From: Scatophagus argus
Taxonomy: Eukaryota > Chordata > Actinopteri > Scatophagidae
DNA: 64,000 bases
NCBI RefSeq assembly: GCF_020382885.2
Contig: NC_058504.1
Location: 15,201,019 to 15,265,018, forward strand
Direction of reading: 5' to 3'
Of the stretch, positions 1 to 64,000 are shown one piece after another (the first letter of the stretch is position 1; every line of letters begins with the position of its first letter). The position numbers and the translations under genes are program-made. Under the pieces are notes generated by a model. That model made no database searches, had not been told where the DNA came from, and was given only the letters and a program-made list of their open reading frames with translations.

Positions 1-22
1 TGATGTATCTCTTGACTATTAG

Positions 23-3946
<3,924 letters not shown>

Positions 3947-4919
3947 ACTATGAGCACCCTGATTTCCCCAACCACATCCAGCCCTCCCCATCCTTTTGTT
4001 TTTTGTTTTTTTTTTTTTGTTTTGTTTTTTTTTAAGCACCCTAGCTTGGAATGATTCGTTTTCACTCGGGCCTCCTCCTGATGGTCTCAATTTCTCTCAT
4101 ACTGTTAATGGGACTCTTTATTTGTAAAGGAGCCAACAGATGTACACATTTAGCCCTCATCATGTTTGTTGTTACATCACACATCTGCATTTACTGAGCT
4201 AGATTGAGCCTGAGACTTTCAGGACCTCTTCTGAGACTCTTGTCCTAAAGCAGTATATCTGGTGAGCATGAGAGGATTGTGAATGCCTTGCTTACCCCCT
4301 CACTACCTGGATCTGTGGATTTTTTTTTTTCCCCTCAGTGTGCATACAGGACTAATTGCAGATTGTGGAGGGAATGCCCAGCCATCATTACTTGTTGATC
4401 TATTTATAGATGGATTAAGAGTGTTGTGTGTTTTAAAAGGACAATGTTGCACCATGAACATTGTAACTGACTCAAGTTTCATCAGCTTTAACATGCAATT
4501 GTTAAACATAGGTTGCAACTGCTCTTTAGTTTGTCTGAAACTGTTATTAAATCACTGAGAAGAGTAGATGTTTTGAGGAACATGGTCTATATGAAGACTC
4601 CTTCTCCTCACCCAAATGCCAACTTTTATTAATTTTGTTGTCAAAGAATATGTTCAGTAGCTGTTGTCCTGTTTGATGTCACATTATCCTTGTAAAAATG
4701 ATTGGACAAAGCTGAACAAAGGAGTTTAATTGGAAAGGGTCTAAATTTAAGTTAAGATGCTTGAGCTATTCACAAATTGATCTTGTGTGGGATTTTTAAA
4801 AAAAAAAGAAATCAAACCAGGAACAGCGCGGTAAGTATTTTCTAAGCAGTTTTTCTTTTTGTATTGTTCTTTAACTGTTTGCTGTCAATGATGCCATAAG
4901 GCTCTAAATATACTAAAAA

Positions 4920-4925
4920 AATAAA
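4920..4925 (+). other. poly(A) signal of ogt
   Basis: An AATAAA hexamer lies about 975 nt after the ogt stop, and nothing else coding lies between. The 3'UTR (3947 to about 4945) is AT-rich with T-runs and has no coding frame. Confidence 0.6.
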
Positions 4926-4945
4926 GAGATGGCAAAACTTACCTG

Positions 4946-5912
4946 GCTTTCGCATTCACTTGATTCAGTTGTTGATAGATGGCAGAAAATATTCTTTTTC
5001 TTTGTTCTGAAAGCATCTGATGGGTGTTCACATGTGGATGCACTGTAATGAATTACAAACTTGTGTTTTTTTCTGCTCTTTTGGCTTATGTGAATTGATT
5101 GGAACAGTAAAACATAAATGTTTAATTACGTGTTAAGGTATATGTGCTCTCTATGCTACTGCTTTTTCATATTCATATGTACTTGTTAATCAGACCAGTA
5201 AAGGAACACGTATTTTACCTTTTACTTAGAAATTGTATCAAAATTATAAAGGTAAAAGTCCTGCATAAAATTGGAACTAGATAGTTTGAAATGAAATGCA
5301 CAAGTCCCTCAAAACTTAACGGGACAAAATTCGAGTAAAGGTTCTTATAATGTGTCCCTTTCTCAATTCGTCATTAAGGTGTGGGCGGGGACAGAATGTC
5401 ACATGTCATTCGAAAGACGCTCCGATTGGTCGAGTATTTTGTGACAACTTCCGGCGTAATGGAGCGCAAGATTTGAATTTGCTTTTGTTTGGCTTCGTCT
5501 GTAACTCTGTTTTTACAAGAAGAGAAGCGTGTTTGGTAATAACTTATGAAGTGTATTATGTTTCAGTTTATATCCTTCAAGAAGTTCATGCAATGTGTCT
5601 TAATGGAAAACACTGAACAGCTTTCAAAAAGTTAGCTTTAGGCAAACATGGCTAGCAAGTTAACGGTAACGCTAATGTTTCTGGCTAGAGTAAGCTAACG
5701 TTTTGTAGCCTGTGTTGCTCTCGAATTGAGTTTTTGCATGAACTGACAAAAATTGAGTGGTCAAACCTAATATAATTTATTTTCAATCTTAATTTATGCA
5801 TTTAATGTCAGTTTACTATCTTCTAAATCATGCGTTGGACGTTAGTCCTGGGGTTTAAATTTTAAATGGCTGATGTTAGTTTGTGTACCGTTTTCACAGA
5901 GCAGAGGGAACT
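4946..5912 (+). promoter_or_regulatory. ogt-gcna intergenic region and presumed gcna promoter/leader
   Basis: No coding sequence recognised. An inverted CCAAT box (ATTGG) lies near 5425 in a locally GC-richer stretch, followed by sequence that could be transcribed leader. The exon carrying the gcna start codon has an acceptor just before 5900 (tttcacag), so at least one noncoding first exon probably lies between about 5450 and 5700. The exact transcription start cannot be read from the sequence. Confidence 0.4.
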
Positions 5913-8900
5913 ATGAATGCTGATACCTGCAAATTATTTGAAAGAGTTGCTCAAAAGATGGGATGGGCCGATGAAGGAGGACTGGACAGAGCAGAAAAAA
6001 AGGTTTGTTGCAAATCTCACGAACCTGCAAACAGTACAACGTTACTAACCCTTCGGGGATAAATAAAGGAATTCTGATTATACTTTAAATAAAGATAGGT
6101 GTCAATTGGGTTCCTGGGAGAAATACCAGCTCACAAGCCTAAAAAGTACAATGGGAACAATTAGTTGATCATTTGCCTGACAGTCGATAAATGTGCAACT
6201 TTTTTGGGAATTGCTTTAGTCGTTTTCTCTAGCAAGAATGGAAACATTCGGCTGTTTCGGCCTCTTAAAAGTGATCATCTGATGCGTTTAAAAATCATAT
6301 CATAGCAAACTGAATATCAAATCAAAGTAAGTAAGTTGAGTAGTTGTAAAATTTATTACATTTTTAAAAAATATTTTTGACATTTCGTTGACAAAACGAC
6401 TAATTATTTGCAGGCCTTTTTAAATGCTGAAAATGCTTGCACAAGTTAAAATGGCGATCTGTCTGTCTTCATTGTTTATAGCTGCTAAGCTCAATCGGCA
6501 AGCATCGTCATGCTGCCACAAGTGCTCATCGATCTGTGGATCCATCAGCCTCAGCCGTTCAACTATCTGACAGTGAAGATGATCCAGACAAGGAGAACCA
6601 GATCTCAAGGGGCAACAATTACAGAAACACATCTTTGATTGAGTCTAGTGATGATGACTTTGATCAATGTGAGTTAAGTTGTACGAATTTTGTATATTGT
6701 ATGTGGCTCAGCTTGGAAATACACTCATTTGTTTATTTTTATTTCCTAGTTCTTGTGGGAAAGGCCACACCGAAAGCTAAACCTACACCACTGACACCGT
6801 GCAGTGCTGCAGAGAAAGGCAGGTATGGACATGGGATGCCCTGCAAATGTTTTCTTGAAGAAACACATTGTCTTGTTTCTGGTTTCCGTTTCACCTCTCA
6901 TTTGTTTTGGTCATGATTGTTTAACTTCTGTTTTAGTTCGAATGTACTTGTGATGAGCTCGGACGATGATGGCAGTTTTGAGACATGTAAGTTGCCTTTT
7001 TTTGCTGGTGGTTACAGTCTGTATCTGTAATCAATTTTAACACTGCGTGGATGATGGCAGAAACATTTTTATACCGTGTGTCACATTTTTCTTCCACATA
7101 TCCTCATTTTGCACATGGAAGTTCTACAACGAGTGAAAACACCTATTGCTAAGCCTAAGAAAACATCAGAGAGTGGGAGTGGAGATAGGTGAGTTTCTGA
7201 TGAGTGTTTTTTTTTTCCTCCAAATGCATCCTTACTATCTGGAAAACTCTCTTCTGACAAACATCTGTTTTGCCTTTATTCTCTCTAAAGCCTCAAAAAT
7301 TTCATAGTGGATGACTGCTCATCAGACGATGACTTTGACACAAAATCATCCTTTAAAGGTAATTCCGAATGACCTTATCCGTATTATATTTCGAGGGAAA
7401 GCAACACAGAACTGTGCTGGTGTAACAGTGATGTGTCCACCGTTTTGCAGTGGCTACGAAGCGCACTACTCCAGCAGCCCAGCATCCACAGAGGAGACCG
7501 CTGTCTCAGTGTGACTCCCCGGTCTTTATTAGTGACAGTGATGATGATGATAATATTGTGGTCAAGAGCACTTGGAGAACTCGTCACTCAAAGCCCCTGC
7601 CAAAGGCTAAAATCAATAGTGGTGTGCTGGGTTACGAGGAGGATGGCTCGCCATCACTGCCTTTCTCTTCTTCTCTGACATCGCTGGCCTCTCCCAAGCG
7701 CACTTTATCAGCACCTTCTAAGCTGGATGAATCTGCCAGTTCTGAGGAGGAGTTCACATCCTTACTGGACAGACTGAAAAAGAAAAACAAGTTCACTGGC
7801 ACTTCATTCTCACCCAAGAACACGCACGGTAACTGCTTTATTCGGGCTCTTGCATTTTAACAGTCTCTAGCATTTGTTTTCATTCTAGTTGCAAGGTGCT
7901 GATGTCTTTTTTTATTTGCTTTGTTTTTGGATATAGAATGTATTAAGGACCCTCCTGTGTCAGTCCCTCTTGTTAAAGGATTTAAAAAACCAGCCCCTAA
8001 ATCATTAGGGGAAACCTCTCTGCAGGTTAAGACACCAGGAAAATCCACATTCTTGAAGCCTACAGTCAGTCAGACGGAGCCCAGACACGGCCCCACCAGC
8101 AGGTACTGTACATCTGTTGACCAGTTTTTATGTACAGACTTGAATGTTGGCTAAGCTATTCCAAAGTTTTAATGATTTATTGTGTAAGGTGCCTTTTATT
8201 AGTGTGTTCGTCATGCATTCAGTTTGTCTTTCATACACTCTAGTCTTTAGTTCACCTCGTTTGCTCTCTTTTAGGGTAGCATTGTGTAAGACCCCAGGGT
8301 GCTTTTTGCAGTCCTTATCAAACTCTGGCACCTGTTTTAAGCAGAAAAAAGAAGAGCTCACCCGCAAGCTCTACCAGCTGTACAACACCAGCGTGTTTGA
8401 TGGCAAGGTGATGAACCACAGTTTTTTTTGTCTATTGATTCAGTTAAAGTTTTTAGAAAAGTCATCTGTTTTTGAATGTGTAAATATTTTTTTTTAAACA
8501 TATATTACCTTGTCTGACATGATTTTTAGCTCCCTGTCAATATGTCTGTGACTTGGAATAAGAAGATGAGGAAAACTGCTGGGTACTGTGTCACAGGGCA
8601 GGAACGAGGGGGAGGGAGCCGCTATGCCCGCATTGAACTGTCAGAGAAAGTCTGTGATTGTGCAGGTAACATCTCAGTTAAGCCAAATACACTAAAGTTA
8701 TGAAGTATGTCTGCTTGAAAGTCCCTTAGTGCAGATATGTAATGTCATCCTCATCAATGGTAAAAATTTTCATGTGTGTTTTGATTGAATGTCTTCATCA
8801 CATCCTCGTTGTTACACCCTGTTAGATCGTCTCAGGGACACTCTGATTCATGAGATGTGTCACGCTGCAACTTGGCTTATTAATGGTGTAAGGGACGGCC

Positions 8901-9379
8901 ATGGGAACTTCTGGAAGCTGTATGCTCGCAAGGCCACGGTGGTTCATCCTGAGCTGCCAATGGTCACTCGCTGCCACAGTTATGACATCAAGTACAAATT
9001 CCAGTATCAGTGCACCCGCTGCCAGAATATGTACGTCTGACTTATTTCAAATTAATTGAAACCACGAACCTCATTTGTTCTTTGTTATTCACCTTGCGTT
9101 TATAGACTGGTGTATTAATCTGTACACTTGATTATGATTCTTCACAGGATTGGACGTCATTCCAAGTCACTTGACACACAGAGGTTTGTGTGCGCCCTCT
9201 GCACAGGACAACTGGTCTTGCTGACGCCCTCCAAGCCCCGGGCTCCCACACCTTTTGCCAACTTTGTCAAAGAGAACTATGGGACTGTACGACAGGAGCT
9301 TGCAGGACAAAGCCATGCGGAAGTGATGCGTAAACTCAGTGCCGACTTTGCCTCTAAAACTAAACTCAGTCAAAGCTGA
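5913..9379 (+). CDS. gcna: germ cell nuclear acidic protein, SprT-like protease domain (GCNA/ACRC)
   Basis: GCNA family proteins act in germ cells on DNA-protein crosslinks and genome integrity. Exons: 5913-6002, 6482-6668, 6750-6822, 6937-6986, 7122-7188, 7291-7358, 7451-7828, 7937-8102, 8275-8407, 8530-8665, 8826-9030, 9148-9379; 594 residues. The N-terminal half is acidic and disordered with four hydrophobic-then-acidic motifs (SLIESSDDDFD, VLVMSSDDDGSF, FIVDDCSSDDDFD, VFISDSDDDDN) that look like SUMO-interaction motifs. The C-terminal half has a SprT-like metalloprotease core with HEMCH and a later HGNFW, a four-Cys zinc ribbon (CTRC...CALC), and an HMG-box-like tail from TPFANFVKENYG. 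Position beside ogt matches mammals. The start is the first ATG after a good acceptor; an upstream coding exon cannot be excluded. Confidence 0.92.
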
Positions 9380-9779
9380 GATCTTGGCGTTCACTGTACT
9401 TCGGGCCATGGACTGAACTGCACAACCACAGGAAACCTTTTGAAATATTGAAATACCACTGTTGACCAGTCTTACAATTGAGCAGCTGTGATCATTGGAT
9501 CTGCTTTAACTGGAAAAACTGAGCCAAAACAGCAAGTTTGTGTGTGTGTGTGTGTGTGTGGATAGTCGGTGTTGTACAATGAATTATTTCACACTGTCTG
9601 TCTTTCCTGTTATTTAAAACATACTGGAGATCAGTTTCTTAAGCAGTTAACATTGTATAATACCAATGTAAAAGTACGAATAGATGCATATGTATGTGTT
9701 TTTATATTTGGCTGTTTTGATTTTTTTCTTATAAATTCTAGAAATAAAGTTTCAATGTGTGACTCCACTTCGAATTGAC
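9380..9779 (+). other. gcna 3'UTR with poly(A) signal
   Basis: Noncoding sequence after the gcna stop. It contains a short TG microsatellite near 9539-9560 and an AATAAA at 9743-9748, which probably ends the transcript near 9765. Confidence 0.6.
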
Positions 9780-10607
9780 CCTTTATTTATGGATATCCTT
9801 ATGAGAACAGTTCAGGGTTATATAATGAGAAAACTAACTTGCCTCATGTTGATTTAATTTTATTACAGAAGATTTTGGTTGTATGTTATGGGTTTTGAAA
9901 GTTAGTTTCAGCCATAAATTACATGCAACTTTAGGTGCATTAATACAATTACTTTTTCTGGCATTTGCACTTGCATGTAACAACAACTAATCTGCTTCAA
10001 TTACACAACTCAGATAAATTTGTGTCTAGTTGTTCACACCAAGGGATTATTTGAGCTACTAAATTAAAAAGAAATTATTTTCTTTTGCAGTCCAGGTGTG
10101 ACCATGAAACATTTTATGGAAACATGGTGATGAGTATGGATGAGAGCAGATGGTGTTAAGTTTTCCATGACTGTGCCTCAGCTTTCTGGCAAATATTGAC
10201 AATACAATTCTATAGAGATCTATTAATATTCTCCCTGACTTTTGTATAAATACATAAATGCAATCCTGATAACAAACACTAGCTGTTGACACATCGCTGA
10301 CTGCAGAGATGGTTTTTGGGCCTGAGATCAGACACGTTGATGTGGTGAAGCTGAGTAATTGGACAGCCTGTAATGCTGGCACATAACAGGTAGAATCATT
10401 TGCACTTCTCACCATGTGTCTACTGTGCTATGTCACGCTGGAATATTCAAGACAGAAGAGCAACTTTGAAATGTGAGGGTGAGTCTACTACATTTTTTTC
10501 CTCATTTGAAATGTGGTCAATGTAATTTTAGCTGGTTTTTAAACCACCCACATGCTAATGACTTGTCATTTTGTCTTACTGGGAAACAAGACTACCATCT
10601 TCATGTC
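9780..10607. other. intergenic, no gene seen
   Basis: AT-rich stretch between gcna and the receptor gene. A 118-codon minus-strand open frame at 10059-10415 has no recognisable domain and no splice partners and is not called. The first receptor exon may begin within the last 100 nt. Confidence 0.5.
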
Positions 10608-10888
10608 ATGGACATCAACTGCAATGTGACAACACTGGAGGCCCAGACACAGATTAACTCCACCATCTTCGACCTGGTTAAGACGGTCAGCATGTGTGTG
10701 AGCTGCACCTTGAACACCATCCTCAGTGTTCCTTTACTTCTGGTCATCACGCGAAGCCCGTCTCTCCTCCGACAAACTCGCTTCCTGCTCCTCACACACC
10801 TCCTCTTTTGTGACAACCTCGAGGTACTGAAAATCTACACTTTTTTAACTGTGGACAGATTGTCCAGTAAGCCTTTTCTTAATAAGTG

Positions 10889-10927
<39 letters not shown>

Positions 10928-12190
10928 CCTTTTCAGCAGCTCATCAGCACAGTCAAAGCAGTTCTCTTAAGGTCCAGAGAAGGCATACCTGTGGCCCAGT
11001 GTCTGATCTTCTGTGCTGCCATCCAGGCCTGCCTGATGGTTTGTAAAATATTGTTTATAATTGTGTGATGTTTTACAGTAGACATTATTACTCATTTTTA
11101 GTACAGACTAATTGGTCATTGTGGTTGCTCCTCCTGTTCATATTGGCCAAGAAGAGTTCTGTTCCCAATGTGATTCTAATATACTGCAAGCAATGCGGAC
11201 CAAATTCAACCCATTGTGTGCAAAAACTGAAGCTTTTGCATCCAAATTATAGAATTTGCTCCCCTCTTACTTGAAAGTATCTCTTCACCATTAACTCATT
11301 CAGTGTAAAAATGGACATGCACTGTCTTAAGGCTGACTTGAAATAAATCTCCAGTGTGCATAATGTCTGTGCAGAATATGTGTTCATTATTCAGGAGAGA
11401 GAAAAGCTAAGTTACAGAAGAGATAAGACTCGTTTTATCTGAAAGCCTCTTTGAAAACTCTGTGATCTACTCTCGACTGTCAGTCTGCCTGCTCTGACTC
11501 TCCTATAATCTAAAACTTTGTAACAGGTAGCAGCCAAAAGTGAGGGTTGCATGCATCTACTTCATGTATTCACTGTTTTTTTTTCTACAGGTGGACCTCT
11601 TTCTGAGCACCGCTATGGCTGTGGACCGTTTCGTAGCTGTCAAGTTTCCCCTGCGCTATGAATTCTTGATATGTCCTCAAAGGAAGAGAGCAGCTATTGC
11701 AGCCATATGGACATTATCAGTTGTGGTCATCAGTGTGTCTCTGTGCATCGACCTCAACACCATCCAGGTCAATTTTTCCCTTCCCCGTTGTCGACCTCTC
11801 ATCATGACACCCTGCCTGTCTAGGACGTCCGCAGTGGTACTTTACTGCACCGTGGGAGCAGCTCTGCTGACGCCTCTCTGCTTCCTGACCATACTGGGAT
11901 GCTTCTGCCTGCTTTGCTGGGACATGCGGGCAGGCCTGCTCTGCACCAAGAGAGCTGGCGTGACGCTGACCCTGCAGGTAGTTCAGACCATTCTTTTTTC
12001 CGTTCCTGTAGTCACAGACAGCTACTTGATCCCTGGCTACCTGCACAGCGATGCTCTTGATATAGCAACCACAATCACCTACAACCTGGGGGTGTCACTC
12101 GTCCCCCTGGTCTATGGCTACCGCTCACGGGAGCTGCAGCACAGGATACGCCAAGCTGCACACAGGAACAAAGAGAACAACCAAAGTTAG
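10608..12190 (+). CDS. rhodopsin-class 7TM receptor, odorant receptor 131-2/GPR148-like
   Basis: Three exons (10608-10823, 10937-11038, 11591-12190) with phase-0 junctions give 305 residues. Seven hydrophobic helices are visible. The short N-terminus has two N-glycosylation sequons (NVT, NST). TM1 contains ILSVPLLLVITRS. TM2 is interrupted by intron 1 after FCDNLE. TM3 is interrupted by intron 2 and ends in MAVDRFVAV, a DRY variant. TM7 ends VPLVYGYRSRE in place of NPxxY. The pattern resembles fish OR131-2-like and GPR148-like receptors, but I cannot decide between them, so no symbol is given. Ligand and G protein are unknown. Two coding introns distinguish it from the usual single-exon odorant receptors. 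The start is the ATG giving a short glycosylated N-terminus; a longer in-frame extension upstream lacks support. Confidence 0.8.
10894..10926 (+). repeat. (ATC)11 microsatellite next to a splice acceptor
   Basis: Eleven uninterrupted ATC units occupy the 3' end of the 113-nt first intron of the receptor gene. They end 10 nt before the acceptor, where the branch point and polypyrimidine tract normally lie; only cctttt remains as a pyrimidine tract. Confidence 0.9.
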
Positions 12191-13302
12191 TCATTAAGTG
12201 TGACAAACATTCGCTTGAGCCGGTCTTATTTAATCAACTGCAAAAACAGCTGCGCAGCCTGAATGACAGGAGCTGTTTCCACCTGTTCCCCAGAGCAGAC
12301 TTCCCACATTTATTACATCACGCTTTGAATTTACTTGATTGTTCGAAACTCTTTGAGGATTGGTTGGACAACTGAATCAATATGCTGCGGTAAGGCGAGA
12401 GCATCATCCTGTATTCCATTTGCTTTTCAGAGGAAAACGATATGTGTTTTGTTAGCAGCGGTCGAATCAAATCAAGCGTTTATAGTGAGAAAAGAAATCA
12501 GAGATAAAAAAAAGCATAGTCAAGCTGTTCAAACACTGATAACTGCTGGACACGTGTGTGTTTAAAATAATGACAAATAAAAGACATGAAAAACTGCTTC
12601 GATATATTTAATTTGTACCTTAAACACTTATATACTGTATATCTACTCATTACCATCACTGTGTATTATACAAAACATTCAAGAATATAGAGGGATAAAC
12701 ACTCACTGCTACAAAAAAAACAAACAAAACAAAAGCCATCAATCATATTTTAAAGAGGATGGGAAGATGTGCAGGTCAGAGAGGTTGGGCAGCTTCCCTG
12801 AGGCACAGGCACAAATCCACAGGTTGCACTGAGGTGAGACAGCACTCCAACCAGCGTACAAGAGCCAAGACAGGAAACACTGGAGTTACCAGTATAAACC
12901 CAACAATCTAAACACGAATGAGGCTTTACGCATACACCGACTGTATTATAAATCAAAGCACTGGAATGTACTGTGTTTGTCACCATGTCGACGTAGGCAC
13001 TGAGAATAAGTTATGTATCACCGATATTATCAGTGTATTTTTCATAAAAGTATGCAGCATTCCAAGCAAGAGCATTTTCTGTTTTTGGCAAATGTTGACC
13101 AGACTTTGTGCAGTGTTAAAACTATTTCCTGTCAAGGATATATGCAACAATTAAAACCTCATCTTCAGTGAAAATATATGGCACGAAACAACAATTAGGA
13201 TTCTGAGAATTTTTGAGATAGAAGTAGACACGTGAGCAGCATTACATTTAATACCAGCGCTGGTCCCGTCGGCATCACCAACCACGACGTCATGCACGTC
13301 CT
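12191..13302. other. receptor 3'UTR and convergent intergenic space
   Basis: The receptor 3'UTR probably ends after AATAAA at 12576-12581. The remainder to 13302 is noncoding and includes the cetn2 3'UTR on the minus strand; an ATTAAA on the minus strand (TTTAAT at 13247-13252) lies about 50 nt past the cetn2 stop. No further gene seen. Confidence 0.5.
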
Positions 13303-14438
<1,136 letters not shown>

Positions 14439-15828
14439 CAGTTGCTGTAGGGGTTTATTTGATTGACAAAAAGGAAATGCAGATCAATGTTTTCCTGTGA
14501 GGTATAAAGCCTCCCTATCATTTAAGGAGGAGGAGGAGGAAGAGGAGGAGATAATGAAATGGGTTATACTTTTACGGTCCAAATACACTGAACGTGAAAT
14601 ATGTTCTTATTCGTAAGAACCGTTCATTTATTTCGGAGTAACAGTACCTTAAATGTGCACAAAATGAATGTTAACTAGCTAACGGCATGCCCAGGTTTTG
14701 CTGCTCATCCGCTGCTGTCATGGAGCCCGTACGTTTGTTTTGCTCACTTTTTGTGCAGCCAATTGTTTTATATCCTGTGGGCACCGAGGAACTAAACGAT
14801 GAGTCAGACGGGCACAAAGGGGTGTTGAAATCAAACGCACCAGTCGGGCAAAACGACGATTGGTTGCTGAGGGTCACGGGACGAAAGACGCGTTCAGAAA
14901 ATTCAGAGATGCAGAGACGGAAGTTAAGGTTCCTACGGTGATATAAAATGCTGCAATGAGGCATGGAAGATGAGAAAAGCCCTGTGTGTTATTTGGACCA
15001 AAAATATATCATATTATAAAATATATATGGTGCATAAAGTCGAGTTGCCTCAAAACACCCTGTAGTGTCGGCAGACCTCAGATTTGCGCTTCTTCTAATA
15101 GAAAAGGTGATAAAAACAGATAAAATAAGACATTGGGGAACAGCTAGTGATAGTCATAAAAAGGGTAAAAACGATAATAAAGTAAGAACTATTTGCACCA
15201 CTGTATTAGTCATAAATCAACTGATATTTGGCAGTTATATGTGCACTGGTTTAGTCTGTTTATGTATTTTTTCCTTTGTTTTTTCTTCATAATATGCATA
15301 GAAAAACAAATAGATACTAAACAAACGCCAGAGTATGAGACAGACTAGCTAGAAAAAAATATTTATACTGTTAATAAAATAGGAATTCATTCAAGTTTCT
15401 CACTGGCTCTCTGGATTCAGGGTCTGAAATATATTAGGGGGCGTGGTCTTTGAGTTAGGAGGCGGATAGAATCATTTGATGATCTCTGATTGGTGTAAAT
15501 TGTGGCGTTCTTTGACGTAGTCCGCACACCATTGGCTGTGATCAAAAGTCACCTTTAGGCTGAGTTTCGGCTCGACCAATTACAGAGCACTTCTCACTCA
15601 GCTGATTCAGATTCAGTTCTGGGTTCCTGCTCCCTTTAGTTGCATGCACCGGTAAGTGCTGAAGTGCATTGTGTTTCTGATGTTAAAACTTGTCTCATTT
15701 GTGCCTGGTGAATTATAGGATTAAGAGCAGGTGAATTATAGAATTAAGAGCAGTTTTCCTTACAGTTTCACCTCGCCTGTTCCACGTGCTGAGTGCTGAT
15801 CTCACCTGTTGGCTACTTCTCACTCATT
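14439..15828. promoter_or_regulatory. divergent cetn2/nsdhl intergenic region with CCAAT boxes
   Basis: The region between the two start codons is 1.4 kb. The part nearest nsdhl carries inverted CCAAT boxes (ATTGG) at 15489-15493 and 15531-15535, a forward CCAAT at 15576-15580, and a CRE-like TGACGTA at 15513-15519. A noncoding nsdhl first exon probably ends at 15651 (donor gtaagt), followed by a 114-nt intron and an acceptor at 15764-15765. The middle part (about 14950-15420) is AT-rich without recognisable signals. NF-Y boxes of this kind are typical of sterol-biosynthesis promoters; I see no convincing SRE. Confidence 0.55.
15707..15752 (+). repeat. 23-bp tandem duplication in the nsdhl leader intron
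   Basis: Copies 15707-15729 and 15730-15752 differ at one base (tagga versus tagaa). Each copy ends in agca and joins g|gtgaat, so the unit carries both an AG and a GT at its junction. It lies inside the 114-nt presumed 5'UTR intron. Confidence 0.85.
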
Positions 15829-18330
15829 ATGGCCACGCGCGTTCGACCGGTGAGTCGAAACGTTTTTAAACATGCAAATATGCTTTAACCTTTTATGATG
15901 CTGGTGCTATTTAATTGTTTGAAACGTGTTAATTATCGTGCAGAGTGGTAAACGGTGTGCGGTCATCGGGGGGTCTGGTTTCCTGGGCAGGCACTTGGTG
16001 GAGAAGTTGTTGGAGAGAGGCTACTCCGTTTCTGTGTTCGACATCCGTCAGAGCTACGAGCTGCCCGGTGTCACCTTCCACCAGGGAGATCTCTGCGACA
16101 AACAGGTGAGAGGAAAGAGAGAAAAGGGGGCGAGGGGGACTTGAAACTTGACTGTTGAGGGACTAAACTCAAACCAAAAGCAGTCAAATCTCAGTGTTAA
16201 AGTCTCGTTAATTTTCTGGAAAAATATAAAGTAAAGTCAGTCACAGTGACATGTTGGTCTTGAATGTTTAATGATTTAAAAAAAAAGAAAATTATAAAGG
16301 CCTGGAATGCCTGCAGCTGACTTACAGTTTGCCAGTAATCACTTGAGACTACAGCCTCAAACTTGGAGGAAATATCTGGCCTGGACCACTGACTCTTCTG
16401 ATGCAAGTGTCCAACAAGGTGTGAAGTGCCTGTCACGTTCTGCCTCAGGCTCTGCTGCCTGCTCTGAAGGACGTGTCCCTGGTCTTCCACTGCGCCTCCC
16501 CAGCCCCCGCCAGCGATGACCGTGAGCTGTTTGAGAGGGTCAATATTCAGGGCACACGCACTGTCATTCAGGCATGCATCGAGGCTGGAGTACAGGTGAG
16601 ATGGCTTTTCTCTTCTTTATACCCAAGGTTTACCATTGAAAGATGAAAGATGCCATTGAAGTGGTTTAACTTTTTCTTTTTTTTTTTAAATTTTGCCAGA
16701 AACTGGTCCTGACAAGCAGTGCCAGCGTGGTGTTTGAAGGGAGAGACATTAAGAACGGCAGAGAGGATCTACCCTACGCGAAGAGGCCCATCGATTATTA
16801 CACAGAAACCAAGATTGAGCAAGAAAAGGTGGGAAAGTGATATTTTCATTTTGAGTTGGTCCCACCAGCATTGGCCAGTAGTCGGCACTCTTGCCTCAAA
16901 ATGAGATTGACTGGTTTATTTCTTAGTGATATTTTTTTTGTGATTTTTAATGTATCAGTGATAGTTTGTGGAATTTCATATTTCGCATTTTATCTTAACT
17001 TTCATCAGCGTTTGTTTCAGTAGGCTGAGTTGAAAATTTTCTTCCGCCTTTGTGTTTTAGTTGGTCCTCAAGGCTTGTGACAAGGACAAGGGTTTCCTCA
17101 CTGTTGCCATCCGGCCTCATGGCATCTTTGGCCCTCGGGACCCACAGCTGGTTCCTATTCTGGTGGACACAGCTCGCAGGGGCAAGATGAAGTTCATTAT
17201 AGGGTGGGTTCAAAGGGCGTAATGATTGATGGATTGTGCTGATGACTAGAGGTAGATCGAACGGCTCTTTTTTCAGCAGTCATCACTGTGAAATAGTTAA
17301 ATATACAAATATACGTGACTTATTGAGGTTCATGTATAGGAAGGGAAGTCAGTGCATTTAATCAAAATAAGAACAACAATGAAAGGACTCATTTTTGCTT
17401 CCTAAATATAAACATTCAGCGTGATTAAACTGGTATGAGGTGAAATCTTACTCTTACTAACTTCTTTGACCAGAATACACTTTTAAAATCATCATAATAT
17501 TTGTATTTGTGTTCTTACACTGTAGTGGAAAATACAAGATTCTGAAATTTTTATTATCTCTATAACCTACTCACCCGCTCACTTTGTTGCAGAGTTGTGA
17601 CTCAGTGTAGAGACTGCTGTAGCACCAGTGTGCTGAATGATTAAGCGCTTTAATTCTTGTTTTTTTGTTTTTTTTTTTAATGCTTATTCACATGTTTCTT
17701 TATTCCATTCTCTGTCTCTGTTTTATCCAGGGATGGGACCAATCTGGTGGATTTTACCTTTGTGGAGAATGTAGTTCACGGCCACATCCTGGCTGCTGAG
17801 CGCCTGAGGCCGGACTCCCCCACATGTGGAAAAGTAAGTGAGAATAAAATCAAATGTAGAGCCAACCTTCTGGTATTCCTTCTTTAAAAAAAATCTGTCA
17901 ATTATGCGCCTTTGTTTTTAGAGTTTTGTCTTTGTGTATGCAAACTGAATTTCAGGTTAATATGTCTTAAATCTTCTATCTTCTGCTTCTCTTTCAGCCA
18001 TACCACATCACCAATGATGAGCCAGTTAGATTCTGGGACTTCATGTCTGAGGTGCTGGTGGGTCTGGGATATGCTGCCCCCCGTTACCACCTCCCCTACA
18101 CTCTTGTGTATGGACTGGCCCTGCTCCTCTGGCTGCTGGCCCTGATTCTGCGCCCTCTGGTGTCATTTAAACCCACATTTACACCAATGAGAGTTGCCCT
18201 GGCCGGAACCCACCACTACTACAGCTGTGAGCGTGCCAAGCACGACCTGGACTACAAACCGGTAGTCAGTCTGAAGGAGGGAATAGCACGCACAGTTCAG
18301 AGCTACCCTCATCTCAGACAAGGTGCATGA
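15829..18330 (+). CDS. nsdhl: sterol-4-alpha-carboxylate 3-dehydrogenase, decarboxylating
   Basis: ER and lipid-droplet enzyme of cholesterol synthesis that oxidatively decarboxylates the C4 carboxyl sterol intermediates using NAD(P)+. Exons: 15829-15849, 15944-16105, 16449-16595, 16700-16828, 17061-17203, 17731-17833, 17998-18330; 345 residues. The N-terminal Rossmann motif is [20 protein letters not shown] (about residues 13-32). The catalytic YxxxK is YTETK, followed by [18 protein letters not shown]-terminal hydrophobic membrane segment ([18 protein letters not shown]) is followed by [20 protein letters not shown]. The protein is about 28 residues shorter at the N-terminus than the human enzyme, where the human sequence is not conserved. 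It is divergent from cetn2 and next to znf185, as in human Xq28. Confidence 0.97.
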
Positions 18331-20451
18331 GCGTTGAGACACCCGTGGGCTCAGGTCAGGGATCAGGTCGCACTGACTGGACAATTCAAAATGAGGGAAC
18401 AGGTAGTTTATTCAGACCCCACAATGTGTCGCATTAACTTTGTGTGCCTTTTCAGTGTTAATGTACAATTTTCACCAGAGGATGGCAGTAGATGGTCATG
18501 TTTTTTCTCGACATGCTGCAGTCTGATATTACTAAGGTAACTGGTAAATATTAAATGCTCTTAAATATTAAGGGCTTTAAATAATATTATGTTGATCTGA
18601 CACTGTAAACTACAAAGATGCACAAATATTCTTGTTCCATTTTCATGTGTTTTTACTGTGTGCTGTGCTGTACACACATTGAGGTGCTGCTGTTTATCTA
18701 AAAAGGCCTTAAAATATTCCACTGAAAGGTGATTCTCCTGATGCTACGTGCATGAAAATAATTCAGTGATGTTAGGCAGGCCTTTGCACTTAAAATTGCT
18801 GCCTTACTCTGTTGTAAAAGTGTACATGCTTATATTAATGCTGAGACAGTTTTTGCTCTTAATGTCCCTCCTTTACATACTGACCATAAACAGTCCTAAT
18901 GTGACCCCAATGCAACAAATGGGGGACAAATCCGCAGTCTTAGTTATACACAGAAATGCATTTCAAACTTCAGCCAAAGCTAATATGAGACTTTAGGAGT
19001 GTGGGATCAACAAATCAATCAGCAGCCTCCAAACTTATTGTGTTTTCTGGTGCAATGTTCTCTTTGTGTGACTGGCAGAATAAAGAAGAAATTGAGCACT
19101 AAAGACAGTGAAACTTTAAAAGATATCTGCTTTATATGACTAAATCAGGCTGCTTAAAGGTCATAGTGGCCCCACAGAATGAGAATTAAAATTAGTTGCA
19201 TTAGGAAGGGAGGACTGGAGGAATGAATACAGCTATCAGTTATTATTTCACTGTACATATGGGCATGTGAGCATTGCTTGAAGACACATTACACTAAGTG
19301 CTCTCATTCTTTGAGATGCTCAGTAGTAATTCACACACATTTTTCAAACACACTTAGTGCTGTCACTCTGCCACTGGAATATCTTTGGTATTTGATATCA
19401 TGTGTTTCTCAGAGTCAGGCATTCTGCTATAGTGCTATTCAAGGGCGGTGATGGAATACAATAATGGGATCGGTCACTAAAATGCATCATGAGCTACATT
19501 CCTGCTAATGAAAGGCTTATAAAAAGTTATAAAACTACCAAACCTACAGAAACCACAGTTCCTCGCTATCATTGTTTACATTATACATGTATTAATTAGC
19601 TGTTAATTCGATTACTTAGATGTTTTCCTAATTGACGTAAAGAATTTTTGTCATTCCATGTCTTGGTGTGGTGAAGACAATGTGGGAGTTAAGTTCAGAT
19701 ACTTTGCATTCTCATTTTATTTCTGCGTCAGCACCCTAATGATTCACTGCTGGAGTCAGCGCCATTGAGCAAGGCTGTCCAACTGGTTTCTTGTTTAAGA
19801 GGAAGAGACAGAGATATCAAGTAGATAATAGACTTGAACGTTTACACTTTCCAGGGTGCTCACTGGAGTGAAACTCTCACACTTGCTAATTTCCCTTTCC
19901 TCCCTCCCTCTCACTCTCTCACATGTTGTGAAATCTAGTTATACCCTTCTGTGATTTGCAAAGGTTTTGTAAATGAATGCACAACAAGTGTGACATGGGT
20001 TGTTGTATAGAAACAGAGGTTGGCTGTGCTCCATGTGGTGTTTTCAAAGATTGTATATTGTGGCCAGTTGTTCAGACTGAAGAAATTGTTGGAACAATTG
20101 CTGGAGCACAGGTTTATCATTTCTTTTGTCTTTCACCGTTTCAAACATGGACACAACATTGAGCAAACCCTTAGGTTAAACTGATTGATAAATGACTTTA
20201 AGCAGACTATGGAACAAATCTGACCCTTAGAGTTTTGTTTGCGTAAAAACATGTGAAGCTACTCAAACCTTTTATTTCAAATATAAAATTATAATTGAGT
20301 ACATTCTATTTTTATGTCAAGATCAGCTTTTGCATTGTTTCTGTTGATGTGTGGACCACTGTGCCAGTTTGTTACTTCAGATCAGCTGTGTGTTTTGTTG
20401 TTCTTGATCTCATTTTAATGATGTCTGTGCTTCCTGGGTTTTCCTACCCAG
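18331..20451 (+). other. nsdhl 3'UTR and intergenic sequence
   Basis: AATAAA at 19079-19084 is the likely nsdhl poly(A) signal. Beyond it the sequence is AT-rich noncoding DNA without recognisable genes or repeats up to the first candidate znf185 exon. Confidence 0.5.
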
Positions 20452-20593
20452 TGAGCATGAGAGCAGCGTTCCCACAGGAGATACTGCTGCGAGCTGCTTC
20501 ATTTGTGAATGCTGTGCTGTGCAAGCTTGTTGCCGCCCTCTTCCCTTTGCCTCGCTCGTTCTCAGAATTGATTGTCAACCGCCTGTACAACAG
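20452..20593 (+). other. possible noncoding first exon of znf185
   Basis: The segment lies between an acceptor-like tract ending cctacccag and a good donor (aacag|gtatgtg). It is open, but its phase does not fit the next coding exon and it resembles no known protein. It could be a 5'UTR exon of znf185 or simply fortuitous. Confidence 0.25.
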
Positions 20594-20664
20594 GTATGTG
20601 CTTGCTTGATTCCCATGAACAAAGCACAGATGTAGTAAACAAAAATTAGTTCTTAGCAACCTCC

Positions 20665-20668
<4 letters not shown>

Positions 20669-20697
<29 letters not shown>
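20669..20697. repeat. (CA)n microsatellite
   Basis: About fourteen uninterrupted CA units, followed by a short interrupted tail, in the 5' flank of znf185. No other recognisable element is present from here to the start-codon exon. Confidence 0.85.
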
Positions 20698-20698
<1 letters not shown>

Positions 20699-21845
20699 AC
20701 ACACTAAAGACAAATGCACTGCTCCACCCCACGTCTACCTCCCATGACTGGCTGGGCTTGTTGGCACTCACGCCCGTACCTGTTCTCTAGCACAGCGACC
20801 GAGACACCTGTCAAACAGAAAGACTTCCCCTCTGCTTGCAGCAGCCACACTCAGAGGGACATTTTTGGCTGAGCTGGGTGGACGTTGTTCTGGTGGATAT
20901 AGTGAAAGCAGGTAGGTTCTCTGGCTGGCAGGTGTGTTATTTACACAGTTGTTTAGCAAATTACCTGGATAGATTGTGTATTTAGGGCTTCAGTAATCAG
21001 TAGCTTTAAGAAGAGGGATTGTAAAAGTAATCAATCATGCTCCAAAAATAGCTAAAAGTGCTAAATGGTTATTGTCAGTGTTGGTCCTTTCACTTGTCTG
21101 GGTGTTTCCCTGTCACGATTGCTTGTGCATCGTGCTTCTTGCCCGCCCAAAATGCTATTCCTCTTCATCAATCATTTATCTTGTTTGGACTGAAGTGTTA
21201 AACCCTGGATAAATATGCTTTCTGAGCCCTTGGTGTATTTGTTCTGTCACCAATATTGAGGACAATGTCCTCATGAGATACTGTGGTGTCGTGCTGTAGA
21301 GGAAGTTGAAGTTTCACAGCTCCAGGAGTTCTACAACTTATATTTGCATTCTGAATTTGACAGGACTCCATCAGTTTGCATAAGCTGTGGTGTGTGCCTA
21401 CTTTCAGATAAGGGAACACTCGCCAGTTTTTCATTCGCATTTTCCCTTTGTGTTTCAGCTCACTGGGGAAATGGGTTTGTCTCTGGGCAGTTGGTTTTTG
21501 ACCAAGAATAACTGTCACATAAATCTTTCAATGCTTGAATATTTTGTACTCAGACTCAAAGGATTAAATAGTATGTGTGTTTCCATTCATATTAATGCAA
21601 CAGCAGTATTTTTCTTTTTCTTTGGAAAGTGGTAGGACAGGATCATCCACATGTCTAAAGGATGACACTGAGGAATTCTTTACAGAGCACATGTTTCTCA
21701 TAGTGTGGGAACAACCATTTTGGAAACAACTGTGCCATAAAAAAAAATCTGCAAATGGCTTTTAACACATTCCCTGTCTTGGTGTGGTCCCAATATATTT
21801 TTCAGGTGGCTTTAAAGGAAACAAAGAGGAACCTCCAAAATAAAC

Positions 21846-24800
21846 ATGTCAACAGGTGAGCACTGACTGATCTGTTCTGACTGTGAGATGACGTGTTTCC
21901 TCCAGCAAGTGCAGAGGGCGTGTCCCTGTGCCAGTCTAATGACTGGAAATTCTGAACTTCTGTCATTGCCCCGATTTAACGCAAAATACAAGTGGCTGAT
22001 TATGCGGCCCAAATGGGACTGAATGTCACGCATGCCATCGAGCAGATGCTGATTAAGATGTCATTATGATGCAGCCCTACAGTGTATCTCAGATGGTGTG
22101 TGGGTATGTGACATGCATGTGTTTGTATCTCAGAGGGGGACAAAGCAGCTGTGTTTCGTACCACCAAAGTGCGCACTAAGATCAAGGGAGACAGCAGCTG
22201 GTTGCAGCGCCACAGTGAACCTCAGGCGGCGACCAAAGAAGAAAAACCATGGTAAGCCACATGTGGAAATATGCTCCTGTCCGTATTATATATCCATATA
22301 TTATATCGCTCACTTGAATGGTCAGAAAACAAGTTTCCTTGCATCCCTGCAGGATAGCAGAGGTAAGGGCCTACCGTGTGAACGGAGCCCCTGTGGACAC
22401 CAGTCCAGTGACATCACCGACAAAATCCACGTCGCTACCCAATAAGTCTGACAGTGAAAGGTAAACACAGGTTCCTAATTTTGTAGAGTTATCTACTGAG
22501 CACTTGGAAAACACAGCTGTGCTGATAACGAGTCTCTGTTTTGAGTTTAGAGCTCCAACATCAGGATACCTGATCAGGTAAGGCCCGCCCTTACGCGTGC
22601 ACATGCAGTATATCATTTGAAAGTGACTCAAAAGCAGAAGTGGGGATATCTGAGCACTGAACAATGGCTATTGTGTGGTTACATTGAAGAAAAAAATATT
22701 TACTCATATTTTTGTTTTTTTTTCTTTCAGAGGCGTTTTCACTAAACTAGACGATTCTGCTTCATCCTCAACTTCTAACGGCTTTAGGTAAGAGTTTCTC
22801 TTAGTTCCCTGAGAGGAACTAAGAGTTTGACTAGAAATGCACTTTCTCCTCTCTAGTTACTGCTAATAATCTGTATTGTTTGTTTGTTTGTTTTTATAGT
22901 GGAACAACACAATTAATCAAAAAACCTTCGGAGAGCTATAAGAAAATGTGAGCTCGCACAAATCACATACCCAGTTAACAGCTGCCAGCTAAGTGAGAGT
23001 GTATTTTCATGCTGTGTATGTGTGTGTTTCTGTTCCTCAGAGCCCCCTACACTCTGAGGTCCACTTCAGATAACCAGGAGGATGAGCTTAGCAAAGAGGA
23101 GCAGGAGAAACGGTGAGACTCTCCTCACACAAACACCATCCAATTTGAAGTCACACGCTCAGATCAGAGCGTTGCACTGACATCATAATGATTCATTTCG
23201 CAGGACGGAGGCAGCCAGCAGTGTTCTGAAGAAATCTGCAGTCAGGCAACGGTCTTATGTGCTTTCTGCTGCGAAGAAATTCGAGTATGTATCTTAAATC
23301 TGTGGTAATGCTAATCTGGACACTCAGCATGGTTCTGGAATTCTTTATTCATCATAGAAATGAGAAAATTTACTACACACTGAGAAAATCATTCACATGT
23401 GATTACAAATGTTGAGCATTTATGGAGGCAGTTATGAAAGCTGTGTTTTGAAAAACCTCAGGTCTAAAGAAGAAGCACCTGACACCTCGTTGGACCAAAG
23501 CAGTTTATCATTTGTGGCTAAAAGGTAAATGCCCCCTTTCCTATCTCTGAAAGAAGAAGAAGAAGAAAAAAAAAAAAGCCCTTTGAGTTAATGTATGTGA
23601 TCAAATGTCGCTTTGCTATTTGTGTGTGCACGTGCACTTGGCTACAAATATGCAGGGTGGAAATTACTGATGATGATGAGAATGCTGAGAATCCAGCACC
23701 TACCAGCACTCCACCGCCATCTCCGGTTGTCCCCGTCGCATCTGTTGTCTCTGCACCTGAGCCCAAACCACAGAATATGTGAGTCTTGTGCCGTGTTTTG
23801 ACTTTGAGTGCGACAAGTGAGTCTTGTTCTTCCATTTCATTCACTGTCTTTGTGGTTTACAGAGTCGACAACAGCGTTAAGACAGCTGTTAATGTCACCG
23901 TTAATGAATCTGTGGAGGAGGAGGAGGAGGAGGAGGAGGAGGAGGAGAAGCCGAAGCCTTCTCCGGAGCCTATGAGAGAAGAACCCTCTCCAGTGTCCAC
24001 TACAGAAACAGACCCATTTGAACACATGAAACCAGGGTGCACTAAGGTGGCCACTCCTCTCCCTGAACTCATCCCTGAGTGTGTTCTAGCAGTCTGCACA
24101 GTGCCAGAACCTGAGGACTCAGATGTTTCTGGGAAAGTTGACGCACCTCTGATCGAACTCGCCCCAGCGTTGCCAACCCCATTATCACCTACTACAGTAT
24201 CCCCTGCTCCAGATTCAACCGTCCCAGAATCACCTGCACCAGTGTCTGCTGAAACCGAGATCACAGTGAAGACTGAGCCAGAACCAGAACCAGAACTGTA
24301 TCCAAAGCCAAGGTAAGATTTTGGCCAGCTAATATGAGTGCTGGCACAGTTTAAGCAGCACAGTATCAGTAACTATGTACGTTTACTCAGGCAGCATATT
24401 TAAATGCAGGTTCGAGCTGCTTCTACTTCACTACAATCCAGGGAAAATAGAGTTTGTTTCCCCCACTGTATCTGTTTCACAGCCTCTGTTACTAGTAAGT
24501 AAGATATTACTCACAAAAAAGGTCAGCTATATAAAACATTGAGCATTGTTATAGATGAAACTGCAAAACATTTTAGAAGTAGCTGAAATTTTCTCTACCT
24601 CGACCAGCGACAACGATAAAATGCTATGCAATGCACACAGTGATGCATAAGTGAACACTCGGTTTAGTTTAATATATAGAAATGTAACACTAACAGGGGG
24701 CACGCAAACTATATTTTTCTTCAGTAAAATCTGAATACAGGACTTGTAATTTATTCTGTATGCAGACGTTGATACTTTTATTTCAGTTAAGGATATGAAA

Positions 24801-27800
24801 ATTTCCACTGCATAGTGTAACATATTAATGAGTTTCAAAGCTTTAAATGCGCTTTCAAGTGGTTTTCTTTGTGTATTTCTGTGGTGTGTTTGCTCTCATT
24901 TCTTTCACGTGTGATTGAAAGCTTCCCTGGAATGCCCTGTGGTTATTCTTCACCTGTTTTAACAGCTCCAGTGTTGACACGCTCACCGCCTTGTCAGATA
25001 CTCTCATTTCTTTCGACACAAGTTCAACCAGGTACTGCAAAAAGAGAAAGATGAAAGCAGCAGAGATCAATATTTTCCAAAAATATTGGGAAATCCAACC
25101 TCAGCAGCACGTCATCTGATAATTAGAGTTTATTTCCTCTCCAGCTTTAAGGATGATGAGCCAGCGCTGCCAGAGGAAGAGGAAGGCTCAGCGGACAGCT
25201 GCACCACAGAGAATGGGTATAAAACCAACAACTTCCTCATTCATGTCGTAGCAGGTTTGGTAGGAGAACAGATAATGCCCAACTGCCACTGTGTTCACTT
25301 CAGACTAATCAAAATAAAACAAAATAACAAAATAACCCACATCTCAATTTCAGGTGCCTAAAACCCCCCCACACAAGACTGTGTCCCAGATTAGTCTTGA
25401 TTAAATGTGGTAAATTGTAATGCAGAGATAAGTGTGTATGTGCCAAAGCAGGTGCACTGATGTATATTTTTTCTCTTACTGTCTGCAGTGTTGAAGAGGA
25501 GCCAGTTCCGGTGACAGACGATCTCCTGGCTCTCAGTGATGGGTTTGTCAAAAACACATTCTTAATTTTTGTGCAAATTATCTTCATTGTAGATCATTTC
25601 CGAATATCACCCACAAGGTGGCACTGTTGGACTTCTAATTATCTCCCTACTCCTCTACCTCAAATGGCCTGTTCTTGCTCTGAAATCTCAAGTGAATCCT
25701 AAATCCCCCTTTGTTCATCACCTTCTCCACTTCCTCTTCCTCCCTTCCTTCTGCCTCCGCAGTCCAGAGACGTCAGCAGAGCCTGTTCCCCCCAGTCCAG
25801 GACGCTGGAGCCAGGATCTGCTTAGTGGTCTAGACAGGTATGGGAACAGCTCTTTTCCACCCAAGCCCCAAATGCAGAGTTATGCGAAGAATTATCCTTT
25901 CATCAGTAGAAAATCAATAGCTCCCTTGTCAGTAGCAAGCAAGAGGCATTACCTTAACTTACCTTGCTCGAGTTGAGCGCACAGTTTTAAACTCTGTTCT
26001 GCGTTTGTCTTTTTATTTTTGTGATGTCTGTAGTGAGTCAGACCCAGCAAAGACCAGTGGCACCCTGGATCTCTTGGCTAATGATGTCATCCCAACCAAC
26101 ACAGAGGAGGGCAGGTGAGAAGGAGACAGACCTGATGGCCTCTGCTCCCCATCCCATCTCCTTATGTGCCACAGATGCAGATTTTTAATAAATTCCATTT
26201 GCATCAAATTTGATCCATAAATCAGGATTCCTCTACAGGACTCCCCCCCGCCGCCTTGCGTCAGATAGGAACAAAGTTGCACATTCCTAAAGCAACTGAG
26301 AAATACTTTGAAACAGAAAGCCGTGTCTTATCTGCAGCGCTACTGGAAATAGAAAAGAATGTTCTGTGCTGATTAGTATTGGGACTTTTGTTTTGTCTCT
26401 CTCAGCCTCAGCATGCAGCAAGAGGAGGAGAAACAGACAGATGAGACGTCCAAAGAAATGCACAGGTAGAGGAAGATGACAGGCTGCTCTTAAACAATTA
26501 TCTGTCTATGCACAGATGCTCCTGCTCAGAAATGCATTCTATTCAGATATGCCATGTAAGGATTTCTACTAACTCTGTCTGCAACCGTGCTGTGTCTCTC
26601 TGCCCGCCAGCTCCACAGAGACAGTCACTACATACACCAATACTGTGATCAGTACTGACAAAAGGTATGAGAACACAGAGAGAGAGAGGGAGAGAAAGTC
26701 AGTGCTGTACTATATTGAGATGGTTTTCATGCTTGTTAAATTGTTCAGGGGGTTTCAAGCTTTTCAAAAGCGCTGGCATTGTAAATAGTGTATGAGAAAA
26801 ACCACACTAACCTTTACTTGCCTTCTTTTCTCTTCCCATCATGCAATTCATCTGCACCGTGCTCCTTGCTTTCCCTGCTGTCTGGCGTGCAGCGAGGAGG
26901 ACAATGCAGATCCCAGGAGCTCACGTGTGACAACCACAGTGACTGAATCAAGGTATACATCTTAGTGCTTTAAGATGTATGTGCAGATGTGTATACAGCT
27001 GTGTTTAAAATATAGTTTACTCTGCTGACAACAGGTGAATGAGGATATTGTTTGCTTAAAAAATGGGATTCATTTGATCATTAGATTCTCATTTCATTTC
27101 GGTAGTCAAATTAAATGTAATGCGACTGATGAAAATGTTTTTTTAGGAAAGATTTAATTGTTGGGAAAGTATCGGAAAACAGATTTAACAGCATTAATGA
27201 TCTGTTTAGTTTTAGTAATTGGTATCGACTGGAATCGGGGTTCGTTTTAGGTGAAGAAAACATGAGATAGACTGATCTTGCAATTCAGCAGCACAACAGT
27301 CTTTCCATTTGTCAAACACATCAGATTGTGATTTTGATTGAGTTTGGCCCTGGGTTCCTTTGTGTTTCTGTTTACCATTCAAACTGCATTAAATCTTTCC
27401 ATTATGAGTCAATGTGATCAGAATTCCTCCGACACAAGATGGGCCATGCTGACAATTGAGAGTGAAATCAGTGTGAAATTGTTTTTCAGCTCGACTGATC
27501 CGTTTGATCCATATCCGATAGGGACCACATCCCCTAACAGGTAATCATATTGGTTTGGAGCTGGGACTGTTTTCCAGCCAGCCAGATAGCATCTCGGCAT
27601 GCATAATGCAGCAGTTTCTGATTATGAGCCATCTTTCTTTATTGCAGCTCCTCTGACCTGCTCCTGCCCATCTCAGATATTTCCATCAACAGGTATGGAG
27701 ATGATAATTCAATTTTTTCCCTTTTTCCTATGTTGTAACCAGTAGCTGTAGCCCTGATACTACCATGATCATAATTACTACAACTGCTTCAATTTGTTGA

Positions 27801-30800
27801 TTATTGCAGTAATTATTAATTGTTATCAACTGCTATTATAGCAGACATGATGAGCACAGTGGCTACATCTTATTGATTTATTTTTTTTTATTCAGTGCAT
27901 CACCTACTTCCACAGAGACCAAAGATTCTAACCCAGAAACCAAGTAAGTTGTGCTCATCTAAAACCTGCAAACAAACAGACGGTGAAGTGATGTAGGGCT
28001 GAACAATTATTTTCATCACTAGTTTGTTTGATGTTTTGATTTATTTAAGAGTCAAAAATGCCAAAGTGACTTATCCAGATTGGTCAGAATACCCAAATAT
28101 ATTCAGTATTTTTGCTCGATAAATTATATATTCACCGGCAAATTTAGGTTACTAATCATCTCAGTTAGAGATAATTCAGTCAATCTCAATCATCTATCTG
28201 AACTAATCTAACTAAAGCTAAGCCGCTCAGTACCAGTTTCTTTACATTTAGTGTGACAGTGCCTGTTCACCTGTAGTTTATTTGAAGTATGTTGTTACTT
28301 TATTAGAGTTGACAGCCAAACTGCAGACATTGTGGTTCAGTCTGTGCATCCCATTTTTCTTCAGTCCTAATGAGCCCCCCCCCCCCGCCCCTTTGTTGTG
28401 TGTGCGTTTGTTCGACAGCATGAGCAGTAATGCATTGGAATCCCTTGCAGATGATGTCATCCCAATCAACACTGACACCACGAGGTATTAAACTGAGTGC
28501 TCTGAATGTATGAGTGAGGGGAAAGGAAGTGGACACATTACCTTTGTTTGATATGCTTGATGTGTCATAACTTTTACATTTACCCCCCCCCCCCCCCGAT
28601 CTCAGCACTCAGCGGTCATGGGCACACACATGGGAGACCAGCACACCTCAGCAGGCCGACACAGAAGAGAGGTGATGACACGCTTTGATTCTTCACTTAC
28701 ACTTCCACACAACTCGACCCACTCTGTTTCATTCATCTACACGCAGCCGTCCCTGTCCATTATGTGCTAAAAGCCTTTCAATGTATGTCCCCTCTCAGCC
28801 AAGAAGCTGAACCAGAAGGCCAAGATGAAGATCAAAAGATGCTGGTCATGTTTGAGAGAAAGTAAGTCATTTTACTTATATGTGCTCCTTTTATCTCCAC
28901 AACATCCTTCCCTTTCACTGCGGTGAAGTAACTGGGCTTTTGCAGCATCTACTCATTGAGCCAGAAAACATTGTGCACTGGTGCTGGTAAAATAGGTCAG
29001 ATATGTATTTGTTACAACCTTTCCACATGACTGAAATCCCCTGCCAGGCATTTTTTTTTAAACAATATACAGAGTGTGAATTTGTCATCCTTTAATACTA
29101 CAATGTCATGTCTCTGTGCTCAAGGTCCACTGAGAATGACTCCCCATGGGACAGGTGGACATCACCCATTGTCTACACTATAACTACTGAAGAGGATGAA
29201 GATGAGGAGGAGGATGAAAGGTATCTCCACCATGGCTGGGCCCATTAAATTCACATTAAACAACTTTATTTTTCACCGTTTTAGCGGGATGTGATTATAG
29301 CGCCTTCAAATTCAGTGTCTGTCAACCATTTAATTGAAACTAAGCTAAACACAAACTGAAACTTTCCCTTCGCTCAGTCTGAGAATAATTAACATCTTCT
29401 CAGCTTGTTACTTCATTGCTGTCACTTCTTTACCTGCACTGGCAGACTTTCATTATTATGATATCATTAGAATTTAAATATTATTAATGAAGGAACGTCC
29501 TCTGTTTTGTAGTCCCGAGGAAGCAGAGACGGAGACGGTCGCAATCATCACGACTATCAGGTTGGGGAGAAACATTTGAAATTTGACATAAAACAGACAT
29601 CTCATGATCAAAAACTGGGGAGATCAGAAGGAACCGAGTATGAAAGCAGAGTAGATGATGCATACAATTGCAATGCACGGGTGGAGGGAAATGTTGCTGC
29701 ATGGTAGTAAACAGACCACACCTGGTCAATAAACCCCAACCCCTTTGAAGCTGTGAGTCACAAAAATCAGTTTCATACTCTTATAAAAACCGCAGAATTT
29801 GTGTAGACTGGAAACCATCCAGGTTATTGACCGCTTCAGCCTAAAGTAAAAGTCGGATACCTCTTTTCTTTACCTTCCAGAGAGACACAGAGCGAGCCAG
29901 AGCCTACTACGGATCGGTAAGTTTATTTTCTTGTTTGTGTCATAATGCAAGAATACTTTCTCCACAGTGTTGTTTTTCACTGTTTGGTCTGTTGATTTTC
30001 TCCTCTTGAATCCTTATAAATTTTGAGCAAGGATGTGACACTGCATGGAAATGAAATCTACCTGTTATTCAATGAGTGGAAAAATTAAATGCAAACAACT
30101 GAATATTTTGGTTACCTAAGAGATAGGTAAGAGATTTAGACTAAAACCTGTGGGAATGCAGCTGTATCCACTTAATACTACAGTCTGGATCTGCAGCAAC
30201 TCCTGTATGATACAGGAAGACTCTTGACTCAAGTCTATTGCTGAAGTTAAATGACAAGATCTGCTCTCCCATTGTCTTTCAATTTGCCCTCATTTCCTTC
30301 CCTGTAATTATCAGTCCCCAGATGTCAAATTAATGATGTGTATTTGAGATGCCCTTTTGTCAAACCACAGCCCGTTAAACAGCATGCCATTAACCAGCGA
30401 TGGCAGAAAATGATTATCTCCTGAGTTACATTTGACAGATGCAGAGTCCTTCTGTATAACCCGTCGCACTGCTGTCGTCGGTGAGTGAAAGATGAGACTA
30501 ACGCTGCTACACTCTTTCTCCAGTTATGAAACCAATTCCAAAACCGTGACAGAAGACCAGCTTGTTCAAACACCAGAACTTGAGGCCAAAAAGTGAGTGA
30601 TTTTAAAAACATTTAAAGTGACAGATAATATTTTACCTTTGCGTATCAACTGACTCTTTCCCACCTCTGCTTAAGGGGGTTTGTGTATGTGAAGGAATAT
30701 GTCAATGCAACAGAGATGTCCTTGCATAATGCCAGAGACACAATCGATGGGTAGGTCTAATACAAACTTAACACAATCAATAACAATTATTGTTGATTTA

Positions 30801-32531
30801 AAAAATACAACTGAATAAACATTCCTCCACTACCCTCATGATGAATGCTTATGTTTTTTCCACAGTGGGCCAGATTATTTGACATCCAGCCCCTCCACTT
30901 ACTCCAGGTACTGTACAGTTCACTAAAGCTGAATTACACAAGCCATAAACCTGAGTCGTTTCTCCCCTGACACTACAGCTCTTTATATGTCTCGCTCTTC
31001 AAATTTCAACTGCTTTCACCCCTTACACATCTGACAGCACATTATTGACATTATTGCAACTACATTTATCTGATTCTATCTGACATTTTCACTACTTTGA
31101 CTAATACTTCAAATCCAAGGTCTCAGATCCGCAATAAAAACTTTTTCAGCTCTTCTACATTCTACAACTTCTGCTGTTTGTACACAATCTGCTTTTAGTG
31201 TTGGATGAACTGTTTGCTTACAGTTCAGCACTTCAACACTTATCTGTCATCTCACACACTTGAACTGTCACCAGTTTCTTTCAGGACTTTCAGTGTTTTT
31301 CTTATCCACTTCAACTTCTTTCAGTAATTCAACTATTTCTAATGTTTCAAGCGCAAATTTTCACCAGCCAGGACATGTACATTTTCTCCAGGTTCTGTAG
31401 TGGGTCAGATTATTTGACATCAGACTCTGTCAGGTATTTACAGCAGCTTCAGCACTTACTCCTGATAACAACACAATTCCCTAAACCTGTTTTAAACAAG
31501 CTATAAGCCAGAGCCCTTTCTCCCCTGCCTTGTTATCTCCAGCTCTGGTGAAACTAGATATGTGTAAGCAGTAGGGTTGAAATTCCACCAAGCCTGCTCA
31601 TTAGGAGGCTGAACGGGGACATCAAAGGATTATTTACGCTTACTAAGTTCTCACACACAAGACAGAAAGGGTCACAGGTTATTTCTTGAGACAGAGCTGC
31701 ACTTGCACGAGAGCTGCTTGAGTCAGTGGCCAAACTAACTTGTTGCAATCGTTACTCTCCCCAGTGGCTCACTGTCATCCACCTGTACATACTGCGGACA
31801 GCTGGTGGGCAATGATGCCAAGATCTCCATTGAGCACCTTAATATCAACTGCCACCCTGACTGCTTCAAGGTAATTCTGCTCAGATACACTTCTGCTCAG
31901 GATACAGTCTGGCATTTCTTTGGACTGTAAAATTGGTATGAGGGTGGTATGCACACTTATTCTTTTTGAATGCAGGTACTTGTTTCCTGTGTATTTATTC
32001 TTTTTGAATGCACATCCTTCCCTAATCCTTGCATGCTTTGCACCCTCTATATCCTGTTTGCTGCTGTAATACTGTAATTTCCCAGTTATGGGACTAATAA
32101 AGGATTATCTTATATTATGAGACTTCTAACTCTTACCACAACAGCCAGTAATTGTATTTCCCAAAATATCATTACTTTAATAGTTATAACAATATTTTCC
32201 TTAGTTCCTAAAAAGTTCTTATTAGTCTTCAACTGTAAATTACATTTGGCTCTTGCATATTGTCAGTCCATGAATCAAACATTTAACCACTTAAATGTTT
32301 TCGAAGCTACACCAGTCCTGTATACCATCTATCATGGAGCAATGAATTAGTAAGAGACAAGAACAGAAACACTGCTCTTCGTGGTATTTTCTCGTACATT
32401 TTCTAATAACATTCTCACAATTTTTGCAGTGTGACGTGTGTAGTAAGCCAATGGGAGATCTTCTTGACAGTATGTTCCTACATGGTGGGAAAGTCAACTG
32501 CGAGAGCTGCTACTCCAGAGCCTTTGAGTGA
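21846..32531 (+). CDS. znf185: zinc finger protein 185 (actin-associated LIM protein), 34 coding exons
   Basis: Cytoskeletal LIM protein of the ZNF185/sciellin family. Exons: 21846-21855, 22134-22251, 22353-22460, 22551-22577, 22731-22787, 22900-22947, 23041-23112, 23204-23284, 23462-23524, 23656-23778, 23863-24312, 24966-25031, 25145-25216, 25489-25542, 25763-25837, 26034-26114, 26406-26465, 26611-26664, 26893-26952, 27490-27540, 27648-27692, 27896-27943, 28419-28484, 28606-28671, 28799-28861, 29125-29220, 29513-29560, 29881-29916, 30524-30592, 30676-30750, 30866-30907, 31392-31433, 31765-31870, 32430-32531; 877 residues if all are used. N-terminal motifs KVRTKIKGDSSW, GYLIRGVFTK and YVLSAAKKFE match human ZNF185. 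The middle is Ser/Thr/Glu-rich and low-complexity. One C-terminal LIM domain has CTYC, CHPDCFKCDVC and CESC. Small exons may be missed or skipped. Order after nsdhl matches human Xq28. Confidence 0.93.
23915..23947 (+). repeat. (GAG)11 coding repeat in znf185 exon 11
   Basis: Eleven pure GAG codons encode a Glu run inside the longest znf185 exon (450 nt). A pure codon tract like this is expected to vary in length between individuals. Confidence 0.9.
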
Positions 32532-32975
32532 TTCCTGGAGCTCTTTAACAGCCTCTTGCCCTCATACTGTTCCCTTCACGTTCGTCTGCATATAAAGTGA
32601 GACCTGGCAATTTACAAAGTTTGGATTGTGTTTGGTTCAAAGGCATGATGTGCTTTACGTTGATAAAGGAGACTTATTGCAGTGTACAAAATAATGACTT
32701 GATTTTTACATAAGGTTAAATTTCTAATTTCTCAAAGTTGTTATACAAGCTTGAGTTGTTTTTTTTTTTTTTTTCTTGGTGGTGAACGCTTTATCTGCCT
32801 CCATAAACTATGAAGGACATGTCTGTACAGCAACTGAACAGACTAATGCTGGCAAGTGGGGTACAATATTATAATTTAGTGACAGTAGTTGTGCAAGAAA
32901 CTTACTTTATTACAAAAAGTTCTTTTGCTCTACTAGGTACAAAATAGTGTGTTCACATGTATAATGCTTTAAGAA

Positions 32976-32981
32976 AATAAA
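32976..32981 (+). other. poly(A) signal of znf185
   Basis: AATAAA lies 445 nt after the znf185 stop. The 3'UTR between is noncoding, with a T-run near 32757. Confidence 0.65.
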
Positions 32982-33739
32982 ATGATTTATATAATCCTGA
33001 CTGTCTTGTCTCCTGTTTTAGAAAAAGATGATAAAAAAAAGAGAAATCATTGCACATAAACATGAACTTATTATCATGTCTTGAACAGAAACGTATTTGC
33101 TACAGAGATTCATTAGACGAGCTGTTCCTGAGAACTACTTTGCAGATGCAGTGGTGATTTTAAATTTTCTCCACTTCTTGAAATATTTTCCTTGCATAGT
33201 CACTTAAAACACGTATGTACATAAAGGTGTGCTAATAGCCATCGGCTACCCAGTGAGTAACTGTAAAGAGGCTAATGCACTTCACTGGCTACTGCCTTGA
33301 TGGTCTTCACAAACAGTTAGGCAGAACTCACCTGGTGCAGAGGACAAGTCTTTGGCTCTGCCGCAATTCAGTGAAACTCTGCCGCTTATAAGAATGTGCC
33401 TCTGTGGAACAACCGCATGCATGCATGATAATGTTAACAATGCAGGGTGGACTAAGGGCATGGATGGGACCTCAGTTAAACTAATAAAAAGACTGAAAAT
33501 ATTAGCATATACTACTAAGCGAGGGATAAAAGACAGAAATATCATGTCAGCTGAGTGCAATAAAAAAAATCTCTTATACCATAACTATATTGTTCACAAG
33601 GGTAAAGACATTTTGGCTCTGGTACAAGACTATGAGAGATTTCTGCTTCTTTCCCTCATTTAAATAGCAGGGTTGCACAATATGGGACACCCCTGAAATC
33701 CTGGACGCGCTCCATCCTGTGTTTGTTTCAAGGCCTGCG
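32982..33739. other. convergent intergenic space znf185/fut11
   Basis: No gene seen. Part of it must be the fut11 3'UTR on the minus strand, but I did not find a canonical minus-strand poly(A) signal. Open frames of 92-103 codons near 33.3-33.7 kb on both strands resemble nothing known. Confidence 0.5.
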
Positions 33740-36113
33740 TCAGTGTTTTCCTCTGGCTCTGCTCACAGCAATGTTTTGGATGTGCTTCCACAGCAGCGAA
33801 GGGTCTGACTCGTTATGTCTTATCAGAGACTCCAGCCCCTCTGCTTGGTCCAGGCTCTGCCAGTAATCCGGAGGCCATGTTTGCAACCATCTGCGGACAG
33901 ATATACAAACCGATTAGGCTCATCATAGAGGATGTTTTAATTAGACCATTAAAATAGACTCATTTCTCTCCCTTTAGGACATTGTTATTCACATTAATGC
34001 ACAGAAAGTGGAACAATTTCACACCCAAACACAGCAAATGATTAAAGACAAACTCACCCATCATCTGCTGGTAAGTCTTGGACATGTCCATACCCCGGGC
34101 TGGGCAAGGGGCAACCCATGTGAGAGTTGTTGGCCATTTTAGGCTGAGGAGGTTGGTTCTTCTTAGGAGCTTTCCTATACGCCCGTTCTGCTGCCAGTCG
34201 CTCATTCTCCTTGTCACACACGTAACATTCAAATCCATTTAGGTAGTTGGGCTTACTCATGTCATTAACCCCCCACTCACGGGTCTCCAGAGCCTCCAGC
34301 AAACGAGCGTTAGTAATGCGTTTGGGATTCTTGAACTCTAAATATTTTGCATATTCATCATCGTTACCATCAAGATGTTTGAGGAATTCACCGAGAGCTT
34401 TTGGCGAAGGGAAATTATCTATGATGATTACAGAGTGGTCGTTGGGCATCCAGTCTGCCACCACAGGAGAGCCTCGATATACAGGCACACAGCCCTGATG
34501 GAGAGGCCGCCACAGCTTCTCCGTCATGTAATCTGGACACAGGCCGTTCTCCAACGCCAGGTGAAACTTGTATCGCGCAACAAAATTCATAAAGTTGTGA
34601 TCTTCGCCGGTAGCTGTGGCCGTGTCCTCCAGATATTCAGGTAAAGGTTTGTTGTTCAAGCATTTTCCATAAGAGTCCACCTACAGAGGGAAAAATTATG
34701 TGTGAGAAAGCAGGGTTTGGGAGAAGATTATTAATGTGACACTAATATATCATTCCCCAAAGGGAATTCTAAAATATCATATTAGGCGCTATATTTCTAA
34801 AACATTTACAGGGGTGTTACTGCAGTTGCATGCTTGAAGATGAATGATTCTGACTTACTAAGCTGTACAAGTGGAACTGAGAAAGATTCTGGGCAGAGAT
34901 TTTCCATACATATGAACTAATTGACATTTATTGGCTACGGTAAGATTCAGAATGGGGGTTTGGACTACTCAAAATGGTTTTTGGCACTGAATAGAAATTT
35001 GTCATGCCATTCGTGCAGTACAGGCACAGAGGCAAAACAAGTAGAGGATGATATCAAAATAAATAACAAATAACACATAAACAAATCACACGCCTCCCTA
35101 AATCTGCAAAACTTGCTTCTGTTTATATTACAGCAATGCAACAGCATGAGGACGATGGAACTGTAAATTATAATAATTGGAAAAGTGGACCTAATTAAGC
35201 ATATATCCTGTATATAAGTGTCTATTCTCCCCTGGTGTGAATCTTGGTTTAAAGAAAATGGTTCTGAAAGAACATTTCTGTACTGTACCTGAATGTACTT
35301 CATGAGCTCCTGGACATATCTGTTTCTGTCTGACGGTACATCGCAGTGAGACTGCATGTAGAGCACAGGAGCCAGGCCCTCCCTCCTCAGCTGGTTCTTT
35401 TCCTCCAGGGACACAGCCACGGGCATCAGCAAGTAGTCCAGAGAAGGCAGCCACTGCAGGGTCAGAGGATAGTCTGACTCTCTGCGAAATGTGGCAGTAT
35501 AGTTGAATAGCCTGATCCCCGGTCCATGGGAGAGGACGTAGTTATTCATGGGTGACTCTTCATGGAACAGTGCCCAGGTCTGGTGGCGAAGACGAGGGAG
35601 CGGCGCCTCATATGCCCTGAAGTCTGTTCCATAAAAGATGATGGATGCTGTCCGTTTGTACAACTGGACCTTTCAAGATCAAGCTTCATATTAGTGGCAG
35701 AACAACCTCAGATGATAATCATTATTAATGTGAGCATTCCCTCTGCCTAAGCCAAGGTTAAATATCTCTGGTACCTTGCGGTTGCTTGTGACCAGGCACG
35801 AGGACGTGGCACAGTCAATGCGTTCAGTGTCACCAGGAAAATGTGGGAACAGTCCTCCACTCCACCAGAGGAGAATTGGCAGCTCCTTGTTGCTGCGGGG
35901 GTCACTGTTGCCAGGTCCTCTGTATGAGGTGATGGAGGCAAACTCCATCTCTGACAGAGCACTCTGGGGCTGAAATGCTCCTCGGTCCACTGCCTCCAAG
36001 GCCTCCAGGGAAAGTTGCTCGTCTGGAAAGGAGGCAAAGGAGACCCAGACCCAGCACAGGACACCAGACAGCCCCAGACATAGACAGGGCACCAGCCGGC
36101 CCCTACCTGCCAT
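33740..36113 (-). CDS. fut11: fucosyltransferase 11 (GT10 family)
   Basis: Golgi/ER type II membrane glycosyltransferase that uses GDP-fucose. Originally named an alpha-1,3-fucosyltransferase, it has more recently been reported as a protein O-fucosyltransferase acting on EMI domains. Minus-strand exons: 36113-35775, 35669-35289, 34680-34058, 33890-33740; 497 residues. A hydrophobic anchor ([20 protein letters not shown]) follows the start. The stem and N-terminal lobe contain [28 protein letters not shown] and HEESPMNNY. The GDP-binding lobe contains [20 protein letters not shown], followed by VPVYRGSP. The C-terminal part has [11 protein letters not shown] and a FUT11-type tail with [10 protein letters not shown]. 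Similarity is clearly higher to human FUT11 than to FUT10. An in-frame ATG 45 nt upstream (36158) would add 15 residues. Confidence 0.95.
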
Positions 36114-37531
36114 CTGCAAGGTTGAAAAGATCAGGGAACACATTTCCGAGGCTTTCATTACTCGGATACAAATAGATCATCATTCAAATAGACAAACAAA
36201 ACAACTCTCTCATCTTTCTGATCCAGGTGGACTTCCTCGGTCACGCAGATTAAGTTACGCCCTGTTTTGGTGCCCATAACTCAAATGAAAGTGTTATGGA
36301 TGCATCTATTTTTCTTCCTCACAACTAACTTTGTTTAACAAACAACTGACTAACGTTTCAATCATACGTGTCAGTGATTTCTGAGCATGCATTAATGCGA
36401 AACGTCTACAATTTTTCCTACCATTTTCACTGCAGCGAAAACATGAAGGGGCGTCTTTCTTAATTCTTCAAACCACAAACATAAGAGCTATTCTCCGCAC
36501 AAGCTGGTTCAGATGATAAAATGCTGTCTGTTGACAATAAACGCTGCGGAGCAGTTGCATTAACAACAGCTGGATTCTTCTTCTACGTTTCATTTTGGGG
36601 GTCACAAACGAAGTCACAACGCACAACGCCACCTTCAGCCCTGGAGTGTAACTTGCTATTACATGTTTGAGGCAAATTCAACTCTAAATAATTCTGTCGC
36701 AAAATATTCCAAAAACATTTTACTAGAATACAGTATAATGTATGTAATGAGTATACATAAAAAACAACGTAAAGAATCCTAGAAAAAAAATCAAAATGAT
36801 TCAAAACAGCGTTGAAATATAGTCTCACACACAAACAAAAGCAGTCTTGTACATTTATACTACAGTAGCAGAAAATGTAAAAAGACTGATATTCCTTAAT
36901 TTTTTTTCTAATGGTTTCAAATGAATTGCAGTTTTATAAAATAATCATTTCAGAATCACAGTTTCACTTTACAGATTTTTTTCTTTTTTTGTATGTGTAT
37001 CAGTGGATATCATGCAGTTTTAAGAGCAAAATGCACTTCAAGCACCAGAGATAAATTACTTGTTTTGAGCCTCTGTGAATATGTGTTTTCTTTGACTATT
37101 TGTTATGTGGTTTGTTGAATTGTATATAATATGCATGCATGTATTATGCAGTCCATGTATCTGTTGTACGTGTATTTTTACTTTTACTTGAAAAATTAAA
37201 GTTAAATTAAAGGGTTGAACGAATTAAATGAGTTATCCCACATTATTACATATTTTATTATTCGAGTGTTAAAACATATAAATAAGATTTATTGGATTTA
37301 CTTTTGGGTGGTGAAATCTAAAATAATGCATCACATTTTGCAAGTTCAACATATATTTTGCACGAAGAATATGCGTGTGTATATACATCTTAATATGCAG
37401 TAACAAGGGACGTCGGCTCGCCGGATGTGCACGCGCAGCTATTCAACGGGAACGCGCACGTCACGACACTCAATCTCAGTCAGATGTAGGGGAACAGGGC
37501 AGACCACGCAAAATAAGCTGTTAGGAACAGG
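36114..37531. promoter_or_regulatory. divergent fut11/rab9b flank with presumed rab9b first exon
   Basis: About 1.4 kb of noncoding DNA, AT-rich in the middle. Near 37430-37460 the sequence becomes GC-rich with a CRE-like acgtcacg, and a noncoding rab9b exon probably ends at 37531 (donor gtgagt), splicing to an acceptor at 38471-38472. Overlapping leader sequence of fut11 is likely between 36114 and about 36560. Confidence 0.45.
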
Positions 37532-38552
37532 GTGAGTGACTATATATGCTTGGTTTGTATATGTTAGATGCATTCAGATACATCAACCTACTGCAACACG
37601 TATTTTTGTTGCTTACAGTTGTTTTTAGAATTGTTTTCAATCGCTAAAGGCTAGCCTGACCAGAATGAAATGTCAACAAGCCTTAGCCGGCTAGCCTGCT
37701 AGTAAGCTGGGAGGTTTACTGAGCCGCTTCACAGCATTACAGTTACATTGTCTGTCGTATTCAGTGTTTTTCTCAGCTGTGATACCTGTTTCGGTTCCTG
37801 TTCGGTTAACTTTTGTTATGAAGCACTTCATGAGCTGTTTCGTACGGACTATTGACAGTAGTTAAATCACAGTTTTAGCCGCCAGCCCCTGTTGACAGCA
37901 AGCTGGTACATGTTTGTGGTCTGCGCAAGTGCAGTGGTCGTTTTCAGAGTCGGATTACTCGCCCCTGTTGTTGTTGTTGTTGTTGATGAGGGGTGGGACT
38001 CATATACTTCTAATAGTTTGTGTATTTTTTTTTTACGTTCATGTCCTACGCTGTGATTGTCAGAAAGAGTGAATATGTAGATTATCACGAGTCTCTCACT
38101 GTGTCAAGAAGTGAAAAACAAGGCTGTAATCATCAGTTTCAGCGTTTCAACCAGAGACCTTTGGCAGACATCCCCGCCCTTCACCCCTGTCACAGTGTCC
38201 CTGAAACTAGTCAACCATTACACTTCTCTCTTATGGTTTTCATTTGCTGTCAGAAAGGGTCATTTCAGGTTGAATACAAAAGTTGCTAGAACAGCAGTCT
38301 TTTCCCCTTGTTATCTACACTGAATTATGAGCGAGGCCAAGTTCATAGTCTTGTTTGAGAGTTAAATGTTTTCTGAGAAGTCATTAGTTTCATTTCCTAT
38401 TGCAAATTTGAGATTTGCATCTCTCTTTGAATGCACAGAAGTATCTATTTTTGTGTTTTTTCCTCTTTATAGGTTAAATTGACCCTGGCCTGCCACCAGG
38501 TGTTGATGCCTGTAACCCAGTGAGAAGGCCTTGCTGGGTGGGAGGAAGCACA

Positions 38553-39161
38553 ATGAGTGGGAAGAACATACTCTTGAAGGTGATCCTGCTGGGGGACGGT
38601 GGAGTGGGCAAGTCCTCTTTAATGAACCGCTATGTCACTGATCGCTTTGACTCCCAGTCCTTTCACACCATCGGCGTGGAGTTCCTAAACCGGGACCTCG
38701 AGGTGGACGAGCATTGGGTTACACTTCAGATCTGGGACACGGCAGGCCAGGAGCGTTTTAAGTCCCTGCGTACGCCCTTCTACCGAGGTGCCGACTGCTG
38801 CCTGCTTACATTTGCTGTGAACGACCTGCAGAGTTTCCAGAACCTTGGCTGCTGGAAGAAGGAGTTCATGTACTACTCTGATGTTAAAGACCCTGAGCGG
38901 TTCCCCTTTGTGGTACTAGGCAATAAGGTAGACATGGAGCAGAGGGAGGTGGGGGAGGACGAAGCACGGGCCTGGTGTGAAGAGAATGGCTGCTGTCCTT
39001 ACTTTGAGACCAGTGCTAAGGATGATACTAATGTTACAGCTGCATTTGAGGCAGCCGTCAGGGAGGTTCTGGCTTCTGAGGACCAGATTGACCATGCACT
39101 ACTGAGTAGTACTATTGATCTCCATGGCAACCGCAAAACCTCTCGCACATCCTGCTGCTGA
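38553..39161 (+). CDS. rab9b: Rab9 GTPase, RAB9B type
   Basis: Small GTPase of late endosomes that drives retrograde transport to the trans-Golgi network. The whole 202-residue protein is encoded in one exon, as in mammals. GTP-binding motifs are intact: GDGGVGKS (P-loop), switch I HTIGVEF, DTAGQERF, NKVD and TSAK. The C-terminal CC receives the geranylgeranyl groups. The N-terminus MSGK, the stretches VVLGNKVD and KDDTNVT and the TIDL near the end match RAB9B rather than RAB9A. A noncoding 5' exon and a 0.94-kb intron precede it. It is tail-to-tail with plp1, the arrangement in human Xq22, which supports the symbol. Confidence 0.95.
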   Translation: MSGKNILLKVILLGDGGVGKSSLMNRYVTDRFDSQSFHTIGVEFLNRDLEVDEHWVTLQIWDTAGQERFKSLRTPFYRGADCCLLTFAVNDLQSFQNLGCWKKEFMYYSDVKDPERFPFVVLGNKVDMEQREVGEDEARAWCEENGCCPYFETSAKDDTNVTAAFEAAVREVLASEDQIDHALLSSTIDLHGNRKTSRTSCC

Positions 39162-41700
39162 CTGGTCATGTGTGAATCCACCTTGTTTTAATCTCACTGG
39201 CTGAAACTTGCCTGTGGCAGTTATGGGTACACACACAGTAGGTACAAGGTACTGAGTACGGTATCCCCGAAAGATAATGCAGATGGGGTACAGCTGCTCT
39301 GAGGAAGGCCGTGTCAAGGATTCAGCTGGTATCTAGATTGTTGAATTATTGCTCAAGGTACAGGCACACTGTAACAGGCACCCTGATCCTTTGTGCTGTG
39401 TCTGCTTTTAGTAGTGTTACACAAAAATAATTATCCAGCCTCAGCGTTGTCTGCCTACGCACAAGTTGTATCAACTAGTGCTTTCAGAATGTTGATTTTA
39501 ATTGAAAGTATTTGAATTGTAATTAATACAGTGGATGAGAGAATACAGCGATCCTCCTGCTGAGAGCACACACTGCCTTTGACACAAGCAACGTAACTGC
39601 TCAACAGTTTGTCCATGAGCTGATTTAAGATTTTAGAAGGACTTTGAATACAACATCACATTTTTCTTGTTGTCAGATCTTTCAGCAGAAGTGAAGATCT
39701 AACATATTTTCTGGACACAGACAGTGCGAGTGACAGTGTAGATATTGTGCTAGAGGACTCCCAGCATTGGTATGATGACCAGTATGATGGTAGATAAGGG
39801 AATTGTGAGTTTGAGTTTTCAGTATTAGTTATGAGCTATTGTGCTGCTCTTATTGATTTGATTTTTACATCTATTACCAGTGTACTACTGTGTTGCCAGA
39901 GGCTGTTAGGTGTTAGGTCTTTTGTTCCCCCCCATGATTTATGTACGTGGGCCTTTGGTCTAATAATTAAGGTTCAGTATTATTAGAGTTCTAAAATAAT
40001 GCTTCTTCTGCTGTATGTTAGTCAGCTGCTGCTGCTAATTTTCCTGCGAAGCACATTTCCATCCACTGACGACATGTTTATTATTTTTTACAGACTGTGT
40101 GTGAGATGTATATGAGGCTTCCGTGTTTGATCAAGGGCTGTTTAAAGTTTGTTTTCCTGATGTATTAGTGTAGGCTGCAATTATTAGAATTAACAGTATT
40201 CCTAATTATGGCATGTCTGTAACCCTGTCTCTGCCTTGTTGATCGGGTGGCAGACCTTGACATTCCAGTCCTTTAGTCTTAACTCTTCTGAAGGTCTCCT
40301 GTGTTTTGCTGATATATTACGTCCACCTCATGCCGTCAGTCTAAACATTCTAGCTCTCAACTAAGTACAAAATGGCTTTAGTGGAAGAATAAGGCCATTA
40401 AGAACAGTAATATGTGCATTGTGCATCAGCCTTTTCACGCAGTCTTGAGTGAAACATAAGAGTATTCTGACAACTTAATGATGTTTACTTGTTTTCAGAT
40501 GGATGGTACTTTACTTTTATTTCAGTGTTTTCAAGTTACAGGCTTACTTACATTTGAATTTGTCCTTTGGTTTTGCTGCTATCAGCCAGAGGGCATTGTT
40601 TTGTTTGCTTGCACATTTTGAGTAAATAATATGCCATATGACATTCAATGCTTCAAACTGATTTTAACATGGTTTCAGTTCATTCTCATCAGTGTTTTGA
40701 ATGCTATTGGAGGCATAAAAAATGTTTTATTTTCCTGAATGCACAAAGGTCCTGTTCTAGTTCATGTTCTCATACCTTTTTCTGTTGTGCTGAAAGATTT
40801 GTGTATTCTTTTGGCCTGCTGTCACATTGTTTGCCTTTCAAGTCAAAATTTGCATAATTTTCAGTGTGCACGCTGACTAATCGTAAAGTGTGAGAGTAAA
40901 CCAAATCCGATCAGGTACAGTCATACTTTTAACATTAACATTAACATGGACCTTTGGTTAAGGTGGGCTTTTTCGTGCACACGATTACCATGTAAGTTTT
41001 TATAATTGTATTATAATTTTATGTGTGTTGAGTATTGGTACTTATAGCTATTTACATAAACTTTATTAACTGTGAACTTATTAGGGCATTTTAGCACGAT
41101 CAAGCTGGTAACCTACATTGCAAAAACGAGGGCTCTTGGCTTGTCATTTGTCAGTGTTCATATTTTCCAGGTTAAACAGAATATTCTGTCTCCTTACTGT
41201 ACTATTTCAGTTTTTATCCTGTTCAGATAATGTAGCCTACCACAGTGTTTACCTGGAATCTAACTTATCTTAGAATCAGCAGGTACTTAAAAGCTGGTAG
41301 CATAACCTTACAGTATGTTGCCCTTATGATGCTGTCTTATATCACTGCCACCCAGTCTAATGTCAGTATTTTTTATGTTGCCGCAATATTTATGAATGTA
41401 AAGACAAATTTCTTTGGGGTGTTCATATTAATGGCTTATGTAAATTGCAAAGGGCATTCATTTTATAATAATGTACAAAACGACACTGAACGTTTCACCC
41501 TTAGTGCTCAACCCACGAGTGTGACTTAAGCTGAATGATAGTCAGACTGTTCATTTTAATTATGTGTTGATTTAATGAACAACTTCCCTTATTCCTCTTT
41601 TTTGCACTACAGAGGATCAGACTGGGTGTGCCAACATGCTGGCAAAGTGATGTAAACTCTCCAGTGCTTGGCTTGAAATAAAACATGCAACATACCAAAT
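39162..41700 (+). other. rab9b 3'UTR (long) with poly(A) signal
   Basis: AT-rich noncoding sequence of about 2.5 kb ending at AATAAA 41677-41682. No other poly(A) signal or gene was noticed between, so I assign the stretch to the rab9b 3'UTR; a shorter transcript is possible. Confidence 0.5.
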
Positions 41701-42433
41701 GGAGACTCTATCATGTCTGTATTTTTTGTGCTCATACCTTGAACATTCATGAAGGTATATGGTTTTAAAAATGACTTTCAAGTGTGAAATGTGGCTCATT
41801 TTCAAGTTTGAAATGGGTCACTCAAATTAATCAGTATACTTCAGCTCTCCACCTCGCTGTAGCCATTTTCATCATCAGAGACCAAAAGTCCCAGTATTTG
41901 CAATACTAAAATGAAACAGTACTCTTTCTCTCAGCAAGATCATGTATTAAACCTTGAATTTTTACTCCAAAACACACCTTGTTTGAATTTCATCGCACAA
42001 GACCTTGAATGTTCTTGAGAGACCATGTATGGGGACCCAAGAGTCAGTGAATGCTGTTTATTACCCCTTCATTAAAAAAAAGATATCAAGCATGCACCGC
42101 ACACTGTGAAACTAGGCCTACAGCACAGAAAAAAGGTTTTTTTTTTTTTTTTTTTTCCCTCCATGTCTGCCTGTCAAGCTACACGTTTTTAAATCTCTGA
42201 CTAAAATAAATGTACATAAAGAATAGATTCTCTGGACACTGCTCAAATGCAGAACATTAGAGGAAATACACTGTTATGGCTCAGTTAAACAAAAGTTCCC
42301 AACTGCATTTGTACCATTTTACAACCTTAGCCGCAACATACAGCAGTCTATGTTTTAATGAAATAATCAATAATGAGGGGAATAAAGTTCACAGATGCCA
42401 CTAAGTTGTCCTACCAAAAGTGAGATGACCAGC
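41701..42433 (-). other. rab9b/plp1 convergent gap and 3'UTR of the distal plp1 exon
   Basis: A minus-strand AATAAA (TTTATT at 42057-42062) lies about 375 nt past the stop of the distal plp1 exon. The gap between the two predicted transcript ends is only about 350 nt and contains nothing recognisable. A T-run lies near 42136-42155. Confidence 0.45.
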
Positions 42434-42616
42434 TCAATTGCAGTGGTCATCATGGGAAGCTAGAGGTGTGTTTGCCGGGTATGGAGAACACAGTGTCCCT
42501 CCTCTGTCTCTGTGCAGCCTCCCATACAGGTCATAGCCTCTACTCTCCTCTTTCGCCCTGTGCCTCAGCTTCCTCAGATACACCTGGTTCACAGCCAAGT
42601 GCAGGGAACAGTGCAC
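42434..42616 (-). CDS. plp1: candidate alternative terminal exon of plp1 with M6-like tail
   Basis: Minus-strand exon with a good acceptor (gtccacag|GTG) and 60 codons to a stop, in phase 0, the phase at which plp1 exon 6 (44548-44483) ends. Joined to exon 6 it reads ...ITLLAL|VHCSLHLAVNQVYLRK and then a charged tail with RHRAKEES. This resembles the GPM6A/GPM6B terminus (LIHFLMILSSNWAYLK followed by a Lys/Glu-rich cytoplasmic tail). GPM6B is known to have two alternative C-termini, so the choice may be ancestral to the family. No transcript evidence is available; it could instead be the last exon of an unseen minus-strand gene. Confidence 0.55.
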   Translation of the reverse strand: MHCSLHLAVNQVYLRKLRHRAKEESRGYDLYGRLHRDRGGTLCSPYPANTPLASHDDHCN

Positions 42617-44003
42617 CTGTGGACACAAGAGGATAGAATACAAACACCTTACAAAATACCTTGCCCCCACAGATGTGGCAGGAAGCCAGTTAAACACTGT
42701 GACACTACACCAGTCACGAGCAAATGTTTTCAGAGGGACTATCCACAAATATTTCAAAGAATATTGTTTTTATTATCAAATTTTACCAACATGAAAAAAA
42801 AAAAAAATCATCAAATAACCAGCGGCTGCTGGACAAATCCACCACTCACAGCTGGGTAAAGCTTCAACAAACAAAATAATCTACTTATTATGTCGCAAAA
42901 GGTTTTGTTAGTAATACCCAAAGTGTAGAAGTAGTAATAAATTCAGCTACAGTAAACAGAAAGCAGTGTTATATAATAACTACAAAGACAAAACAAAGCT
43001 GTCCTTTCTCTATAAGTACCTCAGTCATGCACTGACAGCCGGGAACTCACGCTTCAACAAAGAGTTTTAGGTTGGATAAACATCACTCACTCGATACGTT
43101 AGCACCTAGTGCTTTTTCCCATCTCAAAATTATGAGAGTAACAATTTCAGATCTTTGTAGATCAGAGCAAAACAAGTATGTCTCTTTGTCAGAAAAAGAC
43201 TATTAAAATAATCTAAAATTCCTTCAGTCCCCTGATGGAGGTGGGTGGGGGTCATGCAGCAGCATGTGGAGGGTGTGTGTGTGTGGTTGCTGTCCTAGAA
43301 GAGTTGTATTGAGGCTCCAGAGAAGTCTAACCCTCTCTTTGTCTGGAGGACTGCCTCCCTTGACATGAAGTATAACCCTTGACAGAGACTCGTAGCACAG
43401 GTGGCCCACACAGCTGACTTCCTATTGGCTAGTTTTTAAAATGGGCATGACTCTATTGTTGATGCTTTTCTCTAGCCCGTGAGAAAAGTCTTGAGGTCAG
43501 CATGAGAGTGCAAATGCATACTTGTCTGCCACCGTAGCAACCAGATGTAAGGGATGGTAACCATGGTAACATATAATCCCTATTCTCTGTAATAGAATAT
43601 TCTAGTTGCACATGTTGCAAATTCTCACACATGTTAATTTATTAGTGGTTTGTTATTTGTATTGCGAGTGCAACAGGAAGCTGAAATGAATTTTAGACAC
43701 TAATCTCAGCGAGCAACAAGAGCAATAATTTACAACTATTTTGGTGACATGGAACTGTAAATACTGAAATAGGTCTTTGCTGCATGTAAAAGCAGCAAAC
43801 TTTACACACATAAAAAAGGAAAAAAACAAAACAACAATCTTCAATATCAACAAGAAAAGTGGAAATAAAAAGATGACATTTTTAAGAGTCTGTGACCACA
43901 GGTGGTTCTGTGCAGATGATGTGGAAGGACAGAGTTGTTGCCATCCCTTTAGTCCCCATGTTGTTGGTGAAGTAGGCATACAGCAGACAGGAAACTGGTG
44001 AGC

Positions 44004-45486
44004 TTAACACCGTGCGCCTATGCCCTTTCTCCCCAGATACCGCAGAACCGCAAAGTTATAGGTGGTTGACACAGTGTAGGTCAGCTACGGAGGTACAAGA
44101 AGAAGTGTCAGAGCAGAAGTGAAAAGAAGAAAGATCCCCAACACTAACACACTGCAAATAAGAAAAAATATGATCACAACTACAAATGACATTTATTTGA
44201 TAGGGGATGTCATCTGTACAACAGTTTCTGTAATGGAGCATGTGAGCATAATGGGTGTACCATTTGCCTGGTGTGAAAAGAAAAACCATGACAATGATGT
44301 TTGCGTCAGCTGAGAAAGAGGAACAGAGAGCAATAGTACAGAATTCATCAGTCATGGAGGCCTGAGATGCCTTGCTGCCTACACTTTGAGTGTCACCAAG
44401 TCACATGAGCCATAACACTGTTGTTGTACCCCACTGTGGAAGTGCAGCCAAAATTGGCCCCATCTGAAGCATAGTCACTCACCAGAGCCAAGAGTGTGAT
44501 GCCTGCACCGGCAAAGGCAGCAATGTAGAGGTCATAGGTCATTCGGTACTGATAGGAAGAGATTTGCTTTAATGGTGGTAACTTTTTGTCTTCATTTCAT
44601 ATCAAACACAGTGTGGAACGTGACTGCAGCGCTTGACTTGTTTCCTGGTTCTTACCTCTCGGGTCTTGCAAACATTGGACAGAGTTACACCACAAGCTTT
44701 CCCTGGCACTGCATTCCATGGCAGGAGCCCTGTTAAACATTAGATTTCTCTATTCAGTTCTATCTCTTACACAGGAAGACAATCACAGATAAAGATCATA
44801 TGAAAAGACCAAAAGCAACAACCTGTCGCTGCTTTCAGTGCTTTCTTCCCTACTTTGTGTGTGCTACTCAAAACCCTGTTGGTTACTATTGAAGACAAAA
44901 GCAGCGAGGCATAATAGCTTTTGGCAAGCATTACTAAAACATGAGTGGACAGTGATATAATTGTTGGAACATATTTTCAGCTGAAAATCAAAACGCATTT
45001 GATGAGTTACTGAGTATTCACATAATCAAGACCGACTTCGGTGATCCAGTCCTCCTCTAGTGATACAAGGTAGGTGACATTTTTGGATTTTGGTAAAAAT
45101 TCTCAATTATTGGATGGATGAAATCTGATTGACATTCATGTTCCTCTCAAGATGAATTGGAGTAATCTGACTTGAAACTGACATTTTTGATTTGACTAGT
45201 ATTTTGACAAATATCTGCAAGACTAATGACATTCGCATTAGCCTCAGATATATTCTGTGTTTAATGCTAATTATTAGCATTAACTAGCATGCCAATACAC
45301 TAAAGCAAGGTGGTGACTGATAAACATATTGTCTAAACATCAGCTTGTTAGCATTGTCATCGTGAGCATGTTAGCATGCAGACTGAGCCCATGTACAGCC
45401 TCACAGGATAACAATGGAGCTTCCTGGCACACGGCAATGACATTTGCTTAGACTGTTGGTAGGAACAATTCACTTTGGGTTTTGGT

Positions 45487-45541
<55 letters not shown>

Positions 45542-48500
45542 GGGGGGGGGGGGGGCGGTTGTTGAGAATAAAAAAAGTTATAGATTATCACCACACTTAT
45601 CCCTGAACTGAATAAAGTTACTGTGAGAAGCCAGTCTCATAGAAGAACAGGTTAACAGTTGTCATGTTACCGTATTGCCGTGCATCAACACAGAGCTGGT
45701 TGATACTCGCTGGGGTCTCAGTCAGAACGTCAATAGTGTGGCAGGTGGCATCCATGTTGTAGAAGAAGTAGACAGGCAAAGCCGAGAAGGCAAACACCAA
45801 CATCCACAGCACAGCTAGTACATATGTCATCACTATAAACTGCATAAGGAGAGAGCAGAACATTAGGGTGCGTCATTATAAACTGATGCACATAAGTAAT
45901 CTAAGAGAGTGTTTTTATGAGCAGTGACTCACTTAGTGACCACATTTGTGTTTTTCTGATTAGCTTTAGTTATCTCACTCTCTGTTCTCCTCCTCGTCTC
46001 CCAGCCACTCAGCTTTTCTTCCGCCCCAACCGCTCAAACACTCACTGTATGCTTATCTTTGCATGTCCCCAAAGGTTTTTAGCAGCTTTAAGATTTTCGG
46101 CTCAGCGCCCACCAGGGAGTGATATGTGTATTAATCCCATCCAATCTCTCCAATCCCCTTTACTTGTCCCACTCTAGGCTCTCTCACCGAGGAGCTGAGG
46201 CAACGGCCACACATGGTGCTCCTGAACTCTCCGAAGGTTTGCTTGGCAGCGCTTGTGGTATAGAAGCCCTCAGCCAACAGCACAATGCAGTAGAGGAAGA
46301 AGAAGGAAGCCAAACCATAGATGACATACTGGAAATATTGAATGCTGAGAAGAAGGAAGAAGTGGAAAGTCAAAATTCAGGGTTACAAAGAACCTAAATT
46401 TTGTGAAAACAGACTACGGCCTGAGTAGACCAATGGCTAGGTTAAAAGGAAGTCAGTGTAATGATGGAAATGCTTAAATTTGCTACTTACATGTAGGCAA
46501 GGGTGATGTAGTCCTGAAGGTTACGGGCAAAGTAAGTCTCGATGAGTCTCTCCGTCTCTGTGAGAGCCTGGTGCCCACAACCGCAGAAGAGGGCAATGCC
46601 AGAGAAACACAGCAGTGTGGCGACCAGGGAGCAGTACGGCACCCCACCCAAACAGCGCATACAGCAGTCATAGCAACCTGTTAGTCAAGATGCAGCACCA
46701 CGAAAGCGAAGGCACAGAATTAACTGATGCAACATGACAGACAGCACAGCAGAAGTTCTCTGTTCCAATGTGCAAATTATGGACAGTAGGATGTGTGGTG
46801 GTGCTTTCTCGTAAATAAGGATTTCTTTTTACTTGCCAATAATGTGGACATGTACCGCAACCTGTAAATGGGTCAGTTCAGTACAAATTCAAAAAGGCAT
46901 TTTCTCACTTTGGCTGTATTTTGTCTGGTTTTGAGATATCTACCGCTGAGATTTTTGCCTCCATCACAATGCAGTGAAGGGAGTTTAGTTTACGTTCCTC
47001 AAAGACTTCCATCTTAAAAAAAAATGCTTTCATTATTGATTAATCCTTTATTAATTTATCCTAAAAATGTCCAAAAGCCCAAGTTGACATTTTTAAAAGA
47101 CTTGCACACAGTCCAATACCCACAGAGATTACAATGATATGAAACAGATAAAAGCAGCAACTCCTTAAAGCTGGAGCAAAATAGTAGGTGATTCATTTAC
47201 AGTGGATCTGCAGTTAATCAAGTGTTTCAGCACTGCTCTAAATATTTCAACTTGCTGGATAATTAAGAGGATATGACATCAACAGTTTTCACAGCGACTG
47301 TATCTTTGGTAGAAAGTAGTTCCCATGAAAAACAGCTGATGTCAGTGGAGAGTAAAGGGAAGGTTGTTTCTTTTTTTGATAGTGTCAACACCACGTGAAA
47401 TTCCATTGAACTGGGGTGGAGGTAGAAATCCTGGAGATTTATTATCTCAAAAGATGGGCAGCTCACAAAACCAAAGCTAACTGCATACTTAGCTAAAAAA
47501 ATAAGAACTAACACTTCTTAACACTAACACAAATTCTGAAGCAACATTTTAAAGAAAATTTGCTCACGTCACTTTGGATGGAGCTGCAGCTGTAAACACT
47601 TTGGTTCACCATAAAAGCTGTGCATTCTCCCTAATAGTCATGTGCTGTTTGAATGGAAGCCAAGGACCAAGGGCATGGGGATGTGTCTGCTCTGACCCCA
47701 GCCAGCACCCTGACTCCATTCACCACCCAGCATGTGGAGTGTGAGAAAAAGGGGGAGGATGGCGAGGAGAGACCAAGTGAAAGAGAGAGAGGCTGCTTTT
47801 GTGACTGCAGAGACAACAGTCTTTGTCCCACAGCATCATGGGGGTACAAGGGCCACCAATGTCAAGCACACAAAGACCAGAGGCACCTCTATGCACATGC
47901 ACACACTCAGAAACTTCCTTCTGGGCAGACATGGGAACAAGAAAGCGATAGTGGGGAGCTGTCTGTGCTGGAAGAGGATGGAGAAGCAAATCTATAAACA
48001 AACAATGCAACTGTGTGCATGTATGCCATTACACGCTTGCATGCGTGCATCCACACAGACATGCACAATGGAAGCAGACAGACTGGTTGGTACCATTACA
48101 GTAAACACAGATGGCAGGAGGGACAAATAGATAGCTCTTCGTCTGTATGTGCGCTAAATGATCACCGTCAGAGACAAACAAACTATGAGGAAAAAATAGC
48201 AAATAACAGACAATTTTTATATATATATCAGAAAGGAAATAAATTGATTCGTATTTTGTTGTGCACAAAGACTTTGCCTCAAGTAATACATAGAAAACAG
48301 CATACACAGAAACAAGAACATAAAACCTCATACAGTGCATCAAATCAAATACCAGCCCACATGTCTTCAGATGCACCTTGAACCAGTTAACTAATTACTG
48401 TCATCACCAGCCTGAGCAAAGACCTCTGAACCAAAGCTGCCCAGAGGCAGGCCTCGCTCTGGTTGAAGCAAAACAAGCAAAGCTGAGGCCAAGTTCGGCG

Positions 48501-48793
48501 GCTCTTTAAAAATTGAGAAAGATTGCAACGGAAAGCAAATGCGACAAGGCTCCTCTGAAAGAAGTCCTGCCATCTCAAGCATGAAATAAATCTCATAATA
48601 TCAGTGGAGCATCAACCGGTGAGAAGCCGACCTCCAAACTGACAAAAAAAAAAAAACTTAATCATGTCTGATGCCCTCTCACAGCCCCGTTCACATCAGC
48701 GTGCGGTAACATTAAATAAAATGCAGATTTGTAATGTGAAATATTCTATCTGCTGATAGAAGCAGACTCCAGTGGATGGTGGTTCTTACCCAT
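44004..48793 (-). CDS. plp1: myelin proteolipid protein, DM20 form
   Basis: Four-pass tetraspan protein of CNS myelin. Minus-strand exons: 48793-48790, 46677-46491, 46344-46188, 45839-45671, 44729-44656, 44548-44483, 44084-44004; lengths 4, 187, 157, 169, 74, 66 and 81 nt, giving 245 residues. The internal exon lengths equal the mammalian PLP1 exons as I recall them, with exon 3 in its 157-nt DM20 form. The N-terminus [20 protein letters not shown] is that of fish DM20. Later segments include [37 protein letters not shown] and the tail [15 protein letters not shown]. Paired cysteines of the second extracellular loop are present. Tail-to-tail with rab9b as in human. Teleosts have more than one plp1 paralogue and I cannot say which this is. 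Confidence 0.93.
45020..45440. repeat. degraded interspersed repeat common in percomorph introns
   Basis: In the intron between plp1 exons 4 and 5. Recognisable pieces are ttcggtgatccagtcctcct, attggatggatgaaatctga, gacattcatgttcctctcaa, aaacatcagcttgttagcat and tgtacagcctcacagg. These match, in order, a non-autonomous repeat I know from many percomorph genomes. I cannot name its class with certainty. It has no coding capacity. Confidence 0.65.
45491..45555. repeat. (GT)n tract running into a G-run
   Basis: About 23 GT units followed by nearly continuous G (single T and no A) up to 45555, in the same plp1 intron. Confidence 0.9.
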
Positions 48794-51625
48794 GTCTGGA
48801 CGGACGCGTGAAGGACTTGTTGGCTACTGCTGCCCGCGCTGCAGCTGCTCTGCTGATGATATGCGCAACTTGTCTTCGGCCCCCGTATATCAATCTCAAC
48901 TCGCTTTCTGTTCCCCCAACAATGGACAGACCCGCTGATGACTGCAAGTGAAATCTTAAAGAAACAATGTCGCTTTTCAATGAACTTCAAGGCGGAGAAT
49001 AATGACGAGGTCAAGGTTTTTACGCTTGCAGAAACTCTCTTAGTTCGCTGTTGACGCCTATTTGCATATATCGAGAGAGCAGTTTGCAAGTTCCCATGCA
49101 AATACAGGAGAAGGGAAGATGTTTGTCCCTCTTCTGTTGCGTAGTGTTGGCTATTCCAACTCTAGGGCATATCGTTCGTCGTTTCGTCAGGGCCTTTTGT
49201 TTTAAAAGCTCATGGCAGCTTCAACCTGATGAGTAAAACCAAACGAGAAAACATCTCATGAATCATGCAGATGGTTTGATAGGAATGATGAGCTGCTGCA
49301 TGTCCACCGGACAGTGAAGGTGATTTGTCCGAGGTTACAGGTTATGTGTTTTTCTCTTAAATGTTGCCCATCCGTTTAGTTCTGTGAGGTACCTTTAAAA
49401 ACGTATCGACGCGCATGCGTGTGCAGCCTGTTACAGACGCTCCCGAACTTTTTCACTGTTTTCTACTGTTTTTATTATAATTTCGCGACTCTTTTTACTT
49501 TCTTTTACTCTGGACTACACTGTTTAAGAATTTAAAATAAAGGAATTCTGAAAAGCAAGCTTAACGTGGTATTCAAGACCATGGCTATGTGGATAGTTGA
49601 GGGGCATTTCTCACTAATACTACAGCAAGTCTTTTTGATTTAAAAAAATCATTAGTATTTTAATTGGATGGAAACTGTTACGTAATTTATGATCATAGCC
49701 CCCCCTGATGTGTATCTCAGAAATAATCCACCGGGTATTTGAGTCGGTGCCAGCCGGTTTCTTTGTCCATGTCAGTTCATGCAACCCTGTAACTCATCAT
49801 CAGATGTTCAGCTTGAGAAAAAAAAAAAATAGATTAAAATGAGATGTGCTGTGAGTGGAGCCGAGCAGAGCAGCATGTAGCAGGGAAACATCACTGATCT
49901 CAGGCGACCTGACTGTGGCAGAGTGGGAGACCGTCCTCTGATTCATCTCCACCCTCTGGCCAAATACCAGAAATAAAGAGCCAGATTTAGTTTCATCCAT
50001 GCCCAGTAGATGGCAGACTTTCTCCTGCCACAACATTTGCACAGTAGGAGGCACAAAGGGAGTTTTATCCCACAGCCCTATTCTTTTTTTCTTTTTTTCT
50101 TTTTTTTTCTTTTTGAGAAAAATCAGTTTAGTCAAGAAGCATGTCTAAGCACGATGCTCTAAAAATCCAGCAAGAATGTTAGACATTTTGTCAACAAGGT
50201 GAAAAGCGTCACTTTTGAACCAAAATTAGTTTTAATAATAGTTTTAATCTACTGAAATCTGGCAATCACATATCAAAGACACATTTTCACATAATGAATT
50301 GTCCTTATAGTTTCTTCACATAAGGAATTATCCTTCTATTTTTTTTACAAAAAGAATTGTACTTATGTAAACATGGTTCTTTAATTTGTAATTTTGTTAT
50401 AGGGCTCTTTATTTCCTCTCAGCTAATGTAGTTAGTCTCAGAGTACAACCCTATTAGATTATTTATTTTTGAGCTGCTAGCTCAGAAATCCTCAGAGAAC
50501 CACCACTCATGTTATACAAGCCTTGTTCTCCACTATCCAGGTTGTTCTACATTGTGTTTTACAGACTCTGACTCGTTGCTTTCATCTAACACAGGTGTAT
50601 CTTGAAAGAAATGCTCAATACTTTATGATACGGTAAAGATAAAAAAAAAAACAATGCTTTCCTTTGTAAAAGCAAAAACAATTAGCCTCTTTGTGTAATT
50701 GTGTGTTCACAGATTTGTAAACACGTTTCACCTTGACTCATTTATAGTTTATGCATCACTTAACTTGGTTTGATATCTCAATTGTTCCCGAGCACACACA
50801 TGTATCAGTAACACATGAGAGCAACTGCTGTTTGTAACATTTTCCTTTGAACACAGTGGGATTTCACTCTGAACATCTGCATCAAAACAACAATCGCTTT
50901 GGATTACAGTAGGCTTTCTGCTTTTTTTGGGTGCGATCCAGAGCCGTGGGTGAGAACCGGCGCTATCAGGTAGCAGGTGTGAGGCGGTGACTTGAAATGG
51001 TGGTGTGCCTTCCCTCTGCCGGCTCTCACCTGTCCACAGCTGCACTCCGCCTCCCGTGGTTGTCTTGAGAGACTTTCATCGACTCCCCACCGGAACAACA
51101 TTAAACCCTTTTGTGTGTCTAAATACTTTACACTCCCCATCACTCAGAGCCATAAATCGGAGAAAGGCCCAATCAACTTAGCGGACCATTGTCGCAGTCT
51201 TCTTCTCGCTGTGGGGGTCATGGACGATAATCCTTCAAGATGACTGTAATGCTGGTATTTTAGCAATTCCTTGCTGTGATATGCTTAGCGTTATTGTGGC
51301 TGAGACTGCACACATCACCTGCACCATTACAGTTATACGTTTTTGATGCACAAGCAACAAGTCATTGCTGGTAACTTAAAATACTTATCAGATAGCCTTT
51401 GATATGCTGGATAGTTATCAGAAAATGGATCAGCTTTACTTCCACGCTGTTGTGCAGTTTTGTTGTTTACAAATGTTTGCGTACACTGTGTATCAGAATA
51501 AATCAACAGATTTGGTTATTAAAATGCAAGGAGCCTTTGACAAATATTGAGAATGTCTTTAATTCACAGGCTGATTCCATTCTTGACACAGTGGGAGTGA
51601 GGATTATACACATAGTTTTATTCTG
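48794..51625. other. plp1 leader/upstream region and intergenic space
   Basis: The plp1 5'UTR and promoter should lie just above 48793 (to about 49100), but no TATA box is obvious. The rest holds T/A-rich runs (for example 50085-50116) and no recognisable gene. The 3' end of the protocadherin transcript must fall below 51626. Confidence 0.45.
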
Positions 51626-54600
51626 TTAGTCATCAGTGTAACATTTGTCTTTGAGCCTGAGTGGAATCTCATTCTCCTCAGCGTGCCTCCGCTTGTTCTG
51701 TTGCAGACTTCTTCTCCTTTGTTTCAGGTATAAAACTGCTGTCACCACAAGCAAACATGTGGATGCCAGCATCATACCCAGGCCTGCTAACAGTATCAGC
51801 TCAGCAGATTTGGTGTCTTCCACATCACAGATGGGGGCTTTTGAGGGAGTTTGAACCAAGTCAAGTGTCCCTGCCCATGTGGGTGCCCTGTCCAAGTGGC
51901 AGTGCTCCATGCTCTCATTGACCATCACATTAACCCAGACAGTGGTATAAAGTGGAGCGGGTCTCCCCCCATCTCTGACCACAATGAACAGGTGATGCAT
52001 TCCCAGGTCCTTCCTTAGCAGTTGCTGAGCTACAGTAATGTTTCCTGACCTTGGATCCACTCGAAAGGGGCTGCTGTTTTGCACTGGCTCTGGTGCCACA
52101 ATGCTGTATGTAATCTCAGAGTTCAGTCCTGAGTCCTCATCAGTGGCATAGATCTTTGTTACCATAGTACCTGCAACGATTTTTGGCGAGACAGTCAGGC
52201 ATGAGAAGTTGCTGCTGGGAAGGATCACTTTTGGCTGGTTGTCATTGATGTCCTCCACAAAGATAGTTACCCTGGCAGTGGAAGTCAAAGCGACTGGATG
52301 CCCATTATCACTGGCCAGCAGGTAGAGTTCATAGTGGTCCTCTGTCTCACGGTCTAAGTTGGTGGTGGTGCACAGTGTCCCGTGGGTGTTATCAACAACA
52401 AAAGGTCTACTGCTATTTACAACATGCAACTCTGTGTTCCCATTCTCTCCTTCATCTGGGTCTGTTACCCCCAGCCCCCCCACCTGGGTGAATGGGGGTA
52501 CATTCTCAGGGATGAAAAAGATGAAGTGCGGGGTTGGAAAAACAGGTGCATTGTCATTCTGGTCCAGAACATGAATGGATATTGTGGTCACTGACTCCAA
52601 GGGAGGAGAGCCGCTATCTCGTGCAAACACAATGAGTTTGTGTACATGCTGCTGTTCCCTATCCAGAGAGGCCGACACAGACAGTTGGCCGGTCACAGGG
52701 TCAATGTTAAAGATTGTCGATGTGCGTTTGTCCAACCTGTAGGTCACCCTGCCGTTGTGTCCACTGTCTGCGTCTAAAGCTGAGACCCTCAACAGCCACA
52801 ACCCAGGCTGGTTGTTTTCCTCCAGCTCCAGCTGATAGTGGGACTGGAGGAATCGTGGTGCATTATCATTGACATCTGTCACCATCACCCTGAACACACG
52901 CCTCGAAGGAGCGATTGCAGTCCCATCAGCTGATCTTCCATGCACTACCACAGAAATTTGATGTTCATTTTTCATTTCATAGTCTAGGGGCTTTGATGTG
53001 GAAAGCAGATATTTGCCATTCTGTGGGCTCAAAGTGAAAGGTACTTCATTCTCAATGGCAAGTGATGAGCTTTTAAAGCTGCTGTCACCCTCAAGCTCTA
53101 AAACAGCTAAGACGGTGGGGGGCTGGTTCTCTGGTAACACCATAGCCTGCTTTTGATGCTCTGCTATGAACCCGATCTTGATCGTCGGCCCTTGGTTTGC
53201 CTTGGGGAGCACGGATACGGTTACCTGAGTGTCTGCTGGGGAGCAGTGAGGACCGCTAGCTAACACTTTTAACAGCAGCTCCTCTGGGTTGTCACTCTGG
53301 AGGTCCTGTGTTAGTCTGATGTACCCAGTGAGGCTGTCAATGCTAAAGAGCTTCTTGGCCCGCTCGGAGACTTTGGGACTGAGGGAGTAAATGATGGCAG
53401 CATTCGGGCCTGAATCTGGGTCTGTGGCTCTGACCTGAGCGACCAGCATGTTCTCTGGGGAGTCTCCGGGGATGGTGACACTGCGGGGGCTCTGAGAGCT
53501 AAAGCTGGGACAGTTGTCATTAACATCTGTCACTGTGACTATCAAAGTTGCTGTAGCACTTAAAGGGTCTGAGCCACAGTCGGTGGCCACCAGCGCAATC
53601 TGATACAGGTCCCGAGTCTCCCTGTCCAGAGCTGTTTGCACAACCAGCATGATGACAAGCCCGTCTTCCTCGACTTTTAAACTGAAAACTCCTTCAGAGT
53701 CTCCTAGGTGGTATTGCAGTTTGCCATTTTGTCTGGCATCCAGATCTTGAGCCTGGCCATCCAACAAGAAACTGGTCCCCACAGTCGCGTCCTCAGACAC
53801 CCTCAGGTGTATTTCATTGTTTTCAAAATGAGGTGTATTGTCATTGATGTCTTCTATGATCACAGGAAACTGTATAAGGTCTCCTGAGGGCCCCACGACA
53901 GCATTGTGTAGAATAATGCATTCCTCAGCTTTTGTCTCCTCGGGGCAGAGGACTTCACGATCCATCTTTTGTTCAGTGGTGTAGAAATTGCCGGTGTTTT
54001 TGTCCATCCACAAGTACTCCCGAGTCAGGAGATGGTACGGAGGTGGAAAGTCTTTACTAAGTGAACCAGCCAGAATACCAGGCTTCTGTTCCTCTGGGAT
54101 AGAAAACCTGACGGTGCTACATATGGTCAGTGGTAGTTGGACCACAACCAGCAGATTCTGATGGGAGAAGAGACAAATATCAAAAAAGCACCAATATTTT
54201 TCATTTTGGTTATAACTGGTCTTTTTGTTGCCCTTGAAACTGACAGCATATAGATGTTTTCCCCAGTGGTGATAAGGCTTGAACTTCATGCCTCAGTGAG
54301 CTCTTTTCAGAGTAGGAAACTACACAATGAAGGTAACGTGATGCCCCTCACTTATCTTCAGTTACTCTCACACACAGATAACACACATGAAAATCAAATA
54401 ACAAAGTATGTCACAATCAAGTTTTTCTTTTAACATTTAAGAGCCGTTGAAAGGATTTCCCATATAACCTCAAAACCTTTCAGTGCTCTCCACATGCTCA
54501 GTCATTACCTTCAGTGCATTTATAAGGTTAGAGAGGAAAGCAGAACATTCCAGTTCAGTCCTTTCACTCAGTCAGAAACACAGAGACAGTAATTAGATAC

Positions 54601-54666
54601 CATCATAATGGAAAATCCTTGCATTGCTTTTGACTCACTGACCTGCAGCAGTACAGCCCAGTTCAT
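51626..54666 (-). CDS. protocadherin-20-like non-clustered protocadherin
   Basis: Single-pass cell-adhesion protein. Minus-strand exons 54666-54643 and 54157-51626 give 851 residues from the ATG of MNWAVLLQ; an in-frame ATG at 54690 with a better Kozak context would add 8. The signal peptide (MNWAVLLQ|NLLVVVQLPLTICS) is split by the 485-nt intron. Cadherin repeats are marked by EDINDNTPHF, TDVNDNCPSF, TDVNDNAPRF, LDQNDNAPVF and EDINDNQPKV. One middle linker is degenerate (LPKANQGP), as in PCDH20. A TM helix (LILLAGLGMMLASTCLLVV) is followed by a basic tail of about 33 residues containing EIPLRLK, akin to QIPLKGK of PCDH20, but shorter. It reads as PCDH20-like throughout; whether ortholog or paralogue is unclear, so no symbol is given. 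Confidence 0.88.
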
Positions 54667-54690
54667 ATTATCAGGAGTCCCATGGCCCAT

Positions 54691-56279
54691 CGCCCTCACA
54701 CATGTTACCCAAGTTTCCCCGGCAGCGAGTGAGCGCTGAGGAGAGAGGCAGCAACCTAAACCTGCACAGCTGAAGGCATAATTCATTACATACCCCTCCT
54801 ACAAACACTTAACTTGTGTGCCAGACTGACACAGGAGAAGGGAGAAGAACAACAGGTTTACCTGCATGAGGTGAATGCGGGTATTTGTAGCAACTCATGC
54901 GTTTTCTAAAGAACAAAACAATGTGTAAGCAAGGAGCTTGTGTTATAGCTTTCCTCTAAACTATATGGGACAGGATTAATGAGCTAAGACCAAATGCGCT
55001 TACACACTCATTTTTATTAGCACACCTGCCTCCTGATTTTCTTTCTTTTTTTAACTACTTCATAGGTTTTTAAAGGCCTTTGAATTATTTTTCTCTCATA
55101 GATTTGTCCTCTGGTTCAATTTTCTTCTGTCCAAATTTCAGGAAGCCCTAATAACCTTAGAGATCAAGTGTTTAGATCAAACAGCAACAACAGCAGTGTT
55201 ACCAAAACACCACGTGGAGAGTAGCTCAACTAATTTCAAAGAATTAAATTAATGATTTGATTAAAAAAAAAGAAAATACATCCACATAATGAGTCAGTCA
55301 TAACAATTAATTTAAGTGTTATTGTTATTCAAGAGTGTCAGAAAGCAGCTAGCAAGCAAGCAAAGGAGAAGAAACTGTTCACTAAAAACAATGGATAAAA
55401 AAACAAAACAAAACAAAACCGTTGAAATAGATCATTAACAGTGATGGATAGCTTGTTGTTCGAATGCAATCCTGACAAAACCAAACAGTGATAGTTCAGT
55501 TTTTGTATGAAAATACTATGACAGCCATTATCCACATTATCGGAGTACTTCAACTTATCGGACTGGATTGTTACACTTATACATAGTTATATATACTTAT
55601 ATATAGTTATACATACACTATACTCTATATATTAGGAATACTTCTTGTATTTACGTACATTTTGCTGTAATGCAGTATTTAACACTGTGATAGTACTTTT
55701 AATTAAGCAAAGCATTAGGGTATTATCTCTACCACCTGTACACTTAACCCATATCTATATCTATATAGATATATAGATATATAGATACAGATATTTATGT
55801 ACCGTATATATGACAAGTAGATTTAACCTTTAAAGAGTGTGTATCAGTTTTAATTCTTCACTAAAGCTTCAGTCAAACTCAGAATGACTCTTTAAGTTCC
55901 TCTGTAAAATGCTCTTGTAGCAAGCTGTGCAAAAAAAACGGGATAAATCTCTTATGAATACTAAACCGGTCAATTTTAAAGTCCACACAAAGTCTTCGTC
56001 TCAATTTGGAAGCGTGGAGGGGAAAAAACTGCTGTTGCATAACGTCTGTCTCATTTGCAAATGGTTTCCCTTTCAACTTTCCGCCCACTTTTTCCAGTTA
56101 CAGCAGAACTCTGTGGTCTCTCTGTGACCTCATTGGCTGGTCTGGTCTGGGTCTGGTCCTGGGCTGGGCGGGTCTGGAGGTGCCATAATAAAGTGCGTTG
56201 CTTGTCAGCGTTTAACCGTTCAGAAACCCAGCAGTCGATTCGCGTTTTTTAATTTATTAATTCATCTCACCGCACCGAC
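54691..56279. promoter_or_regulatory. divergent flank between the protocadherin and rgcc
   Basis: No gene seen. It contains AT-rich simple sequence at 55560-55640 and a palindromic ATATCTATAT-type tract at 55751-55790. The last 150 nt before 56280 are richer in GC with repeated gtctggtctgg motifs and probably hold the rgcc promoter and 5'UTR. Confidence 0.4.
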
Positions 56280-59200
56280 ATGTCCTCAGACATTAGCACA
56301 GGTAAGTCCGACGATTGCTCGAGCCATTGAATGATGCAGCAGTGAAGGCGCTGATAGGCCTATAACAAAAGACTAAAGGTCTAATATCTTCAGAGAGGCT
56401 GTAACCTTTATTTTAACCTCTTAAAATCCCAGACTCTCCTGTTGCTTTTTATATATCACAAGAGGCTGGTACAAATGACAAGATACACGGAGAGAATGAG
56501 AAGCTTTGTAAATGATGTAACCTACCATGCTTTCACGTTACACGTTTCATCCCTGCTTTTTTCCTGTTGCTGTGTTTTTGACAGGCGACACCGCACATAT
56601 CTGTGTCCCTTCACAGCTTACAAACATCTCACATGTGTCTTGTATCTGTTTCTTACATGGCCTACCCATAGGGGACTGTTACAGCTCTGTCATATTCATG
56701 TTAGCCAAATAAAACAACTTTGGGATGAAATGGTGCGCATCTCATACTCCCACAGTATGAAAGTGCATTTCTTCACAAAATGGCCAAAAGTGTTGCTTTG
56801 TTTCACCCCAAAGCAACCGAGACTTAACTTAAAATGTTATATTTATTGCGGATTGTGCGCCAGTTGTTTTACAGGCTGTTATATGTTTTATATGCCTTAT
56901 GGGCTGTTGGGTTTATCTGATACAACCCACTGACATTGATGTCATCTGCCGGTTTTGGCTTTTAGCTTTTATTTAATTTCATTCTCACCCAGAAGATATT
57001 TATGTCATAAGTTATTATTATGTATATTTGAAAAGATCTTTGAGTTATGTTTTTTGTTTGTATTATTTACACATTAAATGAGGACTTTAACATGATTATT
57101 TTTTTTTTATTGCTTTCTGATATAACTTGAGATAATCTTAATGTTTTCTTTCAGAGGAGTAATGTGGTTTCTCTCCAACTGCTGTCACATTTTCCGCAGA
57201 CTTGGAGCGCGAGCTGGGCGACTTGCTGCAGGAGTTCCAGGATGCAGTGGAGGAGCTGAAGGCCCCTTCTCAAAGCAGATCTCACGTATATCAGCGCATC
57301 CTGCAGGAGGCTAAAAGCTGTACAGGCCAGGCAGATGACAGTTTAGTCGAGGACTCAGATTACAGTAAGTGAGGGAATCGCCACCATTAAGACTGTTTCA
57401 CTGTGATCAAAGTAATGTTTGCTGGTTGTCAGCGCTCATGGAAGGAGTTCCCATTGGTGCCGGTTGAGCCCCACCTTTCAGCCCAAACAACTGCAGTTTT
57501 TTTTAAATTTACATAAAATTAGTAATACAATAGCCCTGTATACTTTCACCAAAGTTTTCACCTTTTTTTTTTGCTTATGACAACATGGCAGCTGTGCACA
57601 GGAATGAACTGCAGTTATGGCCAACTGGATAACGCATCTTGTAATTGTCTTAAAGTATTTTTTTTTTTTGTCGCTGCTGTTGTTGTGTTTATTGACGGTT
57701 ATGAGATAAAAGAAGAAAGTGTTTATCTGCTCCCATGCGTCATCAGTATCCAAACAAACCGCTCTCAAAAAGCTTACACTGAGGAGTCACTAACAGCAAA
57801 CCTGGGTTTACCTGCGCATTATTGTCATTATGTGCGACACCTGCATTGTGTGAAAATCATTGTCACTGTTGTTGATCATTTGCATTGGCTGCCCTTAATG
57901 CTTGTATTCTGTTTATTATTATTTCTGCTCACTCCCTCCTTGTTTTTCTCTCTCCCCCAGGCAGCGAAGCTTCTTTGGGAAACAGTTTGAACACCAGTGA
58001 GGAGGAGCTTCACACAGCAGGCATAACGCTGGCACCGAAAGGTACTAGAGACTCCCATCAGCCTATCTCCATCCAGATAGCCCTCGTTCTTACAGTGATC
58101 ACTATCGCTTTTTCTCTGATCACTATCACAGCCACACAAAAATACCCCTCTACATTTGGCTAGGAGCTCTTTTGTTTTTACACAACAAAGTCTCTGCCGC
58201 TGTGACTGTGACGTCTCGCCCTCCCCTCCACGTCTCCTGCAGGGGTTGTTTGTGCTGTTATGTTATGTGGAGAGAGTGGCTCAGGTGTGTTTAAATGACA
58301 CAGTACTACTGTTACATTTCAATGGATGAAAACAAGAAGGAGGTGTCAGTCATTCTGTCTGTGTTTACACACACATTTACAACAGGGATTCTGGTTGGAT
58401 GCATAAAGCTGCTGATCTTAAGCCATAAAATAGCACTTAAGATCAGCCTTATCTCAGTTTATAGAAAAGAAGCAGAAAATGTTTTTCCCCATCCAGAAGC
58501 AGTATATACAGTCATTTTGGGACTTAGATTAGTTTTCAGCTTCTGGTCCAAAGGAAATACCATCGAACTGAGCCTCATTTCTCCACAAAAATGTTCCACT
58601 GCTGTTTTTTTTTTTTTTTCTTTTTCATGTATTTTCTCAAATTCCTTTTCTGTCTGTCATCTTTCTGCAGCCAAGCTGGGAGACACAAGTGAACTTGAGA
58701 CTTTTATCAACATGTTGGACCAGGAACTTGCAGGTACCTTTTATTCTATTCTATTTAAGAGAATTACACCCCCTAACATCCTATCTATTCCTTATTTTTT
58801 TTGCATTAAAACTGACAAGCGTGCAGGCTGCAGAGTGTAATGCTGGCAGAGACACTAAGTGTATGTTACACATTGAAAAACAGTGTGTATAGCCACTTTG
58901 TTCCTACGTTGTATAGCCCCCCCCCCCACAGTTTATCTCTGAACACCTCTTGTGTGTAAATGCCACGTCTGGGGACTCAGGTGGACTATCTACACGACCT
59001 TTAGTGATAATAGCATACTTGACTACACAAGGATTATGGTCCTGCTATCAGCACTAAAGCTGTGGAGTCCAATGAAGGCATGCATGGCTCTGTGTGCACA
59101 CACAGAAACACACAAACCATATAAAATAACATATATCCTTTTGTTATTAGTGTTTTTGACGCAGAGAGAATTAATGTTATACATTAATCGTAGGCCCAAC

Positions 59201-59335
59201 TCCCCCCCCATCTTTACAAGCTTCACTTATTAGTCAGTGCAGGTATGTGTGTTCACATGCCTGTGTGATTATTCTCTTATTCTGGCTGCTGAGCTTCTGT
59301 GGTTTGCTCTTCCTCTCTCTTTTTTAGAAATGTGA
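56280..59335 (+). CDS. rgcc: regulator of cell cycle RGCC (RGC-32)
   Basis: Small cytoplasmic/nuclear protein reported to bind and modulate CDK1 and to respond to complement and TGF-beta signalling. Exons: 56280-56301, 57200-57364, 57961-58041, 58671-58733, 59328-59335; 112 residues (human 137). An acidic N-terminal helix region (LERELGDLLQEFQDAVEELK) is followed by a Ser-rich stretch (SEASLGNSLNTSEEE). The diagnostic C-terminal block KLGDTSELETFINMLDQELA matches human KLGDTKELEAFIADLDKTLA. The last exon adds only E-M and the stop, giving a C-terminus AEM like the human ASM. The first exon is short, and the human Ala-rich N-terminus is absent. Confidence 0.93.
58411..58447. repeat. inverted repeat with 12-bp arms in rgcc intron 3
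   Basis: Arms 58411-58422 and 58436-58447 are exact reverse complements around a 13-nt loop. No other feature is nearby in this intron. Confidence 0.85.
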
Positions 59336-59363
59336 ACAGAGACGGAAACTGAGCCACGTACAC

Positions 59364-59384
59364 GGGTGGGTGGGTGGGTGGGGG
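59364..59384 (+). promoter_or_regulatory. G-quadruplex motif in the rgcc 3'UTR
   Basis: Five G-tracts (59364-59366, 59368-59370, 59372-59374, 59376-59378, 59380-59384) separated by single T residues. They begin 28 nt after the rgcc stop, on the sense strand. Short single-nucleotide loops give very stable parallel quadruplexes, so the mRNA could fold here. Regulatory effect is inferred. Confidence 0.75.
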
Positions 59385-59960
59385 AGGCTGGGGCGACATG
59401 GCTGGCTACTGCCAAGCGGAGAGGCAGATCTACACCAGAGCAGATCTGAAGAGGCAAAACGCTCCCCTGGCTGCTCCTGGGGAAAAGGTTAACGATAGAA
59501 ATTAAAAGGGCACCCCATTCCAAAATGCAAGAGCACCCTCAGACCCCTGGCGACGCCGCATCCAGCAAGACGACATCCCTGCAGCGTCAGATCCAAGATG
59601 TATGACACATTCTCGAAACAAGACACAACTTCCATCTGTCTGGGAAGAAAAAGAAAATGCTGCAGAGAGTATAGAAAGCACATTTCATGCCTCATTTCAA
59701 ATTCCTAAGTACTATTACAGCAAAAAACCCAAATCCTCAGTACCATTTTTTTTCAAGGAGGCTGATCTATGTTTCATTCAAAATTACAAATGGCACTTTA
59801 AAATAATTTTTAGTCCAATGGTTTCAGATCTGCTGTGTGTAAAATGTCCTTAATGTGCCAGCATTTTTAGTGTACAGTTCTTGTTTATATTCTTTTTTTT
59901 AAATAGAAATCTTTGTACAGATGAATGCACAAATGAATTAAACTACATTTTGATGGTATG
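59385..59960 (+). other. rgcc 3'UTR
   Basis: Noncoding. No AATAAA was noticed; an ATTAAA at 59937-59942 is the best candidate poly(A) signal. Confidence 0.4.
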
Positions 59961-60477
59961 TCATAATGTATTTCATTTCTGTCAGTATATATAAAACTAA
60001 ATTTAATCTTGTTTTAAATTTAGTGCAGAGAAGCTCTTGGCCTTGTTGGCCACCTCTGATTCTACACGCAGTAGAAAGCCTTTCACTTTTCTAAAAAATT
60101 CTCCTGACAGCACTGACAACAAATTATATTCAATGTGCCTACACCTTCACTGTCCCCTAAATTGACTGTTGCTACTGTCACACCACATGTCTCAGGAGCC
60201 CTTCTTCTATTCTTCTTCGTTTGTACCGATGCTTCCTGTATGTCTGCTGTGATTACGCTTTGAGTTTCACTTCTGCCACCAAATCAGGAAACCCACATAT
60301 TTAGCTCAGGCGTCATGTGAAGACGGTTTAAAAGGGAAGTGCGTCAATTCTGCTGTGAGAAACAATGCTTGTTTAGACTTTCGGCTGTTATTTGTAAGCG
60401 GGGACTTTGATTCTGCTATAACTTATTTCTGCAAACCTGAGCTCTGAACAGAAGGGAATGGATTGTTCTGCTTCAAT

Positions 60478-60478
<1 letters not shown>

Positions 60479-60516
<38 letters not shown>

Positions 60517-60540
60517 GCGTATGTGTGTGTATGTATGTAT
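60479..60540. repeat. CA/TA/GT simple-sequence cluster
   Basis: (CA)n followed by (TA)n and a mixed GTGTAT stretch. Minus-strand frames here are artefacts of the repeat. Confidence 0.85.
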
Positions 60541-60556
60541 ATATACATACATGTAT

Positions 60557-60635
60557 ATCAGAATCAGAATCAGAAAAGACTTTATTGCCATGTAAATGAA
60601 GAGGTTTCACATTACTAGGAATTTGTCTTGGTGAT
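60557..60635. repeat. dispersed teleost repeat fragment
   Basis: A triplicated cagaat start is followed by agactttattgcca and a terminal aggaatttgtcttggtga. This is a short repeat I recognise from many teleost genomes; its class is uncertain. It is sandwiched between microsatellites, a common setting for it. Confidence 0.65.
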
Positions 60636-60722
60636 ATATATGTATATATAGTATATATATATATATATATACTATATATACACACGCGCGTGCACACACA
60701 CACACACATATATATGTATATA
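60636..60722. repeat. (TA)n and (CA)n simple sequence
   Basis: A long alternating TA tract with self-complementary arms, then CACGCGCG and CA units, then TATATG. Confidence 0.85.
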
Positions 60723-63700
60723 TGATTTCAGCGGTTTCTATCACGCTCGTGTTTATATTCTGCTGTCATTTATAAAGTTAGGTCTACTGAGTGTAATCCA
60801 TTTACAGGTGTCTGCTCCTTGTAGTCAAAGCAACACTTAGAGAAACAGACAAGTTCAAAGTGAATGTTGTGGTTGTAAAGTCTGATTTTTCACTTGTGAC
60901 TTCTGATTTTACTTTGAGTGACATCAGTGGTATAATCCAGCTGAAGTATGCTAAATTATTTTTAGTCTGCAGCAGAACTGTCAAGATTTAAATTGAGGAT
61001 GAGTCTGAAGGAGGAACAAAAACCAGCAATCTCTGAAATATTTAGCTACACAGCTTATTGCAATCACACATGAGATTCTGGATTCAGGGTGATGGAAAAG
61101 GAAGGAAACCTTGAAAACAGTTGTCATGGGCCAACGGTTTATTGAATTGTCATTGTTTTCCCCTTAAAAATCCCTGGACAGCTGGTTGGTATGACCCTTC
61201 ATCTATACCATTGAGTTTGGTGATAAATTATGGATAGACTGCTTGGATGGAGATGCTTTTCCAGCAGAAGGAACAAAGAATACACATTTAAGATACTGTT
61301 CCTTGTCTGTTTATGTCTCATTAAAAGACAGCTTGTTCTGAAAGTTCACTGCTCTGAACACTTGCTAACTATTTAACCCAGCTGACCGGGACAAAAGCTG
61401 ATATTAGTCCGGGGAGAAAGGGAGAGAAGAGTGTGGTTGTGAGAGCAAATGAACTTAAAATGTGACATTACTGTAAAGCAAAACAGAATAGCTGGAGCAG
61501 AAAGAGACCGAAAGGGAAAACGAGAGCGTTCAAACAATAGGGAAATACACAAGGCTGGTGTAGAGTAACCTGCTCCTCTTGTGTTGTCTGTTCCACTTAG
61601 AGAAAAGCAAGGATGACTGATTGAGGCCACAGCTGTTCAGGATGGTTACAAACAAAATTGCCTTTGACATGATGGAACTTCCCTTGCAAACTAAGGACAC
61701 ATCCTGTTTTCATAGTCTGAAGGCGAGGAATTGCAGTAATGCAGGAAACGTGACAGTGTGGTACTGATGAAACTGAAAGGTGTTTGTCTGGAATTCTCCT
61801 TTTGCGTGTCCGATGATTTTGTGACAGTATGATTTGGATCTTTAGCTCTGTATTTCACCTGGCACTTGACACTGCTGCCACATTTACCTGCTCTAATTTG
61901 CATTGTCATTTCATTGCACACGAAAAGTCACCGGCAGCTAATTATGCTGTTATGATTTTTATTAGATTGCTCTTCAAATGGGATCTGATGTAATATATCA
62001 GTTTGTCTTATGGGACCACCTCCCAATTGTTTAGCTAATTACTACTAGACCGGTATTTGATTGGCAGCCCACCAAAGAGGCCAATGTGTCAGCCAGTCGC
62101 CTTGTTTAGATAACAGACAGAGTGAATGATGAACGCAGCTGAGTTCATTAGCTGGTAAATTAAAATGAGTTGATGCTGTGATGAGACAGTCAATGGGCTT
62201 AAGAGATGAAGACATAATAAATATCATGTTGTACCCTATTCACCACCCACCTTTAGACTAAGGCATCTTGGTAATAAATGTCACAAAGACTTAAAATGTC
62301 TACACACAATGCTGCCTTGTTTTAAGCTAGTTAGCAAACTAATGAAGATGTAATTGAGTACAGCGGAAAGGAGACTCTTGTTATTATCAGACAATGAGTA
62401 AATGAAGCAAAGATATGGCCTGTGCAGCGAAGCTATCATGGCCAAGATGAGGGTAGCATGCAGGGCACGCAGACTTCTGTCATCTGCCTGATGAGAGACT
62501 GGAGCAACACCTTTTCCCTTGAGAGCTCCCTAAATGGTCCAGGCTAACAGTGTTCTCTCCCAAAGAATTAGTTTGTTCAACCACCCAACACACACACACA
62601 CACCTAACCAACAAAACACACACATAATGAATTGCCACATTCTGACCTGGTCTTACATAACTGAGGCCAGTCTCTGAGCCCAGATCAAGGACTCAGATCA
62701 TTGCTTTGTTATTCTTGCAAAACTCACCAAAGGCAGGATGAGAAGCTTGAACCATAAAAGGAGTTGGTGCTGTGCTATGAAATGATATCTCTCATATGAC
62801 ACCACTTTAAAGTTGACCCCCCATGCATTTCCAGGTGCTGCTATTGTTTTCATCTCTGTTCGAAAGACAACTGGATTGCAACAACACAGTAAATGCATGG
62901 ATTTATTCATTCGTTTAGTTTATAATGGAGACACGAAAGCAAATAAAAATGGTGCCAGGCTGTCAGCCTGACTGGATCACCAGTTAACCTTCATTTTCCC
63001 AGAAGATTTCATGCTCGGTGGCTGACAAAATTGCATTGTGAAAGCAAGGTTTATATGGAGTCAGTCTAAATGCCGATGGTGTCATTATTCTAGAGCCATT
63101 ACACCGCACAGTCAACATTTACGTCACAATAAGTTCAAGCAAAAAACCTGTCCAGTTGAATGATGCGAAATCAGCATTTTGCGTGTTTGTTAATGTATTA
63201 TAATCAAACATATTGGCCTGTCTTTCTGCTGCGTTTACAGAAATCACTGATGTAAACAAACCTTTCCCAGCATCAGAAAACATTAATAACTTAAAGCAAT
63301 CTGTGGATCATAAAGTGAAATAGATTTACAATGAAATACTGAACTCATTCGGGTGGAAAAAAAGTCATCACTCCCTCATTTTAAAGTCATTAGTACACTG
63401 GAAACACTTTAATGGTTTATTTGGATTTTTGAGGTTGCTGTGACGTAAATCCAAGTCTCTACCAATGGCAGTGTGATTTCCTGTTTTGCTCTCTGTCTCC
63501 CCAGACCTTATTGTATGGAACAGGAAAAGATTCATTCCCTAAGAATGTGACTCATCCAGCCTTCCCTGGTCTTCAAATGAGTCATTACATCACTGCTGAC
63601 TGGGGATTTCTTGACGCCACTTCACTCTTCCTCTTTCAACCCAAAAGGGTATTTTACTGGAATTCTTAACTGAAACTCAAGCAAACAACAAAAAACAAAG

Positions 63701-64000
63701 AGCTCAGATGTAGTCATAACTTCATTGTTGCATTATGGAGAGCCACTGTACTTCAATATCCAACTAAAGTGCTAATTATAGATATTGGTGGGAGAAGGGA
63801 GGAAAAACAAACAGATGTGAATGTGTGAATGGGGCTGAGTTTGAACATAGTTTTAGCAAATGCCACAGGCTGCCTAGTGGGCTGTTTTTTATTGTAATAT
63901 ATTGAGGTAGTAAGCTGTCAGCCACACATGGAGAGCTCAGTGCATCTTTACAGCTGTGAAAAGGTTTCCAGTGTAGTTAGTGGTTTCAGTAGAGCAAATC
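60723..64000. other. no gene seen
   Basis: AT-rich sequence without long open frames, splice-linked coding blocks or poly(A)-linked genes. Short TAATTA-type motifs occur (for example near 62035 and 62145), and a CA-rich stretch lies at 62588-62625. It may contain conserved noncoding elements or an intron of a gene lying beyond the window, but nothing in the sequence proves either. Confidence 0.4.

Follow-up and report, generated by a model that had tools for sequence, protein, structure and literature searches.

The plp1 gene of the fish Scatophagus argus, which lies on the minus strand of the 64,000-nt stretch of DNA analysed here (contig NC_058504.1, positions 15,201,019 to 15,265,018; hereafter the window), has two candidate last exons. 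The first, exon 7a, encodes a DM20-type C-terminus; the second, exon 7b, is probably a true, inherited M6-type terminal exon that is spliced alternatively to 7a. Because one gpm6b copy in the same genome has the same arrangement, the choice between two last exons most likely predates the split between plp1 and gpm6b. Judging from these sequences, we also lean towards the view that this teleost plp1 still runs an ancestral two-tail switch in common with gpm6b, and that the single-tailed PLP1 of mammals is a secondary simplification.

A complete plp1 coding sequence can be assembled from the minus strand of the window (Table 1). Its six common coding exons total 657 nt, and the junction at the exon 6 donor (gtgagt at 44483) is thus in phase 0. 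Exon 7a starts after a tag (CTG at 44084) and stops at 44004, and together with exons 1-6 specifies a DM20-like protein of 245 residues; exon 7b starts directly after ctatcctcttgtgtccacag (GTG at 42616), stops at 42434, and gives a protein of 279 residues. The intron that follows exon 6 would be 398 nt long with 7a and 1,866 nt long with 7b. The original prediction had placed at 42616 a 60-codon exon with a consensus acceptor, 1.4 kb below the end of the usual plp1 last exon and in the phase needed to follow exon 6; its coordinates and length are exact, and the phase agrees. The PLP-specific insert is absent from the model, exon 3 having the DM20 form. The spliced protein belongs to the myelin proteolipid family (PF01275), with both tail forms far above the cut-off of 23.8: the core through exon 6 scores 306.2 bits against Myelin_PLP, the core with 7a 332.0, and the core with 7b 316.5, the alignment in the last case extending 17 residues into 7b.

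Table 1. Coding exons, candidate last exons and nearby signals of plp1 (positions are those of the window)
Feature	Position	Strand	Basis
plp1 exon 1, coding part (ATGG)	48790..48793	-	gene model, donor gtaag
plp1 exon 2, 187 nt	46491..46677	-	gene model
plp1 exon 3, 157 nt; DM20 form	46188..46344	-	gene model
plp1 exon 4, 169 nt	45671..45839	-	gene model
plp1 exon 5, 74 nt	44656..44729	-	gene model
plp1 exon 6, 66 nt, final exon common to both forms, phase 0 end	44483..44548	-	gene model and Pfam
plp1 exon 7a, last exon of DM20 type (26 aa, then stop)	44004..44084	-	gene model and Pfam
Exon 7b, candidate alternative last exon of M6 type (60 aa, then stop)	42434..42616	-	gene model, Pfam, tail scans
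Acceptor of exon 7b, ctatcctcttgtgtccacag	42617..42636	-	gene model
AATAAA that may serve as poly(A) signal of the 7a transcript	43638..43643	-	hexamer scan
ATTAAA, possible poly(A) signal, 75 nt past the 7b stop	42354..42359	-	hexamer scan

In the acceptor of exon 7b, 15 of the 20 bases preceding the final cag are pyrimidines. A search for the branch-point motif yTnAy at -65 to -17 found no match for 7b, two for 7a, and one for exon 6. Besides the possible poly(A) signals of Table 1, a second AATAAA below 7b begins at 42062 on the minus strand; such hexamers are frequent in the AT-rich stretch around 7a and 7b, so their presence carries little weight. Motifs of the splicing regulators QKI (ACTAAY) and RBFOX (TGCATG) occur two and three times, respectively, between 42000 and 44700, and were set aside as evidence because the window's minus strand has 37 copies of ACTAAY in all. 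The hydropathy of the fourth membrane helix is alike in the two forms, with a maximal 19-residue Kyte-Doolittle mean of 1.89 with 7a and 1.96 with 7b. Two histidines stand among the first six residues of the 7b tail, which is charged from residue 15 on (nine K/R and six D/E).

An open frame of this length is unremarkable in itself. A survey of AG sites on the minus strand from 44482 to 39165, covering 5.3 kb below exon 6 and read in phase 0, found 334 sites, 126 of which open at least 19 codons and 14 at least 60 codons. Good acceptors, defined as a YAG with at least 70% pyrimidine and without a nearby AG, number just 17 of the 334, and two of these 17 open at least 60 codons. A 60-codon open frame and an acceptor are by themselves not strong evidence; it is the sequence content that beats chance. 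In a controlled comparison, the last 30 core residues joined to 19 residues of each candidate tail were scored against Myelin_PLP for 111 tails. These comprised 7b and, out of 124 other candidates, the 110 that remained once 14 same-frame neighbours had been excluded; 7a was treated separately. The best of the 111 was 7b (E 3.1e-10). Exon 6 alone scored 28.5 bits, exon 6 with 7b 40.6, and exon 6 with 7a 56.1, while seven hand-picked hydrophobic control tails gave 29.8-34.6; searched alone, the 7b tail matches nothing in Pfam at E 10. The GC content over 7b is 54%, compared with 38-39% in the flanks, a value reached in 13 of 4,290 overlapping flanking windows. Codon usage was rejected as coding evidence: with a model trained on 1,653 codons from the window, 7b scores 0.186 bits/codon in frame versus 0.158 and 0.171 in the other forward frames, and 3,389 of 5,000 shuffles were as good, so that nothing is left beyond GC. 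Across the 48 contigs of the genome (570.7 Mb), the DNA of 7b has a single match; 7b is therefore not a repeat.

The sequence content that distinguishes 7b is its likeness to M6 tails, which was measured against M6-type tails from four paralogous genes of this fish and a set of three DM tails. Over its first 16 residues, 7b scores a BLOSUM62 mean of 27.0 versus the M6 tails and 1.0 versus the DM tails, and the former value was reached in 3 of 100,000 shuffles. When 21,611 AG sites, taken from either strand of the window and of five paralog regions, were ranked for M6-tail likeness, 7b was fifth, with the four true M6 exons and no others above it; next below were the gpm6b DM exon (23.5) and an unrelated site (19.8). 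In identities, 7b matches the M6 tails at 4-7 of the 16 residues and the DM tails at 2-3, whereas the M6 tails are identical to one another at 10-14 and the DM tails at 10-11. The start of 7b, VHCSLHLAVNQVYLRK, resembles the M6-type helix-end pattern [IV]HxLMxLxANWxYxKD, with the Trp replaced by Gln (NW to NQ). These comparisons support the assignment of 7b as M6-like rather than DM20-like.

The likeness is limited to about 16 residues. Further along, no whole-tail likeness to the conserved charged cytosolic tail (YxDIKxKEExEL...RSKE) was detected in 7b, and in a profile HMM search of 2,160 window ORFs with the four whole M6 tails, the 7b frame was not listed at E 50 or better. The comparison of the 60-residue tail with gpm6 proteins that the original prediction had suggested came out negative within the fish's own genome: at E 10, the protein search recovered 7b itself and one unrelated 35% match that contains a stop (E 0.713), and none of the gpm6 M6 tails. 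By sequence, 7b has diverged fast, far beyond the divergence among the M6 tails.

Queried with the plp1 protein, the genome yielded five more members of the family: on C14, C24 and C11, a second gene on C12, and one on C2. Both in core identity and in a core tree of the six paralogs (FastTree), the window gene groups with plp1 and not with gpm6a or gpm6b, group names that we take from human sequences. The window core is 75.5% identical to C14 (over 216 residues), 60.5% and 56.0% identical to the two gpm6b copies, and 47.4% and 44.7% identical to the gpm6a copies on C12 and C2, for which 175 and 152 of the 219 core residues were covered. The tree joins the window gene with C14 and C12 with C2, each with support 0.998; C11 and C24, which are 83.3% identical, form a pair with a branch support of only 0.562. 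The core tree alone does not establish plp1 and gpm6b as sisters.

The last exons of the paralogs were sought in stretches of 7.5 to 16 kb directly downstream of exon 6, taking the best four candidates per gene. Among those listed for the C11 gpm6b copy, a DM-type exon lies 512 nt past exon 6 and an M6-type exon (IHFLMILSANWAYLKDASQMHAYQDIKMKEERELQDITSRSKECLNSYT) 2,419 nt past it; this M6-type tail begins IHFLMILSANWAYLKD, and the order and phase of the two exons are those of plp1 7a and 7b. Among their best four candidates each, C24 (gpm6b) and both C12 and C2 (gpm6a) have the M6 type only, and C14 (plp1) the DM type only; the DM-type exons of C14 and C11 occupy the position equivalent to that of 7a. 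Both tail types are thus found in two of the six family genes, the window plp1 and C11, with the DM-type exon preceding the M6-type exon in each. That 7b is M6-like, in phase, and mirrored in a gpm6b copy makes an ancestral shared choice the simplest reading. For the C14 ohnolog, the 15.7 kb that follow the beginning of the last exon, free of N, yielded no M6-type exon, and the gap-free 28 kb examined no relic of 7b (best tblastn E 1.6). As a separate observation, the C24 gpm6b copy (5263600-5283400) has seemingly lost its DM-type exon (best DM score 11 versus 78 in C11), mirroring the C14 plp1, where no M6-type exon was found. Outside this genome, one scan each of viral contigs and of GTDB contigs found no relatives, and a PDB sequence search returned no family member, its two hits (E 0.081 and 0.27) being unrelated by name.

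Because 7b is so far diverged, the main rival to an alternatively spliced exon is that 7b is a relic, an inherited M6-type exon that is now unused or rarely used and is drifting, its frame still open by luck or through recent disuse. The low identity of 7b to the M6 tails, relative to that within the M6 and DM sets, would fit such a relic, as would the failure to find a comparable exon in the stretch examined at the C14 ohnolog and a codon usage without signal beyond GC. However, the acceptor, the phase, the 60-codon frame and the GC content are all intact, most of which a freely drifting sequence would be expected to lose over the hundreds of millions of years since the teleost duplication, and both good acceptors and the frames of 60 codons behind them are scarce in the 5.3 kb surveyed. 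On balance, we consider a relic doubtful. The ancestral DM20/M6 choice put forward in the original prediction draws support from the M6 likeness of 7b, its phase, and the exon pair of the same order in the C11 gpm6b; a strong form of it is countered by the C14 ohnolog, in which no such exon was found, by the low count of residues in common with M6 tails (4-7 of 16), and by the genome search, which misses those tails.

It is very unlikely that 7b is a chance frame behind a chance acceptor, unrelated to the PLP family. Frames of 60 codons are not rare among the local AG sites (14 of 334), and neither Pfam, the genome search nor the M6 HMM detects homology of the tail as a whole, but a chance frame would hardly rank directly after the four true M6 exons, score best of 111 tails against a curated Pfam profile, and share the order and phase of the gpm6b exon pair.

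Below plp1, a single-exon gene for a Rab9-type GTPase of the Ras family (38478-39161, plus strand) is convergent with plp1, and about 3.3 kb separate its end from exon 7b. The best solved relatives of its product are Rab-9A (333 bits) and Rab-9B (326 bits), and it may be either 9A or 9B. The original prediction had allowed that 7b might join another minus-strand gene; between plp1 and the Rab9-type gene, none stands out by eye among the ORFs, and the neighbour itself lies on the other strand. It is thus most unlikely that 7b lies in a separate minus-strand transcript of this interval, such as a small gene or a non-coding RNA, for although the 1.4 kb stretch below 7a has AATAAA sites of its own, the start of 7b has the phase and sequence of a PLP-family last exon, with the exon 6 donor just upstream. 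No Rab9 gene was found in the 28 kb examined around the C14 plp1; that stretch also contains, about 5 kb below plp1, a 447-codon open frame (8516-9856, plus strand) whose HTH_psq and DDE_1 domains mark it as a pogo/Tigger-like transposase. Elsewhere in the window are an open exon of 888 codons upstream of plp1 (51626-54292, minus strand) that encodes five cadherin domains and looks, by eye, like that of a protocadherin; exons of a fucosyltransferase gene (34054-36176, minus strand; Glyco_transf_10 match at 34057-34680); and exons of a rhodopsin-type seven-helix receptor (10470-12190, plus strand; 7tm_1 match at 11531-12187).

If 7b is an alternatively spliced exon of plp1, as we favour, the following course of events may be proposed. 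Both last exons would already have been present in the gene from which plp1 and gpm6b descend, and the exon pairs of the two genes would share that ancestry; one gpm6b and one plp1 copy would have kept both, while other copies lost one of them, the C14 plp1 ohnolog having lost the M6-type exon. Today, the plp1 pre-mRNA could follow either of two routes. In the first, exon 6 would be joined to 7a and the transcript polyadenylated there, producing the DM20-type protein of 245 residues with a short basic tail. In the second, 7a would be skipped and exon 6 joined to 7b, about 1.9 kb downstream, through the predicted splice from 44483 to 42616, producing an M6-tailed protein of 279 residues in which the fourth membrane helix has a different end and is followed in the cytosol by a charged tail of about 45 residues. 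This teleost plp1 would then specify an isoform beyond DM20, with an M6-type end to its fourth helix and a long, charged, fast-evolving cytosolic tail. Such a tail may alter the trafficking or the partners of the protein, which would fit a neuronal or non-compacted use.

Alternative last exons of the DM and M6 types are a known arrangement of GPM6B in mammals, and the M6B isoforms include two C-termini. Compared with gpm6b, the window gene has the core of plp1, and its 7b tail is longer (60 residues versus 49-50) and much diverged. The gpm6a copies on C12 and C2 have an M6-type last exon whose start carries the helix-end pattern resembled by 7b, and in both of these copies, unlike the window plp1, the M6-type exon is the only last exon found. 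The mammalian PLP1 exon plan is that of fish plp1, and the DM20-type last exon and the convergent Rab9-type neighbour of mammalian PLP1/DM20 are also present at the fish gene; at the human locus, the neighbour of PLP1 is RAB9B. The fish plp1 core is 60.3% identical to human DM20, although the human reference sequence used may be inexact. Mammalian PLP1 differs in its PLP-specific insert, which is not part of the fish model, and is known with a single last exon. The C14 plp1, an ohnolog by sequence, has a DM-type last exon like that of the window plp1 and differs from it in that no M6-type exon was found there. Mammalian M6B, as referenced in PMC3438117, has multiple splice isoforms (Werner et al. 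2001). Among the matches listed from open-access titles and abstract openings, there is no report of an M6-type last exon in plp1, and RefSeq or Ensembl annotation may list the isoform.

In mammals, the principal proteolipid of CNS myelin is PLP/DM20, whose C-terminus is cytosolic and adjoins the fourth helix. An M6-tailed form of one fish plp1, if true, would suggest that a myelin protein arose from an M6-type neuronal protein by dropping one last exon. Two plp1 copies in one fish, with the exon in one alone, would offer a natural experiment. The design of fish plp1 knock-outs and reporters would also be affected, since edits at 7a would spare the 7b form.
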